Assembly (NCBI GenBank): GCA_005116945.1
Contig: SWDH01000045.1
Coordinates: forward strand, 73,073-137,072
Length of the DNA: 64,000 nucleotides
Direction of reading: 5' to 3'
From: Nitrospira sp.
GTDB lineage: Bacteria; Nitrospirota; Nitrospiria; Nitrospirales; Nitrospiraceae
Part shown: one piece after another, positions 1 through 64,000 of the stretch
Position numbering within the stretch: position 1 is the stretch's first letter
How the letters are laid out: every line of letters starts with the position of its first letter
Made by a program: the position numbers and the translations under genes
The notes under the pieces: generated by a model
Told to the model about the DNA's origin: nothing
The model's database searches: none
The model's input: only the letters and a program-made list of their open reading frames with translations

Positions 1-304
1 CAACTTCCTCCAAATCGAAGCATGCTTGCTTTATAGCATTGCTTGTAAAGCAAGTCAATAGATAAAGTTACAATGATGGCTTGCATGGATTGATAGCTTT
101 AAAACTGATCATTGCTTGTCAGTAATGGCATCTGCTCGCTTATAAAGCATGTCCATAAACAAGCAAGACATTTGTCTCAGCCAACTAAACTCTTTTCCAT
201 TCAAATGGTTGAGTCCAACGGTCACGCAGGAATCCCTGGCTGGTGAACCAAAAGACTCCACTTCTTCGGAGTAGACGTGCCTCCTCGTGTTATGATCCGG
301 CCCC
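1..304. other. AT-rich intergenic left edge
   Basis: No gene is visible. Roughly the first 200 bases are clearly richer in A and T than the rest of the window and repeat GCTTG/CAAGC words. A perfect 9-bp inverted repeat, CTTGCTTTA at 25-33 and TAAAGCAAG at 46-54, could form a small hairpin. An ORF across 109-450 on the minus strand looks like a shadow of suhB and its leader. Confidence 0.4.
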
Positions 305-1123
305 ATGTCGCTCCCCCATGACCAAGATATATCCCTCGACGCGCTGCTTATTGTTGCCATTGATGCGGCCCGCAAGGCCGGCGCCATTCTCATTGAATGC
401 TCGCGCAGTGGTGTTCGCATTGAACACAAGCAGCTTCTCAACCTAGTCACGAATGCCGACCATCAGGCCGAACAACGAATCATCGACGTGATCCACGCCG
501 CGTTCCCAACCCATCCTGTTCTTGCCGAAGAGCGTGGGCTCACAGAGCAGGCTCCCTGCCGTTACAAATGGGTGATCGATCCGCTTGATGGCACGACCAA
601 CTTCGCTCACGGGTTCCCAGCCTATTGTGTCTCCATCGGGGTGGAATGCGATGGATGTGGAATTGTTGGGGTGGTGTACGACCCGACCAGGGATGACCTG
701 TTTACTGCCAAAATTGGGCACGGGGCATATCTCAATAAGGTCCCCATTTCCGTGTCCAGCACAGACCATCTCGATCGTGCGCTCCTCGTGACAGGGTTTG
801 CCTACGACATTCGTGAAACCTCAAACAATAACTTGGATCACTTCGTGCGATTCGCACTAAAAGTACAAGGAATGCGCCGGACCGGAACGGCAGCGCTGGA
901 TCTATGCTATGTCGCCGCCGGCCGGTTCGATGGATTTTGGGAGGTGACGCTGAACCCTTGGGACATGGCGGCGGGAGTCGTCATTCTCCGCGAAGCCGGT
1001 GGCCGAGTGACGAATTTCACAGGAGGCTCTCACTCGATATACGAGCGAGAGTTGGTGGCCAGTAACGGGCCAATACACCAAGCTATGCTCGAACTGCTCC
1101 AAGAAGACATACGGTCCTCCTAA
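305..1123 (+). CDS. suhB: Inositol-1-monophosphatase family protein
   Basis: A 272-residue member of the inositol monophosphatase family, Mg-dependent phosphatases that hydrolyse inositol 1-phosphate and related sugar or nucleotide phosphates in the cytoplasm. The family metal-site motifs are all visible: the Glu pair in LAEERG (about residues 73-78), DPLDGTT (92-98) and WDMAAG (219-224). Length matches the family. ATG 305 is the first of two close candidates (318 is the other) and neither has a strong ribosome binding site. The gene stands alone, with repeats downstream. Members are broad in substrate and E. coli SuhB also acts in transcription antitermination, so the family call is firm and the substrate is not. 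Confidence 0.93.
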   Translation: MSLPHDQDISLDALLIVAIDAARKAGAILIECSRSGVRIEHKQLLNLVTNADHQAEQRIIDVIHAAFPTHPVLAEERGLTEQAPCRYKWVIDPLDGTTNFAHGFPAYCVSIGVECDGCGIVGVVYDPTRDDLFTAKIGHGAYLNKVPISVSSTDHLDRALLVTGFAYDIRETSNNNLDHFVRFALKVQGMRRTGTAALDLCYVAAGRFDGFWEVTLNPWDMAAGVVILREAGGRVTNFTGGSHSIYERELVASNGPIHQAMLELLQEDIRSS

Positions 1124-1190
1124 TTCGCATGGATCATGATCCTTCTGCTGCAATTGCGGATTCGCTGCTCTTGTCTGTGAAGCGTCGTTC

Positions 1191-1260
1191 GTGAAGCGTG
1201 AAACGTAGGACGGAATGAGTGCGTCTGATCGGTGCCTGCGAGACACGAGATACGCTTCAC
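1191..1260. repeat. Imperfect inverted repeat of GTGAAGCG type
   Basis: The left arm GTGAAGCGTGAAACG (1191-1205) faces CGCTTCAC at 1253-1260. Similar GTGAAA-rich inverted arms recur at 40325-40391, so this may be a small dispersed palindrome family, here in the suhB downstream gap. Confidence 0.4.
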
Positions 1261-1390
1261 GAGGGACGTGCTTTCGGGTGATTTCACGGTGAACCATCAT
1301 GAATCAGGCTCCTAACAGGCGGCTGAAAGGCTTGGTGTATACACAGCGCACCGCTGGGGGCCTTCATAGGCGACGATGTAGAAGTAGCCG

Positions 1391-1513
1391 CAGGGTGCTC
1401 AAAAAGGCTGTCCAGCAAGGCCGCAGCCGATGAAAGCACCGGAGTCGTAGCCTAAGGGCTACGTTGAGGATGCTTTCGAGGCGAGAACGCCGCTGGCGGA
1501 CTTCAGCATCCTG
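1391..1513 (+). repeat. Family A palindromic element, copy 1
   Basis: A divergent copy of the family A element. It opens with CAGGGTGCTCAAAAAGG, carries the CCAGCAAGGCCGCAGC arm and a central CTAAGGGCTACGTTGAGG segment, and closes with CTGGCGGACTTCAGCATCCTG. The 1580 gene starts 66 bp beyond it. Confidence 0.8.
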
Positions 1514-1579
1514 TAGATATACAGACAGAATGACGATGAAGTATGATCTCTTTCTACAAGCGGGAAGGAGATAGACAGC

Positions 1580-1864
1580 ATGGCACGCTCAACGCCTCCA
1601 TCAGGAGATTCACACGGAAGTTCGCCTAAAGCCGCAGGAGCCGAATCGCGCACCAAGGATGTCGAACTGCTACGAGTACTTGTGAGCCGAAAAGGAACAC
1701 AAGTCGATGCCCAGTGGGCCATTCATCCCCATCTGAAACAGGATCTCCTGCCGCAGGAATGGCAAGAGGTCGCCGACCTCATGGCCAAGGTGACCGACAT
1801 CGTCGGCACGCGGTTTTCTCAGGTGCTCGCACAAGCCGATTCCGAACCTCCCAGCAACGCCTAA
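1580..1864 (+). CDS. Hypothetical 94-residue protein
   Basis: Not recognised. A small soluble protein with a Ser/Gly/Pro-rich, charged first 25 residues followed by a predicted helical part (about 28-85) containing KDVELLRVLVSRKG and LLPQEWQEVADLMAKVTD. There is no signal peptide, cysteine pair or membrane segment. A good ribosome binding site (AAGGAGAT) sits 9 bases before ATG 1580, which supports a real gene. It lies between a family A element and the AhpD-like gene, about 100 bp upstream of the latter on the same strand, so the two could be co-transcribed. It does not look like a nitrile-hydratase-leader or Nif11 RiPP precursor for the radical SAM enzyme downstream. Confidence 0.6.
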   Translation: MARSTPPSGDSHGSSPKAAGAESRTKDVELLRVLVSRKGTQVDAQWAIHPHLKQDLLPQEWQEVADLMAKVTDIVGTRFSQVLAQADSEPPSNA

Positions 1865-1968
1865 TGAGCCGCAATGTTGAATGTGAACTGATGAATTATG
1901 AATGATTACACAGCCTCTGCTTTAGCCTTCGACATCGAATACCGAACATTCACAACTTGGAGCCGCTT

Positions 1969-2301
1969 ATGGAGACCTATTATCATCCGCACGATCTGGG
2001 TAAGTTTGCCGAGATGGGCAAGGGCAACAAAGATCTCTGGGAAAAATTCATGGCCTATTACACCGCCGTCTTCGCTGAAGGGGCGTTGACGGAGCGAGAG
2101 AAGGCCCTCATCGCCCTTGCCGTCGCCCACGCGGTCCAATGTCCCTACTGTATCGATGCCTACACGCAGGCCTCCCTCGAAAAAGGGTCGAACATGGAAG
2201 AAATGACGGAAGCCGTTCATGTCGCCTGCGCCATCCGAGGCGGCGCCTCCCTCGTGCACGGCATCCAGATGCGCAATGTCACCGAGAAATTGTCGATGTG
2301 A
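1969..2301 (+). CDS. AhpD-like carboxymuconolactone decarboxylase-family protein
   Basis: A 110-residue all-helical CMD/AhpD-fold protein. The redox core HAVQCPYCIDAYTQ (residues 54-67) has the CxxC pair at C58 and C61 and the upstream His of AhpD-type alkylhydroperoxidases, which reduce peroxides with thiols or act in thiol relay. The sequence resembles the AhpD-like proteins found beside the arsenosugar-biosynthesis radical SAM gene arsS, but no ars gene is in view. I start at ATG 1969, giving the usual METYYxP N-terminus; an in-frame TTG at 1957 would add four residues. The next gene is a convergent radical SAM enzyme; a functional link between the two is possible but not shown. Confidence 0.85.
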   Translation: METYYHPHDLGKFAEMGKGNKDLWEKFMAYYTAVFAEGALTEREKALIALAVAHAVQCPYCIDAYTQASLEKGSNMEEMTEAVHVACAIRGGASLVHGIQMRNVTEKLSM

Positions 2302-2403
2302 TAGAACCGATGGCTAATTCAGCTAGCAGTTTGTTGACACACTTGATGACGACAACGGAAACACCACCACGTCTGAGGTTACTGACGAAAGTTGAATGGC
2401 CTG

Positions 2404-2526
2404 CAGGCTGTTCAGAAAGGCCGTCCAGCAAGGCCGCAGCGAGCGAAGAGGCGAAGGCGTACGCTTCGGTACGTTGAGCCTCTGAGCGATGCGAGAACGC
2501 CGCTGGCGGTCTTTATCAACAGCCTG
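2404..2526 (+). repeat. Family A palindromic element, copy 2
   Basis: A full-length copy: CAGGCTGTTCAGAAAGGCC at the left, the arms GCAGCGAGCGAAGAGGCG and GCCTCTGAGCGATGCGAG around a TACGCTTCGGTACG turn, then CTGGCGG and AACAGCCTG at the right. Its right end abuts the TAG stop of the minus-strand radical SAM gene, which reads TAG then CAGGCTGTTG on the minus strand. Confidence 0.9.
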
Positions 2527-4386
2527 CTAGAGATAGGGGTGTTCGGGAACAGCAAGCGTGAAGTATTTGCCGCGTTCTTCGTAGAGGATTCGTGCCTCCG
2601 TCAATGTGGCGAGCGCCTGATTGATGTCTTCATCGGTGGTTGTACCCCTCTCAGGTCGGTTCGCCAGCAGCGCCCGGATTTGTTCCACACTCTTGGCCGC
2701 TTCGTTGCACGCCTCAATGATTCCGGCCGCAGGCCAATCGTAGCGCCGCCGTATCGGCGTCTGTGGGTTTCGACCATCGTAGACGGTGACATAGTCCATG
2801 GATTTTGAATAATACAGAAACGGCCGATCGTTCGACCCAGCCAGCCGTTGCCACTCCTGTACCAGGTCGATCAGTTCTTGGTACATCTGCTGGTCCACGT
2901 TCCAATTGTCCAGTTCGTACTCGAAATCGTAGGCGATCTTCTTCACGTCTACCTGCCGCGCATCGTAGACATACTCGTAGGCTGCCCAGGGGCCGGTGAT
3001 GCGGATGCCGTAGTCGTGTGGTTTGGTGTAGTAGGGGCTGAATCGTTGTAGCCAGAATTTCCCGGTCGCTTCCGGCGGGTGGAGATGGAACAATGACGGA
3101 ATCAAATCGATCTGACGGCGGTAGTCCTCATTCGTTTCTCCGGGAAATCCAAGCAAGATATTCCAGGATATCGCGATACGATAATACGCGCTCCACTTCA
3201 GGCAGATAATATTCTGCATCGGTGTCACGCCCTTATCCATCGCCTGTAGTTGATTGAGACTCAGGCTCTCTAAGCCAGGCTGCATGCACTTGACGCCCCC
3301 GGCTGCCAATGTTTGAATCTGGCTCTTCTGAAGATTGCTCTTGGTTTCAATGAACACGTCTAGATCACAGTGGTCTGCGGCGAATCGGCCGAAGAGGTTC
3401 TCCACATATTTCAAATCGATGATGTTGTCCACTAATCGAAATCGAGCCGTATCGTAGCGGCTGGAGAGATAGGCCATCTCTCGGGCCACCTGCTCAGGCG
3501 ATTTGGCTCGAAACTTCATGCTTTGCGCATTCAATCCACAAAACGTACAGTGATGCTTCTCTCCCCACCAACAGCCCCGCGAACCTTCGTACAACAGGAT
3601 TCGATCGAGCCCCTGCGCCGCCTCGCCTAGCTCTGCCAGCAAATGATAGTAGTCGTCGTAATCGGGAGGGCCGGTCTTCGTGAAGTCCGAAAAGAGCTGG
3701 GAGTTGGGAGTGAACGCGATCGCCGTTCCCTCTCGGTAGGTCACGCCACCGGGAACGGCTCCAACCTTTCCTTCGAGGAGGTAGTGGACCAATCGCGGGA
3801 ACACCTCTTCTCCCTCTCCCACCACGACATGGTCGATGAAGGGAAAGGCTCGAAAGTATTCCATCCCCATTTCGCCGTCGTAGTTCGCTCCGCCGAAGAC
3901 GATGGTGATGTCGGGGTAAAGGTCTTTGATGAGTTTCGCCATCGTCAGGCTTGCGACGTTTTGATCGAACGTGGAGGTGAAGCCGACGACCTTGTACTGC
4001 CCCCAGTCGATGGCGGTCAGGGCCCAGGTCAAGAACTGTGGCGCGGTTTTCGACGCCATGTCTTCGAAGAATGAGGCCGGATACCCGCTCTCCTTGGCGA
4101 CCTGCTCGAACACCGGCTTAAACAGGCGGGGGTACTCAGCGCGCTTCGGATTATCGCGAAACAAGAGGTAGGAAAACATCCATTCGCCGAACAGCGCCCG
4201 CTTCTCGCAGATCGACTCATAGAGCGGCACGCCGATCTTGTGCGCGAAACGGACATTCAGATGATGGCAGTCGACGGGAACGCCCTTCGACTTAAGCAGT
4301 GCGGAGAGCGTGCCCAACTGGATCGAGGGAAACTTCGAGAAGCTGAACGGCATGTTGACGAGCGCCACCTGGGCTTTTTCGCTCAT
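2527..4386 (-). CDS. B12-binding radical SAM protein, RiPP-maturation type
   Basis: A 619-residue enzyme with an N-terminal cobalamin-binding Rossmann domain (about 1-215, with IVFGGANYDGEMG and HVVVGEGEE) and a radical SAM domain. The cluster motif is C272-W-W-G-E-K-H-H-C280-T-F-C283, a CX7CX2C spacing inside RGCWWGxKxHCTFCGLN that marks the RiPP maturation radical SAM protein 1 group (putative cobalamin-dependent C-methyltransferases acting on ribosomal peptides), rather than the usual CX3CX2C. The C-terminal 150 residues are poorly conserved. Start is the ATG at 4386. The gene is bracketed by inverted family A elements, one fused to its TAG stop and the other 14 bases before its start. No precursor peptide, protease or transporter is beside it, so the substrate is unknown and a non-RiPP role is possible. 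Confidence 0.8.
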   Translation of the reverse strand: MSEKAQVALVNMPFSFSKFPSIQLGTLSALLKSKGVPVDCHHLNVRFAHKIGVPLYESICEKRALFGEWMFSYLLFRDNPKRAEYPRLFKPVFEQVAKESGYPASFFEDMASKTAPQFLTWALTAIDWGQYKVVGFTSTFDQNVASLTMAKLIKDLYPDITIVFGGANYDGEMGMEYFRAFPFIDHVVVGEGEEVFPRLVHYLLEGKVGAVPGGVTYREGTAIAFTPNSQLFSDFTKTGPPDYDDYYHLLAELGEAAQGLDRILLYEGSRGCWWGEKHHCTFCGLNAQSMKFRAKSPEQVAREMAYLSSRYDTARFRLVDNIIDLKYVENLFGRFAADHCDLDVFIETKSNLQKSQIQTLAAGGVKCMQPGLESLSLNQLQAMDKGVTPMQNIICLKWSAYYRIAISWNILLGFPGETNEDYRRQIDLIPSLFHLHPPEATGKFWLQRFSPYYTKPHDYGIRITGPWAAYEYVYDARQVDVKKIAYDFEYELDNWNVDQQMYQELIDLVQEWQRLAGSNDRPFLYYSKSMDYVTVYDGRNPQTPIRRRYDWPAAGIIEACNEAAKSVEQIRALLANRPERGTTTDEDINQALATLTEARILYEERGKYFTLAVPEHPYL

Positions 4387-4400
4387 CTGTTGCCTCGTAG

Positions 4401-4524
4401 CAGGATATTGAAAAACTCCTTCAGCTTTGTTCTTGCGTCGCTCAGAGGCTCAACATACAGCACAGAGTATGCCTCGCCTCTTCGCTCGCTGCGGCCTCGC
4501 TGAAAGGCCTTTTTGAACATCCTG
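4401..4524 (-). repeat. Family A palindromic element, copy 3
   Basis: A full copy in minus orientation, divergent in one arm (CTCCTTCAGCTTTGTTCTTGC). It separates the radical SAM start (4386) from the phhB stop (4535) and forms, with copy 2, an inverted pair around the radical SAM gene. Confidence 0.88.
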
Positions 4525-4534
4525 TGGGCCAGGC

Positions 4535-4876
4535 TCATGCTCTGAACGGTTCAAATTCGCGATCAGCTTTGGCCGCCATGTAAAAGTCGCTCTCTGTCAG
4601 GCCATTGATCTTGTGCGTCCAAATCTCGACCTTGCACTTGCCCCAGGCCAGATAGAAGTCGGGGTGGTGGCCTTCCCCTTCCGCCACAGCACCCAGTTTA
4701 TTCACATAGGCCAAGGCCTTGGCGAAGTCATTGAACGTATACAAGCGCTCAAGATGTCCGACCTGGTTCAGCGACCATCCGCGCCCCAGTTCCTTCAGCA
4801 AAGCCTGTGCGCGATCCGCGGGAACCGGCGGGACACCGCCGCGGCAGGGGATACATTTGTTGTCAGCAAGACTCAT
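4535..4876 (-). CDS. phhB: 4a-hydroxytetrahydrobiopterin (pterin-4a-carbinolamine) dehydratase
   Basis: A 113-residue pterin carbinolamine dehydratase, which dehydrates 4a-hydroxy-tetrahydropterin during recycling of the cofactor of aromatic amino acid hydroxylases; in bacteria lacking those it is often linked to molybdopterin or folate enzymes. The family active-site signature is clear: EGHHPDFYL and WTHKINGLTESD supply the three conserved histidines. ATG 4876 is preferred over an upstream in-frame ATG at 4945 because it follows AGGAGG by six bases and because the extra 23 residues would be encoded by repeat DNA. It is flanked by family A elements on both sides. No phenylalanine hydroxylase is in the window. 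Confidence 0.92.
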   Translation of the reverse strand: MSLADNKCIPCRGGVPPVPADRAQALLKELGRGWSLNQVGHLERLYTFNDFAKALAYVNKLGAVAEGEGHHPDFYLAWGKCKVEIWTHKINGLTESDFYMAAKADREFEPFRA

Positions 4877-4890
4877 ATCGTCCTCCTTAG

Positions 4891-5103
4891 CAGGATGCTG
4901 AAAAAGGGGGATGGGGTAGCTGGGACAATTCCCTTGCTCGCGCAACGCGCGGTCGCGGACTCCCCTCGTTGGACGCGCGCAGTTGGAATCATCCCACCCA
5001 CCCCTATTAAGTGGCTACTCGCTGCGGCCTTGCCCGCGGAACGGTGCGTCTTGGCGCGCCGGGGTTGGGCGGGTGAGAACCGCGGCTTTTTTGAGCATCC
5101 TGC
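4891..5103 (-). repeat. Expanded family A element, copy 4
   Basis: The termini are family A (CAGGATGCTGAAAAAG at the left, TTTTTTGAGCATCCTGC at the right) with the CTCGCTGCGGCCTTG arm. The interior is replaced by about 150 bp with family B words such as CTCGCGCAACGCGCG. On the minus strand its terminus CATCCTGCTAAGGAGG runs straight into the phhB ribosome binding site. Confidence 0.8.
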
Positions 5104-5345
5104 GACTATTGTGACATCCGCGCCATACACACGACTCTACTCACGTGTTCTGTATAACACCGAGTTTTTTTCGGAACCTGTTACGTGCTTATTCTAAATG
5201 CGGCATGCGCGGAAGGGCAAGGAGGGGAAGTGCGGGCCAGGAAACTTCCCCACGTGGTTGATGAACTAGGAGCTTGCAGAAAAACTCGGTTTATTCATAA
5301 ACCACCATTGGAACCTTCCATATGACACTGATTTCAAAATGCCCG

Positions 5346-5467
5346 CAGGATGCTCAAAAGGGCCGTTCAGCAAGGCCGCAGCGAGCGAAGAGGCGAGGCG
5401 TACGCTTCGGTACGTTGAGCCTCTGAGCGATGCGAGAACGCCGCTGGCGGACTTTTTCAGCATCCTG
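5346..5467 (+). repeat. Family A palindromic element, copy 5
   Basis: A canonical copy, CAGGATGCTCAAAAGGGCC through GGACTTTTTCAGCATCCTG, nearly identical over its central part to copy 2. It lies about 150 bp beyond the 3' end of the broken caspase-SUMF1 gene. Confidence 0.92.
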
Positions 5468-5620
5468 CCAGAGCAGCAGATCGTAGGCCTGGGTGACGGC
5501 AGTGGGAAGGTTTCCGGTGCTTTCGTCGGTCATGATGCCCTCTGGCGAGGAGTCGTCGATCTTGCAGAGAGAAAAACTTTTAAGACTCGGAGAAAAGGAA
5601 ACAGAGTTCAAGAGTACAGG

Positions 5621-8178
5621 TTAGTTGGGACCGTCCTGGGCACAGCGGAACCCGAAAACGCCGCTCCGGTCCGTCGGCGTGAGCCCGTACCGGTTCACGG
5701 ATCGCACACCGCCCGGCCCACTGCCCCAGGACCCACCGCGGACCACTTTGGTGGTTCCGGTCGATGGTCCTGTTGGATTCCGCTGCGGACTCGTCGCATA
5801 GAATTGTTGATCGTACCAATCGGCTGTCCACTCCCAGACGTTGCCGGCCATGTGGTGAAGTCCATAGGGGCTGTTGCCCGCTTCATAACTGTCCACCGGT
5901 GCGAGGCGCTTGTCGTAGATGGTCTCAACGTAATCTGTCCCGAAGTTGGCATGTCCCGGTGTCGGTTGTTCATTGCCCCATGGGTACCTTCGCCCATCTG
6001 TTCCACGAGCGGCCTTCTCCCATTCCGCCTCCGTGGGTAATCGCTTCCCGGCCCACCGGCAATAGACCTCCGCATCCTGCCAATCAACCCCCACGACCGG
6101 AAGGTTGCCATGCTTGCTGCTGTCCACCTGATCCCAATACGCAGGCTTCGACCTTTTCGTCGATCGCACGAATTCGGCATATCTCGCGACCGTGATTTCG
6201 AACTTATCCATGTAAAACGCGTCCAGCGAAACTTGATGACGTGGATGTTCGTCGTTGTCCCCTTCACCATCCGGGGAGCCCATCCAGAATTCACCGGCTG
6301 GAATCAGCACCATCGGTGCGCTGTCCTTGCTCGTCATCATCTTCACAGAATCGGCTGTAGGCTGCGGCCTAATCTCTCGAGCCTCGGCACTCGTTGTCAT
6401 CTGATTCTGGCTACGTGGAGTGTCCTGGGCGCAGCGGAACCCAGTTCGAGTCTCAACCCAAAAGTCACTTCGGCGTGTAGAATATATTACATGCCCCGGA
6501 TCATTCCAGGACCCGCCGCGGATCACGTGCTCTTTACCTGTCGAAGGTCCTTTTGGATTGCGCTCTGGGCTCTTGCTGTAATAGTGCTCGTCGAACCAGT
6601 CCTCCACCCACTCGTCCACATTGCCGACCATATCATACAAGCCATAGGGACTCTTTCCTGCCTCGTAGGAGCCAATATCGGACAGTACGCCATAATTGGT
6701 AAAAAGCATTACTTTGGAAAAATGCGCGCGTGTCTTATCTGGCCCCTCATTCCCCCACGGATACAGACGTTGGTCGATTCCGCGCGCCGCTTTCTCCTAT
6801 TCGGCTTCAGTGGGCAACCGTTTCCCTGCCCAGACACAATAGGCGACGGCATCACTCCAGCTCACACCAATCACTGGCTTCTTCTCATGCTGCTTGGGAA
6901 CCTGGTCAGACCACAGCAGTGGTGCCGCCCGTTTCGTCTCTTGAAGGAATTTAGCATACCGAGAAGTCGTCACTTCGTATTGATCAATATAGTAGGCATC
7001 TAGGTACACCGGATGGACCGGTAGTTCATATTCATTCTTATATTTATTTCTATCTTCCCTTGCTCCCATCATAAATTCCCCCGCTGGTACGAGCACCATC
7101 GGTGCACTGTCTTTGCCAGTGATTGCTGATGGAAGTTTTTCGGCTGGTTGCACTTGCGGTATCGGAACATTCTGTTTCATGGCCAGCTGTTGAGTCCGAT
7201 CCGAGGGTTGAGGTGCTGGCGGAGAGTCCACCTTGACCTTATCGGTGATTTCCTTCGGCAAAGAAGGACGGACCATGGTTGTCGTAAGGTTTTCCTTCAA
7301 TCCCACAGGCTCTTTCTCAGCCTTGGCAGCACAGCCGGGAAGGCAAAAGCGCCCGACAATCCCATCGTAGTAGGTTGGTCGTTGCTCTTGCTCCGCATTC
7401 CTAGCCAATTCCCACACCTGGTTTTTCAGTTCGGTGCCTAATTCTTGGATGCTGAGATCCGCCCGGCCTATCAGAGGCAGTAATGTTCGTGTGAAGACCG
7501 AATACGTAGCAGTATCGCCGGGCGTGAGTCGATCTAAGGCCGTCCGGCTGCTGGCCGCAGCATACATGACGAAGATACCGTCCGATTCGGGAAGTCCGGC
7601 GAGACCTCTCGCCATGGACACAGTCTTCTTATTTCCAAATCCGGGCGGGATGAGAGGATTATCCCGACAGGCATCCAAAATCACCACGGAATTCTTGGGG
7701 TGGAGCCGGTCGCCTGTCGTAAGATCCAGCAGGAGCTCATCGAGACTAATGGCTTCCTTGGTCAGCTGAGCTTGCCGACCAAACTGAATGAAAGGAATGT
7801 CCCGGGCTAACAGGTAATTATGCCCATCAACCTGAACACCGTGCCCGGAAAAAAGAGAACAAACGTGTCGTCTTTGGTGAGACTATCGAGGACAGTTTGC
7901 CACTTGGCATTGAACGTCGAGCGGGTTATGTTCGAGGCCTTCGTGACCTGAAACCCGATCTCAGTCAGCTTTGCCGACACCCCGTCCGCATCATTGACCG
8001 CATTTCTGAGCTGTTTGTCATCCCCAAGGTTGTCATACTTGCTAATCCCCACCACAAAGGCGACACGCTTCCCCTCTGCTGCCTTCACCAACGGTGCTGA
8101 CAGTACGATAAGGAGCAGGACCACCATCGCGTGGATCCACTTCGTGCGCCCGATGCCAATTCTTAGCAACAGTTGCAT
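5621..8178 (-). pseudogene. Caspase-like / double SUMF1 protein, disrupted
   Basis: One ancestral gene in three pieces. The start (8178) encodes a signal peptide and the beta part of a C14 caspase-like domain (GKRVAFVVGISKYDNLG). A six-base A run (7849-7854 on the plus strand) is one base short: restoring it reads SGHGVQVDGHNYLLARD, with the catalytic His, and leads without stops to DACRDNP, with the catalytic Cys. A SUMF1 (formylglycine-enzyme-like) domain follows and is cut by TAG at 6797-6799 where the family motif EAEWEKAARG has Trp. The same frame continues to 5621 through the rest of that domain and a second whole SUMF1 domain. The SUMF1 copies end GFRCAQD and lack the catalytic Cys pair of true formylglycine enzymes. 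Both lesions could be sequencing or assembly errors. Confidence 0.85.
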
Positions 8179-8202
8179 GCGAGATACTCTTCGGCCTATC
8201 GC

Positions 8203-8853
8203 TTACGGCTCAAAAACACCTGGGCGCTGCTTCCAGTCGTCCCACGTTGTGCGAGGGTCCGAAGGGAAGCGTATGAGGATGCGCTTTTCCCCTTGGGCCT
8301 TTTTCTTCGCATTGTCATTCCAGGCCGACTCACCGCCTAGATGACGAACTGCACGGTAGATCGCGCCTACCTTCAGCGCGCCAATATCAAAATCCTCCAT
8401 CGCCATTTTGAAAATGAGGTCGGCCTCTTCTCGTGTACGCTTTTGATCCCAATAGAGATAGTCATGGACCACGGCAGCATAGGCATACTCCTCGTCAGGC
8501 TTCAGGGCTGACCAAAATATTCTCGGGATGCTGGCAAAGTCCGTAACGAATCCGGTGGGGACGGTCACCGCCTTGTACGCGTCTTGGCCGGGATTGGGTG
8601 TCCAGGAAATAGGCGCGGTGAGAAAATACATGGGTTCGCGGAATCGAGAAACCCGTAGTATCCCGCCCGGCACTTTTGACAGGCTCATCCATTCGTTCAT
8701 CCAGCTCTCCATGGTCATGGCCTGGGCCGACGAGTCCGGCTCTTGCGCATGACCAGCCCCGGACAGTCTCCAGCCGGGAATGATTCCGATCCCCAGGGGA
8801 AGGCAGGCCGCCATTCCCACAGCCCATCGAAGCAGATTGCGTCGAGTCAACAT
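8203..8853 (-). CDS. Tat-exported DUF1353 domain protein
   Basis: A 216-residue protein with a twin-arginine-like signal (TRRNLLRW at residues 3-10, then a hydrophobic stretch and GHAQ) followed by a DUF1353 domain. The domain is recognised by VPTGFVTDFASIPR, VVHDYLYWDQKRTREEAD and AVRHLGG, a pattern first noted in phage proteins and of unknown activity; the conserved His-Asp pair suggests a metal-dependent hydrolase, as inference only. ATG 8853 follows GAGAGGAGAGA, a good ribosome binding site. The gene ends 24 bases before the start of the broken caspase-SUMF1 gene on the same strand, so the two probably formed an operon for exported proteins. Confidence 0.75.
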   Translation of the reverse strand: MLTRRNLLRWAVGMAACLPLGIGIIPGWRLSGAGHAQEPDSSAQAMTMESWMNEWMSLSKVPGGILRVSRFREPMYFLTAPISWTPNPGQDAYKAVTVPTGFVTDFASIPRIFWSALKPDEEYAYAAVVHDYLYWDQKRTREEADLIFKMAMEDFDIGALKVGAIYRAVRHLGGESAWNDNAKKKAQGEKRILIRFPSDPRTTWDDWKQRPGVFEP

Positions 8854-9091
8854 TCTCTCCTCTCGGCATTCTCCATCACCGTGACTCCTGTATCATTGTT
8901 CGCGCAGGTTCGAGTGTCGGGGCAAACCACTCAGTCGCATGAATTCATCGAAGGAGTTCGGTTGCGACCCCTTGTTGGTTTCGCCTTTGAAATCGCTGGA
9001 GTATAGTTCAGACACGTAAGTGAGTCTAGCTATGAATGGAGGGTTCCAAAGACAATGGTGGGCGAGGGCCTTCGACTCGCTAAGCCTTAGG

Positions 9092-9288
9092 TAGGGAGCA
9101 GCCAAGGCTGTCCTTGACTGCGCGCATCGAACGATATACATGCTCCCTCCAGGCTTGCTTGTTTTCTCTCTGGGGATGGGGGCTGATGGATTTTCCACTG
9201 CGCGCGTCGAACGAGCACATTCCCATCGTGCGCGTTCCGCGAGCACAGAAGACCATCAGCCCCCATCCCCTCCTTTTTCAGCATCCTA
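9092..9288. repeat. Composite family B / family A end
   Basis: Contains two family B words (CTGCGCGCATCGAACG at about 9118, CTGCGCGCGTCGAACGAG at about 9199) and an inverted GGGGATGGGGGCTGATGG / CCATCAGCCCCCATCCCC pair. It finishes with the family A terminus TTTTTCAGCATCCTAC. The permease start is 11 bp further on. Confidence 0.7.
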
Positions 9289-9298
9289 CTAGGACAGC

Positions 9299-10666
9299 AT
9301 GAGCGATTCGTCAATCAGCGAGCCCAGTCTGAAATCGACTGCGCAGAAGATCGGCTGGTTTACCGCCGTCTGCGTGCTGGTGAGCAATATCATCGGGGGC
9401 GGGATCTTCACCACCACGGGATTGATGGCTCGCGATGTTGGCGACCCGATGCTGATCCTCCTCTTGTGGTTTGTCGGAGCGCTTTTTGCGCTCGGTGGTG
9501 CGATGGTCTACGGAGAGCTGGGAGCGTCCCTGCCTCACGCGGGAGGGGATTACGTCTACCTGCGAGAGGCCTATGGACCGTTGGTCGCTTTTCTCAGCGG
9601 ATGGACCTCCTTCACGATCGGCTTTGGCGCGGCAGTCGCGGCCTCCGCCATCAGTTTTTCATCCTATGCGTTGCGCGTGATCCCAATCGAAGACAAGCAG
9701 GGATGGATCGCGAAGGGCCTCTCGCTTTTCCTGTTGTGGGTTGCGACGCTGTTGCATTGTCGAGGGGTGGGAGCAGGCGGACGTATGCAATTGTTCTTAA
9801 CGACTACAAATGTCGTCGCGATTGGTGGATTGATTCTCGGCGGGTTGGCAGCGGTAGCCGGGCACTGGGACCATCTCCTCGTCAGTCCTACCGTCCAGCA
9901 GCCAACGCTCGGGGCTTCCGCCATCGCACTCGTGATTGTGACCTACTGCTATCTGGGCTGGAACGTTGCGGGCTACATCGCCGGCGATATGGTCGATCCC
10001 AAGCGGATGTTGCCGAAGATCGTCATCGGGGGCACCGCCTTCGTCGCCGTGATCTATCTGTTGCTGAATGTCGTCTATCTGTCAGCGCTGTCGATCACGG
10101 AGCTGGCCAGCGAGCCGATTATACCGGTCGCGGAGAAGACAGCCGCCGCCTTGTGGGGGCCACAGAGTGGAAAGCTGGTTGCGGCTATTCTGTGTCTCAC
10201 CATTGCGGGAGCGGTCAGCGCCATGACCTGGGCAGGGCCCCGTGTCTATTGGGCCATGGCACGCGATGGCATGATTAGCCCCTGGCTGGCTCAGCTCCAT
10301 CCCCGCACCTCAGCTCCGGCGCGCGCGATCGTGTTCCAAAGTCTCTGGGCGTCGCTGCTCATTCTGAGCGGAACCTTCGAGCAGCTCCTCGTGTACAGCG
10401 GCCTCGTGCTCTCGCTGTTTATGGCTCTGACCCTCTCTACGATCTTTCGTCTTCGTCCCACCATCACCGTGAGCCCTCATCAATATCGCGCCCCGCTCTA
10501 TCCATTTTTACCCGCAGTCCTTGTCATCGGAGCCGTCACAATGGTTATCTACAGCCTCGCTCAACGACCTATGGAGTCGTTGTACGGCGCAGCGACCGTC
10601 CTGAGTGGAATCCCGCTCTACTACTTCTGGCGTAGACGTGACACTCGTCCTCACCCTGAGCCTTAA
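9299..10666 (+). CDS. APC-superfamily amino acid permease
   Basis: A 455-residue inner-membrane secondary transporter with about twelve hydrophobic segments. The APC signature is in the first one (SNIIGGGIFTTTG, residues about 29-41), where the broken helix binds the amino acid, and in GELGASLPHAGGDYVYLREAYGPLVAFLSGW between segments 2 and 3. The closest types are LAT-like and YfnA-type permeases; the substrate cannot be read. ATG 9299 follows CTAGGACAGC, where GGA may be a weak ribosome binding site. The gene is monocistronic and sits between two repeat copies (9288 and 10734). Confidence 0.9.
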   Translation: MSDSSISEPSLKSTAQKIGWFTAVCVLVSNIIGGGIFTTTGLMARDVGDPMLILLLWFVGALFALGGAMVYGELGASLPHAGGDYVYLREAYGPLVAFLSGWTSFTIGFGAAVAASAISFSSYALRVIPIEDKQGWIAKGLSLFLLWVATLLHCRGVGAGGRMQLFLTTTNVVAIGGLILGGLAAVAGHWDHLLVSPTVQQPTLGASAIALVIVTYCYLGWNVAGYIAGDMVDPKRMLPKIVIGGTAFVAVIYLLLNVVYLSALSITELASEPIIPVAEKTAAALWGPQSGKLVAAILCLTIAGAVSAMTWAGPRVYWAMARDGMISPWLAQLHPRTSAPARAIVFQSLWASLLILSGTFEQLLVYSGLVLSLFMALTLSTIFRLRPTITVSPHQYRAPLYPFLPAVLVIGAVTMVIYSLAQRPMESLYGAATVLSGIPLYYFWRRRDTRPHPEP

Positions 10667-10733
10667 CGAGTCTCGCCAAATCTTTATCTCGCTCCCACAG
10701 TCAGCCAAGACATAGCTATCCCTGCGAAAGCAG

Positions 10734-10922
10734 CAGGCTGTTCAAAAAGGCTGTCCAGCAAGGCCGCAGCGAGTGAAGGTCCGAGGCGTACCCTCAGGGG
10801 CGCACGGTGCGACGAATAAGGAGCACCACGTCTGTGCGCGCCGCCGAGTTAGTGAGGCGGCCGGGTTCACGTTGAGGGGGAGAGCGATGTGAGAACGAAG
10901 CTGGAGGATTGTTTCAGCATCC
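10734..10922 (+). repeat. Expanded family A element, copy 7
   Basis: CAGGCTGTTCAAAAAGGCTG with the CCAGCAAGGCCGCAGCGAGTGAAG arm, then about 60 bp of extra sequence after the central GTACCCTCAGGGGCGCAC turn, then the ACGTTGAGG / GCGATGTGAGAACG arm and GTTTCAGCATCC. Confidence 0.8.
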
Positions 10923-11558
10923 GCGAGAAACAGTACGGGCGACCTTGCACTAGGTGGGAGGTCGCCCGCATCGTGGCGCTTATGACGCCATATCCCCTAT
11001 ATGGAATTGTCCCGGCCCAGCGAACACTGAGGCCCGCGCGAATGCGAAAACATTGAGCCGCTAATCGGGGGAAAACGACATCGTCCCAGGCGCTTGTGTT
11101 CCTCGTGCCAGCGTCGGGTTCTCCATGATGAGAACAGGCTCATACCTATTGGTCTTTAGTGCCGTGACGACACAGCCAGTGGAGAACCGGCTAGCACGAC
11201 CGATCAGCAGCCCGCCCTCAAGTCGGCGGGCCTGAGTGGCCAGGTGGAGTCAGGTCATCCATCGCTACCCTCCTCTCGTGAGAAAGTTTGCGGGGAACCC
11301 GTTAACAGTCACGCGGCCTGTCCCGTTCCCCTCATCGAGTGAATGAATGGGCCGTAGATTTCTCTTACGCCCATTAGAAAAGTGTGTCAATGGGGAAAAT
11401 AATTTCTGTGACGATGACGCCTCGGCATAAAACATACCAGCCACTCTCACGAGTCGGTGCGTCGGAGAAGGCAGCAGCAGGGCTATTTTCCCCGTTGACA
11501 TCAAATTGGCTCTGGGCAATAATCCGCCCTCTTCACCTTGTTCCCCTGTGGAATCTTC
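10923..11558. other. Long intergenic region before the Fis-type gene
   Basis: No convincing gene in about 600 bp. A perfect 10-bp stem, CGGGCGACCT (10936-10945) with AGGTCGCCCG (10959-10968), may terminate the permease transcript although no T-run follows. A minus-strand 84-residue ORF at 11265-11519 has no recognisable motif and I do not call it. The region probably holds the leader of the Fis-type gene. Confidence 0.4.
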
Positions 11559-12149
11559 ATGTCGCCTACGTCATCCGTGTTCAGCATTCTGTTGCTCAGT
11601 GGTGATCCGGACCTCCAGAGCCAGTTCAAGCACACACTCAAGGACGCGTCTATGACGTTCGCGAAATACGGGGCGACGTTGCCCAAGGACGTGACGAGCC
11701 GCGCATTTGATGCGGTCATCATCGAATCGAAGTCAGGCTCATCTGCTGGAGGCACCCCCATACCAGCTCACGTCGATCTCACACAGACCGTGGCCATTAT
11801 CGGTTCTCGGGCGGTACTGAAACGCGCGTCCAAGTTTCTGCAAGTGATGGCTCGGCAGAAGGCTGCGGAAGTGAACGGACACGAAGCCCTCTCTCTTGAG
11901 GACTATCTCGAATGGAAGATGGGGGATTTTGTAAAAGGAATGCGAAACGGTTCAGGACGGAACCTGCACCCCATGTTGATCAGCGCTATTGAACGTCCCT
12001 TAATCGCCAAAGCGCTTCAGGAAACGAACGGTAATCAGATTCAGGCGGCAGAACTCCTGGGGTTGAATCGCAATACTCTGAGGAAGAAGATCCATGACCT
12101 GCACATTCCCATGAAACGGAATCGGACTGCGAAGACCCGGGAGAGGTGA
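11559..12149 (+). CDS. Fis-family helix-turn-helix protein
   Basis: A 196-residue protein ending in a Fis/NtrC-type DNA-binding domain (about 145-190): ALQETNGNQIQAAELLGLNRNTLRKKIHDL is the textbook HTH_8 pattern. The N-terminal 80 residues (FSILLLSGDPDLQSQFKHTL and FDAVIIESK) look like a degenerate response-regulator receiver fold without a clear phospho-acceptor Asp, and no AAA+ domain lies between. It is therefore more a receiver-like/Fis fusion than a sigma-54 activator. ATG 11559 is favoured; a TTG at 11538 adds seven residues. It is followed by HU, another nucleoid-type DNA-binding protein, about 110 bp downstream on the same strand. Confidence 0.75.
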   Translation: MSPTSSVFSILLLSGDPDLQSQFKHTLKDASMTFAKYGATLPKDVTSRAFDAVIIESKSGSSAGGTPIPAHVDLTQTVAIIGSRAVLKRASKFLQVMARQKAAEVNGHEALSLEDYLEWKMGDFVKGMRNGSGRNLHPMLISAIERPLIAKALQETNGNQIQAAELLGLNRNTLRKKIHDLHIPMKRNRTAKTRER

Positions 12150-12257
12150 GGCGTCTGTGCCTGCCGAAGAAGGCCGGGTGTATGTCGATGTGGTCGTAGC
12201 ACACGTTGGTGGCAAGGAGTCATATAGTTAGTTCAACTCAACCTGAGGAGGGACACG

Positions 12258-12530
12258 ATGACGAAAGAAGAGCTGATTGCAAAGATGGCATCGTCCGCGG
12301 GGATTACGAAGGTCGCAGCGGGCACTGCGTTACAGGCCTTCACTGGAGCAGTGACCACGTCTCTGAAAAAGGGACAGCGCGTGTCACTGGTGAATTTTGG
12401 AACCTTTACGGTTGCCAAGCGGAAGGCCCGTCTCGGACGCAATCCAAGAACCGGCGAATCGCTTCGGATTCCTGCGGCCAAAGTCCCGAAGTTTTCGGCA
12501 GGGAAAAACTTGAAGTCAGCCGTTCGGTAA
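12258..12530 (+). CDS. hup: HU-family DNA-binding protein
   Basis: A 90-residue histone-like nucleoid protein that bends and compacts DNA as a dimer. The family fold is complete: the helical N-terminus MTKEELIAKMA, the core VSLVNFGTFTVAKRKARLGRNP with the DNA-binding arm RNPRTGESLRIPA (residues about 61-73), and the C-terminal PKFSAGKNLKSAV. Start ATG 12258 lies seven bases after GAGGAGGG. A strong intrinsic terminator follows at 12572, so it is likely monocistronic or the last gene after the Fis-type regulator. Confidence 0.96.
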   Translation: MTKEELIAKMASSAGITKVAAGTALQAFTGAVTTSLKKGQRVSLVNFGTFTVAKRKARLGRNPRTGESLRIPAAKVPKFSAGKNLKSAVR

Positions 12531-12571
12531 CGTAGCACGATTGCCAGATCACGCATGTGGCAACTACAGAT

Positions 12572-12615
12572 GAAGAGGGCATACTCCATCTCCGGGGTAT
12601 GTCCTCTTCTTTTTC
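12572..12615 (+). terminator. Intrinsic terminator of the HU gene
   Basis: GAAGAGG-G-CATAC pairs with GTATG-T-CCTCTTC across a short loop, with a single mismatch, and is followed at once by TTTTTCG. It lies 42 bp after the HU stop. Confidence 0.85.
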
Positions 12616-12686
12616 GTTTCAGTATGACAAGGCCTTGACCGGTGCGGTATCATGAGCATCTGTTAAGGGCGTAGCTCGTGACATGT

Positions 12687-12717
12687 GACGCGTCTCTCGC
12701 AGGAAGAAAGACGCGTC
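12687..12717. promoter_or_regulatory. Paired GACGCGTC palindromes upstream of ssrA
   Basis: Two copies of the self-complementary octamer GACGCGTC (12687-12694 and 12710-12717), 15 bp apart, could pair with each other as a hairpin or form two half-sites for a regulator. They lie 45-75 bp before the tmRNA 5' end, where promoter control would be expected. No clear -10/-35 pair is seen. Confidence 0.3.
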
Positions 12718-12761
12718 AGTATGCGTGCCACGGATAACGAGTGATCAATCACACACTGAAA

Positions 12762-13111
12762 GGGGGCGACCGGAATCGACGGGGATACTAACGTCAGCGG
12801 TGCATGTCGAGCTCTCGGGGTCTCGTAAATCCTCCGGGAAAATGTAACTGCCAATCAAGAACTGGCACTCGCAGCTTAATTAACTGCGACGTTCCTCCAC
12901 CTGAGGCCCGCGGGGGTGGTCGGAGCGCGATACAGCGGGCTGGTCCAAGGCTGGTGCTCAGCGGCTGAGGACGAGACAATACTGGGCTAGTGGCCAGTCT
13001 AAGCTAGCCGGTGGGCGTGGGTGGCTGCGAAACTAAAACGATCGGCTACACATGTAGATCCGTTGTGCGGAAGGTCTTCGGACCCGGGTTCAACTCCCGG
13101 CGCCTCCACCA
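12762..13111 (+). ncRNA. ssrA: Transfer-messenger RNA (tmRNA)
   Basis: A complete one-piece tmRNA of about 350 nt that rescues stalled ribosomes together with SmpB. The 5' end GGGGGCGACCGGAATCGACG and the 3' end CGGGTTCAACTCCCGGCGCCTCCACCA are the paired halves of the tRNA-like domain, with GGGGGCG matching CGCCTCC and an encoded CCA. The resume codon GCC at 12850 starts the tag reading frame A-N-Q-E-L-A-L-A-A followed by TAA TTAA at 12877, so degraded products would carry AANQELALAA. Pseudoknot segments fill the middle. The ORFs that cross this interval are shadows. Confidence 0.97.
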
Positions 13112-13120
13112 GTCGACTTG

Positions 13121-13151
13121 CGGGGAACGGGACATGTTCATCCGTTCCCCG
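13121..13151 (+). terminator. Hairpin after ssrA
   Basis: A perfect 10-bp stem, CGGGGAACGG (13121-13130) and CCGTTCCCCG (13142-13151), begins ten bases after the tmRNA CCA end. The following GCTCGTTCCT is only weakly T-rich, so it may be a processing or termination hairpin. Confidence 0.55.
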
Positions 13152-13340
13152 CTCGTTCCTATGTGTTCGGTCTATTCCCGTCTCTCATCTCTTGAGCCCA
13201 ATGAGGCCGTACTAAGGCTTAGGCTTTCATCGTCCCACCTCCCACTAGATTTGTCGCTCTCTTTTTCGGTACGCTGATGGGGCTGGCCTGCGTCGTAGGA
13301 GACGCACTCTGCTACGCGTTGATTCTGGAGTAATCGGTAT

Positions 13341-14333
13341 ATGTGGGCTCGATGGATTGCGTTCATGGTAGTGATCGGTCTGTTGCTGTTGGAATGTTCC
13401 ATGGGCCACGTTCGAGCCATGGCCAATGAGCCTTCCTCGCCCACAGTAGAGCCAGCACCCGTCAAGCCTGAATCTAAGCCTGAGTCGGCTCCTGCGAAGC
13501 CGGAGTCTGCGTCAGTCAAGCCTCGAGCAACAGGAAGAGACCCCAAGTCTGCGGAAAAAACGCGATCGTCAGCAAACGGGAACTCGACTACGAAGGCACC
13601 GGCCCTGCTCCATCCCCCGGCCACGTTGATAGGAAAGGATGGGGCTCCGATGGTACTCGTGCCCGCCGGGGAGTTTACGATGGGGAGTGCGCAGGGCGAT
13701 GACGATGAGCAGCCTGTTCATCGTGTTTTCCTCGACAGTTTTTATCTGGATACGTTCGAAGTGACGAATGGGCGGTTTGCCAAGTTTGTCGAGGCGATTC
13801 AGAGCGAGCCGCCGTGGGGTTTTGCAGACCAAGAGACGCCGGTCGTTCATGCGGAACGGCCGGTACGTTGGGTGAATTGGCTGGAGGCGACAGGTTATTG
13901 TCTGTGGGCAGGGAAACGGTTACCGACTGAGGCTGAATGGGAGAAGGCGGCACGAGGAACGGATGGCCGGGTCTATCCGTGGGGCAATGAGCCTCCGACA
14001 CCGACGCAGGCGGTCTTTGGGTTGAAAGAAGGGACTGAGACGGTCTCACCGATCGGTAATCGGGACCCGGGGCGGAGCCCCTACGGCATCCATGACTTGG
14101 CCGGTAATCTCTACGAATGGGTCGCTGACTGGTACGACGAAACCATCTATACACCCAACCCCGCCATCGATCCACGAGGCCCGGCTGAGGGTACCGTGAA
14201 GGTTCAACGAGGCGGATCGTATCTCAATAATCCTTACCGGCTCCGTGCCTCGTTTCGCACGAAAAGCGATCCGACCGAGCATGCGCCAAACGTCGGGTTT
14301 CGTTGTGCCCAAGATGTGCCGACCTTGCCGTAG
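13341..14333 (+). CDS. Exported SUMF1-domain protein
   Basis: 330 residues: an N-terminal signal peptide (WIAFMVVIGLLLLECSMG), a Pro/Lys/Ser-rich linker (about 30-95) with repeated KPES words, and a SUMF1/formylglycine-enzyme-like domain (about 105-328) starting GAPMVLVPAGEFTMGS and ending VGFRCAQDVP. The domain has the fold signatures EAEWEKAARGTDGRVYPWG and GNLYEWVADWYD, but the catalytic Cys pair of true formylglycine-generating enzymes is absent, so it more likely binds ligand or protein in the periplasm. It is a close paralogue of the SUMF1 halves of the broken gene at 5.6-8.2 kb and shows what an intact EAEWEKAARG segment looks like. Start ATG 13341. Confidence 0.87.
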   Translation: MWARWIAFMVVIGLLLLECSMGHVRAMANEPSSPTVEPAPVKPESKPESAPAKPESASVKPRATGRDPKSAEKTRSSANGNSTTKAPALLHPPATLIGKDGAPMVLVPAGEFTMGSAQGDDDEQPVHRVFLDSFYLDTFEVTNGRFAKFVEAIQSEPPWGFADQETPVVHAERPVRWVNWLEATGYCLWAGKRLPTEAEWEKAARGTDGRVYPWGNEPPTPTQAVFGLKEGTETVSPIGNRDPGRSPYGIHDLAGNLYEWVADWYDETIYTPNPAIDPRGPAEGTVKVQRGGSYLNNPYRLRASFRTKSDPTEHAPNVGFRCAQDVPTLP

Positions 14334-14522
14334 CCCGCATTATTCACGAAGGCTTCTCCTGCAACCGTCGATACACCGCTACGACAGGCCTGGCGGCGGG
14401 TGGGCTCGCCGCGCAGTCGATCAACATACTGCTCACGTATGCTTCCCTCCCTCGCGGCTCCGCGCGCCCGTCTCGCGTGGCGTCTCGGCGGTTTCGTTAC
14501 GAAGCCTTGTGAATCATGCGGG
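14334..14522. repeat. Family C palindromic element
   Basis: About 190 bp with near-perfect inverted ends: CCCGCATTATTCACGAAGGC at the left and GCCTTGTGAATCATGCGGG at the right. The interior holds GTCGATCAACATACTGCTCACG and GC-rich stretches. The left end starts one base after the SUMF1 gene stop codon and the right end precedes the aquaporin stop (14536), again a repeat filling a whole intergenic gap. Confidence 0.75.
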
Positions 14523-14535
14523 TTAGGCCCAGCGG

Positions 14536-15261
14536 CTACCGGGCCGACTTGCTCGCGCGTGTCGGGGGAGGGCTCGCCGGCTGACCGGCCAGGACGGGAT
14601 AGACCAGGCCGGCGAGCGCGCCGCCCAGGATCGGGGCCACCCAGAACAGCCAGAGTTGTTGCAGGGCCCAGCCATCGGCAAAGACGGCGGTGGCGGTGCT
14701 GCGCGCCGGGTTCAGCGAGAGATTGGTCACCGGGATGCCCGCCCAATTGATCAGCGCCACCGCGAGCCCGATGGCCAAGGGGGCAAAGCCCTGGGGGGCG
14801 CGGCTGTCCGTCGTGCCCAGAATAATCAGGAGGAAAAAAAAGGCAAAGATGGTTTCGGAGCAGAAGCCGGCGACCAGTGAATAGCCTGCTGGGGAATGGT
14901 CGCCATAGCCGTTGGAGGCAAATCCGCCGGGGACGAACCCAGCCCGCCCGGTGGCGATGAGATAGAGTACGCCGGCCCCTAGAATCCCCCCGAGCACTTG
15001 CGCCGCGATGTAGCCCGGCACCTCATGGGCCGGGAACCGCTTGCTGAGCAGGAGGCCCACGGTGACGGCGGGGTTGATATGGCAGCCGGAGATATGGCCC
15101 AGCGCGTAGACCATCGTGACCACGGCGACCCCGAAGGCGAAGGCGATGCCGACGATGCCGATGCCGAGTCCCGGCAGGCCGGCGCTCAGCAGCGCGCTCC
15201 CGCAGCCGGCGAAGACCAAAAAGAAGGTGCCGAGTGCTTCGGCGGCTAGGCGTCGTCCCAT
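14536..15261 (-). CDS. aqpZ: Aquaporin Z (MIP family)
   Basis: A 241-residue major intrinsic protein, an inner-membrane water channel. Both pore NPA boxes are intact (GCHINPAVTVG about residue 62 and LSLNPARSTATAVF about 183), with six hydrophobic segments and the AqpZ-type opening MGRRLAAEALGTFFLVFAGCGSA. The residues around the second NPA end in Arg, as in water-selective channels. The reading frame is visibly more GC-rich than its neighbours and the gene is isolated, next to a family C repeat, so recent acquisition is possible. It is transcribed towards the SUMF1 gene. Confidence 0.94.
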   Translation of the reverse strand: MGRRLAAEALGTFFLVFAGCGSALLSAGLPGLGIGIVGIAFAFGVAVVTMVYALGHISGCHINPAVTVGLLLSKRFPAHEVPGYIAAQVLGGILGAGVLYLIATGRAGFVPGGFASNGYGDHSPAGYSLVAGFCSETIFAFFFLLIILGTTDSRAPQGFAPLAIGLAVALINWAGIPVTNLSLNPARSTATAVFADGWALQQLWLFWVAPILGGALAGLVYPVLAGQPASPPPTRASKSAR

Positions 15262-15380
15262 GGTGTGCCCGCTCCTCGTGAATCCCAGTCCGCACTATGC
15301 CGGGGGCCGCGCCAAAGTGCAAGCGGCGGCAGGGCGGCGGGGTGCCGTATCGTTGGCCGCTAGCACCAGATCGATCAGGG

Positions 15381-16982
15381 TTATTCAGGTTTCACAGGCG
15401 GCTGGAGCGGAGCGGATGGGTCTGCGATATTCGGAAGAGGGCGGGGAGTTCCATTCTGATTTTCAAGTTTTTCTATGACCTCTTGCTTGAGCTTCGTGGG
15501 TTCCTCAATCCGATTTTCGCGCTGCAGGGTCCCCAGTTCTGTGGATTTTTGGGCATTCAACCTGACCATATCGGCCTCATCCCGGACCAGGGTTGGGGTC
15601 AGGAACACGAGCAGGTTGAGTTTCTCGACCTGTTGGCTTTGGAATTTGAACAGCCAACCTAAGAATGGAATATCGCCCAAGAGCGGAACCTTTCGCTCGT
15701 TGATGGTGATGTTATCTCGTACAAGCCCACCGATGACGATCGTCTGTTGATCTTTTGCGATGGTGGTCGTTTCCATCGATCGTTTGGTCGTAGTGGGCCC
15801 GACCGGGATGCTGGAGTTGCCGCTCCCGATGGTCTGTGCGACATTCTCCGCGATCGCCGTCAGCTCTTGCTTAATTTCTAATCGAATCAGGTCGTTTTCC
15901 ATCACTTGAGGAGTGATTTCCAGCGTGACCCCGACGTCTTTTCGCTCGATTGTGACGAGGGTACCACCCGTGATTCCCTGAGCTTGACCTGTGGGGAAAG
16001 GACGATTTTCACCCACGACGATTTTAGCCTTTTGGTTATCTGCGGCAAGTACTTGAGGTGTCGAGAGGACATTCGTGTCCGTCAGGTTCAGCAACAATTG
16101 TAGGAAGGCGCGCACGTTGACGGTGTTGAGGGCTGCCAGCGCTCCTCCCGTTGCAGCGCCCCCAGCCGCCCCCGTAACGGCCTGCGCGATCGTGGACAAA
16201 GCTCCAGGGTCGGAGTTGAATCCAGCAAGACCTTGCAGCGAGCCATTCTTGCCTAAAGCTAAGGCCTGAATGGGGTCACTCCCGATCGATTTGAGCCGAT
16301 CGACCTGTACCTCCATGATGACGGCTTCCACAAAGACCTGATTCCGGCGTGTATCGAGGTCCCGCATGACGGCCAGCAATTTGGTGTAGGCGCCTTTTGT
16401 CGAACTGATGACGATCGAGTTCGTTGCCTTGTCCGCAAAGACCTGGACGGGGGCTTCGAACTCGCTCAAGGGCCTAAATAGTGGCCTGGTGCCCGGTGTT
16501 GCCTGTACCACGGTTTGAGATCGTGCGACGAGATTGGTCAGGATGGCGGCAAGATCAGTCGCATTGGCGTTTTTAAGTTTATAGACGTACGCCCCTCGTT
16601 CAGGAGGAAGTTCGCCCATCGCGACGATTTGATGAACATTCCCCTTCGCGATGACAGCCAGACGACTGACTTCGAGCGCCGCCACGAACATACTGTAGGC
16701 TTGGTCGGGGGTGACCTTGGTCGGGGAATATACGCTAATTTTCCCTCCGGCCTTTTTGACCACTTCGTCCAAGACGAAATTCTTACCGGTTAATTCGCTG
16801 ATGAAGCGAACAAACACAGAGAGTTCGACATCATTGAAGTCGAGAGAGACGCGTCCGGAGTTATTTCCTCCGGATTCAGCCCGCAGAGTGGGAGGAATCA
16901 GCCATCCGCTCAGCGCTGCCAGTAGACAAATAAGCGAGGCATGCCTGATCCATCGTGATTGTCCGAACAAGAAAAAATTCAT
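15381..16982 (-). CDS. Secretin, GspD/PilQ-type outer membrane channel
   Basis: A 533-residue secretin, the outer-membrane ring of type II secretion or type IV pilus systems. It has a signal peptide (SLICLLAALSGWLIPPTLRAES), an N0-like domain (SLDFNDVELSVFVRFISELTG), N1-type repeats, and a secretin domain from about 215, with ending motif VPLLGDIPFLGWLFK and LLVFLTPTLV. The tail is Pro-rich. I start at ATG 16982, preceded by AGGAATC; the frame remains open to 17090 but an upstream start would add residues before the signal. No gspC, E, F or pilus gene adjoins it; it is divergent from the large TPR protein across a 615-bp gap. Confidence 0.88.
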   Translation of the reverse strand: MNFFLFGQSRWIRHASLICLLAALSGWLIPPTLRAESGGNNSGRVSLDFNDVELSVFVRFISELTGKNFVLDEVVKKAGGKISVYSPTKVTPDQAYSMFVAALEVSRLAVIAKGNVHQIVAMGELPPERGAYVYKLKNANATDLAAILTNLVARSQTVVQATPGTRPLFRPLSEFEAPVQVFADKATNSIVISSTKGAYTKLLAVMRDLDTRRNQVFVEAVIMEVQVDRLKSIGSDPIQALALGKNGSLQGLAGFNSDPGALSTIAQAVTGAAGGAATGGALAALNTVNVRAFLQLLLNLTDTNVLSTPQVLAADNQKAKIVVGENRPFPTGQAQGITGGTLVTIERKDVGVTLEITPQVMENDLIRLEIKQELTAIAENVAQTIGSGNSSIPVGPTTTKRSMETTTIAKDQQTIVIGGLVRDNITINERKVPLLGDIPFLGWLFKFQSQQVEKLNLLVFLTPTLVRDEADMVRLNAQKSTELGTLQRENRIEEPTKLKQEVIEKLENQNGTPRPLPNIADPSAPLQPPVKPE

Positions 16983-17597
16983 GATTCCTATAACAGGTAC
17001 GTGGAGAGGCCGATCATCCCGCGGAACCGACCGAGCATGAAGATAGGGAATAGGAAACGGTACCATAAGGCTCGTCATTGACACAACCAACTAATGTATC
17101 TGTTGCATGAGAGTTGCTTCAGCGACCTCGATCAGACGGTCGGATCTGCGGCTTGATGGCTCGACATTTTGTGTGAATATCTCCTCCTTTCCAAGACGGA
17201 CAAGCTATGGAAGCGCTGTTGTGCAGGAATACAGCCAGCTTAACGCCCCTCCTGCCTGACGAACACTGGTCCGTGCCGTTCGGACTTCCATACAGGAAGG
17301 ACCGGTCCCTGTGCTTGTGTTTGCCCGTCATCGCTTCACAATATGCTCTCTCGCGTCGATTCTTTACAGGCTTGTCCATTTTTGAAAATGAGCGAATGCT
17401 AAGAAGAAAAATGTGATAAACCCCTTAATAATCAATGAAGTTCGAAATTCACACGAAGACCATAGCGGCACTAGGATTGCCTCCCTCACCTCAGTGTGCC
17501 CATCTCAAGCTCTACGAGATCGAACAGACTCGAAATCTGCTGCAAGTTGGCCATGGGAAACACTTCGCATCTTTCTATGATCTGCTAAGGTTATAAC
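16983..17597. other. Divergent intergenic region, secretin / TPR protein
   Basis: About 600 bp without a convincing gene between two divergent starts; it must carry both promoters. It contains a GGACCGGTCC palindrome (17299-17308) and an imperfect hairpin with CGGACTTCC (17281-17289) facing GGAAGGACCG. The 170 bp before the TPR gene are AT-rich. A well-formed promoter pair cannot be picked with confidence. Confidence 0.35.
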
Positions 17598-20500
17598 GTG
17601 CGGACCGATAAGAAACTCTCTCAAAAGACTGACAAGAAAGCTCCCTCTCGGGCGCATAGCCGGGGTGTGATCGGCTATGGCAAGAAAAGCGTACTTCTGG
17701 AAGAAGCCATCACCCACATGAATACCGGCAAGTATGCCCGGTCGTCCGCTGCGTTGAAAGAGCTACTCGCACTGGATCCTCAAAACACGGAAGCCAGACG
17801 GCTTTTTGCCACGCTGCATCTACGACTGGGCAGTCTTGTCACGGCGCGGCAGGCATTTGAGGCCCTTGCCAATGAAGCGATCGAACGACAAGACTTATGG
17901 CTGGCCGAATCCTTGTTGCGAGAGTATTTGGCTGCAGGACCACGCTGCGTGCCGTTCCTCGAACTCTTGGCCCACGTCTACGATGAAAAGGGAGATGCGA
18001 TGGCTGCGGTGGCAGAATTAGGGAAGGCCATCGACATCCTTATCGAAGATCCAGACTCTGACAATCCCAAGAAACCTTCTCAGCTGTATGCAAAGGTACG
18101 AGCGCTTGCGCCGGCAAGCCCTGTGGCACTCAAGTTCGCCTCTCTCTTCGACATACAAACAGGCGAGCTTCTTGCGCCTCATCCACCGGCTCCTGCCGAA
18201 GCGGCGCCAGTGGAAGCCGATGCCTCCCTGCATCTCCAGAGCGAAGCCCTCTCTATCTCCGAAGAATCTCAGGCGATCTCAGATGTGATGCCTTGGGAAC
18301 AATTCGACGGGGCTCCTCCGAATGAGGAGGCTCCGCCACCCACTTCGTCGAGTCCCATCAACGAATCGTTCGATGCGCTAGATGTTTTGATCGATCCGAG
18401 GATGGCCGGTTTGGCTACCCAGGAACTGGAGATTCCGTTATCCGAATCTGTTGGACCAATCCAGGATGACAATCGCCTCGACCAGGAAATGGGGCCAGCA
18501 ATATTGACTGTGCCTTCCTTTTCAATGAAGGGGCACCGTGATGATGAGGTGAAAGATCCGATTATCGAAGCTTTGCCCTCAGTCGAGGAGCGACTGAGCC
18601 CTAGCCCTTCAGAAAATTACACAGGAGATGGAGCGGGAGTCGCGGTCTCTTCCGTCGGATCGCCGGGATTATCTTCTCCCATGCCTTGGGAGCAAGTAGA
18701 GAACGTCACGATCAAGATTGAGGAAACGATCCCGCCACCGGCTCCATTGGCACAATCGGAAGAGCCACCTCTGTCGGGAGGCGAATCCATTTTTGCTTCG
18801 CCCGCTATCACTCAGCCTGAATCTGTATCAGAACAGTTGCCGAGTCCAACTCCAGTGCCGGATCTGACCGAAGCGCGTGAATCGATCTTTGCGGCTGAGC
18901 CGTCAACGATTCCTGCGATACTTCAAGCGCTTGAAGTCTCGACCCCGCCCGCCGCTGATTCCTCGCCCACGGCCCCGTTTTCATGGAATACCATATTCGA
19001 CGGCGCATGGAAGTTTGCCGGAGAAACGCTGTCGCCAAATTCACCGGTCGCATTGTCCAAGTCGGATACAACGTCACAGGATACGAAGGACATAGAATTC
19101 GTTCAGCCAGAACCCGTAACAGACTCGGGATTCTCCGCCCCCCCCAGTCCTTCAATTCCAGAACCGCTGATTTCAATTAGTGATTCCGAGCCGCTGCCGG
19201 ACACACACCCTTCGATCTTGAGTGAAGTGAGTGGCTCGATTACGGAAATACCTGCGATCAGAGCGTCTGATCTACCATCCTCAACTATGGCTGTTCTTTC
19301 GGAAGTGCCCTTGCAGCGGGAGGAGCCACCGACTTTATCGAGCGATGCCCCAAGCTCAATCAAGATGGATGTTCCGGGGCCTCCTCTGTCAGAGCTGGCC
19401 GAACCCGCTCGAGAACCTGAATCAGTTTCATTCTCGTACTTTACGCCGCCGCAACCTGTGGCGCCATTTCCGGAAGCCTCCGCTCCAGAACTCTCACATT
19501 CATTGGTGATTCCGGAAACGTCACCCGCACAGGCTTCCTCGGAACCCCCCGAAATGCCCGTCCCACTACTTACGGTTGTCTCGGCTCCTCCACCCTCCGA
19601 GACACCAAGCGTTGCGCTATCTATGGAGACAGCGGCGCCTTGGAGTACCGGCGAAGTCGAGGTTCAATCACATCGTCCGTCTGAAAAGAAACGAAACTGG
19701 GACAAGGAGAAGGGGGATGTCCCACTCGATCCGGTGGTTTCATTGCCAGTGATCGAGGCATCGGCTGCATCGGCCACTGAATTGTCACGTAGCGGTGGGT
19801 GGGCGGCGGTTCCTTCTGAAGGGGCCCCTCCTGTCGAAGCGGCAGCTCCCATTCCTGAAAAAGTGGTTCCTCCGGAAGATACGAGACCGGAGTGGGTTCG
19901 GGCGAGTGAGTCGATCACATTTGTGAGCACTCCTCCACTCTCTACTGAGATGCGGGAAGATCCTGGTGCCGAATCTACTTACTCGCAACCAGAGTCTGCC
20001 GTGTCGGTTGCTGCGTCGGCCGTGGATGTACTTTTTGACTCAACTGGTGAGCATCGCCAGGTCCTTACTCAGGATCGTCTGGCATCGCCACGACCGCGGC
20101 CTCGGACTTCCAGGAAAATGGCGCGGATCCGCAACGGCATCTCATCGTTTATCGGATCGTGCTTTTCGACAACGCGATCGATGGTGTTGCTGTGTGTGGG
20201 GTTGGTGTTCTCCTGTGTGATATTGACGGCAATCGGCATAGGGGCGGTCGGATTAGCATGGATCATGATGGAAGCTCCCCCATCGTTGACCTATCAGAAC
20301 CTGACAACGAGTCCTCCACAGGCACTCACCGATTCAACAAAAAACGGGTATTTCTTGCTGCTCGGATTCGATGTTCCGGGGGGACAGAATCCGATCCGAG
20401 CGGGTTTCGAGCGTAATGCGGAGGAGATCGATCTTCAGGCAGCGCACTCCTGCATGCTCGGCGATGAAGGGGAAGGCGCGACGACAGGAACTCCTGCCCA

Positions 20501-21560
20501 TATGACCCATAAATGGTTTGCCAGCGCCGACCCGATGGCACAACTGAAGCCGCAGGCGGCATCGATACGACTATGGGCGGCTCAAGAATCGCTCGCCCTC
20601 AAACGTTACCAACAGTGGCTGTCGATGCCGTTTGAAGATGTGGGCTACGGGAAAATCTTGAGCCCGAACTGTGCCCATATTCTCCTGGCTCATCGTTTGT
20701 ACCTGGCAGAAGGGTTTGGGCAGGATATCAATGCAGGGCTTGGGCGTCTTGAGAACGATATGGAATCCTGGCGGACTGTGCTGGGTCAGTCGAAGACGTT
20801 GATGGTGAAAATGTTGGCTGTGACGGCGGTACAGGACGATGCTGCTATTGCGTCCGGGCTCTTGACCCGTCAGGATCTCGATGAGACAGCGATCGGCCGA
20901 CTCGGCAAGATCGTTCGCCCTCTGGATCAGGCTGAGTTGTCCATCCGATGGCCGATGCAGAGCCATCTTCTGTGGGGGACGAATGCTGCGATGAAGAGCG
21001 TGAAGAACGACAAGACCGCCGATCGCCCTCTGTATGTTGCCGTAGCGGCTGCGATGCCCCTTCCTGTGCAGCGGCGATCCAACGAGTATGCTGATTACTA
21101 CGAGGAGGCGAGCAAAGCGGTGGCGGAAGGGCGCTATACCAACTTGCCCAAACCGTCTAGTTTCATTCGAACTTCCGTTGCCAGCGTGGTGGACTACGTG
21201 GCGAATCCGATCGAGCACATTATTGGCATCGAGCCGCTTCCTTCATGGGATCCCTATGTTGGGCGAACAGTAGAGACTGATGCGCGGCTTCGTCTGGCGA
21301 GCCTGCAAGTCTGGGTCAGACGGGGGGTGCAAGAGGGAGATGTGATCACGCGTCTCGCAAAGGCGAGCCAGACCCTCTACGATCCCTTTACCGGTCTTCC
21401 TATGTTGGTCGATCAGCGTAAAGAAGTGCTCTATAGTGTTGGGCAAGACGGTAAAGATCAAGAAGGCGATTCCCAGCGCGATGTCGCCGTCGTCATTCCC
21501 AAATCTCAATCGATTGGGCTTGAGAGAAGCCGCTCCGTGTCTTCACCGCGGTCCAAGTAA
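17598..21560 (+). CDS. Large TPR / proline-rich / single-pass membrane protein
   Basis: A 1320-residue protein of unknown function in three parts. Residues about 30-200 form tetratricopeptide-like helices (AITHMNTGKYARSSAALKEL, LLALDPQNTEARRLFATLHL). Residues about 205-840 are a Pro/Ser/Glu-rich disordered region with repeated MPWEQ words. A hydrophobic segment at about 862-887 crosses the membrane. The final 430 residues are a folded domain starting GYFLLLGFDVPGG that I cannot assign. The TPR part would be cytoplasmic and the C-terminal domain periplasmic. The start is GTG 17598 with AAGG upstream. It is divergent from the secretin, which hints at a joint secretion or assembly role. Confidence 0.75.
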   Translation: MRTDKKLSQKTDKKAPSRAHSRGVIGYGKKSVLLEEAITHMNTGKYARSSAALKELLALDPQNTEARRLFATLHLRLGSLVTARQAFEALANEAIERQDLWLAESLLREYLAAGPRCVPFLELLAHVYDEKGDAMAAVAELGKAIDILIEDPDSDNPKKPSQLYAKVRALAPASPVALKFASLFDIQTGELLAPHPPAPAEAAPVEADASLHLQSEALSISEESQAISDVMPWEQFDGAPPNEEAPPPTSSSPINESFDALDVLIDPRMAGLATQELEIPLSESVGPIQDDNRLDQEMGPAILTVPSFSMKGHRDDEVKDPIIEALPSVEERLSPSPSENYTGDGAGVAVSSVGSPGLSSPMPWEQVENVTIKIEETIPPPAPLAQSEEPPLSGGESIFASPAITQPESVSEQLPSPTPVPDLTEARESIFAAEPSTIPAILQALEVSTPPAADSSPTAPFSWNTIFDGAWKFAGETLSPNSPVALSKSDTTSQDTKDIEFVQPEPVTDSGFSAPPSPSIPEPLISISDSEPLPDTHPSILSEVSGSITEIPAIRASDLPSSTMAVLSEVPLQREEPPTLSSDAPSSIKMDVPGPPLSELAEPAREPESVSFSYFTPPQPVAPFPEASAPELSHSLVIPETSPAQASSEPPEMPVPLLTVVSAPPPSETPSVALSMETAAPWSTGEVEVQSHRPSEKKRNWDKEKGDVPLDPVVSLPVIEASAASATELSRSGGWAAVPSEGAPPVEAAAPIPEKVVPPEDTRPEWVRASESITFVSTPPLSTEMREDPGAESTYSQPESAVSVAASAVDVLFDSTGEHRQVLTQDRLASPRPRPRTSRKMARIRNGISSFIGSCFSTTRSMVLLCVGLVFSCVILTAIGIGAVGLAWIMMEAPPSLTYQNLTTSPPQALTDSTKNGYFLLLGFDVPGGQNPIRAGFERNAEEIDLQAAHSCMLGDEGEGATTGTPAHMTHKWFASADPMAQLKPQAASIRLWAAQESLALKRYQQWLSMPFEDVGYGKILSPNCAHILLAHRLYLAEGFGQDINAGLGRLENDMESWRTVLGQSKTLMVKMLAVTAVQDDAAIASGLLTRQDLDETAIGRLGKIVRPLDQAELSIRWPMQSHLLWGTNAAMKSVKNDKTADRPLYVAVAAAMPLPVQRRSNEYADYYEEASKAVAEGRYTNLPKPSSFIRTSVASVVDYVANPIEHIIGIEPLPSWDPYVGRTVETDARLRLASLQVWVRRGVQEGDVITRLAKASQTLYDPFTGLPMLVDQRKEVLYSVGQDGKDQEGDSQRDVAVVIPKSQSIGLERSRSVSSPRSK

Positions 21561-21680
21561 TTCACCGATCCCTTCCTTATCTGCACTCAAAGATTTCTGA
21601 TTTCTTTACCTGCTCTGGTTGCTTGACACGGCTGACCGTATTCCACAGAATCACGGCACACCACTACGAGAATAGATACC

Positions 21681-23165
21681 ATGGCGTCCTCACCGTCACC
21701 CTTTCCATATGCGTCCTCGGCAAAAAAAGGGGCCACATTTCCATCTGCCGTTCCGACGCAGATCGTCTCGAACGAAGAGTTCACCCCTTTCAGTCAGACG
21801 GCAGATCAGGCCCGTGTTGAATCGCGTGTCGTCACGATTGTGGAGAGAGCCGCCGCTCGACGAGGTCTGACGCGTCGAGATTTTCTCAGGACAACCGGTG
21901 GGATGGCCGCTGCGTTGCTGGCCATGAACTCGATCTTTGGAAAATTTTTTGAAGTTGGAGAAATCGAACTGTTTGAAACGGCAGCCTTTGCCGAGCAACA
22001 GGGCGCGCCCTACTTTATCTTCGATGTACAGACGCATTACGTCGGCTCGCATTTCGATCCGACCGATGTGGAACATACACGAAAGGGCGCGGTGTCCAAA
22101 CAGGGGCTGCTGTCGCTGAGGCGATGGATACGGGAGTCCGGGCTCAATCCGAAGCTGGCGGGAGATCGAGGCACCATCGACGATCTTTCGTGGGAAAATT
22201 TTGTGAAAGAAGTGTTTCTCGACAGTGAGACCACCATCGGTCTCATCAGTACACCGCCGGGACCCTATCCGCAAGAAGCGGTCGTGCCGCCGAACGAGAT
22301 GGCGCATATCCGTGACGAAATCAACCGTCTTGCACAGTCTCAACGAATGCTGGCGCATGGATTGGCCACACCCCAACTGGGGGCAGCCGACTTGGATTTC
22401 ATGGTGATGCAGGCGGAGACGCTTAAGGTCGATGCGTGGAAGTGCTACACCGGCTCCTGTCCGAAAGGATTCAATCGTGGCTGGTGGATGGACGATGAGA
22501 AGATCGCCTATCCGATGCTGGAGCAAGCGCGCAAGCTCAATATTAAACGGGTTTGTGTTCACAAAGGACTTCCGCTCGGGCCGGTGCCGGAATACAACCA
22601 TCCCAAGGATCTGATCAAAGCCGCAAGAGATTTTCCAGACATCGATTTCCTGGTCTATCACTCGGGGCTCAAGAGCACTTCGACAGCAGATACGGTGTTT
22701 GCAAAGACAGGCGAAATTCCTTGGACCACCGAGTTCTGCCGTATGAGGCAGGCGCAGCCTGGAATTAAGAACATTTACATGGAGCTTGGTTCGACATTTG
22801 CGCAACTTGTCACGACCCATCCGGCGGTCTGTGCGCATCTGCTCGGGCAGATCATCGACGCGTTCGGCGTCGATCATGTGCTCTGGGGGACAGATTCGAT
22901 ATGGTATGGGTCGCCGCAATGGCAGATCGAAGCCTTTCGGCGGTTCCAGATTCCGGATCAGCTGATTGAGCAGCATCGGTACCAGCTGCTTACGCGTAAG
23001 GTAAAGGAACAGATCTTTGGATTGAATGCGGCGCGCGTGTTTGGCGTTGATGTCAAGGCGAAACGGAATGCATTACAACAAGATGTGCTGGGGCAACTCA
23101 GGATGAGCTATCTGGAGGAAGGGCCGGAGCCGAGCCATCGGGTCTATGGGTGGGTGGCGGGATGA
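21681..23165 (+). CDS. Tat-exported amidohydrolase-2 family protein
   Basis: A 494-residue metal-dependent hydrolase of the amidohydrolase-2 family (decarboxylases and hydrolases with a TIM-barrel). A Tat motif, LTRRDFLRTTGG (about 63-74), is followed by a hydrophobic stretch, indicating export folded to the periplasm; the 60-residue n-region before it is unusually long. Barrel motifs include FDVQTHYVG, VCVHKGLPLG, FLVYHSGLKS and LWGTDSIWYG, the last carrying the Asp of strand 8. The substrate is not predictable. ATG 21681 is the only upstream Met. It precedes the AIM24-like gene by 53 bp on the same strand. Confidence 0.85.
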   Translation: MASSPSPFPYASSAKKGATFPSAVPTQIVSNEEFTPFSQTADQARVESRVVTIVERAAARRGLTRRDFLRTTGGMAAALLAMNSIFGKFFEVGEIELFETAAFAEQQGAPYFIFDVQTHYVGSHFDPTDVEHTRKGAVSKQGLLSLRRWIRESGLNPKLAGDRGTIDDLSWENFVKEVFLDSETTIGLISTPPGPYPQEAVVPPNEMAHIRDEINRLAQSQRMLAHGLATPQLGAADLDFMVMQAETLKVDAWKCYTGSCPKGFNRGWWMDDEKIAYPMLEQARKLNIKRVCVHKGLPLGPVPEYNHPKDLIKAARDFPDIDFLVYHSGLKSTSTADTVFAKTGEIPWTTEFCRMRQAQPGIKNIYMELGSTFAQLVTTHPAVCAHLLGQIIDAFGVDHVLWGTDSIWYGSPQWQIEAFRRFQIPDQLIEQHRYQLLTRKVKEQIFGLNAARVFGVDVKAKRNALQQDVLGQLRMSYLEEGPEPSHRVYGWVAG

Positions 23166-23218
23166 ACATCGTGAGGCGTCAGGGGGTAAGGTGCTATGTC
23201 AGCCAGGAGGATTAGTAG

Positions 23219-23902
23219 ATGAAAAGCGAAATCTTATATCCAGGGGCGTTTCCGATGGTGCGAGTGGACTTAGCGGCAGGCGAGAACATCAAAGCCGAGT
23301 CGGGTGCGATGGTAGCATGCTCACCGACCATCGACATTGAAAGCAAGATGGAAGGCGGCTTTCTCGGAGCCCTATCACGAAAGTTTCTGACAGGGGAGAA
23401 GTTCTTCTTCCAGACGCTGCGCGCCAGCCGCGGGCCTGGCGAGGCATTGCTGGCTCCGACGGTGCCCGGCGAGATTGTCATTTTAGAACTCGATGGTGTG
23501 AACGAATACATGGTGCAGAAGGACGGTTTCCTCGCGGGCGCCGATACGATCGTCATCGAAAGCAAAATGCAGGGCCTGAGTCGTGGACTGTTGGGTGGAG
23601 AGGGTTTTTTCATTCTGAAAATCAGCGGGAAGGGGACGCTTGTTCTGAATAGTTTCGGGGCCATTCACAAGATTGAGTTGAAGCCCGATCAGGAATACAT
23701 TGTGGACAATAGCCACCTCGTAGCTTGGTCCTCCACGACTTCCTACAACATTGAAAAGGCCACCTCCGGTTGGGTGGCCAGCTTCACGTCAGGCGAAGGG
23801 TTTGTCTGTCGGTTCCGGGGGCCAGGACTCGTCTACATTCAAAGTCGAAACCCGGGAAGTTTTGGAGCGTGGATCAGGCAATTCATCCCGGTCTCCGAAT
23901 AA
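23219..23902 (+). CDS. AIM24 / TIGR00266-family protein
   Basis: A 227-residue beta-rich protein of the AIM24 (TIGR00266) family. Typical features are VDLAAGENIKAESGAMVAC near the start, the GFLGALSRKFLTGEKFFFQT repeat, GEIVILELDG, and the paired Gly-rich strands SRGLLGGEGFFILKISGKGTLVLNSFG. Bacterial members are soluble and of unknown function; the yeast member is mitochondrial inner-membrane associated. An excellent ribosome binding site (CCAGGAGG) precedes ATG 23219. Probably in one operon with the amidohydrolase. Its TAA stop is directly followed by a family A element. Confidence 0.9.
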   Translation: MKSEILYPGAFPMVRVDLAAGENIKAESGAMVACSPTIDIESKMEGGFLGALSRKFLTGEKFFFQTLRASRGPGEALLAPTVPGEIVILELDGVNEYMVQKDGFLAGADTIVIESKMQGLSRGLLGGEGFFILKISGKGTLVLNSFGAIHKIELKPDQEYIVDNSHLVAWSSTTSYNIEKATSGWVASFTSGEGFVCRFRGPGLVYIQSRNPGSFGAWIRQFIPVSE

Positions 23903-23903
23903 C

Positions 23904-24026
23904 GGCTGCTGAAAATGGCCGCCAACTTCGTTCTCAGCTCGCAGGAATTCCTCAACGTACCCCAGAGGGTACGCTTCCGGTTTCTGCTCGCCTGCGGCCT
24001 CGTTCGCGATCATTTTGATCAGCCGT
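23904..24026 (-). repeat. Family A palindromic element, copy 8
   Basis: Begins GGCTGCTGAAAATGGCCGCC two bases after the AIM24 stop, carries the CTCAACGTACCCCAGAGGG turn, and ends TTTTGATCAGCCGT ten bases before the M48 protease start. More divergent than most copies. Confidence 0.8.
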
Positions 24027-24036
24027 ACAACCCCAG

Positions 24037-25179
24037 ATGACCGCTATGATTCCCAACGCCCTTTGTTTCGGTGATGAGTTTCCTGCCGCTGGTGCGCCTT
24101 GTCTTGTTCAAGTCGAGGAGCATGGACTCACTGTGAATTTTGCATCCGATACTACCGATGACCAATCGGAATCCGTTCCTTTTTCAAGCCTCACCGTCTC
24201 GGCAGGCGGGCTCGACCATGACCAGCTTGTCGTGAAATGGGCTGGGCAAAAAGGGGAGCGGACGCTCTATTTAAAGAACCCTGACGTGATTCGCGCCTTC
24301 CGGCAAGCGGCGCCGGATCAGCTGAGTCATTCCTTTGAACAAGCGGCGGAACGTGTCCGTCAGGTGCGTCACCGGAGCCGGCTTGTTTGGGGTCTAGTCG
24401 GCGGGGTGTTTCTGGCCACGGTGCTGGGACTCTGGTTCCAGTCCGATCTGCTCGTTGAGATTGCGGTGAGCCGGATTCCGGTGGAGTGGGAACAAAAGCT
24501 GGGGGAATCGGCCTATCGAGATTTTCTTAGCCATCAGGAAGTAATGAAAGAGGGCCCAGCAGTCGCAGCGCTTGGAGAGATGACCCAACGCATGACGGCG
24601 CAGATTCCAGATAGTCCCTACAAGTTCGAAGTGACAGTAGTGAAGAGCGACGTCGTCAACGCCTTTGCGCTCCCTGGCGGGTACGTGGTGGTGTTCACCG
24701 GGCTCATGAAAAAAGCAGAGAGCGGGGAAGAAGTCGCAGGCGTGCTGAGCCATGAACTGAACCATGTGCTGCAGCGGCATGGGCTTGAACGGATCGTGAA
24801 AAGTCTCGGGATCATGACGGTGGCGGCCATTGTGTTCGGCAATCAACAGGGCCTCGTCGGGATGATGAAACAACTCGGAGTCGAACTGTTCACCCTCAAG
24901 TTCGGCCGAGAGCAGGAGACCGAGGCCGATCTGACGGGATTGCAGTTGCTTCAGCGGGCCAAGATCGATCCCTCCGGTATGATCACGTTTTTCGAACGGC
25001 TCTCGGAGAAAGACGAAGGCCGGATGGAGTGGCTCTCGACACATCCGATGAGTGCTGCCAGGGCCGACCGATTGAAAGCGGAGCTCGCGGCCTTGCCGAA
25101 GAAATCGCCGGAGCCTTTCACGTTCGACTGGAAGCAGGTGCAGGCTTCAATCGGATCCCAGACGGTCGTCGTCCCATGA
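24037..25179 (+). CDS. M48-family membrane metalloprotease
   Basis: A 380-residue zinc protease. The zinc site HELNH is at residues 239-243 (SHELNHVLQRHG), and the third ligand lies in EQETEADLTG (about 292-301), the M48 ExxxD pattern. One transmembrane segment at about 113-130 (LVWGLVGGVFLATVLGLWF) anchors it; the N-terminal 100 residues form a beta-rich domain seen in M48 proteins of unknown partner. Such proteases degrade or process damaged envelope proteins. Start ATG 24037, with a second at 24046. The stop overlaps the ATG of the following phosphoesterase remnant by four bases (ATGA), so the two genes were coupled. Confidence 0.9.
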   Translation: MTAMIPNALCFGDEFPAAGAPCLVQVEEHGLTVNFASDTTDDQSESVPFSSLTVSAGGLDHDQLVVKWAGQKGERTLYLKNPDVIRAFRQAAPDQLSHSFEQAAERVRQVRHRSRLVWGLVGGVFLATVLGLWFQSDLLVEIAVSRIPVEWEQKLGESAYRDFLSHQEVMKEGPAVAALGEMTQRMTAQIPDSPYKFEVTVVKSDVVNAFALPGGYVVVFTGLMKKAESGEEVAGVLSHELNHVLQRHGLERIVKSLGIMTVAAIVFGNQQGLVGMMKQLGVELFTLKFGREQETEADLTGLQLLQRAKIDPSGMITFFERLSEKDEGRMEWLSTHPMSAARADRLKAELAALPKKSPEPFTFDWKQVQASIGSQTVVVP

Positions 25180-25552
25180 ACCAGCGGAGCGCCATTCGGA
25201 TCGGAGTGATTGCCGACACCCACGGGCGATTCGATCCTGTGGTCCGACGACATTTTAAAGGCGCCGATTATATTTTTCACGCCGGGGATATTGGCAAGCG
25301 ATCCGTCATATTCTGTATGAAGGCGGGAAGCTCACAAAGGACGGACGAACGTTTCTAGATCGCGAACGACCTGACATCTGCGTCTTCGGTCACACCCATC
25401 AGCCGAAAGCGGATTGGTTCGGGAAGACCCTGCTTTTCAATCCAGGGTCGGCGGGGCTAAAGCGATTCAAGCTGCCACGAGGCGTGGGTATCCTTGTTCT
25501 TGCGAGGCAGGGGCAATCCCGAAGCACATCCTGCTCGATGATAGACGGGTGA
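25176..25552 (+). pseudogene. YfcE/MJ0936-type phosphoesterase, internally deleted
   Basis: The 5' part reads IGVIADTHGRFDP and YIFHAGDIGK, the first two metal motifs of calcineurin-like phosphodiesterases, then leaves frame at about 25300. From there a second frame gives ILYEGGKLTKDG, DICVFGHTHQPKADWFG and NPGSAGLKRFKLPRG, the C-terminal metal motif and end of the same family. About 60-80 residues, including the middle GNHD-type motif, are missing. A third frame then reads IPKHILLDDRRVKV, suggesting one more indel. The remnant is translationally coupled (ATGA) to the M48 protease. Real decay or an assembly deletion are both possible. Confidence 0.8.
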
Positions 25553-25734
25553 AGGTGACACCGCGTGGGGCTATAAAATCTTACCTGGGGTGTGTCTCAG
25601 GCGGCCCAGCGGACTTGTCTCAAAAACAGGGCAGTAATTTCCGTACGCTCCACCAGCAACCACGCGGCAAATCATAAAGCCATTCTTCTCGATGTCGGCC
25701 TTTGGCTAACGCATACACGAGGAGGGTGCCACCA

Positions 25735-25758
25735 TGGATTTTGACAGGTATGCATGAG
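25735..25758 (+). other. Seven-codon mini-ORF with strong ribosome binding site
   Basis: GAGGAGGG, then six bases, then ATG GAT TTT GAC AGG TAT GCA TGA. The signal is far better than the tiny product deserves. It may be a leader peptide for the PEGA lipoprotein 70 bp downstream or the stump of a deleted gene. There is no other evidence for either. Confidence 0.3.
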
Positions 25759-25829
25759 ATGGGCATAATCATCTCCATTAGAAATCCTCACCAGAAAGGG
25801 CGCATTCGTTACTCAACAAAGAGGAGGGA

Positions 25830-26486
25830 ATGATGAGAAGGATTAGTGCATTGCTTTGCATGACCGTGCTGGGGCTATTTCTCACAGGTTGCGCAAGTGT
25901 GGTGTCGTTGATTAGCGAAGGGGGGCTCGATCAGGAAATGAGGGTTACTTCAGATCCTCCTGGGGCAAAGGTGTTTCTCATGGGCTCCATACCTCTCGGC
26001 GAGACCCCACTTCTGGACATTAAGATTGAACGAACAAAGAATACTTTCCTCGTTTTAAAGAAGGAGGGATATGAAGACCAAAATATCCTCCTGAAACATC
26101 GTTTCAATTACTGGTTCTGGGGGAATATCATTTGTTGTGGACTCTTTGGCTCTACAACAGATTCCATGACTGATGCTACTGTGCAGTTGAGCCCAACTCA
26201 ATATCACGTTCTTCTGAATCCGAAGAAAGTGTCCCTTGAACAAAGAGAGCAGTTTGCACGAATTAAGACGATTAGGAATCTCACATTGAGAGGTTATTTA
26301 GAGGTTCAACAAAATCTTGCCGTCGGGTATGGAGAATATCTGGCGAGTCTATTGACAACTTTGAGGGTGTCAGAATCTGAGCAAGGCGATGCGATTCGTC
26401 AGTTACAGAAAATAATGGTGGACTCAAAGGATCCATTGGAATTTTCGGACAAAGTTCTCGATAGCTTTCATCTGTCACGGCTCTAG
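25830..26486 (+). CDS. PEGA-domain lipoprotein with DUF3015-like tail (copy 1)
   Basis: A 218-residue lipoprotein: signal peptide with lipobox LTGC, a PEGA domain (RVTSDPPGAKVFLMGSIPLG, about 37-56, then FLVLKKEGY), and a C-terminal helical part (about 145-215). The tail pattern LEVQQNLAVGYGEYLASLLTTLRV matches the C-terminal part of the stand-alone DUF3015 protein at 27.7 kb (LSQEMAQGQGEHLASLATLMGV). Between them is a hydrophobic, cysteine-containing insert (FNYWFWGNIICCGLFGS) absent from copy 2. PEGA domains are surface or envelope modules of unclear binding role. AGGAGGG precedes ATG 25830. Confidence 0.8.
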   Translation: MMRRISALLCMTVLGLFLTGCASVVSLISEGGLDQEMRVTSDPPGAKVFLMGSIPLGETPLLDIKIERTKNTFLVLKKEGYEDQNILLKHRFNYWFWGNIICCGLFGSTTDSMTDATVQLSPTQYHVLLNPKKVSLEQREQFARIKTIRNLTLRGYLEVQQNLAVGYGEYLASLLTTLRVSESEQGDAIRQLQKIMVDSKDPLEFSDKVLDSFHLSRL

Positions 26487-26931
26487 CTAAACAGGCCGGA
26501 GCTGATTCCTTAAAATCGTGAGACGAAGAAACGCACTTCCCCAATCTATTAACAGAAGCGCAGTGCTGCATTTAAGAGCGATTCTCGCCGTTTTGTCGCG
26601 TTCGCATCCGGGTGTGCCTTTATTGATGCCGCAGTAAATCTGCCCGCATCATTTGCGGTGGAAACTCAAGTAAGAAGAGGCGGAAGAGAGCTTGTGGCGC
26701 CTGAATTGCTTTGAGGAGCGAGCCGTTCGCTCCGGTCACCGCCGCGCAATTCTTTCCAGTGAAGTCCCGCACAGACGCTGTTGTTCATGAAAGTCTGAGG
26801 AGTGTGAAGAACAGGATTCAGCGAGTCTCACAGCTGATGGCAGGATGTTGACAATTTGAGAACCTGTCCATAACGTTGTTGATCCTTTACTGGCAGGTAT
26901 TTGTGAAGTTCCTTCAGAAGGAATAAGAAAC
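26487..26931. other. Intergenic region between PEGA lipoproteins
   Basis: About 445 bp with no convincing ORF in any frame that has a ribosome binding site and recognisable motif. The last 20 bp carry the ribosome binding site of copy 2 (CAGAAGGAAT). Nothing else is recognised. Confidence 0.35.
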
Positions 26932-27492
26932 ATGATGAGAAAGCTGAGAGGCATATTGTGCCTGGCTGTTATAGGAATAGTCTTGACGGGCTGTACGGAA
27001 ATAGTTTTCACGGGTGGTACGGAGGGACTGGACCAGAAAATAACGATTACGTCAGATCCTCCCGGCGCACAGGTGTTCCTCATGGGTTCCACGCCTCTTG
27101 GCGAAACCCCACTTCTGGATGTGCAAATTGAACGAACGCCGAATACATTCCTGATTCTCAAGAAGGAGGGATATGTAGACCACAATCTCCTCCTGAAACG
27201 TCACTATCACGTCGTGCTGAATCCGAGGACGCCTTCCCGTGAACAACGAGAGCAGGTTGCACGAATGAAGATAGTAAGAAATCTCACGCTAATAGGTTAC
27301 TCAGAGGTTCAACAAAACTTGGCCGTTGGGCAGGGAGAATATCTTGCGAGTCTATTGGTCACGCTGAGGGTGCCGGAATCTGAGCAAGGCAACGCGATAC
27401 GTCAGTTACAGGAGATTATCGCGGATTCAGCGGACCCGTTAGATTTTTCAGATAAGGTTCTCGATCGTTTTCATGTGTCACGTTTCTGGTAA
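26932..27492 (+). CDS. PEGA-domain lipoprotein with DUF3015-like tail (copy 2)
   Basis: A 186-residue paralogue of the gene at 25830. It has the lipobox LTGC, the same PEGA core (TITSDPPGAQVFLMGSTPLG) and the same tail (SEVQQNLAVGQGEYLASLL, then EQGNAIRQLQEII and DKVLDRFHVSRFW), but lacks the about 33-residue hydrophobic insert of copy 1. The two are a tandem duplication, still highly alike in both protein and DNA. AGAAGGAATAAGAAAC precedes ATG 26932. Together with the DUF3015 gene downstream they form a run of three genes sharing the QGEYLASL-type segment. Confidence 0.8.
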   Translation: MMRKLRGILCLAVIGIVLTGCTEIVFTGGTEGLDQKITITSDPPGAQVFLMGSTPLGETPLLDVQIERTPNTFLILKKEGYVDHNLLLKRHYHVVLNPRTPSREQREQVARMKIVRNLTLIGYSEVQQNLAVGQGEYLASLLVTLRVPESEQGNAIRQLQEIIADSADPLDFSDKVLDRFHVSRFW

Positions 27493-27677
27493 AACTGGCT
27501 GGACTTGATCCCTTGAAATGTTGACGTGGGAAAATTTATTGCAGGGCAGCCCTTTCGTAAAAACATAGAGAAGCGGCAAGTATTTTTTCTCACCGGAGCA
27601 TTCTTTTTCGGCTATAATGCGACCGTTGTTTCTTGTGAGCAACAGAGAGTTATCCACTCACACAAGGAGGAAAATTT

Positions 27678-28187
27678 ATGTCGAAGAAAGTGATCATGCT
27701 ATCGGTCGCGGTGCTGTTTGGTATGCAAGCTGGCCTGGCCATGGCGGCCAATCCAGACACTGGCCCTGGCTGCGGGCTGGGCAAGCTCGCGTGGGCTGAT
27801 TATGCGCATCAAAAAAACATCGCGCCGCAGGTGATGATGGCAACCACGAATGGTTCATTCGGCAGCGGGACGTTTGGGATCAGCAGTGGAACATCAGGCT
27901 GCACGAACGACGGAAAGGTGATGGCCGAGCACAAAACGACGTTGTTCGCCGAGCTCAATTTTGAAAATCTGTCTCAGGAGATGGCGCAGGGCCAGGGTGA
28001 GCATCTCGCATCGCTTGCTACTTTGATGGGCGTGCCAGCCGAGCAACAAACCGCGTTCTTTGCCATGACTCAGGAGCGGTACACCTCCTTGGTCAAGACG
28101 GGGGAAGCGTCACCGGTCGCGATGGTCAAAGCAATTAATGACGCAATTGCCTCGCACCCAGTCCTTGCCAAAGTTTCCAGTCGTTAA
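27678..28187 (+). CDS. DUF3015 family exported protein
   Basis: A 169-residue DUF3015 protein: a signal peptide ending AMAANPDTG, then GPGCGLGKLAWAD, SGTSGCTNDGKVM with a second conserved Cys, and the C-terminal helix segment LSQEMAQGQGEHLASLATLMGV. The family is periplasmic and uncharacterised; the two Cys probably form a disulfide. AAGGAGG precedes ATG 27678 at good spacing. A long perfect hairpin (28194-28229) follows seven bases after the stop and overlaps the start codon of the next gene. Confidence 0.92.
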   Translation: MSKKVIMLSVAVLFGMQAGLAMAANPDTGPGCGLGKLAWADYAHQKNIAPQVMMATTNGSFGSGTFGISSGTSGCTNDGKVMAEHKTTLFAELNFENLSQEMAQGQGEHLASLATLMGVPAEQQTAFFAMTQERYTSLVKTGEASPVAMVKAINDAIASHPVLAKVSSR

Positions 28188-28193
28188 CAATCA

Positions 28194-28229
28194 ACACGGG
28201 GCTTCGATGTCAACGTCGAAGCCCCGTGT
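28194..28229 (+). terminator. 14-bp perfect hairpin, terminator over a start codon
   Basis: ACACGGGGCTTCGA (28194-28207) pairs exactly with TCGAAGCCCCGTGT (28216-28229) around an 8-base loop, followed by CTTTCT. It has the look of an intrinsic terminator for DUF3015, but the ATG of the DUF4105 frame lies at the stem-loop junction (28207-28209). Confidence 0.7.
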
Positions 28230-30153
28230 CTTTCTGGCCCGCCCCTTGTACATCGCGCTACTGCTTTTCACTCTGATTCTCTTTCCATCCTCGCCGGTTG
28301 GTGCAGGTGAGCCATCCGAGAATGCCTACCTTGCCGAACTGATCGACAAGAGTCTGCAGGCAAAGCTTGCCGGCGAACGAGAGTGGCATCTTCTGCTCCA
28401 TTACCGAAAGAATCTTCTTGGGGGTTACACCAGTGAGCAGGACGACCCAGGGTTTTTCATGTCGCCTAATGGGAAAATCGACCCACAGGCGGAGCTCGAC
28501 GCAACGCTGAAGCAATTCTTCTCCGAGGAACTCGTCGGGCGCTCGAATCAGCCGTCTCAATGCGCCTTTATCGCCCGGTATCACTGGTTGCGGGAACGGT
28601 TGCAATTCGACGATTCCCGTTTGCCGAAGATGGCATGCGAACGGTTTGACCGCTGGTTCAATGATTTCGAGGCCCACTCGATCACGCTTATTTTCCCTTC
28701 TGCCTTCTTGAATAATCCAGCATCCATGTTCGGTCATACGTTTCTTCGGATTGATCAGAAGGGTCAAACCGAACAGACCAGAATTCTGGCGAATACGGTC
28801 AACTATGCGGCGTACGTCCCTCCTGATGCCGGACTCGCCTATCCGATCCGTGGCATTTTCGGTGGGTACAGCGGATACTTCTCGACCTATCCCTATTACT
28901 TGAAGGTACAGGAGTATCGAGATATCGAGAATCGAGATATCTGGGAATATCGACTCAATTTCACGGAACCGCAAGTGAAGCGGTTGCTGATGCACTCGTG
29001 GGAAATGGGGAATGCCTCCTTTGATTATTTCTTCTTCAAGGAGAACTGCTCCTACCATCTCCTGGCGCTTCTCGAATATGCCGATCCCACCCTCCATCTC
29101 ACCGACGAGTTTCTGTTGTGGACCGTTCCTGCCGATACAGTCCGGCTCATTGCATCGAAACCGGGACTGGTGACCGGGATTGCCTATCGGCCCTCACGGA
29201 GCAATGTGATCCGGCGGAAGCGCGAATCGTTGCCAGTGGGTGAACGGGAATTAGCACATCGGATCACGCAAGATCTCGGCGAACTCACCTCGCCGGCCTT
29301 TGCCCAATTGGTTCCGACGAAGCAGGCATTCCTGCTTGATCTGGCTTCAGATTATCTCCGATATCGTTCCGAGACGACCGATTCTCCACAGCCTGAATGG
29401 AAAGAGCGTAACCGGGCAATCCTGACAACTCGGAGCCAACTCAAGATTCCATCTGAAGAGTTCAAGGTGACGCCCTTTGCAAAACAACCGGAGTTAGGGC
29501 ACAAGACGTCCCGAGCCTCGGTAGGTGCCGGTTGGCGGAACAACGACACGTTTGAAGAGGTCACCGTGCGGGCCGGCTATCACGATCTGCTCGATCCAGA
29601 AGTCGGGTATACGCCGAATGCGCAGATTGAGATTGCGTCAGTGAGCCTGCGTCACTACAACCGCGTCGATCAGACGAGAATTGAACGGGCGACATTTGCC
29701 AACATCATGTCCCTCTCACCGATCGACTCGGTCTTTCACGCACCCTCATGGAAGTTCAACCTGGGCATGCAAACCATCACACACAACGACTGTCGACTCT
29801 GCAGCAACGGGGTCATGAATGGCGGCATCGGGGGAGCCATCGAGTCTCGAATGCTGAAGCGAGAAGTCCTGTTCGCGTTTGCAGAGGCCGAGGCGAATTA
29901 CAGTCGTGCGTATGAAGAGCGGCATCGCATCGGTGGTGGTGGAACGATAGGGGTATTGGCCGACATCACCGATCAATGGAAACTGATGGCCACCGGCACC
30001 TATTTGAAGTATGGCCTAGGGGAACAGTCTGACGATATTCGGTGGTTTGTCGGGTCGCGCTATACGATGTCACAGAATTGGGCCCTTCGGCTTGAATATA
30101 ACCATCGCGACCGCGACAACGACGTCCTGTTTTCCGCACAGACATTTTTCTAA
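28207..30153 (+). CDS. DUF4105 outer-membrane-associated protein
   Basis: About 648 residues. After a signal peptide (YIALLLFTLILFPSSPVGAGE) comes an N-terminal helical part and a DUF4105 domain with its signatures SAFLNNPASMFGHTFLRID and FKENCSYHLLALLEYADP (conserved His and Cys, the latter suggesting a papain/NlpC-like thiol hydrolase fold). The last 200 residues are beta-strand rich and end in Phe (FSAQTFF), as in outer-membrane barrels. The frame is open from 28138, but residues before 28207 would overlap DUF3015; ATG 28207 lies within a perfect hairpin, and a TTG further in (about 28246) is an alternative. The enzymatic activity is unproven. Confidence 0.85.
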   Translation: MSTSKPRVFLARPLYIALLLFTLILFPSSPVGAGEPSENAYLAELIDKSLQAKLAGEREWHLLLHYRKNLLGGYTSEQDDPGFFMSPNGKIDPQAELDATLKQFFSEELVGRSNQPSQCAFIARYHWLRERLQFDDSRLPKMACERFDRWFNDFEAHSITLIFPSAFLNNPASMFGHTFLRIDQKGQTEQTRILANTVNYAAYVPPDAGLAYPIRGIFGGYSGYFSTYPYYLKVQEYRDIENRDIWEYRLNFTEPQVKRLLMHSWEMGNASFDYFFFKENCSYHLLALLEYADPTLHLTDEFLLWTVPADTVRLIASKPGLVTGIAYRPSRSNVIRRKRESLPVGERELAHRITQDLGELTSPAFAQLVPTKQAFLLDLASDYLRYRSETTDSPQPEWKERNRAILTTRSQLKIPSEEFKVTPFAKQPELGHKTSRASVGAGWRNNDTFEEVTVRAGYHDLLDPEVGYTPNAQIEIASVSLRHYNRVDQTRIERATFANIMSLSPIDSVFHAPSWKFNLGMQTITHNDCRLCSNGVMNGGIGGAIESRMLKREVLFAFAEAEANYSRAYEERHRIGGGGTIGVLADITDQWKLMATGTYLKYGLGEQSDDIRWFVGSRYTMSQNWALRLEYNHRDRDNDVLFSAQTFF

Positions 30154-30323
30154 TTCCACCACTCTCATCACCTGTCGAACGGGTAAGTGTTCCGACGCTT
30201 CTCCGCATCCTTCCACTTCTCAATTGACAGATTCTTTGCTCCCTTCTATACTCCGCGCGACAGCTCCGATGGAGGGATCCTTCGGGGAGAACGACTTCAC
30301 TCATCCCAAAACCAGGAGGACTC

Positions 30324-30650
30324 ATGAAGCAGATTAAAGTCGCTTTGACACTCGCAGGATTGACAGCGGCAGCGCTTAGCCTGACGGCTTGCCAGATCGT
30401 CGCCTCGCCGATGGCGGGCACGATTTTCAACGAGACGAAGTACGGGAACATGGCGACGGATGAAGCCACGGCGACCAAAGAGGGGAAGGCCTGCGGCACA
30501 TCGATTTTGGGATGGGTTGCTCAGGGTGATGCGAGTATCGTTGCTGCCAAGGCCAATGCTGGAATCACGAAAGTCACGTCAGTGGACCATTCCGCCAAGA
30601 ATCTCTTGGGGATCTTCGGCGAATGGTGCACGATCGTCAAGGGCAACTAA
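30324..30650 (+). CDS. TRL-like family lipoprotein
   Basis: A 108-residue lipoprotein: signal peptide with lipobox LTAC, then the TRL-like pattern ATATKEGKACGTSILGWVAQGDASI, AAKANAGITKVTSVDHSAKNLLGIFGEWCTIV. The family is named after a tRNA-associated locus in Leptospira and has no known biochemical function. CCAGGAGG precedes ATG 30324 by six bases. A strong intrinsic terminator follows at 30669, so it is a single-gene transcript or the end of the envelope cluster. Confidence 0.87.
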   Translation: MKQIKVALTLAGLTAAALSLTACQIVASPMAGTIFNETKYGNMATDEATATKEGKACGTSILGWVAQGDASIVAAKANAGITKVTSVDHSAKNLLGIFGEWCTIVKGN

Positions 30651-30668
30651 TTCTCGAACGTCTATATT

Positions 30669-30712
30669 GAAGGGGCCTTTGGGGTAGAAGCCCCAGAGGC
30701 CCTTTTATTTTG
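30669..30712 (+). terminator. Intrinsic terminator after the TRL-like gene
   Basis: AAGGGGCCTTTGGGG pairs with CCCCAGAGGCCCTT around TAGAAG and runs into TTTTATTTTGG. Located about 18 bp after the TRL-like stop. Confidence 0.9.
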
Positions 30713-30752
30713 GTCGGCGCTGCTGGCCAATGGGGTGTAGGGTAGACTCACG

Positions 30753-31406
30753 ATGTGGCCATTCCCATTGGCGCTCCCGGTTTTCTTCTCATTCTCACTT
30801 GCCCTCATGATGGTCTTGCTGCAACCCGGCTGTGTCGCAGCCGCTGAGACCGCCGACGTCGACGTTGGCCTGTACGCACTGGGTGCCTTTCCATCAGATC
30901 GAGGCCTCTTTGCCCAGGGGAGCAACCCTTCGGACACCAGGATTACGAATGGAGCTGGAGCCGGCATCAAGGCTTCGGTATTTCCTCACGGTTTAGGAAA
31001 CATCGTCGGGATTGGGCTAGAGTCCTCCGGTCATGGAAGTGAGATCTCATTTTCTTCGCCGGTACAGGCAAGTTCCTTAGTCAGTACAAACCTCTGGGTC
31101 TTCAGTTCAATGGTGAACCTGACTTTTCGCTATCCAGGGCAGACGTTTATTCCTTACATCGGTGTCGGAGGTGGTTATTCGAGTGGAGTGCTCAGCCATG
31201 CCGACATTCCCGGTCGGTCGGACGAGGATTTTGAAGGTTCATGGGCGTTCGGTCATCAGTTCTTTGGTGGGGTGCAGGGTAATCTGACCGAAAAGGTATT
31301 TCTATTCAGCGAATACAAGTATTTCTCAGCCAACTATCACTGGAAGCAGCTCGCACTGGATTTTCGCTCCCAGTCTGTCTTGTTTGGCATCGGGCTGCGC
31401 TTCTAG
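30753..31406 (+). CDS. Outer-membrane beta-barrel protein
   Basis: A 217-residue protein with a signal peptide (ALMMVLLQPGCVAAAE) and alternating-hydrophobicity strands typical of an eight-stranded OmpA/OmpX-type barrel: VDVGLYALGAF, IVGIGLESSG, NLTFRYPGQTFIPYIGVGGGYSS, VFLFSEYKYFSANY. It ends in the outer-membrane signature Phe (VLFGIGLRF). Acyloxyacyl-hydrolase-like barrels are similar but the catalytic Ser/His pair is not visible. The TAG stop is fused to a family A element. Confidence 0.82.
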   Translation: MWPFPLALPVFFSFSLALMMVLLQPGCVAAAETADVDVGLYALGAFPSDRGLFAQGSNPSDTRITNGAGAGIKASVFPHGLGNIVGIGLESSGHGSEISFSSPVQASSLVSTNLWVFSSMVNLTFRYPGQTFIPYIGVGGGYSSGVLSHADIPGRSDEDFEGSWAFGHQFFGGVQGNLTEKVFLFSEYKYFSANYHWKQLALDFRSQSVLFGIGLRF

Positions 31407-31532
31407 CAGGGTGCTGAAAAAGGCCGCCAGCGTCGTTCTCGCATCGCTCAGACCCTCAACGTACCCCAGAGGGTACGCCTCCGGGTCTTCACTCGCTGCG
31501 GCCTTGCTGGACAACCTTTTTGAGCACCCTGC
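31407..31532 (-). repeat. Family A palindromic element, copy 9
   Basis: Starts immediately after the barrel gene TAG stop (TTCTAG then CAGGGTGCTGAAAAAGGCC), has the CGTACCCCAGAGGGTACG turn and the CACTCGCTGCGGCCTTGCTGG arm, and ends TTTTTGAGCACCCTGC. Confidence 0.92.
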
Positions 31533-31637
31533 TGGATCCACTCCTGTTTTCTCAGTGGTGCAGACCAGTGAAACTCAGACATGCTCAGAATATTTTTTCG
31601 AATCCTGCTAAGTCGTCGTTCTGTGAAGTAGGGCACG

Positions 31638-32399
31638 ATGGGCATCCTTGACCAATTCTTCATCTACCATCCAGAGCCGTGGAAGGATCAGGACTGGAAC
31701 GCCCGCAGTGGCTTGCCGCTGGAAGATGTCTGGTTCACCGCAGCCGATGGGGCGAAGTTGTTTGGCTGGTATGTAGAGGCGCAGGCAGATCGTCCGGTCA
31801 TACTCTGGTGCCACGGCAACGCCGGGAACATCATCAACCGTCTCGAGAATCTGAGACTTCTCTATCAGTTGGGATTGTCGGTGTTCCTGTTCGACTATCG
31901 CGGCTATGGTCGGAGCCAGGGGAAGCCGTCTGAAGAGGGGCTCTATCAGGATGCGCTCGGAGCCCACGACTATCTCACGCGAACCAGAATGGTTCGTTCC
32001 GAGCGCATCATCATTTTCGGGCGTTCGCTCGGCGCGGCTGTCGCGGGGGAACTTGCTGTGCAGAAGCCTGCCGCGGGGCTGATTCTCGAATCAGCGTTCC
32101 CGTCGATCGAAGCGGTGGCGAAGTTCCATTATGGTGGGCTGCCGGTTCATTGGCTGCTCAAAGCTGACTTCACCTTAATCGATCGCCTTCCGCAGCTCTC
32201 GCTCCCGAAGCTGATTATTCACGGCGACAAAGACGACATCATCCCAATTGAGTTGGGCCGACAGGTCTTTGAAGCGGCCAAGCTACCCAAATCCTTTTAT
32301 GTCATTGAAGGCGCCGATCACAACAATACCTATCAGGTCGGAGGTGCGGCTTATTTCCGTCGATTTGCCGAATTTGCTCAAGTCGCCATCCGATCCTAG
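31638..32399 (+). CDS. Alpha/beta hydrolase, BEM46/YfhR-like
   Basis: A 253-residue serine hydrolase fold protein. The nucleophile elbow is GRSLGAA with Ser130; the oxyanion region is LWCHGNAGN (about 54-62), the acid is in IIHGDKDDIIP, and the His in GADHNNTY. The N-terminus FIYHPEPWKDQDW and the insert FLFDYRGYGRSQG match the YfhR/BEM46 group, esterase-like membrane-associated proteins of unknown substrate. ATG 31638 with TAGGGCACG upstream. Followed by mlaA 187 bp downstream on the same strand. Confidence 0.9.
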   Translation: MGILDQFFIYHPEPWKDQDWNARSGLPLEDVWFTAADGAKLFGWYVEAQADRPVILWCHGNAGNIINRLENLRLLYQLGLSVFLFDYRGYGRSQGKPSEEGLYQDALGAHDYLTRTRMVRSERIIIFGRSLGAAVAGELAVQKPAAGLILESAFPSIEAVAKFHYGGLPVHWLLKADFTLIDRLPQLSLPKLIIHGDKDDIIPIELGRQVFEAAKLPKSFYVIEGADHNNTYQVGGAAYFRRFAEFAQVAIRS

Positions 32400-32585
32400 C
32401 TTATACTCAGCGCGCGCGACACAGATAGGGAAAGGGTTTTCCTATCCTGCAATCCGTGTCTGGACGCGCCGCGATATTGTGCGAAAGAATAGATTGGCGA
32501 TTGCCGAGACATTTGGTACAGTGCGCGACGGTTAGGCGTTTCGGGTCGGCGGTCGCGAGCGATTTTGGTGAAGGAGGCCGGGGTG

Positions 32586-33455
32586 ATGATGCCATTTCGT
32601 GTACTGGCGTTTTGCTTGCTGTGCTTCACGATGTTCCTTGCTATTGGCTGTGCAGGGAAATCCGGCACAGTGAAGCCGGAGGGGGCGAGCGACTCGATGC
32701 CAGCGGTGGGTCAGGCCCAGGCCCCCTCGTTGCGAGCAGAGACTTCGGCGAACGAGCCCCTTGATCCTTTTGCTAGCGCCGATGAAGATGCCGGCGATGA
32801 ATACGATCCCTGGGAGCCAGTGAACGCCAATATTTTCGCGTTCAACCTCAAGGTCGATCGATATGTGCTCAAGCCCGTGGCAAAGGGATATGATTTCATC
32901 TTGCCCGACGTGGTCCAGGTCGGTATCAGCAATATCTTTTCCAATCTCCGGGTTGCCCCCCGTTTTTTAAACAATGTCTTTCAGGGGAAGGTCAAAGGGG
33001 CAGGCATCGAAGTGGGACGGTTTCTGATTAATAGCACGGTAGGATTGGCCGGCTTCTTCGATCTTGCGACAAAAATCGATCTGGTGACGCCGGAAGAGGA
33101 TTTTGGGCAGACGTTGGGGTTCTACGGGGTCAAGCCAGGCCCCTATCTTATCCTGCCGCTGCTACAGCCCTTTACCGTTCGGGATTTTGTGGGATATGTC
33201 GGCGACGTGTTTCTCAATCCGATCAACTGGTTGGTCTTACCGATCATTGAAGTCGAGGGTGTACCCTCCGTGATCGACCACGAGGATCGTACGACGACGA
33301 GCGTCATCCAGTTTGGGGCACGCGTGGGAGAAATCGTCAATGATCGGTCACGGAATCTCCAGAAGTTCCAGGGAGTCGAGGAAGCGACGTTGGATCTCTA
33401 TACCGCCGTCCGCAATGCCTATCTGCAGAAGCGCGCCCAGGCAGTTCGCGAGTAG
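32586..33455 (+). CDS. mlaA: MlaA (VacJ) outer-membrane lipoprotein
   Basis: A 289-residue MlaA lipoprotein, the outer-membrane component that removes misplaced phospholipids from the outer leaflet and passes them to MlaC and the MlaFEDB pump. Lipobox LAIGC, then DEYDPWEPVNANIFAFNLKVDRYVLKPVAKGY, NLRVAPRFLNNVFQGKVKGAG and DFGQTLGFYGVKPGPYLILPLL are diagnostic. ATG 32586 is chosen because AAGGAGG lies eight bases upstream; a TTG at 32565 adds seven residues. The other mla genes are not in this window. An Ala/Pro/Glu-rich linker follows the lipid anchor. Confidence 0.95.
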   Translation: MMPFRVLAFCLLCFTMFLAIGCAGKSGTVKPEGASDSMPAVGQAQAPSLRAETSANEPLDPFASADEDAGDEYDPWEPVNANIFAFNLKVDRYVLKPVAKGYDFILPDVVQVGISNIFSNLRVAPRFLNNVFQGKVKGAGIEVGRFLINSTVGLAGFFDLATKIDLVTPEEDFGQTLGFYGVKPGPYLILPLLQPFTVRDFVGYVGDVFLNPINWLVLPIIEVEGVPSVIDHEDRTTTSVIQFGARVGEIVNDRSRNLQKFQGVEEATLDLYTAVRNAYLQKRAQAVRE

Positions 33456-33497
33456 AGACGAAAGCTGTCTGTTTGGTCTGTCTCGTCTATCTGATTT

Positions 33498-33622
33498 GCG
33501 GGATGCTCAAAAATGCCGTCCAGCAAGGCCGTAGCGAGTGAAGGGCCGAGGCGTACCATCCGGGGTACGTTGAGGGTCTGAACGATGCGAGAACGATGCT
33601 GGCGGCTTTTTTCAGCATCCCG
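33498..33622 (+). repeat. Family A palindromic element, copy 10
   Basis: GCGGGATGCTCAAAAATGCC to CTTTTTTCAGCATCCCG with a complete centre. The right end abuts the minus-strand kbl TAG stop, reading TAG then CGGGATGCTGAAAAAAG on the minus strand. Confidence 0.92.
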
Positions 33623-34813
33623 CTATTGGATGATGCCCAGTTCACGACCGACTGTGGCAAAGGCGGCACTGGCCCGTACTAACTGCTCATGCTGGTGGGC
33701 TGCCGACATCTGGACACGAATTCTCGCCTGACCTTCCGGTACAACCGGGTAACTGAATCCCACGACATATACCCCCTCTTCTAACAGCCGCTCCGCCATT
33801 CTGGTGGCGAGTGCGGCGTCCCCCAACATCACCGGGATAATGGGGTGCTCGCCGGGAATGAGCCGGAATCCGAGGGCGGTGAGTTGCGCGCGGAAGAACG
33901 CCGCGTTCTCGCGCAGCCTGGCCCGCAACTGGTCGCCTTGAGCGACGAGGGTGACGGCTCGTCGGGCTGCTGCGGCAATGACCGGGGGCAGTGAATTCGA
34001 AAACAAGTAGGGTCTCGACCGCTGGCGCAACAGCTCAACGATCTCATTTCGTCCGGACGTAAACCCGCCGGTCGCGCCGCCCAAGGTCTTGCCGAGGGTG
34101 CTGGTGATCATCTCGATCCGGTCGGCAACGCCGAAATGGTCTGGCGTGCCGCGTCCGCTGTGCCCGAGCACTCCGGTCGCATGACTATCGTCCACGATTA
34201 CGGCGGCATCGTACCGATCCGCCAACTCGACAATCCGATCGAGTTTCGCCAGATCACCATCCATGGAGAAGACCCCGTCCGTCGCAATGAGGCGAAGGCG
34301 ATAGGGTGTCGCATCGCGCAGCTTGGTTTCCAGGTCCGCCATATCGGTGTGTGCATAGCGGAGTCTGGCGGCCTTGCAGAGCCGGATTCCATCGATCAGG
34401 CTGGCGTGGTTCAGCGCGTCGCTGATGACGGCATCGTGCTCGCCGAGGAGCGCCTCAAAGAGTCCACCGTTGGCGTCGAAGCAGGAACTATAGAGGATCG
34501 TGTCTTCTGTACCTAGAAAGGTGCTGATGGACTGTTCGAGTTGTGTATGGAGATCCTGCGTGCCGCAAATGAATCGGACGGAAGCCATGCCGTAGCCATG
34601 CTCATGCAGCCCTGCAGTGGCGGCCTGTCTGATGTCGGGATGGTTGGCCAGCCCCAAATAGTTGTTGGCGCAGAGATTGAGGACTTCACCTTGGGCTACT
34701 CGGACCTCAGCCCCTTGAGGACCAAGGATCTGCCGCTCGGATTTGTAGAGGCCTGCCGCACGGATGTCAGCGAGCCGCTCTGAAATAGTTTTCTTGAACG
34801 AGTCGTAGGCCAT
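33623..34813 (-). CDS. kbl: Glycine C-acetyltransferase (2-amino-3-ketobutyrate CoA ligase)
   Basis: A 396-residue PLP enzyme that converts 2-amino-3-oxobutyrate and CoA into glycine and acetyl-CoA, the second step of threonine catabolism after Tdh. Family features: [37 protein letters not shown] and the PLP-lysine segment [14 protein letters not shown], ending with [20 protein letters not shown]. Length is normal. ATG 34813 is used; a GTG at 34822 would add three residues. The partner tdh lies directly upstream on the same strand but is deleted, so the pathway is broken unless another Tdh exists. The stop is fused to a family A element. Confidence 0.95.
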
Positions 34814-34823
34814 CTTCTTCACG

Positions 34824-34927
34824 CAGCATACAGCCGTCAGCGATCAGCTGTCAGCTTTGAATGGATGCAGGGGGAAGACATGATGAATGAAATCTGTGCT
34901 GATAGCTGAAGGCTGACCGCTGAAAGC
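34824..34927. repeat. CAGC/GCTG inverted repeat upstream of kbl
   Basis: Arms rich in TCAGC/GCTGA words: CAGCGATCAGCTGTCAGCTTT faces GCTGATAGCTGAAGGCTGACCGCTGAAAGC about 50 bp on. It fills the kbl-tdh gap and does not match families A, B or C. Confidence 0.6.
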
Positions 34928-34930
34928 ATT

Positions 34931-35259
34931 CTACGGAATCAGCACCACTTTTCCACATCGGCCTGAATTGATCAACTCAAATCCCCGTGCAAAGTCTGAG
35001 CCGCGACATAATCGCCTACTTTGGCGAGCGTGACATCCGAGCCGACCTCCATGACCTCGCCGCACATTTCATGGCCAATGATGCGTGGCGGCTGGATACG
35101 GCTGTGCGCCCAGGGATCCCAATTGTAAATATGGGCATCGGTCCCGCAGAGCGAGGTAGCGGTGACGCGGATGATGGTGTCGGTAGGGCCCGGTTTCGGA
35201 TCCGGCCTGTCGGTGGCAATTAATCCTGGTTGAGCCGCTGTCTTGACGAGTGCTCGCAT
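34931..35259 (-). pseudogene. tdh: L-threonine 3-dehydrogenase, internally deleted
   Basis: The start (ATG 35259) reads MRALVKTAAQPGL, then TATSLCGTDAHIYNWDPWA and PPRIIGHEMCGEVMEVGSDV, the N-terminal zinc domain of threonine dehydrogenase with catalytic Cys and GHE motif. After VGDYVAA it breaks: the frame ends in TLHGDLS and stop, while another frame reads FELINSGRCGKVVLIP and stop, the family C-terminus. About 230 residues, including the NAD-binding Rossmann fold, are gone. The position upstream of kbl on the same strand is the classical tdh-kbl pairing. A functional Tdh cannot be made from this copy. Confidence 0.85.
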
Positions 35260-35514
35260 GGATTCATTGTATACCACGGGTTCGACCCTGCCTACTCTTC
35301 CAGGGGAAACTGAGGCTGCAGGCGCTTCGGTCCCACGATAACTTTCCGAGGGTTTGACCTTGAGCAGCCTCTGCACAGTCAGGAGCCCTCAATGGGAAAC
35401 AAGACTGTGTTACCTATAATTTCAAGTGGTTGGATCCGTAAACGCACGGGGTCACTCCTGTCTTCGACCGTAGTGGGTTGCGCTAGGGTTCAGAAGATCG
35501 GTAGGATACGGCCT

Positions 35515-36510
35515 ATGAAGGCTCTGTCCCGCCAAGGCCTTATGGTAGTAGTTGGAATGTGTTGTGTCGCCCTCCTCTGTCCTAGCCTCGTTACACCCGC
35601 GCCCGCTGCATCATCGCCACAGACAGCATCCTCGTCCGGTCCCACAAAGCGGTGGGCCCAGTTCGAGTTGAGCCAAGAGGGGTCGACGGGAGATCCCCAA
35701 ACCGGCAAGCCCGTCACCCTCACGATTGTTCTTGGAGGTGTGCCGATTGGAACGACTCCCGTCGTGGCGACCTGTGAATCGGTTCTGTTTCAAGCCCAAA
35801 TGGTCACGCTTGAGCCGGATGCCGAGTCGATGGTGTTGAAAGGGACGGTGACGCTCGAACCGATTCTCATGAGTCGGACTTCCGTGCAACCCAGGGCGGC
35901 GCGAGTGCAAGTGACGTTTTCGCGGTCACGCCCGGACAAACTCGAGCGGTTTATGCGGCGAGTCGTGTATGTGACCATGGACCGTTCGGAGCCGGCCAAT
36001 GAAAACAATGAGTTGCCGCCCGCTCGCCCAGATGATTCGCAGAGTGAAGATCTCATTTTGGATGAAGCGAAACCGGCCGTAGACCCGGTCTCGACCGGTG
36101 CGTTAGCCGAGGAAGATTTGGTCCCGTTACCGCCACCCGGAGAGGGAAAGGCGTACTGGCAGCATGTGAGTCATCTGATCAGCCGGAGTTGGGCCCGTCA
36201 GGTCCGCGGAATCCGGCATGCGCCGAGCAGTGAAACGGTGAAGGTCCTGTTCAAGATGTTTCCCAACGGCCGCGCCCAGCTGGTCGAGATTGAGAAAGGA
36301 TCCGGGACAAGAGAAATCGACGAGGCCGGAATCTATGCGGTGATTAATGCCCAACCATTCTTGCCGTTCCCCAGGGAGTTGGGAGAGGACGTGGTGGATG
36401 TGCATGTCCGGATGCGAATAGGTAGTCGGGGACGGTCTCTTGAGATACAGTCAGTCGGGAGCCGGTCAACCAGCAAGCCTGACGCGGCGAGCCAGCCTTC
36501 GAAGAAATAG
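35515..36510 (+). CDS. TonB C-terminal-domain protein
   Basis: A 331-residue exported protein. An N-terminal hydrophobic signal or anchor (LMVVVGMCCVALLCPSLVTPAPA) is followed by a beta-rich region (about 45-170) of unknown type, an acidic linker (ENNELPPARPDDSQSEDLILDEAKP), and a TonB-like C-terminal domain (about 215-315: YWQHVSHLISRSWARQVRG, VKVLFKMFPNGRAQLVEIEKGSG, IYAVINAQPFLPFP). It may energise or contact outer-membrane receptors, but no ExbBD or receptor gene is nearby. ATG 35515 is chosen because the preceding 41 in-frame residues do not look protein-like and GTAGGATACG lies upstream. Confidence 0.8.
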   Translation: MKALSRQGLMVVVGMCCVALLCPSLVTPAPAASSPQTASSSGPTKRWAQFELSQEGSTGDPQTGKPVTLTIVLGGVPIGTTPVVATCESVLFQAQMVTLEPDAESMVLKGTVTLEPILMSRTSVQPRAARVQVTFSRSRPDKLERFMRRVVYVTMDRSEPANENNELPPARPDDSQSEDLILDEAKPAVDPVSTGALAEEDLVPLPPPGEGKAYWQHVSHLISRSWARQVRGIRHAPSSETVKVLFKMFPNGRAQLVEIEKGSGTREIDEAGIYAVINAQPFLPFPRELGEDVVDVHVRMRIGSRGRSLEIQSVGSRSTSKPDAASQPSKK

Positions 36511-36586
36511 CAGGCTACGGAAAGACCATGTTGGCACGGTGAAAATTCGATGGCCTGCACATCTAGGACAACAGAAGAATACTGTA

Positions 36587-36712
36587 CAGGATGCTCAAAA
36601 AGGCCGCCCAGCAAGGCCGCAGCGAGTGAAGGACCGAAGGCGTACCCTCAGGGGGTACGTTGAGGGTCTGAACGATGCGAGAACGCTGCTGGCGGACGTT
36701 TTCAGCATCCTG
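36587..36712 (+). repeat. Family A palindromic element, copy 11
   Basis: CAGGATGCTCAAAAAGGCCG to GTTTTCAGCATCCTG. The end is followed by CCGGAAGGAGTGATTC and the YceI start, so the element is immediately upstream of that gene's ribosome binding site. Forms an inverted pair with copy 12. Confidence 0.93.
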
Positions 36713-36728
36713 CCGGAAGGAGTGATTC

Positions 36729-37340
36729 ATGCTGAAGAGGAGAGGGCCGCGTTGGTTCGTGTTCTTGCTGCTGGAAGCGGTGATCTTGTTCCCGTTGGTG
36801 GTTCACGCAGAACCAGCTCGTTGGAACCTGGATCCTGAACATTCGACGATCGAGTTTCGCATCGCACACATGGTTGTGTCGAAGACCACAGGCCGATTCA
36901 CGGACTACACAGGATTTGCCGATATGGACGCTGAGGCTGGCAACGTCACGGCTATTGAGGCCACCATCAAAGCCGGTTCAGTGAATACAAACCACGAAAA
37001 ACGTGATGCCCACGTGCGGAATGCCGATTTTCTCGATGTGGAACATTACCCGACGATGACCTACAAGCTGAAGAGCTATAAGAAAACCGCGGAGAGCTTT
37101 ACGGCGATAGGAGATTTCACGCTACGAGGGGTGACCAAAGAAGTCATCCTGGTGGGCCGTTATAACGGGGCGACGAAGGACCCCTGGGGCAATACTAGGG
37201 CCGGCTTCAGCGCCGAGGGGAAGCTCAACCGAAAAGACTTTGGTTTGGTCTGGAACAAGACGTTAGATAGCGGCGGGCTCGTCGTCGGCGATGAGGTTCA
37301 GATACGACTGGATATTGAATGTATCAAGGCGAAGCCCTAG
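36729..37340 (+). CDS. YceI-family periplasmic lipid-binding protein
   Basis: A 203-residue YceI protein: a signal peptide (FVFLLLEAVILFPLVVHAEP) then the lipocalin-like barrel that binds polyisoprenoids. Signatures: WNLDPEHSTIEFRIAHMVVS, ATIKAGSVNTNHEKRDAHVRNADFLDVEHYPTM and FTLRGVTKEVILVGRY, ending AGFSAEGKLNRKDFGLVWNK. AAGGAGTGATTC precedes ATG 36729. The gene is the only one between two inverted family A elements, and its TAG stop is joined to the second. Transport or storage of quinone-like lipids is the family inference. Confidence 0.94.
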   Translation: MLKRRGPRWFVFLLLEAVILFPLVVHAEPARWNLDPEHSTIEFRIAHMVVSKTTGRFTDYTGFADMDAEAGNVTAIEATIKAGSVNTNHEKRDAHVRNADFLDVEHYPTMTYKLKSYKKTAESFTAIGDFTLRGVTKEVILVGRYNGATKDPWGNTRAGFSAEGKLNRKDFGLVWNKTLDSGGLVVGDEVQIRLDIECIKAKP

Positions 37341-37510
37341 CAGGCTGCTGAAAAAGCTCCCCAACTTCGTTCTCGGTTCGTCACAATCCTCAACGTACCC
37401 GAGAGGGTACGCCTCCGGTTGTGACTCCCCCGCGGCCTTGCCTGCGGAAAGGCGCGTCTTGGCGCGCCTGGGTGGGCGGGTGAGAAGTCTGGCCTTTTTG
37501 AACAGCCTGC
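37341..37510 (-). repeat. Expanded family A element, copy 12
   Basis: Starts directly after the YceI TAG stop (CCCTAG then CAGGCTGCTGAAAAAGC), contains the GTACCCGAGAGGGTACG turn, and carries about 45 extra bases (GCGCGTCTTGGCGCGCCTGG region) also seen in copy 4, before TTTTTGAACAGCCTGC. Confidence 0.88.
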
Positions 37511-37565
37511 GGGTTCAGCTGGATCCAGCTCGTCATTGGTTCATTCTTCTGAAAGTGATCAAATC

Positions 37566-38567
37566 ATGAAGGCCATGGTCCTGGAGCGCACGGCGGATGT
37601 GGGAACTTCCCCGCTTCAGCTTCGCGAGCGGCCTATACCGGAGCCAGGTCCTGGAGAGGTTCTGGTTCGCCTCATTGTTTGTGGGATCTGCCGGACGGAT
37701 CTCCACGTCATCGAAGGTGAACTACCAGACCCGTTGCTTCCGCTGATTCCCGGCCACCAAGCTGTCGGGATGGTAAGTCAGGTCGGCGCCGGCGTGAGTG
37801 AGCGGAGGGTCGGCGAGCGAGTCGGGATTGCCTGGTTGCAGCATACGTGCGGTGCCTGCGAATTTTGCACGAGCGGGCGTGAAAATCTGTGCGAGCGAGC
37901 CAGATTTACCGGCTATCAAGTTGATGGTGGGTATGCGGAGTATGTGCTGGTCCCGGAAGCATTTGCCTATCCGATTCCATCGGTCTTCAGTGATGAAGAA
38001 GCGGCCCCTCTCCTCTGTGCTGGAATCATCGGCTACCGCGCATTACGATTGAGTGGAATCCAGCCGGGCCAACGGCTCGGTCTCTATGGGTTTGGCGCGT
38101 CCGCTCACATTGCCATCCAGATTGCTCGGCATTGGGGCTGTCAGGTCTATGTCAGCTCGTTGAAACCGGAGCATCGACGTCTCGCACATGAATTGGGTGC
38201 TTTTTGGGTGGGAGGGGCGACCGACTTGCCGCCGGATAAGCTCCACGGCTCGATCATCTTTGCCCCGGCCGGGGAATTGGTTCCACCTGCCTTGCGTGCA
38301 TTAGAGCGTGGCGGCACGCTTGCCCTCGCCGGTATTCATATGACACCGATTCCCTCGCTCGATTATGATCGCGAAGTTTTTGGAGAGCGAGTCATTCGAA
38401 GCGTCACGGCCAATACGAGGCAGGACGGGCTCGATCTCCTGCGCGAAGCCGCGGCGATTCCCATCAAACCCCACACCCTGTCGTTCCCTCTCGCCGATGC
38501 CAATCGTGCGTTGCAAGAATTGAAAGCCGGGCGCTATTCAGGCGCCGGGGTTCTCGTCCTCTCTTAA
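37566..38567 (+). CDS. Zinc-dependent alcohol dehydrogenase
   Basis: A 333-residue medium-chain dehydrogenase. The catalytic zinc site is CGICRTDLH and GHQAVG, the structural zinc site [15 protein letters not shown] (about 94-108), and the nucleotide site [16 protein letters not shown] (about 170-185), close to the AdhA/YogA group with NADP preference possible. The residue order [13 protein letters not shown] near the end is typical. ATG 37566 chosen; it follows TGAAAGTGATCAAATC, and the in-frame residues further upstream are repeat-adjacent. The substrate is probably a primary alcohol or aldehyde, not determinable here. Confidence 0.92.
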
Positions 38568-38618
38568 CCAATCAGACAGGCTGAGGCGGAAGGTTAGGAT
38601 TAGCTGACCATAACCGAA

Positions 38619-39458
38619 CTATGTGTTCTTAGATTGGCGTAATGTATGAACCTGCTCGGCGATTTCTTTGACCAGCACCCCCATCTTCGGGTGTGACGGT
38701 TCGAAATCAATCAGCCATTCGTGTTGGCGGAGGCGTTCACTGGCTGTGGGGCCGATGGAGGCGACGACCATCTTTTTGAGTGCCGCACGAAAACGCTCTA
38801 CCTTCCCGTCTTTCTTTAGCACCTGCATGACATGATCTACTTGAGCGGCGTTGGTGATAAGGAGCACAGCGACCTTTCCGGCGATAATGTCGTCAAGTGC
38901 CTCTCTCAGCGGACCTAGATCTTCCGGGAGGGTCCAGCGATAGATGGGAACCTGGAAGACCTCGGCCCCGCGCTGTTTTAAGGCTTGCAGTAATTCCAGG
39001 TTGGACACCCCGTACTCCTGCACGGCAACACGCAATTTCTTTACCGGTCTGTACACATCCAACGTAGAGACCAGATCGATCCAGGTGTTCGGTTCGGGCA
39101 CCGTCAGCGTCGCTTGGAGGCCGAGTGTCTTGAGGGCTGCGACCGGCTTGGGTCCTCGGGCAACCAGAGCTGTCTGTTTGAGGGCTTCCACAATCGATGG
39201 CCAGGGATAGCGTGTCTTGAGGAGATCGAACAGCGCGGTGGTGCCGACGCCGGTCAGCAGGATGAGCATATCAACTCGCTCGGTCGTCAGCTGAACCCCA
39301 AACTTCAATGCCGCGGAATTGTCATCCAGGGGAATCTCACGAAGAGCAGGAGTGACGAGCGGATTTCCCCCATGGCGCTCGATGAGCCGGGCGATCTCCG
39401 CCGCCATGCGGCTCTCGAAGGCGGCAACGGTGAGCCCATTAAAGCCAGCGGTAGCCAT
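38619..39458 (-). CDS. hemD: Uroporphyrinogen-III synthase
   Basis: A 279-residue HemD-type protein that cyclises hydroxymethylbilane with ring D inversion to uroporphyrinogen III, the precursor of heme, siroheme and cobalamin. The two-lobe fold is reflected in FESRMAAEIARLIERHGG at the start and VLLITNAAQVDHVMQVLKK and MVVASIGPTASERLRQHEW in the second lobe. HemD is poorly conserved, so this rests on the overall pattern. ATG 39458 used. No other heme gene is adjacent; the neighbouring dehydrogenase is convergent. Confidence 0.85.
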   Translation of the reverse strand: MATAGFNGLTVAAFESRMAAEIARLIERHGGNPLVTPALREIPLDDNSAALKFGVQLTTERVDMLILLTGVGTTALFDLLKTRYPWPSIVEALKQTALVARGPKPVAALKTLGLQATLTVPEPNTWIDLVSTLDVYRPVKKLRVAVQEYGVSNLELLQALKQRGAEVFQVPIYRWTLPEDLGPLREALDDIIAGKVAVLLITNAAQVDHVMQVLKKDGKVERFRAALKKMVVASIGPTASERLRQHEWLIDFEPSHPKMGVLVKEIAEQVHTLRQSKNT

Positions 39459-39540
39459 GAGGTCTTCGGAGGAAAAAGTACAAAGCCAAAGAGGACGGTT
39501 TCTTCAAGATCAGGAACGGTGGCATCGTACCATAATTGGC

Positions 39541-39838
39541 CAGTGCGCGCGGCCAACGAGGTCCCTCAGATTTCTTATACCTCTCTTCATGGGGGTGGCC
39601 AAGGCCGCCCTTTCCAGTACGCATCGGACAATATGATGTTCCCTCCAAGCTCGCTCGTTCTCTCTTCAGGGATGGGGGCTGATTGATCTTCCACTGCGCG
39701 CGTCCAACGAGGGCCTTCTGAGGCCGCGCGTTGCGCGAGCACAGAAGATCATCAGGCTCCATCCCCTCCTCTGTTCTGCGAGCAAGAAGGGCACCTGGCC
39801 ACTCCCTTCCCTGCTGGCAGACATTTTCAGCATCCTGC
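39541..39838. repeat. Composite family B / family A region
   Basis: About 300 bp between hemD and the VOC gene. It contains GGGGGTGGCCAAGGCCGCCC, CTGCGCGCGTCCAACGAGG and GCGAGCAAGAAGGGCACCTGGCCACTCCC (family B), an inverted GGATGGGGGCTGATTGATC / GATCATCAGGCTCCATCCC pair, and ends with the family A terminus CATTTTCAGCATCCTGC. Confidence 0.75.
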
Positions 39839-39900
39839 AGGGGTTTTCATTTGACGGAACCAAGCTCGCTCCCTACTATACACTCCAATTGAGGGCGACT

Positions 39901-40341
39901 ATGAGTGTTCCGCTCCATCGAGGGTTACGCCATGTGGCGCTACGCGTCACGAATCTCGTTCGTTCTCGCACGTTCTATGAACAGTTGTTGGGAATGAAGG
40001 TCGTGTGGGAGCCCGATTCAGAGAATGTGTATTTCAGCTCGGGATCGGATAATTTCGCCTTGCACCAGATTCCGGCCTCCGAAATGGCATCATATCAACC
40101 TTTGAAGGGGCAATCGTTGGATCACATCGGCGTCATCATCGAGAGCCCTGACGCCGTCGACCGGATGTATCGAGATATCGAACCGCGTCTACAGCAATTA
40201 GGCGGTCGGTTCGTGACACCACCAAAGCAACATCGCGACGGCAGCTATTCATTTTACTTTTCCGATCCGGACGGCAATGTCATTCAAGCGTTGTACGAAC
40301 CTTCGATCAGCAAGCTGGAGTGGGTGAAAGGTAAAACGTGA
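39901..40341 (+). CDS. VOC-family (glyoxalase/dioxygenase fold) protein
   Basis: A 146-residue vicinal-oxygen-chelate protein: LRHVALRVTNLVRSRTFYEQLLGMKVVWEPDS, then SLDHIGVIIESPDAVDRMYRD and YSFYFSDPDGNVIQALYEPS. Metal-ligand candidates are the His in the first beta strand, the His in DHIGV, and the Gln or Glu in NVIQALYE. Activity (glyoxalase, dioxygenase or resistance) is not predictable. ATG 39901 preferred over TTG 39889. It is followed after 52 bp by the chimera at 40394, on the same strand. Confidence 0.86.
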   Translation: MSVPLHRGLRHVALRVTNLVRSRTFYEQLLGMKVVWEPDSENVYFSSGSDNFALHQIPASEMASYQPLKGQSLDHIGVIIESPDAVDRMYRDIEPRLQQLGGRFVTPPKQHRDGSYSFYFSDPDGNVIQALYEPSISKLEWVKGKT

Positions 40342-40391
40342 AAGGTAAGATGATCGCGCACGTTTCACATTTCACATTTCACGCTTTACGA
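40325..40391. repeat. GTGAAA/TTTCAC inverted repeat
   Basis: GTGAAAGGTAAAACGTGAAA faces CACGTTTCACATTTCACATT and TTTCACGCTTTACG. It overlaps the VOC gene 3' end (the last residues KGKT) and ends three bases before the next start. Related words occur at 1191-1260. Confidence 0.6.
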
Positions 40392-40393
40392 GC

Positions 40394-42175
40394 ATGAAAA
40401 TCTGGGACAGTCTGCCGAAAAAACACTATCTGAGCCTTGCGCCATGGGCATGGGTTCAATTAGAGAGCGCGGACCCTCCCGGCCCTTTTCCCTTTATTGC
40501 AGGGGTGGCGCCTGAAGTTGTCGCCAGTCTCCATGAGGCCCACGGCCTCCTCGCCAGTGCCATCGATACGGCCATCAGCGATGTTTTTTCTAGACGGGCT
40601 CCGCTCGACGATCCTGATCGTCAACGGCGACTGGAGGATGCTTATGCGGAGGTGATCAGCGCCCGCCCCGATCTGCAGCAGCATATTCGTTGTGGCCGGA
40701 AGCCGGACGGGACGTTTCAATGGGAGTTTCCAACCGATTCCACCAAATCCGCTACGGTTACGAACGCCGGGCTCCGTATCTTCCACTCCGTGAAGCGACA
40801 GGCCATTCCAATCGGGTTCGACCAGCGGCAGCTGGGGCCGGCGGTAGGAAAAATTTTGGGGTTCCTGGACGGCACCCACCAGACTGAGGAGGTCAAGACG
40901 GTGGTAGCGACCTCAGGGCGGGATAGTGAACGTCTACTGACGCGATTGATCGAATCGCTTCACCAGCATGAGTGCTTGGTCAGCTCGAGCACCTCCTCCG
41001 TCAGATCCCATTGGTTGGAAACGCTGCACGATCAAGACATGATCCATCTCGGCCATGCCGCGCTGCTCTATCGGCAACGGGACCACCTGCTGTGGTTCGA
41101 TCCCTGGCTGCTCCCCTGGTTTGCGGAGTCTTCCGTTCCGTCGCTCTGGGGGTCGCTGCTGCCCAAACCGGCTGCCGTCTTCTTGACCCACGATCATGAC
41201 GATCATGTGGATCCTCGCACGCTCTTGCACCTGCCCAAGGACACGCCGATCATCGTGCCGAGCCGAAGGAATCGGCGCACGCTCTCCTACGATTATCTGT
41301 CGCTCTTGCGGGAACTGGGGTTCGGACATGTGATCGAATTGGCGCATGGAGATAGTTGGGCGTTCGATGGAGGGGCCGTGTATGCAGTGCCGTTCTATGG
41401 CGAGGATCCCTGCGACCTGGAGATGCCGCGTAACTGCTATCTTATCGTCGATCGTGGCTATAACGTGCTTGTGCATGCGGATAGCGGGCCGACGAATAGC
41501 GGCAGGTCCGCCCTCAAGGATGGCGTGATCCAAGTCTATGCCTCGTCGAGTTCTGTGTACGGCGGCAATACGCAGATGCCGTTTTCAATTCATGACAACG
41601 TCGATCACCCGGTCTCTCTCTATGCGGCCAGCAAAAAGGCCAATGAACTCATGGCCCATTGTTATGCGCATCTGTATCGGGTTCCCTGCACGGGGCTGAG
41701 GTTTTTCACGGTGTATGGGCCCTGGGGAAGACCCGATATGGCTCTCTTCATATTTACGAAGGCGATCTTGGAGGGAAAACCGATTGAGGTCTACAACCAC
41801 GGAAAGATGCGCCGCGACTTTACCTATATCGATGACATCGTTGAAGGAGTCATTCGGACACTCGATCACCCAGCCACGCCGAACCAGGCTTGGTCCGGCG
41901 ACAAGCCGGATCCCGGAACGAGTTCAGCGCCGGCGAGAATTTACAATATCGGGAATCATCAGCCTGTGGAGCTACTACACTTCATCGAGGTGCTGGAGCA
42001 GGCGTTAGGAAAGAAAGCAGTGAAGAACCTGCTGCCGATTCAGCCTGGCGATGTGCCGGCGACGTTTGCGGACGTCGAAGATCTGACGCGGGACGTCGGG
42101 TTTGCTCCAGCGACGCCGATTGAAGAAGGGATCTCGCGGTTTGTGCGGTGGTATCGGGAGTTCTACAAAAAGTAA
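40394..42175 (+). CDS. Metallo-hydrolase / UDP-glucuronate-epimerase chimera
   Basis: 593 residues in one frame, but a fusion. Residues 1-380 are a metallo-beta-lactamase-fold protein with an uncharacterised N-terminal domain; its site is H266-D-H268-D-D-H271 ([10 protein letters not shown]). At about residue 380 (near 41531) it switches abruptly to the middle of an extended SDR epimerase: [61 protein letters not shown], which is UDP-glucuronate 4-epimerase-like. The first about 125 epimerase residues, with the NAD-binding GxxGxxG, are missing and so is the end of the hydrolase. A deletion joining two neighbouring genes in frame is the simplest reading. The epimerase half cannot bind NAD; the hydrolase half may fold. 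Confidence 0.85.
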
Positions 42176-42230
42176 GGGGAGCCAAGCCGCTTATGGCTTG
42201 ACGCCCCCTCTCAAATGCGTTGATCGTGAG

Positions 42231-42803
42231 CTATGGGCAGCCGACCGGTATAAATCCCCGCCCGAAAATTCCTGCCAATGCCACATACCGCGCATTGTCG
42301 TAGAACGAATAGCTCGCCCCACGTTGGTTTCTCCCTGACAGGTCTCCGCCATAGGACGGGTCGGCGCCGAACCAGAACCCGCCACGGGTTTTCTGGTTGA
42401 TGTGGAGCCACTCTCCAAACATGGAACAGACTTCAGCCTGAACAGATCCCGATGAGGCAATGCTGGCATGCCAGTCTTTGGCCCAATCCGGGACCGTCTG
42501 CCCTCCGCTTGTCATGCCGGCCTGATTACGGTCAGGGTACTGAGGAACATTGTACGGAGGAGCAACTGCCACGGTAGGGCGGTAGGTCGGCATGTCGTCC
42601 AGCGAGGGCACGATCGACAATTCTTTCAGCGTCATCAGTTTACAGCCCGGCACGTCCTTATTGGTGTAAAGGGCGCTCCCATCGGCTTGAGGGCATTCTC
42701 GCATCAGGAACGGATCGGAGGCGATCGTGGTATCGGCAAATGCCGAGGTTGAGGACAGGGTGAGAAACGTTGCGGCAATCATGAGCAGATGGGCGGGTTG
42801 CAT
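42231..42803 (-). CDS. Hypothetical secreted protein
   Basis: A 190-residue exported protein of unknown function: a signal peptide (LLMIAATFLTLSSTSAFAD), a Cys-containing region (FLMRECPQADG, DVPGCKLMTLKEL), a Pro/Tyr-rich linker (PTVAVAPPYNVPQYPDRNQ) and a C-terminal domain (about 110-190) with EVCSMFGEWLHINQKTRGG, RNQRGASYSFYDN and GRGFIPVGCP. Four Cys suggest two disulfides. ATG 42803 follows CAAGGGAGGTGC, a strong ribosome binding site, so the frame extension to 42845 is ignored. Convergent with the chimera. Confidence 0.7.
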   Translation of the reverse strand: MQPAHLLMIAATFLTLSSTSAFADTTIASDPFLMRECPQADGSALYTNKDVPGCKLMTLKELSIVPSLDDMPTYRPTVAVAPPYNVPQYPDRNQAGMTSGGQTVPDWAKDWHASIASSGSVQAEVCSMFGEWLHINQKTRGGFWFGADPSYGGDLSGRNQRGASYSFYDNARYVALAGIFGRGFIPVGCP

Positions 42804-43394
42804 AGAGCACCTCCCTTGAGACGGTGGAACAGACTGGGTTTGCATCGTTGTTTACCTCTTTTAACTATACTCACCGATGGTGTTGACAAGCTATTCTGTC
42901 AGAGCCAAAGTTGTCTATGCATCTTTCGAGGGGGTCGTGCCGCAGATGTGGGTGGCGGCAAGATGGCTCCAATGGCCGATTGGACTGGATTTCCGGTTCG
43001 ATCAATAGAAAGGATGCGTATTCCAAATGTATTGGAATGAGATGTACTTTTGTCAGTTATTCCAACGAGAGGCAGAGGCCGGCGGGAGCCTCTATATCTT
43101 CGATGACTGTGCTGCACGGATGCCGACCCAGTGAGTTTCCTACAGTATATTTCGGGGCCGGGTGATCAGAGGTGCGGGGGGCCTCATCATGGCGCGGACT
43201 ATGGTCTATCTCGCTCGATCATTTCATGAACTCATCGTTACGTAGCCGGCTCAGCTACATAAGCATCTTTGCCTTGTTCCCTTCTTATTGCTAAGGTATT
43301 CTCCGCTTGAACCCTGAAATATGGAGCGTGAGAGATTCGAGGAATTTCCCTCGCAAGGACCCCTCTCACTCTTCACGTCTGAATAATTTCCATT
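42804..43394. other. Divergent intergenic region
   Basis: About 590 bp between the secreted protein and the antiporter, both reading outwards. It holds a perfect inverted repeat ATTCCAA (43020-43026) / TTGGAAT (43032-43038) with a third ATTCCAA close downstream, possibly operator half-sites. No credible ORF or RNA gene is visible. Confidence 0.4.
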
Positions 43395-45401
43395 ATGACC
43401 GACTACGGTGTGCTCGCAAATCTGCTCGTCATCTTCACGGCGTCGATTGCCGTCGTCTTTGTATTCCATCAGTTCAGACTTCCCTCGATCGCTGGATTCT
43501 TGGTTGCCGGCGCGCTCATCGGACCCTATGGGTTGAATCTCATTTCAGACATCGAAACGGTTCGGGCATTGGCGGAGATCGGGATCGTGCTGCTTCTCTT
43601 CACCATCGGTATCGAATTCTCGTTGGTGCATTTAGTGTCCATGCGCCGACTCATGTTTTTGGCTGCACCGATCCAGGTTGGCGGTGTGCTGGTGATCGCG
43701 TGGCTCGGGGCGATGCTTGCCGGACTGTCTTGGCAGCAGGGAGTTTTCTGGGGATTTCTGTTCTCGCTGAGCAGCACGGCGATTGTGTTAAAGACCTTGG
43801 CAGAACGAGGAGACAGCGACTCCATTCATGGCCGAGCCACGATCGGCATTCTCGTCTTTCAGGATTTGGCCGTCGTTCCCATGATGTTATTGACGCCGAT
43901 TCTTGGCGGCCAATCGGATGGAAGCGCGATGGCGATTCTGCTCACATTGGGGGAGTCGGTTCTCGTCGTCGCGCTGGTCATTGCCGCATCCTGGTATCTG
44001 GTCCCTAAGGTGCTGGGACACATCGTCCGTAGCCGCAGCCGCGAGTTGTTCTTACTGACGATCATTGTCTCCTGCCTCGGTATCGCGTGGCTCAGCTCAC
44101 TCGGCGGTCTTTCGTTGGCGCTGGGCGCGTTCATCGCAGGATTGGTCATTTCCGAATCGGAATACAGCCATCAGGCCATGGCCGAAGTGCTGCCGTTTCG
44201 CGACAGTTTCAACAGTCTCTTTTTCGTGTCGATCGGCATCCTCATGGACTGGCGGGTCTTATTTTCGCATCCGTTGCCGGTGATCGGACTCCTTGTGGCG
44301 GTGTTGTTGGTGAAGTTTGTCGCCGGCGCTGGAGCCGTCCTGTTGGCGGAGGTTCCTCTCCGTTCAGCGATTATGGTGGGCATCGCTCTCGCTCAGGTAG
44401 GAGAGTTCAGTTTCTTGTTGGCGCAGCAAGGGCAGGAGAGCGGTTTCTTGCGAGGCGATCCGTATCAGGTGTTTCTCGCGGTCTCGGTGCTTTCTATGAT
44501 TGTGACCCCTTTTCTCATGCAGTGGTCGCCCCACTTGGCTCGTCGCGCAGAAGCGTGGCAACGGCTTCGTCATTGGTTGCCGAGTCACGCCACCGGCCAC
44601 GTCGTGCAGACCGAAGGGAAACAGGTTCGGGTGAAGGATCACGTCATTATTGTGGGATATGGGTTGAACGGGAGGAATCTTGCCCGCGTTCTCGGCGAGA
44701 CCGAGATCCCATATCTGGCATTGGATCTCGATGGCGATATCGTCAGCCGAGAAGCGAAACACGGAGTGCCCGTCTATTATGGCGATGGCACGAATCCAAA
44801 CGTGCTACGGCACATGAAAATCGACGATGCGAAGGTGTTGGTGGTCGCCATTTCTGATCCGTTTATCACCAGACGAGCGGTGCAGGTGGCCAAGGGACTC
44901 AACCCCCAACTCCATGTCGTCGTACGAACTCGCTATCTGCGGGAATTGGAAGAGCTGCACCAACTCGGCGCGGACGATGTGGTGCCGGAGGAATTCGAAA
45001 CCTCCATTGAGATTTTTTCTTTAGTGCTCCAGACGTACAAACTGCCGCAGGAATTTGTGATGCAGAAAGCAAAGCAGATTCGCCGTGAAGGGTATGCCTT
45101 GCTTCGTCGCAGCGAATTGCCTGAGCTTTCGCATCATCTTCGTGGCGGCACATTGGCCGATGCGGCAGTTGAAACCTTCCGTATTGATGACGATTCGCCT
45201 GCGCAGGGGAAGACGTTGGCTGAAATTGCTCTCCGCCCACTCACCGGCGCTTCAGTCATTGCCTGGACGCGTGCCGGGGTGACGCAAGCCAATCCGTCGG
45301 AAAGCACTCGGTTGATGGTGGGCGATATTGTGGTGTTAATCGGCTCGCGTGTGCAGATTCGGGAGGCGATGGAGCTGTTAGTGCAGAGGGCTGGAACGTG
45401 A
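43395..45401 (+). CDS. CPA2-family cation/proton antiporter (KefB/YbaL-like)
   Basis: A 668-residue inner-membrane antiporter: about 12 transmembrane segments (1-380; start LLVIFTASIAVVFVFHQFRLP, FTIGIEFSLVHLVS, SLGGLSLALGAFIAGLVISES), then a TrkA-N NAD-binding domain (about 415-530, VIIVGYGLNGRNLARVLGE) and a TrkA-C domain (about 585-660, MVGDIVVLIGSRVQI). It resembles YbaL/KefB potassium or proton exchangers gated by nucleotide. ATG 43395. It stops four bases before the convergent protease gene. Confidence 0.94.
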   Translation: MTDYGVLANLLVIFTASIAVVFVFHQFRLPSIAGFLVAGALIGPYGLNLISDIETVRALAEIGIVLLLFTIGIEFSLVHLVSMRRLMFLAAPIQVGGVLVIAWLGAMLAGLSWQQGVFWGFLFSLSSTAIVLKTLAERGDSDSIHGRATIGILVFQDLAVVPMMLLTPILGGQSDGSAMAILLTLGESVLVVALVIAASWYLVPKVLGHIVRSRSRELFLLTIIVSCLGIAWLSSLGGLSLALGAFIAGLVISESEYSHQAMAEVLPFRDSFNSLFFVSIGILMDWRVLFSHPLPVIGLLVAVLLVKFVAGAGAVLLAEVPLRSAIMVGIALAQVGEFSFLLAQQGQESGFLRGDPYQVFLAVSVLSMIVTPFLMQWSPHLARRAEAWQRLRHWLPSHATGHVVQTEGKQVRVKDHVIIVGYGLNGRNLARVLGETEIPYLALDLDGDIVSREAKHGVPVYYGDGTNPNVLRHMKIDDAKVLVVAISDPFITRRAVQVAKGLNPQLHVVVRTRYLRELEELHQLGADDVVPEEFETSIEIFSLVLQTYKLPQEFVMQKAKQIRREGYALLRRSELPELSHHLRGGTLADAAVETFRIDDDSPAQGKTLAEIALRPLTGASVIAWTRAGVTQANPSESTRLMVGDIVVLIGSRVQIREAMELLVQRAGT

Positions 45402-45405
45402 GTCG

Positions 45406-46080
45406 CTAGCGTCCTGCCGTGGTCATGAGTTGGTAGGCCTCCTCCAGCGTCGCCACCTCAATGATTCTGATGTTCCATCTGGTTGCCAAACGGGACAGAT
45501 CCCCCTCAGCCGTATCGAATTGCTCGCGTGGCACCAGTACGGTCTTAAACTGTGCGCGGGCTGCCGCTTCGACTTTGATCGGAAGCGCACCCACTGACTC
45601 GATTTGACCGTTGGGCAGGATAACGCCGGTCAGGGCAACATCAGGCCTAATATCGTCGCCTCTCCAGGCTGCCACAATACCGACCGCGATGGCGCTGCTG
45701 GCACTCATTCCCTCGGTCCAGGCATTGTATGACCGGTTCTTGATCGTGATCACCCACTCGCGTCCGTCTTCTCCTACCGCCCTTGTGGCTGCCGTGACAG
45801 CTTGCGTGACACCTTCTTTCCAATCTTCGCTGACTCTTGACCCGCCGCCCAGGTTTATTTCATTGAATTGGACCGTTGGTCCCCCTAGTCGAGGATCTTT
45901 GTCGATCTGGAGCACAACGTAGTGGACGACACCGGTTCGTCCGTCGGCGCGCACTCCCAGCGCAGGCACCGTAGCAAAACGACGGCTATCTGCTGACCAG
46001 AGCGGGAGGGCGTGCGCACAAAGAATGATCGCCGAGAGAAAAAGTATTATGCAGCGAGGTATTTTCCTGGTCGTACTCAT
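45406..46080 (-). CDS. Exported Lon-type (S16) protease-domain protein
   Basis: A 224-residue protein with a signal peptide (IILFLSAIILCAHALPLWSADS) and a Lon proteolytic domain without ATPase. The family signature is EGMSASSAIAVGIVAAW, with the catalytic Ser in MSAS, followed by ALTGVILPNGQIESVGALPIKVEAAARA, in which the Lys of PIKVEA is the second dyad residue. Free Lon-P domains exist, but ones targeted to the periplasm are uncommon. Start ATG 46080. Directly downstream of the Rieske gene on the same strand (22-bp gap), so co-transcription is likely. Confidence 0.85.
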   Translation of the reverse strand: MSTTRKIPRCIILFLSAIILCAHALPLWSADSRRFATVPALGVRADGRTGVVHYVVLQIDKDPRLGGPTVQFNEINLGGGSRVSEDWKEGVTQAVTAATRAVGEDGREWVITIKNRSYNAWTEGMSASSAIAVGIVAAWRGDDIRPDVALTGVILPNGQIESVGALPIKVEAAARAQFKTVLVPREQFDTAEGDLSRLATRWNIRIIEVATLEEAYQLMTTAGR

Positions 46081-46102
46081 GAGTCGTGCGGGCGAAGTGT
46101 GT

Positions 46103-47191
46103 TTAACTCTTCCAACGAAGTGTGACCCGTTCTTTGAGCGGATGGTCGAGTGGTTGTCCGGATTGCGCCGATGCGAGGTACGCGGCCTTCAATTTGTAGT
46201 ACCATTTCGCCGGCGTATCGGCGTCATCGATGAGCATCAAGGCAGGTTTGTAACGCAAGCCCACCGCCTGACGCTCCATCGCCTCCCGATCCTGTGTCAT
46301 GAAAATATTGGCGAAGTAGCGGAAGATTGTTTTGGAAAATGGAACCCAACTGAGACAGTTCCACGCCGCGGTAAAATCGATGCGGCATTGCTGGTCACTG
46401 ATCGGCGTGACTGTGGCGCGGCTTGAGACGAAGAGGGATCCGCACTGGACGAACTCGAATCGCTGGTTAGGCAGCACGAAGTCGATGGTGGTCGTCAACG
46501 GTCCTCCGTAAAACAGGTTCAGGAGCTTGTACGGTCCGCTGTTTTTCGAGGGAGCGTGCGGCACCATGCGGAAGCCGTGGGGAATCGGTTCAAAGGCCTT
46601 AGCTTTTTCATGGATACTTGCCTGACTTCGCCACCAGGAGCTTTGATGCACAAAGGGGCCGTGAGCCGGGTCCATCAAGCCGACGATACCATCGTCGAGT
46701 GTGCAATCTAACAGTGTCGAAATGTGAACCATCCGATAGGGAGACGAAGGGAGCGGAAGAGGTGGCACATCTGGAATAGTCTGATTCGGTCGTTGAGGAT
46801 CGGGAATAAACACCCACACATAGCCGTCCCGTTCGCGGCAGGCGTAGGTGGTGATGCCGATCTTGTCGACGTGAATGGGGGAGCCTTCGACCAGCGCAGG
46901 AATTCCCCGGCAACGTCCTTCCTGATCGAACCGCCAACCGTGGTAGGCACATTGAACACAGTCGCCTTCCATTTTGCCGAAGGACAGCGGCATCCCGCGA
47001 TGGGGGCAAATGTCGCGCATGGCCGCGACCTGACCCCGCGAAGTTTTACACACGAGGATGGGGAGGCCCAACAGGACAGTCCCTTTGAGGCTGCCGGGAG
47101 CGAGTTCGCTACTCAAGCACGCAGGATACCAAAAGCCAAGGAGCGGTGCGCTCTTGGACGGTTTGATCTCGGTGATGAGGTCACTGTTCAT
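46103..47191 (-). CDS. Rieske 2Fe-2S aromatic-ring-oxygenase-type protein
   Basis: A 362-residue Rieske non-heme iron oxygenase alpha subunit. The Rieske cluster motif C62-P-H64 ... C81-A-Y-H84 (ICPHRGMPLS and CAYHGWRF) is intact, and the mononuclear iron site shows DPAHGPFVHQ with HxxxxH. The class demethylates, hydroxylates or desaturates ring compounds using electrons from a reductase; no reductase gene is adjacent and the substrate is unknown. The N-terminus TEIKPSKSAPLLGFWYPACLSS is like VanA-type or chlorophyllide-like oxygenases. ATG 47191. Confidence 0.9.
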   Translation of the reverse strand: MNSDLITEIKPSKSAPLLGFWYPACLSSELAPGSLKGTVLLGLPILVCKTSRGQVAAMRDICPHRGMPLSFGKMEGDCVQCAYHGWRFDQEGRCRGIPALVEGSPIHVDKIGITTYACRERDGYVWVFIPDPQRPNQTIPDVPPLPLPSSPYRMVHISTLLDCTLDDGIVGLMDPAHGPFVHQSSWWRSQASIHEKAKAFEPIPHGFRMVPHAPSKNSGPYKLLNLFYGGPLTTTIDFVLPNQRFEFVQCGSLFVSSRATVTPISDQQCRIDFTAAWNCLSWVPFSKTIFRYFANIFMTQDREAMERQAVGLRYKPALMLIDDADTPAKWYYKLKAAYLASAQSGQPLDHPLKERVTLRWKS

Positions 47192-47335
47192 CGACAGAGG
47201 AAGGAGGAACGTGAGAGGACCAGCCTGGACTGCGGCAGCAACTTGATCCTGAATATAGCGAGTGGGTGGTCGAACGTCAAGCCAATCGACACCATTAGCC
47301 CGGGCGCGGGCTTCAGATTTTCCCTACTTTGCCCT

Positions 47336-47610
47336 AAGGGGAGCAGCCAGACTGTCTTTGACTATGCGCATTGAGCGGCTGCATCTTCGAATTCTTTTTT
47401 CCCACGGTTCCTTGTTTCTCATAGCGGGATGACCTGCTCGGTCTCCCACTGCCACGCGGGATGTGCCATGAGCCTGGACGAGGGCCTTCCGGCTCTCTAT
47501 ATGTTTTTTTAGAGGGAGTGGCCGAGGCTGCCCTTGACTGCGCGCATCGAACGAGCACATTCTTATTGTGCGCGTTCTGCGAGCAAGAAGGGCACCTGGC
47601 CACTCCCTCT
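47336..47610. repeat. Family B region with full palindrome
   Basis: The best family B copy is 47511-47610: GAGGGAGTGGCCGAGGCTGC, then CTGCGCGCATCGAACGAGC, ACATTCTTATTGTGCGCG, and TGCGAGCAAGAAGGGCACC ending GGCCACTCCCTC, so the ends are inverted repeats. A damaged copy (GGGGAGCAGCCAGACTGTC) precedes it from 47336. Lies between the Rieske and DsrE genes. Confidence 0.8.
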
Positions 47611-47707
47611 TTCCTCTCTTCCTTGACAAGAAAAAGAAACGGGGACTATAGTTAATTTTATATTCAAATTGCTGCAGGCATACGAACCTGGCAGGAATGA
47701 GGGCGTC

Positions 47708-48238
47708 ATGACAACTGCACAGATGGACCCAGCGGTGACGCTGGCTAACCTACAGACCGCTAAGGCTGACAAGGTGACGATCGTGCTCCTGAGCGGCGAC
47801 ATGGATCGCGCGATGGCCGCGTTCATCATTGCCACTGGGGCTGCTGCCATGGGGATGCAGGTTACTGTCTTTTTCACCTTCTGGGGTCTGAATGCCATTC
47901 GTCGGAAAGGCGCGAGCAGCTCTGCAAAGGATTGGCTTCGTCAGATGTTCGGCCTGCTGAATAAAGGGGGCGCAGATAGCCTTCCCCTCTCGCGGTTCCA
48001 TATGTGGGGCCTGGGCACGAAGATGATGCAAAAGGTCATGAAGCAGAACCGGATGCCGGGTGTGCCGGAACTTATGGAGACAGCGCTGGATCTCGGTGTG
48101 CACTTTATTGCTTGTACGACGACCATGGGCTTGATGGGCATTACGAAAGATACGCTGATTGAGGGAATCGATCAGTTCGCTGGGGTGACCACCTATCTTG
48201 CTGAAGCCAAGCAAGGTAGCGTGAATCTGTTTATTTAA
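47708..48238 (+). CDS. DsrE/DsrF/DrsH-like family protein
   Basis: A 176-residue DsrE-superfamily protein, a fold used in sulfur-relay and thiol transfer. Core: VTIVLLSGDMDRAMAAFIIATGAAAMGMQVTVFFTFWGLNAIRR, then MGLMGITKDTLIEG and VTTYLAEAKQGSVNLFI; a Cys in FIACTTTMG is the candidate active residue. ATG 47708 (GAGGGCGTC upstream) is preferred over 47669. TusA begins 54 bp after its stop, which supports a sulfur-relay pair. Confidence 0.9.
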   Translation: MTTAQMDPAVTLANLQTAKADKVTIVLLSGDMDRAMAAFIIATGAAAMGMQVTVFFTFWGLNAIRRKGASSSAKDWLRQMFGLLNKGGADSLPLSRFHMWGLGTKMMQKVMKQNRMPGVPELMETALDLGVHFIACTTTMGLMGITKDTLIEGIDQFAGVTTYLAEAKQGSVNLFI

Positions 48239-48291
48239 GGTCGAGGCTAAGGCTACACGAAGCCTTAACCTCAGAGGTCAGGGAGTTGTGA

Positions 48292-48537
48292 ATGCCACAT
48301 GCCGATGTGAAGCTCGATACGCTCGGGTACTTTTGCCCGATGCCGATTATTATGACCCTGAAAAAAATTAAGGAGCTGACGCTGGGTCAGGTTCTTGAAG
48401 TCGTCTCGGACGACGAAGGCATCAAAAAAGATATGCCTGCCTGGTGCGACACGACTGGCCATCAGATGGTCGGGCTCGAAGAAGAACAGACGAAGTCGGG
48501 AATGATCTATAAAGCCTTTGTGAGAAAGACAAAGTAA
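48292..48537 (+). CDS. TusA-family sulfur carrier
   Basis: An 81-residue TusA/SirA-type protein. The persulfide-carrying Cys is in the signature C15-P-M-P18 (LGYFCPMPII), and the end SGMIYKAFVRKTK is typical. TusA accepts sulfane sulfur and passes it through DsrE-type proteins to acceptors such as tRNA or sulfur-oxidation enzymes. It follows the DsrE gene on the same strand. A strong terminator at 48574 ends the unit. Confidence 0.95.
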   Translation: MPHADVKLDTLGYFCPMPIIMTLKKIKELTLGQVLEVVSDDEGIKKDMPAWCDTTGHQMVGLEEEQTKSGMIYKAFVRKTK

Positions 48538-48573
48538 CCGCATCGACAGAGACAGAGGTTTAGTGGAAAGGAA

Positions 48574-48620
48574 GAAGCCGGAGGGCTGAAGATCAGACCT
48601 CCGGCTTCTCTGTTTTGATT
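48574..48620 (+). terminator. Intrinsic terminator after tusA
   Basis: GAAGCCGGAGG (48574-48584) pairs with CCTCCGGCTTC (48598-48608), followed by TCTGTTTTGATTTTT. Ends the dsrE-tusA unit and precedes ftcD. Confidence 0.92.
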
Positions 48621-48637
48621 TTTGATGGGGTAGGGAC

Positions 48638-50314
48638 GTGGATCGACTCGTCGAGTGTGTGCCGAACTTCAGTGAGGGACGAAATCAGGCGACAGTGCGG
48701 GCACTGGTGCTGGCTGTGGAGTCGGTGCAAGGGGTTTGGCTGTTGGACCGAACGATGGATCGCGATCACCATCGTTCCGTCCTCAGCTTTGTCGGCGAAC
48801 CGGACGCCGTTGCTGAAGCGGCTTTTCGTGCTCTTCGCGTGGCAACCGATCTCATCGATCTCCGGAAGCACAAGGGTGTTCATCCAAGGGTGGGAGCCAC
48901 GGATGTCGTGCCTTTCGTGCCGTTGCGGGGTGCGACGATGCAGGACTGTATTCATCTGGCAAAGCGGTTGGGGCAACGGGTAGGAACTGAGCTTGAAATC
49001 CCGGTATTTCTCTACGAACAAGCGGCCCTGCATCGTGATCATGCCCCGCTCGAATCGGTCCGCCGGGGAGGACTTCAAGGCCTCGCGTTCCGTATGGCTT
49101 CGGATCCGGACTGGAAACCGGATTATGGACCCCATCAACTTCATAAGACAGCCGGTGCCGTGGTGATCGGTGCGCGACCTCCCTTGATTGCCTTTAATGT
49201 TAATCTCCGCTCGACGGACCTGGCGCTGGCCCGATCCATCGCAAAAGATATTCGCCAATCGAACGGAGGACTGCCCCATCTCAAAGCGATTGGCGTGGAG
49301 TTAGCCAGTCGAAAGATGGTTCAGGTGGCCATGAATCTCACCGATCACATCATCACGCCGCTCCATGTCGCGTTTGAAGCGGTTCGAGCCCGCGCAGCTG
49401 AGAACGGTGTGGTCGTCGCGGAGAGCGAAGTGATCGGGCTTGTCCCCCAAGCTGCACTGATTCAGGCTGCCGGGCATAGCTTGGCGCTCAAACAGTTCGA
49501 ATCGACGCAGGTACTGGAATCGAGATTGGAGACTCGACTATTCGGTGAGTCAGCGCGATGGGGTCCGTCTGGCGAACAGGAATCGGCAGATATGTACGCG
49601 CAACCCCTCGCGGATTTTTTAGATGCAGTCGCAGCGGCGACTCCGATTCCTGCCGGCGGCACGGTCGCAGCGTTGGTGGGCGCTCTTGCGGCCTCTCTCG
49701 GGATGATGGGGGCGCGCGTGAGTCGGCAACAAGGGGCGGAACATCGGTTGAATGAAATTGGGCGACGGCTTCGAGATCTGATGCAGGCGGACGGCGATGC
49801 CTATCAGCGATTTATCCAGGCTACGAAGCTGGTGAAAACAGACCGGACTCGCCTCGCCGCCATGTCGTCCGCGCTTCATCTGGCGACGGAGATTCCTCTC
49901 GAGATTGCCGAACACGCGACTGAAGCTGGAGTGCTTCTTCATGCCTGCTCGGCAGGAGCCAAGCCACGCGTTCGGTCTGATCTTGCCGTGGGACTGATAC
50001 TGGCAATCGCCGCAGCCGACGCGGGGCGTCACACGGTCGAAGAGAATATGAACGTTCAGCGCAATCAACGACTTAAGTCGTCACTTCGCGATCGGATTGA
50101 GCACATGACAGTCCGTCTTGAGGAACTCAGGAGCCTGTGTTACATTTTCTCCTTTCAGGGTCGTGGCAGCACGAGAAAAAAACCTGTACAGGCCTCGCCT
50201 AGGAAAGTAGTCAGACGGGAAGAATGGAAATCAAAGTCTTCAATAATAACGTCGAGAAAGCGCTCAAAGTTGCCAAGAAGAAGCTCGCGGGAGAAGGACT
50301 CTTCCGCGAACTGA
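48638..50314 (+). CDS. ftcD: Glutamate formimidoyltransferase / cyclodeaminase
   Basis: A 558-residue bifunctional enzyme of histidine degradation and folate metabolism. The N-terminal half is the formiminotransferase (VECVPNFSEGRN, DHHRSVLSFVGEP, GVHPRVGATDVVPFVPL, YGPHQLHKTAGAVVIGARPPLIAFNVNL), and the C-terminal half is the cyclodeaminase (PLADFLDAVAAATPIPAGGTVAALVGALAASL). The start is GTG 48638 after GGGGTAGGG. The last about 45 residues (from FQGRGSTRKKP) are basic, unlike the family, and the frame overlaps the first 91 bases of rpsU. The native 3' end therefore looks altered. Nothing else of the histidine pathway is nearby. Confidence 0.88.
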   Translation: MDRLVECVPNFSEGRNQATVRALVLAVESVQGVWLLDRTMDRDHHRSVLSFVGEPDAVAEAAFRALRVATDLIDLRKHKGVHPRVGATDVVPFVPLRGATMQDCIHLAKRLGQRVGTELEIPVFLYEQAALHRDHAPLESVRRGGLQGLAFRMASDPDWKPDYGPHQLHKTAGAVVIGARPPLIAFNVNLRSTDLALARSIAKDIRQSNGGLPHLKAIGVELASRKMVQVAMNLTDHIITPLHVAFEAVRARAAENGVVVAESEVIGLVPQAALIQAAGHSLALKQFESTQVLESRLETRLFGESARWGPSGEQESADMYAQPLADFLDAVAAATPIPAGGTVAALVGALAASLGMMGARVSRQQGAEHRLNEIGRRLRDLMQADGDAYQRFIQATKLVKTDRTRLAAMSSALHLATEIPLEIAEHATEAGVLLHACSAGAKPRVRSDLAVGLILAIAAADAGRHTVEENMNVQRNQRLKSSLRDRIEHMTVRLEELRSLCYIFSFQGRGSTRKKPVQASPRKVVRREEWKSKSSIITSRKRSKLPRRSSREKDSSAN

Positions 50315-50418
50315 AGCGTCGGCGGTTTTACGAAAAGCCAAGTGTACGGAAGAAAGTTAAGGAGCGCGAAGCGCAGCGGCGACGTCAAAAGTGGTTGTCG
50401 AAGCGTAAGCCAGAGTAA
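50224..50418 (+). CDS. rpsU: Small ribosomal subunit protein bS21
   Basis: A 64-residue S21 protein, needed at translation initiation: MEIKVFNNNVEKALKVAKKKL with LFRELKRRRFYEKPSVRKKVK and a basic tail. Length and composition match the family. The start lies inside the ftcD frame (overlap of 91 bp in another phase), which is unusual for a highly expressed ribosomal gene, and only a weak GGGAAGA precedes ATG 50224. See the ftcD entry for the suspected alteration upstream. The next gene, nth, begins 70 bp downstream. Confidence 0.95.
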   Translation: MEIKVFNNNVEKALKVAKKKLAGEGLFRELKRRRFYEKPSVRKKVKEREAQRRRQKWLSKRKPE

Positions 50419-50488
50419 GCATCCTTCAAGGACTTGCCCGTTCGGTTGATCGCAGCTCTGCCAAGGTCTTCAGATAGCTCCCTCATCC

Positions 50489-51148
50489 ATGCGTCAGGAC
50501 AAGATTACTGCGGCGCTTCGAATCGTGAAGCGCGAGATTCGGCAGTGGGACGACCCGGTTGTCGGAGTCGTCGCGCGCGAGTCGAACCGAGACCCCTTCC
50601 GCATCCTCATATCGTGCCTGCTCAGCCTTCGAACCAAAGACAAGACGACATCTGAAGCCAGTGCCAGGCTGTTCGCGCTGGCGCATCAGCCTGCCAGCAT
50701 GTTGACCATCCCGCTCAGGAAGATCGAGCATGCCATCTATCCCGTCGGATTCTACCGGACAAAATCGAAGTCTATCCATGCCATTTGCCGTCGCCTTCTG
50801 GACGTGTATGGAGGGACGGTTCCCGATTCCATCGAGGAGCTCGTGACGCTATCAGGGGTTGGTCGGAAGACGGCGAACTTAGTGGTGACGGTTGGTTATG
50901 GCAAGCCCGGCATCTGTGTGGATATTCACGTACATCGGATTTGCAACCGTTGGGGTTATGTGAGGACGAAGACCCCGCAGGAAACTGAACAGGCGCTGCG
51001 TAGGAAATTGCCGGCACCGCATTGGATCACCCTCAACGATTTGCTTGTTCCCTACGGGCAGAACCTCTGCCAACCAGTCTCGCCCTTCTGCAGCCAGTGC
51101 AAGCTCACCGAATACTGTGATCGGACCGGAGTAAAGAAGTCACGTTAG
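50489..51148 (+). CDS. nth: Endonuclease III
   Basis: A 219-residue base-excision-repair glycosylase/AP lyase that removes oxidised pyrimidines. The helix-hairpin-helix LSGVGRKTANLVV holds the catalytic Lys, CVDIHVHRICNRWG the catalytic Asp, and the 4Fe-4S loop reads C-QPVSPF-C-SQ-C-KLTEY-C (6-2-5 spacing), as expected. Normal length. ATG 50489 with no strong ribosome binding site visible. Stands between rpsU and a family A element. Confidence 0.95.
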   Translation: MRQDKITAALRIVKREIRQWDDPVVGVVARESNRDPFRILISCLLSLRTKDKTTSEASARLFALAHQPASMLTIPLRKIEHAIYPVGFYRTKSKSIHAICRRLLDVYGGTVPDSIEELVTLSGVGRKTANLVVTVGYGKPGICVDIHVHRICNRWGYVRTKTPQETEQALRRKLPAPHWITLNDLLVPYGQNLCQPVSPFCSQCKLTEYCDRTGVKKSR

Positions 51149-51171
51149 GCGTTAGGGCGCAAGATCGGCCC

Positions 51172-51455
51172 GCGGGATGCTCAAAAAGTCCGTCCATCAA
51201 GGCCGCAGCGAGTGAATAAAAGATGCCCCTTCCAAGCTTGCTCGTATACGTGTTGCCAGGATGGCCCGGATGAGTCCCCCACTGCGCGCGTGGAGTGGCG
51301 GCCCTTCCTAATTCTCTCTACTTCTCTCTAGGGGAGTGGTCGAGGCTGACCTTTACTGCGCGCATCGAACGAGCACATTCTTATCGTGCGCGTTCTGCGA
51401 GCAAGAAGGACACCTGACCGCTCCCCCCTCCGCTGGCGGACTTTTTCAGCATCCG
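51172..51455. repeat. Family A element carrying a nested family B element
   Basis: Family A left end (CGGGATGCTCAAAAAGTCCG with CAAGGCCGCAGCGAGTGAA, 51172-51224), then about 100 bp, then a complete family B palindrome (51331-51428: GGGGAGTGGTCGAGGCTGAC to GACCGCTCCCCCC), then the family A right end CGCTGGCGGACTTTTTCAGCATCCG. The A terminus is fused to the minus-strand TAG stop of the DsrE gene at 51457. Confidence 0.85.
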
Positions 51456-51456
51456 G

Positions 51457-51876
51457 CTATATGAACAGCGTCGTTTCTGCTCCTGATGTAAGCGCGATGA
51501 TCGCAGGCAATCCCATAACCTCGTCGACATTCTTTTCGATGTCGGCGCTGTCGACCCCCATGTATTCCAGGCCCGCACTGCAGGCGATCAGACGAAACAT
51601 TCCGACCTGTTTGGCGTCCTGAAACATTTCAGAGATCTTCGGAACCTTCTTTTCTCTCAACAGCCGTGTCACTTCTTCGGCTGAGGCGGCATACTCAGGG
51701 GGAAAGTCCACCTGATCGATCTTTCCCTCGGCCAGCTTCTTGATCGTCCAGAACAAGAGGATCACCATCACGTCTTTTCCCATCGCCGCAGCGGTAAGCC
51801 CAAGCGTCGCGACCTGGTGCAGCGTGTCGTAGGTGGCGTGATGGGCGAAGATGACGAACTTGGGTTGAGTCGGCAT
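51457..51876 (-). CDS. DsrE-family protein
   Basis: A 139-residue DsrE-like protein: FVIFAHHATYDTLHQVATLGLTAAAMGKDVMVILLFWTI, then GMFRLIACSAGLEYMGVDSADIEKNVDEVMGLPAII. The Cys in ACSAG aligns with that of the larger DsrE protein at 47.7 kb and is the candidate relay residue. ATG 51876. Its ribosome binding site, AAGGAG, overlaps the upstream gene's TAG stop, a translational-coupling arrangement. The TAG stop is joined to a repeat (CCGGATGCTGAAAAAG). Confidence 0.88.
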   Translation of the reverse strand: MPTQPKFVIFAHHATYDTLHQVATLGLTAAAMGKDVMVILLFWTIKKLAEGKIDQVDFPPEYAASAEEVTRLLREKKVPKISEMFQDAKQVGMFRLIACSAGLEYMGVDSADIEKNVDEVMGLPAIIALTSGAETTLFI

Positions 51877-51885
51877 AGCTGATCA

Positions 51886-52239
51886 CTACTCCTTTGTGAT
51901 GCGTGTCTTGACACTGTTCACATATTCGGCAATGGCCGCATCGACTTCGCCCATGGTCATGGGGCGGTCATGTGTCTCGCTTTCATCGATAAGATACGTC
52001 TCGTGCTCTTTTTCCTGCCGCAAGACTACGGAATTCTCCGGCGTTACCTCGATCAGCATAAACCACTCGCGCGCGCCCTGCGTAATGACGACCTGCTTGC
52101 CCAGGCCTTTCTTCGTCATTTCGACATGAAGATCATCGGACGCACTGACCATGGAAGGAGAAGCTAGGAGTCCCAGGCTCAGGCTTGCGATTCCTAGTAC
52201 CGTACCGATCTGACGTGTGAAAGGCGAATGACTCCACAT
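51886..52239 (-). CDS. Hypothetical exported protein upstream of dsrE
   Basis: A 117-residue secreted protein: signal peptide (GTVLGIASLSLGLLASPSMVSASDD), then a small soluble domain with MTKKGLGKQVVITQGAREWFMLIEVTPENSVVLRQEKEHETYLID and a helical end MTMGEVDAAIAEYVNSVKTRI. No Cys, no known family. An upstream ATG at 52281 gives 14 more residues; the ATG at 52239 is chosen because the signal peptide then has normal length, though neither has a strong ribosome binding site. It ends 9 bases before the DsrE start, so the two are one operon. Confidence 0.65.
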   Translation of the reverse strand: MWSHSPFTRQIGTVLGIASLSLGLLASPSMVSASDDLHVEMTKKGLGKQVVITQGAREWFMLIEVTPENSVVLRQEKEHETYLIDESETHDRPMTMGEVDAAIAEYVNSVKTRITKE

Positions 52240-52341
52240 CGCCGGGGGATTATAGCTCGTCGAGAAACATGCCGTAAACACTCGCTGAGGCGTGGCTGTT
52301 GGCTTGAGTGCCCCCAGGTCGCATGCTAGGATGCTCGGCGC

Positions 52342-52773
52342 ATGGATGACTTATTAGCTACAGTTCAGCAATGGATTCCCGTCGATGTTCTCATCGGCCT
52401 GACCGTGGCATCAGCCATCGGCTTTGTGGGTTCCCTGATTGCAATCCCGATGATTCTGGTCCGCTTACCATCCGACTATTTTGACACGCGTACTCCCCGC
52501 CATTGGATGAAAGACCATCATCCGGCGTTGCGCCTCTCGGGGCTGATCGCCAAGAACGTCGTCGGGATTGTATTCCTCTTGGCCGGTTTTGCCATGCTCT
52601 TCTTGCCGGGACAGGGCCTCCTCACAATGTTGATCGGGATCTCACTCATGGATTTCCCCGGCAAGCGTCAGCTCGAGGCGAAAATGGTCGGCCAGCCGAC
52701 TCTGCTGGGTGTCATTAATGGCGTGCGCCGGAAGTTCGATAAACCACCGTTGACCCTGGCCCCCGGTCCGTAA
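52342..52773 (+). CDS. Small transmembrane PGPGW-type protein
   Basis: A 143-residue inner-membrane protein with an N-terminal hydrophobic segment (VLIGLTVASAIGFVGSLIAIPMILV) and another (KNVVGIVFLLAGFAMLFL) followed by LPGQGLLTMLIGISLMDFPGKRQLE. That last region matches the PGPGW-type putative transmembrane proteins, whose function is unknown. ATG 52342. It precedes polA by 14 bases, so the two are probably co-transcribed. Confidence 0.75.
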   Translation: MDDLLATVQQWIPVDVLIGLTVASAIGFVGSLIAIPMILVRLPSDYFDTRTPRHWMKDHHPALRLSGLIAKNVVGIVFLLAGFAMLFLPGQGLLTMLIGISLMDFPGKRQLEAKMVGQPTLLGVINGVRRKFDKPPLTLAPGP

Positions 52774-52787
52774 CTCTTATCACCCTC

Positions 52788-55448
52788 ATGCCGACCACCG
52801 AGTCCAATCGTAAGACGCTCTATCTCATCGATGGAAGCGCCTATATCTATCGTGCGTTCTTTGCCCTGCCGGCTCTGAATAACTCCCAAGGTCTCCAGAC
52901 CAACGCCATCCTCGGGTTCACGACGACCTTGCTGAAGATCATTCGCGAACGGAAGCCGGACGGTCTCGTCGTGGCGTTCGATGAAAAGGGGCCAACGTTA
53001 CGTCATGCGGAGTTCACGGCCTACAAGGCGCAGCGGCCGCCGATGCCGGAAGGTATGAGCGCGCAGATTCCCTACATCCATCGCGTGGTCGATGCTCTCA
53101 ACATTCCTGCCGTCAGGCAAGCCGGCTACGAGGCGGACGATTTGATCGGCACGCTGGCGCATCAGGCTGAGCAGGTTGGGTTCGACGTCGTCATCGTCAC
53201 TGGCGACAAGGACATGTTCCAACTCCTGACGCCTCATGTGCGTATCTACGATCCGGTGAAAGATAAATGGCTTGGCGAAGTGGAGTGTCACGAACGGTTT
53301 GGCGTCGAGCCGGCGCGCGTCGTAGAGATCATGGGGCTCATGGGCGACACGGCGGACAATATTCCCGGCGTGAAGGGCATCGGTGAGAAGACGGCGATGA
53401 AGCTGATCACCCAGTTCGGCACGATCGAAGAACTCTTGCGCCGTGTCGAGGAGGTCACACCGCCCCGGATCAAAGCCCTGTTGATCGATCAGGCGGACAA
53501 TGCCCGCCTCAGCCGGAGGCTGGCGACCATCCAATTGGATAGCCCTGTCCTCTTCGATGCCGTCACCTATCATCTGAAGCCGCCACATCAGGATCAACTC
53601 ATCGATTTGTTGCGCGAGCTGGGGTTCACCACGCTCCTCAAATCATTTCAACCATCGGTCACCCAAGCTGAGAAGGATGTGGTGGAGATGGAAGTCATTC
53701 AGGATGAAGCGTCCGCACAACGATTTGTCGAAGGCCTATCGAAAGGCGGGGCCCTCGGTCTGCAATGTCTGATCTCTCCTGGGCCTGGTATGCGGGCAGA
53801 ACCATTAGGGATGGCACTGTCCACGGGAGACACGACGGCTTATATTCCGCTCGATGTCCATGCCTATATGCGGCCCATCATTCTCGTGCTGCACGACAGC
53901 ACGAGAACCAAGGCCGTGCATGACTTGAAGGCGACCCTGCTGGCCTTTCATCGAATTGGAGTCACCCTCGCAGGTCCCTATCTGGATACCATGGTCGCGG
54001 ACTATCTGCTCAATCCTAACCGGCGCGATCACCAGCTTGAGACCATCGCATTTGAAGTGCTGGGTCATCGGCTGGGGGTGGGCAAACAGGAGAAGGTGGT
54101 TCCGAAATCTCTGTTTGATGCCGAAGATACAGGGTCGCGAGAGGAGGCAGCAGAGGCCGCGTCGGTGTTGGCCAAGCTTGCCCAACCCATGATGGAACGA
54201 TTGTCGGAACAGGGAAGCCTTGCGCTCTTCACCACCGTAGAAATGCCGCTGGTGCCGGTGTTGGCCGAGATCGAGCGGAACGGGTTCTTATTGGACGTCG
54301 AGGGGTTAGGCGGACTGAGCAAGGAGTTGGAGCGGGACCTCGACAAGATCATGGAGACCATTGCCGTAGTAGCCGGCGGCGAGTTCAACATCAATTCACC
54401 CAAGCAGCTTGCCACAGTGCTCTTCGAAAAGTTGGGGCTCAAGCCGATCAGAAAAACCAAGACCGGCTACTCAACCGATGAAGACACGCTGACGCAGCTC
54501 GCCACGCAGCACGAATTGCCCGCGCAGATTGTGAACTATCGGAGCCTCAGTAAGCTCAAGTCGACCTATGTGGATGCACTCCCAGAATTGGTGAATCCGG
54601 AGACCAAACGGCTCCATACGTCCCTCAATCAAACTGTCGCGGCGACCGGACGGCTCTCTTCCACTGAGCCGAATCTGCAGAATATTCCGGTGAAGGGCGA
54701 CTATGGGTTACGGATCAGAGAAGCGTTCATCGCACCCCCAGGCCACACGCTGCTCTGCGCCGACTACAGCCAGATCGAGCCGCGCATCCTCGCGCATCTG
54801 TCGCAAGATCCGCGGTTGCTCGCCGTGTTTGCAAAGGGGGAGGACATCCACATGGCGACGGCCATGGAGATTTTCAGCCTGCCCTCCAGTCAGATTACGC
54901 GCGACATGCGTCGTGTGGCCAAGACGGTCGTCTTCGGCATTGTATATGGGATCAGCCCGTTCGGCCTCTCGCAGAATATCGGCGTGTCGCAGGCGGATGC
55001 GAAGAAGTACATCGAGACGTTCTTCGAAAAATTTTCAGCCGTGCGCGCGTTGATGGACCGGAATATCGAAGAAGGCAAAACAAAAGGCTATACGACCACA
55101 ATCCTGGGCAGGCGGCGTCCGATCCCTGAGTTGCAGAGCGGCGATCCGGTACAGCGTGGATTCGGCGAACGCATGGCCGTGAACAGCCCGATCCAGGGCT
55201 CAGCGGCGGATCTCATCAAAGTGGCGATGATCAACGTGAACAATCTGCTGCATCACGAGATGCCGCACACGAAAATGATCCTCCAAGTTCATGACGAATT
55301 GATCTTCGAAGTGCCGGAGAAGGAATTGGAAGAGGCGAAGCATCTCGTGAAGACGGAGATGGAGGCGACGGGAAAGAAGTTGGGGCTATCGGTGCCGCTG
55401 AAAGTGGATTTGGGGACCGGCCACAATTGGCGTGTGGCCCATCCATGA
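52788..55448 (+). CDS. polA: DNA polymerase I
   Basis: An 886-residue Pol I. The 5'-3' exonuclease domain is complete (DGSAYIYRAFFALP, AFDEKGPTLRH, YEADDLIGTLA, VTGDKDMFQLL, about 1-300). The polymerase motifs are intact: motif A DYSQIEPR (D659), motif B RRVAKTVVFGIVYGISPFGLSQ, motif C VHDELIFEV (H835, D836, E837). The middle 3'-5' exonuclease domain has lost its catalytic residues: the DxE of motif I is replaced by LGLQCLIS (about 320-330), and motif II shows VHDLKATLLAF without its Asp. Proofreading is therefore unlikely, as in other proofreading-minus Pol I enzymes. ATG 52788. Confidence 0.96.
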   Translation: MPTTESNRKTLYLIDGSAYIYRAFFALPALNNSQGLQTNAILGFTTTLLKIIRERKPDGLVVAFDEKGPTLRHAEFTAYKAQRPPMPEGMSAQIPYIHRVVDALNIPAVRQAGYEADDLIGTLAHQAEQVGFDVVIVTGDKDMFQLLTPHVRIYDPVKDKWLGEVECHERFGVEPARVVEIMGLMGDTADNIPGVKGIGEKTAMKLITQFGTIEELLRRVEEVTPPRIKALLIDQADNARLSRRLATIQLDSPVLFDAVTYHLKPPHQDQLIDLLRELGFTTLLKSFQPSVTQAEKDVVEMEVIQDEASAQRFVEGLSKGGALGLQCLISPGPGMRAEPLGMALSTGDTTAYIPLDVHAYMRPIILVLHDSTRTKAVHDLKATLLAFHRIGVTLAGPYLDTMVADYLLNPNRRDHQLETIAFEVLGHRLGVGKQEKVVPKSLFDAEDTGSREEAAEAASVLAKLAQPMMERLSEQGSLALFTTVEMPLVPVLAEIERNGFLLDVEGLGGLSKELERDLDKIMETIAVVAGGEFNINSPKQLATVLFEKLGLKPIRKTKTGYSTDEDTLTQLATQHELPAQIVNYRSLSKLKSTYVDALPELVNPETKRLHTSLNQTVAATGRLSSTEPNLQNIPVKGDYGLRIREAFIAPPGHTLLCADYSQIEPRILAHLSQDPRLLAVFAKGEDIHMATAMEIFSLPSSQITRDMRRVAKTVVFGIVYGISPFGLSQNIGVSQADAKKYIETFFEKFSAVRALMDRNIEEGKTKGYTTTILGRRRPIPELQSGDPVQRGFGERMAVNSPIQGSAADLIKVAMINVNNLLHHEMPHTKMILQVHDELIFEVPEKELEEAKHLVKTEMEATGKKLGLSVPLKVDLGTGHNWRVAHP

Positions 55449-55570
55449 GCGAAGAGCGGGTCCTGTCGTCGACCAGCCCGACCGTCCTCGCACCCCGCCC
55501 GGTGTAGGAGACGGAGGGGTAGCCCGTTAGTCTCCTTTGCTCGCGCAACGCGCGCCCTGAGAAGGATGGG

Positions 55571-55669
55571 AAGGGAGCGGCCAGGTGCCCTTCTTGCTCG
55601 CAGAACGCGCACGATCAGAATGTGCTCGTTCGATGCGCGCAGTAAAGGGCAGCCTTGGCCACTCCCTTG
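55571..55669 (-). repeat. Family B palindrome
   Basis: GGGAGCGGCCAGGTGCCCTT, CTTGCTCGCAGAACGCGC, ATGTGCTCGTTCGATGCGCG and GCAGCCTTGGCCACTCCC, the reverse orientation of the copy at 47511. Further repeat-like DNA (GGCACGTCTCGGCGTGCCAG) runs on to about 55800. Confidence 0.8.
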
Positions 55670-55912
55670 AAATGAGGTTTAGCGAATTGGAAGGCCCTCG
55701 CCAGGGCTAAGGGCACGTCTCGGCGTGCCAGTGGGTGGGCGGGTGAGAAAGCCGCGCGCAGTGGAAGATCAATCAGCCCCCATCCCTGAAAAGATAATAA
55801 GCAAGCAAGGGCCTTGGCGTTTGCACACCTTCCCTCGAACGTACTGTGTTCGCAGACCAACCTTTTACTGGCGTATGATACATCCATAACAGAAACCTGA
55901 GTGAGGTGACCT
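55670..55912. other. Intergenic region before the DUF4177 gene
   Basis: The first half continues the repeat (GGGCACGTCTCGGCGTGCCAGTGGGTGGGCG resembles the extra segment of copies 4 and 12). The last 60 bp contain the ribosome binding site GAGTGAGGTGACC of the next gene. No other feature. Confidence 0.4.
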
Positions 55913-56170
55913 ATGCAGAACGTACGTCTGTCAGTCGCGTGGGTGATAGCGGGCGTCAGCCTTTGTGCGTTGGGATTCATACTTGTGGCGGGGCAGCCGT
56001 TCCCAGCGAAGGCGCAAGAGTCGAAACGGATTCAGTACAAAATCGTCGAGGTCCTTCCTGACACCCAGAATATGCAAACCAAGCTGAACGAGTTTGGAGC
56101 AGACGGGTGGGAATTGGTGGCGGTCCCGATGGGCAGTATGACGGAGCCGAGGTTGATCTTTAAAAAATAG
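55913..56170 (+). CDS. DUF4177-type small secreted protein
   Basis: An 85-residue protein: signal peptide (VSLCALGFILVAGQPFPAKAQ) then a compact domain YKIVEVLPDTQNMQTKLNEFGADGWELVAVP, the DUF4177 pattern (KVVEV ... LNELGAEGWELV). This fold is common in bacteria and uncharacterised. GAGGTGACCT precedes ATG 55913. Followed after three bases by a perfect-ended palindrome (56174). Confidence 0.82.
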   Translation: MQNVRLSVAWVIAGVSLCALGFILVAGQPFPAKAQESKRIQYKIVEVLPDTQNMQTKLNEFGADGWELVAVPMGSMTEPRLIFKK

Positions 56171-56173
56171 GAA

Positions 56174-56271
56174 GTGCGGGGCAGCGAGGTGATTCCTTTG
56201 CTCCCGGAACCCCCACTTCGGAAAGTGGTCGTTCGACGGCCGCAGTCGGAATTCACCTCACTGCCCCGCAC
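56174..56271. repeat. 98-bp inverted repeat
   Basis: GTGCGGGGCAGCGAGGTGA at 56174 pairs with TCACCTCACTGCCCCGCAC ending at 56271, one mismatch over 19 bp, with GGAACCCCCACTTCGGAAAG inside. Could act as a terminator-like hairpin after the DUF4177 gene; it does not match families A or B in sequence. Confidence 0.65.
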
Positions 56272-56320
56272 GAGACAGGTAGTGGGAGAGGGGGAGGAGA
56301 CGTGAGGGGGATCGGGGGAA

Positions 56321-56410
56321 ACGAAACGCCCTTCTTGCTCGCAGAGCGCGCACGATCAGAATGTGCTCGTTCGATGCGCACAGGAAGGGCGGCCTTGGCT
56401 ACTTTCTTAA
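56321..56410 (-). repeat. Partial family B element
   Basis: ACGAAACGCCCTTCTTGCTC, GCAGAGCGCGCACGATCAGA, ATGTGCTCGTTCGATGCGCA and GGGCGGCCTTGGCTACTTTC. It lacks the clean GGGAGTGGCC ends. Ends about 15 bp before the 56426 gene. Confidence 0.75.
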
Positions 56411-56425
56411 CAAGAGGCGGAGGGT

Positions 56426-56782
56426 ATGAAACGACTCGTTGTCTCTCAAAGCTTGGTTGAGGTTGAGTCGCTAAAGGAGTTTCTGAGCGCCGACGGTATT
56501 CTCTGCACGATAAGAAATCAGCAAGGATCCAGTTTGGCGGGTGAAGTTCCGTTCGTTGAGGTATTCCCAGAATTGTGGGTGGTAAGCGATGCTGATTTTG
56601 ATCGAGCCAAGGAGCTTCTGGAAGAACAGGGAAGTGGAGATGAAGTCGAGCGACCTATGTGGGATTGCGTTGGATGTGGAGAGAAGCACGTTGGTCTGTT
56701 TACTGCCTGTTGGAAGTGTGGACATGAAAATGATGCAAAGTCAGAGGCACGCACTGGAGTGTTCCCTGATGTGAAAGAGTAA
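56426..56782 (+). CDS. DUF2007 / zinc-ribbon small protein
   Basis: A 118-residue cytoplasmic protein with an N-terminal DUF2007-like alpha/beta domain (KRLVVSQSLVEVESLKEFLSADGI, VFPELWVVSDADFDRAKELLEEQ), a putative signal-transducing or PII-binding-like fold, and a C-terminal zinc ribbon of two CxxC knuckles, CVGCGEKH and CWKCGHE. Metal coordination is the inference from the four Cys. GAGGCGGAGGGT precedes ATG 56426. Followed by the minus-strand hypothetical at 56853. Confidence 0.85.
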   Translation: MKRLVVSQSLVEVESLKEFLSADGILCTIRNQQGSSLAGEVPFVEVFPELWVVSDADFDRAKELLEEQGSGDEVERPMWDCVGCGEKHVGLFTACWKCGHENDAKSEARTGVFPDVKE

Positions 56783-56852
56783 ACAAAGGGAGGTCTTAAC
56801 CCCTTAGACTGGTCTGTGAGATCCCGCGCAGATGAAGGTGGAGCGACCAGCT

Positions 56853-57344
56853 TCACCAATAATATGGCCGTGAATCATCCAGATCATCGGCCCTGATGAG
56901 TTCTCGTAACTCGGACAGATCCCTGATTTTATTGAAGCGCGTCCCACCCCACAGGAAGTCGGCACTTTTTGCTGATAGCTTGAATACAATCACATTGTAA
57001 GAACGAGCATAACCTCCTCGCTCATAATGGATCAGACAATAGTCTTTCGATATGCCACCAAAAATCAATCGACGTGACGGTAGCCCTTTTCCCCAAATCA
57101 CGTCTGTTACCTGGAATTTTTCGCCTGGATTAGCGATTTTCAAATTAGAGTCCTTAGCAATTTCAGCAAATTTCGTAAGCACGGAAGGCGGAATATCTTT
57201 CACTCGAGATATGCCACTGAAGGCGTCCTTCCGAAGCATGTATTCTTTAGCATTGGACGGAAGCTTCGTAATTGAGGCACTACTCGACACGCAAGTACAA
57301 AGCATGAAAGAGGCCAATGTGCTAGCGACGATCCAAGCTGTCAT
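56853..57344 (-). CDS. Hypothetical exported protein
   Basis: A 163-residue protein with a signal or lipoprotein-type N-terminus (WIVASTLASFMLCTCVSSSA; Cys 16 and 18 in a lipobox-like place, not canonical) and a domain with KIANPGEKFQVTDVIWGKGL, RRLIFGGISKDYCLIHYERGGYARSYNVIVFKL and DFLWGGTRFNKIRDLSELRELI. No family recognised. The base composition is noticeably more AT-rich than neighbouring genes, suggesting foreign origin. ATG 57344, ribosome binding site weak. Separate from the TPR gene by a hairpin at 57412. Confidence 0.6.
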   Translation of the reverse strand: MTAWIVASTLASFMLCTCVSSSASITKLPSNAKEYMLRKDAFSGISRVKDIPPSVLTKFAEIAKDSNLKIANPGEKFQVTDVIWGKGLPSRRLIFGGISKDYCLIHYERGGYARSYNVIVFKLSAKSADFLWGGTRFNKIRDLSELRELIRADDLDDSRPYYW

Positions 57345-57411
57345 AGTACCGGCACTACAGAGTTATTTTGTTTGTAAAGACTCATAAGTGTTGGCTCCCC
57401 GAGCCGTACGC

Positions 57412-57447
57412 TTTGCGCTCTTGAAACTTGAGGTTTCAAGAGCAAAG
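57412..57447 (-). terminator. Hairpin between TPR and hypothetical genes
   Basis: GCTCTTGAAAC (57417-57427) pairs with GTTTCAAGAGC (57433-57443); flanking CTTTG/CAAAG extends the stem with a two-base bulge. It is 45 bp past the TPR stop on the minus strand. There is no strong T-run, so terminator status is moderate. Confidence 0.5.
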
Positions 57448-57489
57448 ATGGCCACGTCATACTTTCAGAGAACGGTACCTCAAAATTTC

Positions 57490-58305
57490 TTAACGCATTG
57501 CTCCGGCAAGCCTGCTTAAAGCTGATCTTATATACTTGATATGGTCCTCATACTCAGACGTTTTGGGTATCAACTTGAGGGCCTTCTTGTATTCCTTCCG
57601 TGACGATACAAAATCCCCTATTGCCTCCAGAGAGACCGCAAGGCCGTAACGAGGCCCTGCTTCGTTGGGGTCCAGGCGCAAGGCGGCGCGGTATTCAGCG
57701 ATCGCTCCCTCAAGGTCGCCCTTCTTCTTTAGCTCGATTCCGAGGTTGCAATGTGCACCCACATGATTGGGGTTGAGGTCTAAGACGGCGCGGTATTCGG
57801 CAATCGCCCCCTCAAAATCACCCTTCTTTTCTAACGCGCTTCCGAGGCTGTAATGGGCATCCACTTCGTTGGGGTTGAGACGCAGGGTGGCGCGGTATTC
57901 GGTGATCGCCCCATTAATGTCACCTTTCTTCGATAACGCGGTTCCGAGGTTGTAATGGGCGTCTACTTCGTTGGGGTTGAGGCGTAAGGCGGCACGGTAT
58001 TCGGTGATCGCTCTTTCAAGATCGCCCTTTTTCTGCAACGCGGTTCCGAGACAGAAATGGATCTCCACGGAGTCTGGATTGAGACGTAAGGCAGCGCGGT
58101 ACTCGGCGATCGCTTCCTTAAGGTCACCCTTCTTCAACAGAGCGAATCCGAGGTTGGAATGAGCGCACGCGTCGTTGGGATTGAGACTCAGGTCAAGGCG
58201 GTATTCGGCGATCGCCCCTTCAAGATCGCCCTTCTTCAGCAGCGCTGTTGCGAGGTGGTAATGATCGCCCAGGTGGCTCATAAGATCGCTCCCAGACCAG
58301 GACAT
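57490..58305 (-). CDS. TPR-repeat protein
   Basis: A 271-residue protein of seven or eight tandem tetratricopeptide repeats, each near KKGDLEGAIAEYRAALRLNP followed by NDACAHSNLG-type turns. No signal peptide or other domain is seen, so it is probably cytoplasmic and binds peptides or partners. The repeats are very alike, pointing to recent internal duplication. Start ATG 58305; ATG 58281 (GGGAGCG upstream, residue 9) is an equally good alternative. It stands alone between a hairpin and an empty gap. Confidence 0.88.
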   Translation of the reverse strand: MSWSGSDLMSHLGDHYHLATALLKKGDLEGAIAEYRLDLSLNPNDACAHSNLGFALLKKGDLKEAIAEYRAALRLNPDSVEIHFCLGTALQKKGDLERAITEYRAALRLNPNEVDAHYNLGTALSKKGDINGAITEYRATLRLNPNEVDAHYSLGSALEKKGDFEGAIAEYRAVLDLNPNHVGAHCNLGIELKKKGDLEGAIAEYRAALRLDPNEAGPRYGLAVSLEAIGDFVSSRKEYKKALKLIPKTSEYEDHIKYIRSALSRLAGAMR

Positions 58306-58613
58306 GAGGCTGCGAACATTAACTTTCTATGACGGTATCCCAAAAATTAAACGATGGCAAAATATTTGCCTGATAAGGCTGGCTGTCCAGAGGTGCCTCG
58401 AAATTGGTGCGAGTAAACAAGGGGGACTAACCCTGTAGAGTTGTCTCATGGGAGCAGGTGCGCTAGCATGACAGTGCGTTGAAGAGGAAGAGACTGACCA
58501 TGAGCTGCCCGACCCCTGCTTTCAATTATGGATCAAGCAGGCTGTGGGAAAACTCGGTTTCTGCTCAAAGCCCACTGTGGCCTTGCGAAGGGTGAAGTTG
58601 GAGAAACGGCTTG
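58306..58613. other. Intergenic region
   Basis: About 300 bp, no gene seen. The start of the TPR gene faces left here and the region runs into a family A element. Some AT-rich patches may hold the TPR promoter but no clear -10/-35 is identified. Confidence 0.35.
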
Positions 58614-58737
58614 CAGGATGCTAAAAATGGCTGTCCAGCGCGGCCGCAGCGAGCGAAGAGGCGAGGCGTACCCTTGCGGTACGTTGAACCTCTGAGCGAT
58701 GCGAGAACAAAGCTGGCGGACTTTTTCAGCATCCTGC
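58614..58737 (+). repeat. Family A palindromic element, copy 15
   Basis: CAGGATGCTAAAAATGGCTG to CTTTTTCAGCATCCTGC with the arm GCAGCGAGCGAAGAGGCG and the turn TACCCTTGCGGTACG. The SRPBCC gene start is 43 bp beyond. Confidence 0.93.
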
Positions 58738-58779
58738 TAAACATGCCGACTCACGGAAAATTACGGAAAGGAAGACCTC

Positions 58780-59238
58780 ATGTCGATCATTGAGAAATCC
58801 ATTGAAGTCAATGTGCCTGAGTATAAGGCCTACGCGCAATGGATGAAGTTTGAGGAGTTTCCCCAGTTTATGGAGGGTGTGAAAGAGGTCACACGGCTGG
58901 ATGGTAAACGGTTTCATTGGAAAGCCGAGGTCGCGGGCCAGGCGAAAGAATGGGATACGGAGGTCACAGAGCAGGCGGCGGATCATCGTCTTGCGTGGAC
59001 GAGTCGAGGCGGTGACATCAAAGGCCTGGTTGTGACCTTTCACCCACTCTCGAGTGCTCGGTCAAACATCATGCTGCAGGTAGAGTATGACCCTCAGGGT
59101 GTCGCCGAACATGGAGGGGAAGGATTGGAAGTGGTGTCCTCACGCGTCCAGGGAGATCTGGAGCGATTTAAGGCCTTCATCGAAAAGCGTTGGCGCCCGC
59201 CTGGCCGCGACACCATCTTCGATAATTTTCCCATGTAG
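58780..59238 (+). CDS. SRPBCC-family (polyketide cyclase/START-like) protein
   Basis: A 152-residue protein of the SRPBCC hydrophobic-ligand-binding superfamily, in the subgroup formerly called cyclase/dehydrase: IEKSIEVNVPEYKAYAQWMKFEEFPQFMEGVKEVTRL and FHWKAEVAGQAKEWDTEVTEQAADHRLAWTSRGG. Ends with KRWRPPGRDTIFDNFPM. Probably cytoplasmic; ligand unknown. AAAGGAAGACCTC precedes ATG 58780. Confidence 0.87.
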   Translation: MSIIEKSIEVNVPEYKAYAQWMKFEEFPQFMEGVKEVTRLDGKRFHWKAEVAGQAKEWDTEVTEQAADHRLAWTSRGGDIKGLVVTFHPLSSARSNIMLQVEYDPQGVAEHGGEGLEVVSSRVQGDLERFKAFIEKRWRPPGRDTIFDNFPM

Positions 59239-59293
59239 AAGCTTGGCCTCTCAGACTTGTTCTGACGAGGCCACTCACCGATTCCGAGGAAAC

Positions 59294-59455
59294 TCAGAAA
59301 AGGCGGCCTTGTTCCGTCGGGATGGGTGGCCGACGTGTGTTGGAATCAGTGGGCGGCATGGATCGGAATACGCAGCCTCCAACCAAGACAGACCCCCAAC
59401 TTAGCAGACAGAGCGGGACGTTCCATCGCCAGACAGTTCGTGTGAGAGGTTCCAT
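59294..59455 (-). CDS. Small lipoprotein, 53 residues
   Basis: MEPLTRTVWRWNVPLCLLSWG then SVLVGGCVFRSMPPTDSN: a hydrophobic run followed by LVGGC, a possible lipobox, and a short Pro-rich mature tail. AAGGAGCTCCTC lies directly upstream of ATG 59455, a better ribosome binding site than those of the longer frame starting at 59566. A lone lipoprotein of this kind is plausible but unconfirmed. Confidence 0.5.
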   Translation of the reverse strand: MEPLTRTVWRWNVPLCLLSWGSVLVGGCVFRSMPPTDSNTRRPPIPTEQGRLF

Positions 59456-59579
59456 GAGGAGCTCCTTTGGTGTTTCCATGAGTCTCACTTCCGAGGCATG
59501 GTGATGTGTCTTGCCCTGTTGATCCGAGGTGAAGCTGTAATAGCTTTCGGCCCGAAAAACGTTCATCAGGCACGGCTGA

Positions 59580-59867
59580 ATGCTATCAGTCCTCGATTAC
59601 GGGAAGGTCAGGGATGTGTCACATTTGGGTAAAAACAGAGACAGGCTTCGGATCCAGGGTGATTTGGAAGTGAAAATGAGGGGGAAATCAGCTGTTGGCT
59701 TCTGGGTATTGCGTGACGATGCGAAGATAGCAGGGAGAGGCGTGCTCATGTGTCGGGGACTATCGCGTGATTTGTCGGAGGAAGAAGTGGGTGCCCAGAT
59801 TCTTGCGGTTGTTCATGGCGCGCAGAATCTTGCCAGTTTGAAGCCAAAGCCGTTGGCTAAACAGTGA
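59580..59867 (+). CDS. Hypothetical 95-residue protein
   Basis: Not recognised. The C-terminal third has helical character (LSRDLSEEEVGAQILAVVHGAQNLASLKPK). No signal peptide or Cys pair is seen. There is no clear ribosome binding site at 59580, and the first 45 residues look less protein-like than the rest, so the true start may be inside or the ORF may be spurious. Confidence 0.35.
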   Translation: MLSVLDYGKVRDVSHLGKNRDRLRIQGDLEVKMRGKSAVGFWVLRDDAKIAGRGVLMCRGLSRDLSEEEVGAQILAVVHGAQNLASLKPKPLAKQ

Positions 59868-60006
59868 GCGCCTGTTAGTTGAAAGAACGGAGAGACTCGC
59901 AACGACGACGACGTTGAAGAGTGATGCGTTGAAGCGAGTATAAAGTGGGTGGCTGAAGTAGTGGTCTTGCAGATTAGTTGAGGCAATGCAGTGGTAGTAA
60001 GGTTGA

Positions 60007-61869
60007 TCAGTCAACCTCCGGTAGCTCTCCGTAGACCGACTCCACAACGCGTTTCATTTCTTCGTCTGAGGCCGGGAGATTGTGGATTTCTTCGCCGGCC
60101 TCCTGCATGGTTTTCAAGTCGAGCATGGTTCCCGGCACGAGGTCTTCCCCTTTTCCTAACTTTCCTCTCACGGCATACACGACCCAGCGGGGACCTTCGA
60201 GGGAGAGGACGAGATAGGCGAAATCCGAGGCTGCCAGGATAGTGTGTGCACCGAGATGGGTCAGGGTTCCGTAGCTGAGAACCATTCCTCCTGCGAATTG
60301 GAAACCGGCCGGCACAACAACCGATTTCCCCATCTGGTAGTACCCTTGCCAGGCTGCTGCGCCGACGGTTGCAGCGGTTCCCCCGACCAAGGTCGTCCCG
60401 GCGATGACGTTGCCCATCACATACGTCGAGGCTATTCCGGTTTCACCCGCTACACGCAGGGTGCCGGCTGCCGCGGCCTCCGCCGTTCCTGCGACAACGC
60501 CGAATGTCCCCCCGCCGATTGCCACACCAGCTGCAGCAAGGGGAACGCCAATGTACTGGAGACCTTTCCCCGCTGCGTAGCCTGTTCCTTTAATCGTCAC
60601 GCCTGCCACGTGACTGAGGGCGCGTTCGCTGAGACCCGCGAGTGAGCCTGTGCTTGCCACGGTTCCTGCCACAAGGTTCGATCCGGTAAAGTCGAGGGCG
60701 CCATACAGGGCGGCGACCGCAGCGATGGCGGAGGGCGCAACGAGATCATAGCCGGACTTCGAGGTATTCCACACGACTTCGATTGCGATCTGTGTCATTG
60801 CCTTTCCCTCGCGCATGACCACCATGGTGGGGAATGCGAAGGTGTTGACGCCGATGTAGCCGAGAGACGCGGCTGAGATCTTTCCGATCGGTTCAATTGT
60901 CGCATCCCAGAGCAGTCCTTGAAGCACCCAGTGGAGTGAACGCAATGTGGCGAGGCTGATGCCGGAGGTCTGATAGTCCGAGATCTCCCGCTTCGCCTCT
61001 TTGAAGGAGTGGGCAACGTCTTCGCGATAGTTCGAGACTGCCTGACCGATTAGATCGGTCATCTTTTTGGACCAGCGGCTGCGACGGTCAGCTTCCTCTT
61101 CGAAAACGCGTGGCATGTTCAGTTCACGGATGTCGTCGCCCACGGCTATCGCACGAGCTTTGGCGTTGGAGGGGACAGCGGCATAGCCTTTGATAAAACG
61201 CCGCCAGGCAAAAGACATTGTGTCCGACGCGCGTGCAGTTCCATCTTTGGCGAGCGTCTGAGCCTGGTCGAGCGATTGTTGGACGCGGCGCTTGCCCCCT
61301 TCGTCCATTCGTTCTGAAACGTCGTCACCATGTTGCCCAGACTTTTCCACCATCTCGACTCCCAGTCGGTCGATGTCGGCGGCGGTTTCCTTAGAGAACT
61401 CCCAGGACTTGCCGACGATGCCCGTCGCATCTTGCCAGGAGCGATAGGCCAGCAGTGTGCTGTTCTCGCGCGTTGCCTTGGCGATCTCACCCGTTAACGT
61501 GTCGGTGGCTTGGTGAATGCCCCGTGCGATGCGAAAACTGAGGGTGGTGCCCTCCGCCAGGATGGTGACGGATTCTTTGGCCTTGGCGAGGGCGAGCAGA
61601 AAGGCTTGCCGCGTTCGAAGCCCCATGAGTGAGCCGGCGAGTTCCCAGGCGTCTGGGCCAGGGGGAATCAATCGGATCGACGTTTGCGGGACCTGAAAAG
61701 CGCCGTTGTTGTAGAGAGACAAGTGTCCCTCCACAACCAATTTTTTGGTGTGCTTCAGGGGGTCGTCAGCCGGATTGGGAGTCGCACAACCTCCCAGTGT
61801 GGCTGCAGCGAGAAGGATGAATACGAGCACGCGTGCCCGGGTCACGTTATGGTGCGGTGCAGGGGCCAT
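60007..61869 (-). CDS. Large glycine-rich lipoprotein, member 2 of tandem pair
   Basis: A 620-residue lipoprotein of unknown function. Lipobox LGGC (residue about 28), a helical region (about 60-330) with SWEFSKETAADIDRLG and WRRFIKGYAAVPSNAKA, then a long Ala/Gly/Val-rich stretch (about 365-540) of GxxxG-type segments such as GVAIGGGTFGVVAGTAEAAAAG, and a C-terminal domain with LSLEGPRWVVYAVRGKLGKGEDLVPGTMLDLKTM. The same layout and end segment occur in the gene immediately upstream. ATG 61869; it overlaps the upstream gene by 23 bases. The glycine-rich part could insert in a membrane. Confidence 0.7.
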   Translation of the reverse strand: MAPAPHHNVTRARVLVFILLAAATLGGCATPNPADDPLKHTKKLVVEGHLSLYNNGAFQVPQTSIRLIPPGPDAWELAGSLMGLRTRQAFLLALAKAKESVTILAEGTTLSFRIARGIHQATDTLTGEIAKATRENSTLLAYRSWQDATGIVGKSWEFSKETAADIDRLGVEMVEKSGQHGDDVSERMDEGGKRRVQQSLDQAQTLAKDGTARASDTMSFAWRRFIKGYAAVPSNAKARAIAVGDDIRELNMPRVFEEEADRRSRWSKKMTDLIGQAVSNYREDVAHSFKEAKREISDYQTSGISLATLRSLHWVLQGLLWDATIEPIGKISAASLGYIGVNTFAFPTMVVMREGKAMTQIAIEVVWNTSKSGYDLVAPSAIAAVAALYGALDFTGSNLVAGTVASTGSLAGLSERALSHVAGVTIKGTGYAAGKGLQYIGVPLAAAGVAIGGGTFGVVAGTAEAAAAGTLRVAGETGIASTYVMGNVIAGTTLVGGTAATVGAAAWQGYYQMGKSVVVPAGFQFAGGMVLSYGTLTHLGAHTILAASDFAYLVLSLEGPRWVVYAVRGKLGKGEDLVPGTMLDLKTMQEAGEEIHNLPASDEEMKRVVESVYGELPEVD

Positions 61870-63355
61870 CGGTGTCCCTTACGTCACAGGGGAGTTGCTG
61901 GAGCACATCACGTATCGTCTTTGGGTCTTCAGACAGGGCCTCGACCTTCATGCCTTCGGTCGATTGAAGCTCTTTGAGATTAATGACGGTTCCAACAGGG
62001 AGATCGCCTGCCGACGATTCTGCTCGCCCTTGCTTGGATTGTACCCGTCCGGTCACACTGACAAGGAGGAGCTTGGGCCCTTCCCACGCGAGCAAGATCG
62101 CCGCATCCTCTACACCCATAAAGAGATGAGCGGGCAAGGCGGAAAGAGCGTTATATCCGAGCACCACTCCGGCGCTGGCTTGATTGATCACGACTTTCGT
62201 CGCCCCGGACAAGGCATCGTAAGTCATGAACCCCACGTACTTGCCGGTGTCGAGTGTGGTGAGCGAGGCGGCTTTTCCGACACCAACAGCTGGTCCTGCT
62301 GCCGTAAATGCCACTTGATTGACAGCTCCGAACAGCGTTCCACCCACAGTGGTTACAGGCACTGCTCCGAGTGAGAGGATGGCCAGACTTGTCAGTAGGC
62401 CACTTTCGACTGTCGGTGAAACCAGCTTGATGCCGGTGGTTCCCGTATAGAACAGAGTCATGCCAGCGGCATGGATCGTTCGTCCTGCGACGATGGAGGT
62501 TGCAGCAACCGGAAGAAACACGGTGCCTGTCGCGGCGCCGGCCCCTTTGGCCCCCCCGCGCACGATGGTCTTGGCAGCAGGAGCAAGGCCGCCATGGTAG
62601 AGCGCTTTGAGGTAGCCCTGGAGGATGGGTCCGAGTGCCATCAAGGTATTGGGTTCTTCGCCAGACCGTTCGTACTCCGCGCGAAAATCACGGCTGGCTT
62701 GCTGGAATGCGGCGTCCCACGACACCTGTATCCGCCCTGAGAAGTTTTCGTGCAGGGTTTCGGTGATATCCCAGATGTTGCTGAAGTCCTGTTTTAGCGA
62801 ATCGAATTCATGGCCTGGAAGCGCCAACAGAGCCTTACGATCCTGTTGCGTCCGTTCGCCGAGCGACAGATTGCCATGGATAAACTTTTCCCAGGCATCG
62901 CCGAAGTGCTGAGTGGCATAGGCCCATTCGGCTTTCGTGAGTGAACGGGTGCCTTCGAGAATGCCTCCGGTGCGTTCTGTGCCGGATTGCACCAACGACT
63001 TTCCCGTTTCAAACGATCGTTGGAGATCCGTGCCGAGCGTGGATGTGTATTCAGACGAGTGTGCCACCATTCGGCGTGAAGCTTCTTTGATGGCCGCACT
63101 GGATGAGTGGATGGATTTTTCTTGTGCGTACGCCAGGGCGTTCTTGCTGGAGGTGATGACGTACCAGCCTTCGTCGTACAGCATTTTGTGGCCGCGGAGA
63201 TTGGCCGAGGTCAGCGGAATAACGTCCTCAAGTGTCTGGGCCTGAGAAGATTCAACGGAGGATGTACGTGGCGTGGGATCGGATGCACATCCTGACCATG
63301 CTAGACCACACATGAGAGGTAGGATTATTGCCGTCGATGTTCTGAATTCGAACAA
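61847..63355 (-). CDS. Large glycine-rich lipoprotein, member 1 of tandem pair
   Basis: A 502-residue paralogue of the downstream gene. Lipobox WSGC (residue about 23), helical part (about 55-235) with GDAWEKFIHGNLSLGERTQQDRKAL, then Ala/Gly/Val-rich segments (GAGAATGTVFLPVAATSIVAG, LSLGAVPVTTVGGTLFGAVNQ), and an end LAWEGPKLLLVSVTGRVQSK, LPVGTVINLKELQS. The start is TTG 63355 because AGGAG lies eight bases upstream and no ATG serves before the signal peptide. The overlap with the next gene implies co-translation. The divergent LexA-like regulator begins 204 bp away. Confidence 0.7.
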   Translation of the reverse strand: MFEFRTSTAIILPLMCGLAWSGCASDPTPRTSSVESSQAQTLEDVIPLTSANLRGHKMLYDEGWYVITSSKNALAYAQEKSIHSSSAAIKEASRRMVAHSSEYTSTLGTDLQRSFETGKSLVQSGTERTGGILEGTRSLTKAEWAYATQHFGDAWEKFIHGNLSLGERTQQDRKALLALPGHEFDSLKQDFSNIWDITETLHENFSGRIQVSWDAAFQQASRDFRAEYERSGEEPNTLMALGPILQGYLKALYHGGLAPAAKTIVRGGAKGAGAATGTVFLPVAATSIVAGRTIHAAGMTLFYTGTTGIKLVSPTVESGLLTSLAILSLGAVPVTTVGGTLFGAVNQVAFTAAGPAVGVGKAASLTTLDTGKYVGFMTYDALSGATKVVINQASAGVVLGYNALSALPAHLFMGVEDAAILLAWEGPKLLLVSVTGRVQSKQGRAESSAGDLPVGTVINLKELQSTEGMKVEALSEDPKTIRDVLQQLPCDVRDTDGPCTAP

Positions 63356-63521
63356 GGCGCGCTCCTCCGATCGTGAGCAACGGACGGCGGTCTAAGGTCA
63401 GTGTCTGGGAAATCTACCTGAGTTGGCGCATCGAGTCGAGTTTTTGCGCGAATATCGGTGTAACGAGCCGTTGCGCTCCCTCCCTGGTAGAAGCTCATCG
63501 CTCAATCCTCACGTACCCCTC

Positions 63522-63560
63522 TTGACAGCCCTTGCCACAATATGTAACATTTTGTGACAT
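63522..63560 (+). promoter_or_regulatory. Promoter and operator of the LexA-like gene
   Basis: TTGACA (63522-63527), a 17-bp spacer, and TAACAT (63545-63550) form a sigma-70-type promoter whose start point would fall at about 63557-63559, on or beside the ATG at 63559. Over the -10 lies a near-perfect palindrome: ATGTAACA (63542-63549), TTT, TGTGACAT (63553-63560). Occupancy by a dimeric regulator would block transcription, so self-repression is likely. Confidence 0.65.
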
Positions 63561-64000
63561 GACGGAAAAACAGTTCAGACAGGCGCGGGTTCGGTTGGGG
63601 TACACGCAGGCGAAGTTGGCGGAGGTGCTCCAGCTGAGCCGGATGACGATCAGCCGTTATGAGGCCGGCACGTGGGAGGTACCCTTGTCAGTCGAGATGG
63701 CATTAGATCAGCTGGGGTCAACGCAGATTCCGATGTTGGGCATGGTGGCGGCCGGGACGCCGATCGAGCCGATCTCACAAGCTGAACTGGTCGCGGTGTT
63801 GCCTCCGTTGTTGCGCGGGGGCGAGACCTTCGCGCTACGAGTCAAGGGCGAGTCGATGAAGGAGGACGGCATTCTTCCTGGCGACTTGGTGGTGGTGCGG
63901 AAGCAGGGGACTGCGAGGAACGGACAGACGGTGGTGGCGTTGGTCAACAACGAAGCGACGATCAAGAGGTATTACCGCAAGGAGGGCCGGATCGAACTGC
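63559..64000 (+). CDS. LexA-like XRE/S24 repressor (partial, runs off the end)
   Basis: The first 147 codons of an XRE-HTH plus S24-peptidase protein. HTH: RQARVRLGYTQAKLAEVLQLSRMTISRYEAGTWEVP (residues about 5-40). The S24 domain has the cleavage-site type MVAAGTPIEP (Ala-Gly bond), the catalytic Ser in VKGESMKEDGILPGD and the catalytic Lys in NNEATIKRYY, so RecA-stimulated self-cleavage is expected. Unlike classical LexA the DNA-binding part is XRE-type. ATG 63559 has no ribosome binding site and the promoter geometry predicts a leaderless message. The C-terminal end lies outside the window. Confidence 0.88.
   Translation, partial: MTEKQFRQARVRLGYTQAKLAEVLQLSRMTISRYEAGTWEVPLSVEMALDQLGSTQIPMLGMVAAGTPIEPISQAELVAVLPPLLRGGETFALRVKGESMKEDGILPGDLVVVRKQGTARNGQTVVALVNNEATIKRYYRKEGRIEL

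What the first reader, a model, noticed from the sequence alone, without database searches (positions are those of the whole stretch)
60007..63355. Candidate new envelope system: overlapping paralogous glycine-rich lipoproteins
Two large lipoproteins with the same layout (lipobox, helical region, long Ala/Gly/Val-rich GxxxG part, shared end domain) overlap by 23 bp, so they are made together. The glycine-rich parts look able to insert in membranes, and an XRE/S24 stress-type regulator sits divergently 204 bp away. I know no described system of this form; a pore, toxin-like or envelope-sealing role are all open.
Basis: partly seen in the sequence, partly recalled or inferred. Interest (0 to 1): 0.7.

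Follow-up and report, generated by a model that had tools for sequence, protein, structure and literature searches.

The report
Paired lipoproteins with matched-length helical arms
Two neighbouring genes make a pair of undescribed cell-envelope proteins, each apparently folded as one very long helical hairpin; in relatives one half is lengthened in 11-residue steps together with the other half, which suggests that the two halves lie side by side.

Summary
The two genes are real, paralogous and conserved. B (502 aa) precedes A (620 aa) with a 23-nt overlap. Pairs, in the same order, occur in Nitrospirota, two "deltaproteobacterial" MAGs and Leptospira plasmids, under purifying selection. Pfam, NCBIfam, PHROGs, PADLOC and the PDB contain no relative. 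A's lipid-anchor Cys is invariant; B's is not.

The XRE/S24 regulator is a false lead. It belongs to a separate S24/RecA-like/family-B-polymerase cassette, found in relatives without the pair and absent beside the pair elsewhere.

What I add: the charged half and the Gly/Ala/Val half are both 11-residue (hendecad) alpha-helical, with a 98-degree hydrophobic periodicity. In one Nitrospirota class A has expanded by +33/+33, +55/+55 and +66/+66 residues in the two halves. Measured from a conserved apex Gly, A's arms are 256/251 residues in the window, 248/247 in Leptospira and 322/317 in the longest forms; B's are 185/192. The best reading is a lipid-anchored antiparallel hairpin rod, base at the membrane, with A and B as co-translated subunits of an envelope tether or conduit. 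The hairpin is well supported by sequence but not by AlphaFold (mean pLDDT 30-33). The function is inferred. No immunity, secretion or partner gene is linked.

The parts
61847..63355 (-). gene B, first gene of the pair, 502 aa, TTG start, exported (lipobox-like WSGC, Cys23)
   Evidence: dN/dS 0.12-0.17 by NG86 against window relatives
60007..61869 (-). gene A, second gene of the pair, 620 aa lipoprotein (lipobox LGGC, Cys28)
   Evidence: dN/dS 0.11-0.12 by NG86 against window relatives
61847..61869 (-). 23-nt overlap of B stop and A start; A's AAGGG ribosome-binding site lies inside B
   Evidence: overlaps of 1-23 nt in 16 of 18 measured loci; the exceptions are G112 (gap) and G169, whose A start is ambiguous
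61786..61797 (-). A lipobox L-G-G-C; the Cys is invariant from Nitrospira to Leptospira
60961..61731 (-). A arm 1 (residues 47-303): charged hendecad helical arm up to apex Gly303
   Evidence: 98-degree periodicity, Z 7.5; arm length 256
60211..60960 (-). A arm 2 (residues 304-553): Gly/Ala/Val-rich hendecad arm returning to the base
   Evidence: peak at 96-98 degrees, Z about 3; arm length 251
60010..60210 (-). A C-terminal end domain (residues 554-620, VLSLEGPRW...)
   Evidence: only part with moderate AF2 confidence, about pLDDT 60, beta-beta-beta-alpha-beta-alpha; shared with B
61300..61368 (-). site V1 in arm 1 (about residues 168-190) where 11/33-aa repeats are added in other lineages; none added here
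60562..60675 (-). site V2 in arm 2 (about residues 399-436) where matching numbers of 11/33-aa repeats are added in other lineages
62660..63217 (-). B arm 1 (residues 47-232), ends at invariant Y-x-x-S-G apex
   Evidence: arm length 185; apex aligned with A's
62087..62659 (-). B arm 2 (residues 233-423), Gly/Ala/Val-rich
   Evidence: arm length 192; 98-degree peak in pooled B homologues
61850..62086 (-). B C-terminal end domain (residues 424-502, WEGPK...); Cys490 and Cys499 in Nitrospira and delta homologues only
63532..64000 (+). XRE/Peptidase_S24 regulator: NOT part of the pair, first gene of an S24/RecA-like/family-B-polymerase cassette that runs past the window

Best explanation
A and B are co-translated, paralogous exported proteins. 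Each folds as one long antiparallel helical hairpin: an N-terminal base (in A lipid-anchored), an outgoing charged hendecad arm, an apex loop at the conserved Y-x-[T/S]-x-G, a returning Gly/Ala/Val-rich hendecad arm whose small residues let it pack tightly on the first, and a C-terminal alpha/beta end domain back at the base. They most likely assemble into a membrane-attached rod or tube in the periplasm, acting as a spacer, tether or conduit whose reach is set by the number of 11-residue units in A. Shown here: paralogy, recurrence, coupling, selection, 11-residue helical periodicity, matched arm lengths. Inferred: antiparallel pairing, periplasmic location, A-B assembly, function.
For: Pair recurs, B then A, in Nitrospiraceae, f18, f24, two 'deltaproteobacterial' MAGs and two Leptospira plasmids, with overlaps of 1-23 nt in 16 of 18 measured loci and dN/dS 0.11-0.22 by NG86. 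Arm 1 and arm 2 expand by the same amount in 11-aa units: +33/+33 (G107), +55/+55 (G137), +66/+66 (G140, G092), against an unexpanded state elsewhere; arm 1 of G107 and G137 is 2 residues short of the exact multiple. On the tree this is at least two separate lineages plus a further +22/+22 step between two genomes of one genus. Repeat units have the same size in both arms of a lineage, 11 in g58 and 33 in G140/G092. Hydrophobic periodicity peaks near 98 degrees (3 turns per 11 residues) in both arms of A and of B, and in single sequences: window arm 1 Z 7.5, window arm 2 peak at 96 degrees with Z about 3, L. biflexa arm 2 Z 3.6-4.4. Arms measured from the apex Gly: A 256/251, 248/247 in Leptospira, 322/317 longest; B 185/188-193. 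Spacers keep exact lengths between homologues only 26-30% identical: 58 and 116 in A, 33 and 78 in B.
Against: AlphaFold2 with 6 and 4 sequences gave mean pLDDT 30 and 33 and no hairpin, and drew short strands in the Gly-rich part. Invariant prolines interrupt arm 2, so it cannot be one straight helix. Fully extended arms (about 38 nm in A) would exceed an ordinary periplasm. Only about three independent matched changes are available, and the absolute arm equality depends on anchors I chose. No data bear on assembly, location or function.
Confidence: 0.5

Rival explanations
1. Apolipoprotein-like lipid binders: the hendecad arms are proline-punctuated amphipathic helices that lie on or carry lipid, for instance moving or holding lipid between the two membranes.
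For: 11/3 amphipathic helices with small-residue hydrophobic faces; conserved prolines in arm 2; lipid anchor on A. A statistically insignificant fold hit to apoA-IV (E 0.42) is only suggestive.
Against: Lipid belts need no 1:1 matched arm lengths. No sequence relative among apolipoproteins.
Confidence: 0.2
2. A two-component pore or contact toxin in the manner of bipartite alpha-helical pore formers or Cdz glycine-zipper bacteriocins.
For: Two paralogous, co-translated proteins with a Gly/Ala-rich hydrophobic half.
Against: No immunity gene, secretion system or other constant neighbour. Cdz toxins are 84-86 aa and secreted by type I systems (PMC5380434). The pair is found in 12 of 14 sampled genomes of family f18, more like a housekeeping part. 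Modest hydropathy.
Confidence: 0.1
3. A stress or DNA-damage-induced envelope system controlled by the divergent XRE/S24 regulator.
For: Divergent position in this one genome.
Against: S24 orthologues in six pair-less genomes are followed by the same RecA-like gene (and polymerase where in reach), with no A or B within 1.5 kb; G020, which holds the pair, has only a ~62% paralogue on another contig. The loci of G020 and G002 have a different divergent gene, and Leptospira has glucan-synthesis genes or, in L. kobayashii, a chemotaxis gene there.
Confidence: 0.03
4. The Gly-rich half is beta-structured (barrel or solenoid) and only the charged half is helical.
For: AF2 draws short strands there, at pLDDT about 20-30.
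Against: 98-degree periodicity in the Gly-rich half of A and B, 11-residue repeat units and length coupling to a helical arm.
Confidence: 0.1

Closest known systems
Periplasmic adaptor (membrane fusion) proteins with long antiparallel alpha-hairpins, e.g. EmrA (PMC4158417)
   Same: Long two-arm helical hairpin whose length differs between homologues; EmrA's is 127 A with 11 heptads per helix; envelope location
   Different: Heptads not hendecads; no Gly/Ala/Val-rich arm; no sequence relationship found; no efflux pump linked to the pair
Cdz glycine-zipper contact toxins of Caulobacter (PMC5380434)
   Same: Two co-encoded proteins with GxxxG-rich hydrophobic parts
   Different: Cdz proteins are 84-86 aa and encoded with a type I secretion system and an immunity gene; none of these here
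Bipartite alpha-pore-forming toxins (recalled from general knowledge)
   Same: Adjacent paralogous genes, long helices plus hydrophobic helices
   Different: Those have a short hydrophobic head and no lipid anchor; here the hydrophobic part is half the protein and is length-coupled to the other half
Apolipoprotein / alpha-synuclein type 11-residue helices (general knowledge)
   Same: 11/3 amphipathic helix periodicity, small residues
   Different: Matched arms, exported bacterial lipoprotein, no sequence match

Membership tests
Any described protein family (Pfam, NCBIfam, PHROGs, PADLOC) | Profile match above cut-off | tested here: not met
   No credible match for A or B or for the 12 and 11 aligned homologues
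Proteins of solved structure | Significant profile match to a PDB chain | tested here: not met
   Best E-values 0.13-0.31, chance level
Periplasmic adaptor (HlyD/EmrA) hairpin proteins | HlyD-type lipoyl and barrel domains around the hairpin | tested here: not met
   No such Pfam match
Periplasmic adaptor (HlyD/EmrA) hairpin proteins | Two helical arms of equal, co-varying length | tested here: met
   (a works-like feature, not membership)
Periplasmic adaptor (HlyD/EmrA) hairpin proteins | Linked transporter | tested here: inconclusive
   MacB/LolCD-like ABC genes directly upstream in G082 only, and about 2 kb downstream of the pair in G140; not constant
Cdz glycine-zipper bacteriocins | Small secreted peptides with type I secretion and immunity genes | tested here: not met
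   502 and 620 aa, no linked secretion or immunity genes (PMC5380434)
Lipoproteins | Signal peptide with invariant lipobox Cys | tested here: met
   A: Cys28 invariant in 12 of 12
Lipoproteins | Same, for B | tested here: not met
   Cys absent in L006 and in the f18 and f24 homologues; present in the window and Leptospira
S24/LexA-type stress regulon | Conserved linkage with the regulator | tested here: not met
S24/LexA-type stress regulon | Induction by DNA damage | not testable with these tools
   needs expression data

The most novel reading that the evidence does not exclude
A previously undescribed envelope-bridging device: co-translated paralogous hairpins built of right-handed 11-residue helices, one arm charged and one Gly/Ala/Val-rich, whose reach is tuned by adding matched 11-residue units to both arms.
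Probability: 0.3. Interest if true: 0.8.

Novelty: new variant of a known kind. Interest (0 to 1): 0.5.

Why it matters
If right, it adds a family of long envelope hairpins, present in 12 of 14 sampled genomes of one deep Nitrospirota family, built on 11-residue rather than 7-residue repeats. Nature has also done the length-changing experiment: matched additions in both arms give a direct, testable rule for how the two halves pair. Nitrospira cells are noted for a large periplasmic space (PMC3600790), and Leptospira biflexa offers a possible saprophytic test organism.

Tried and rejected
Known-family searches in Pfam, NCBIfam, PHROGs, PADLOC and PDB sequences: nothing credible. IMG/VR viral contigs: no relative, so not viral as far as sampled. 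Regulator linkage: rejected. AlphaFold2 of A and B with the few sequences allowed: too low in confidence to use, except as a hint of a shared end domain; Foldseek on it gave only insignificant hits. Gene-neighbour approach to function: flanks differ in every lineage (FGE-like and polA in Nitrospiraceae; proA/proB in some f18 and L005; periplasmic-glucan genes, GGDEF and a kinase in Leptospira), so no partner emerges. Patchy presence as mobility: in five Nitrospiraceae genomes only the last 54-85 residues of A survive, in the four fetched with wide flanks at the same place near polA, so repeated loss at an old site is the simpler reading.

Full report
What is there. On the minus strand, B (61847-63355, 502 aa, TTG start with GGAGGA upstream) is followed by A (60007-61869, 620 aa) with a 23-nt overlap. 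A starts with an AAGGG ribosome-binding site inside B. An overlap of 1-23 nt is present in 16 of 18 measured loci; the exceptions are G112, where a gap separates the genes, and G169, where the A start is ambiguous. Translational coupling is therefore a conserved property. A and B are paralogues: BLASTP E 2e-10, profile-profile probability 99.8%, E 4e-28. Both are under purifying selection, dN/dS 0.11-0.22 by NG86 over eight comparisons. A's lipobox Cys is invariant in 12 aligned homologues. B's is not: several homologues have a plain signal peptide.

Where it occurs. Four of 61 genus-to-order relatives, 14 of 175 genomes of the window's family, 12 of 14 of the sampled Nitrospirota family f18, one f24 genome, two MAGs labelled deltaproteobacteria (no other among 395 genomes of their phylum), and plasmids of Leptospira biflexa and L. 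kobayashii. Wherever a locus is complete, B precedes A. Of the 14 family members, five keep only the last 54-85 residues of A; in the four fetched with wide flanks these lie at the same place near polA, which points to repeated loss of an old locus. No family library or PDB sequence gives a credible match.

The regulator. The divergent S24 gene is the first gene of a cassette with a RecA-like ATPase-sized protein, a small gene and a family-B DNA polymerase. Orthologues of 90-95% identity in six Nitrospira genomes without the pair are followed by the same RecA-like gene, and by the polymerase in the five where the fetched stretch reaches it. In G020, which holds the pair, the best S24 is a ~62% paralogue on another contig.

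The new observation. The proteins show a strict geometry. In A the spacers from the LWD junction to the APS motif (58 residues) and from QYIGVP to VLSLEG (116 residues) have the same length in every homologue measured, including Leptospira, whose A is only 27% identical; B shows the same with 33 and 78. Only two sites vary in length beyond a few residues. In the charged arm (V1) and the Gly-rich arm (V2) some f18 members add 11-residue units, and in equal amounts: +33/+33 in G107, +55/+55 in G137, +66/+66 in G140 and G092. Arm 1 of G107 and G137 is 2 residues short of the exact multiple because of a small local deletion, and Leptospira deviates by -8/-4. The unit size also matches between arms within a lineage, 11 aa in G107/G137 and 33 aa in G140/G092. 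The tree puts G140/G092 beside unexpanded G122 and well away from G107/G137, so at least two lineages expanded, with a further matched +22/+22 difference inside one genus. If the two arms were free to differ over one to six units, three matches would have a chance of about 0.005; that is a rough figure of mine on few events.

Both arms are helical by periodicity. Hydrophobic power peaks at 96-100 degrees, the 11/3 helix value of 98, in all four segments (A and B, charged and Gly-rich), and also in single sequences. In the window, A arm 1 has Z 7.5 at 98 degrees, with none of 200 shuffles reaching it; A arm 2 peaks at 96 degrees with Z about 3, and 1-3% of shuffles reach it at 98 degrees. The pooled Z values are inflated by relatedness; the peak position is the point. 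Taking the invariant Gly of A's Y-x-[TS]-x-G motif (aligned with B's Y-x-x-S-G) as an apex, the arms are 256/251 in the window, 248/247 in Leptospira and 322/317 in the longest forms; B's are 185/188-193. V1 and V2 lie about 130 and 125 residues from that apex. The natural reading is an antiparallel hairpin whose two arms pack along each other, with the lipid anchor, the conserved N-terminal block and the shared end domain together at the base.

Limits. AlphaFold2 could use only 6 and 4 sequences and gave pLDDT 30 and 33, with no hairpin. Conserved prolines break arm 2, so each arm is probably several helices in register. The apex and end anchors were chosen by me after seeing the alignment; the coupling of changes does not depend on them. 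Straight arms of A would span about 38 nm, more than an ordinary periplasm, though Nitrospira is described as having a large periplasmic space (PMC3600790). Nothing measured here shows where the proteins sit, whether A and B touch, or what they do.

Most likely function. A lipid-anchored, periplasm-facing rod or tube made of A and B hairpins that tethers or spans the envelope; in works-like terms the nearest case is the matched-arm hairpin of periplasmic adaptors such as EmrA (PMC4158417), without membership in that family. A toxin role is less likely because the pair has no immunity, secretion or other constant partner gene and is near-universal in one sampled family. A lipid-binding, apolipoprotein-like role remains open.

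Noticed in passing
window 63532-64000 and L016 174-3432: XRE/S24 regulator, RecA-like protein without a Pfam match, 96-aa protein and a family-B DNA polymerase form a conserved Nitrospira cassette that looks like an SOS-type mutagenesis operon.
   Followed up: partly
G020:C8 492667-493131 and 770257-771663 (L010, L008): In Nitrospira RSF3 gene A is broken near residue 155 and its two halves lie 277 kb apart on one contig: a rearrangement or a scaffolding error.
   Followed up: partly
L054, L055, L056, L058, L112: Only the C-terminal 54-85 residues of A remain, some with stops, in five Nitrospiraceae genomes; in the four with wide flanks this is near polA. A series of gene-loss remnants.
   Followed up: yes
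L036 4506-9870 (Leptospira biflexa p74); L037: The pair sits divergently beside periplasmic-glucan synthesis genes (mdoD/mdoG type, mdoH) in Leptospira biflexa; in L. kobayashii a chemotaxis gene lies between.
   Followed up: no
window 40394-42175: A 593-aa ORF seems to join a metallo-beta-lactamase-like N-terminal part to the C-terminal half of a sugar-nucleotide epimerase: a chimera, deletion or assembly join.
   Followed up: no
window 57490-58305: TPR protein made of several near-identical 34-residue repeats.
   Followed up: no
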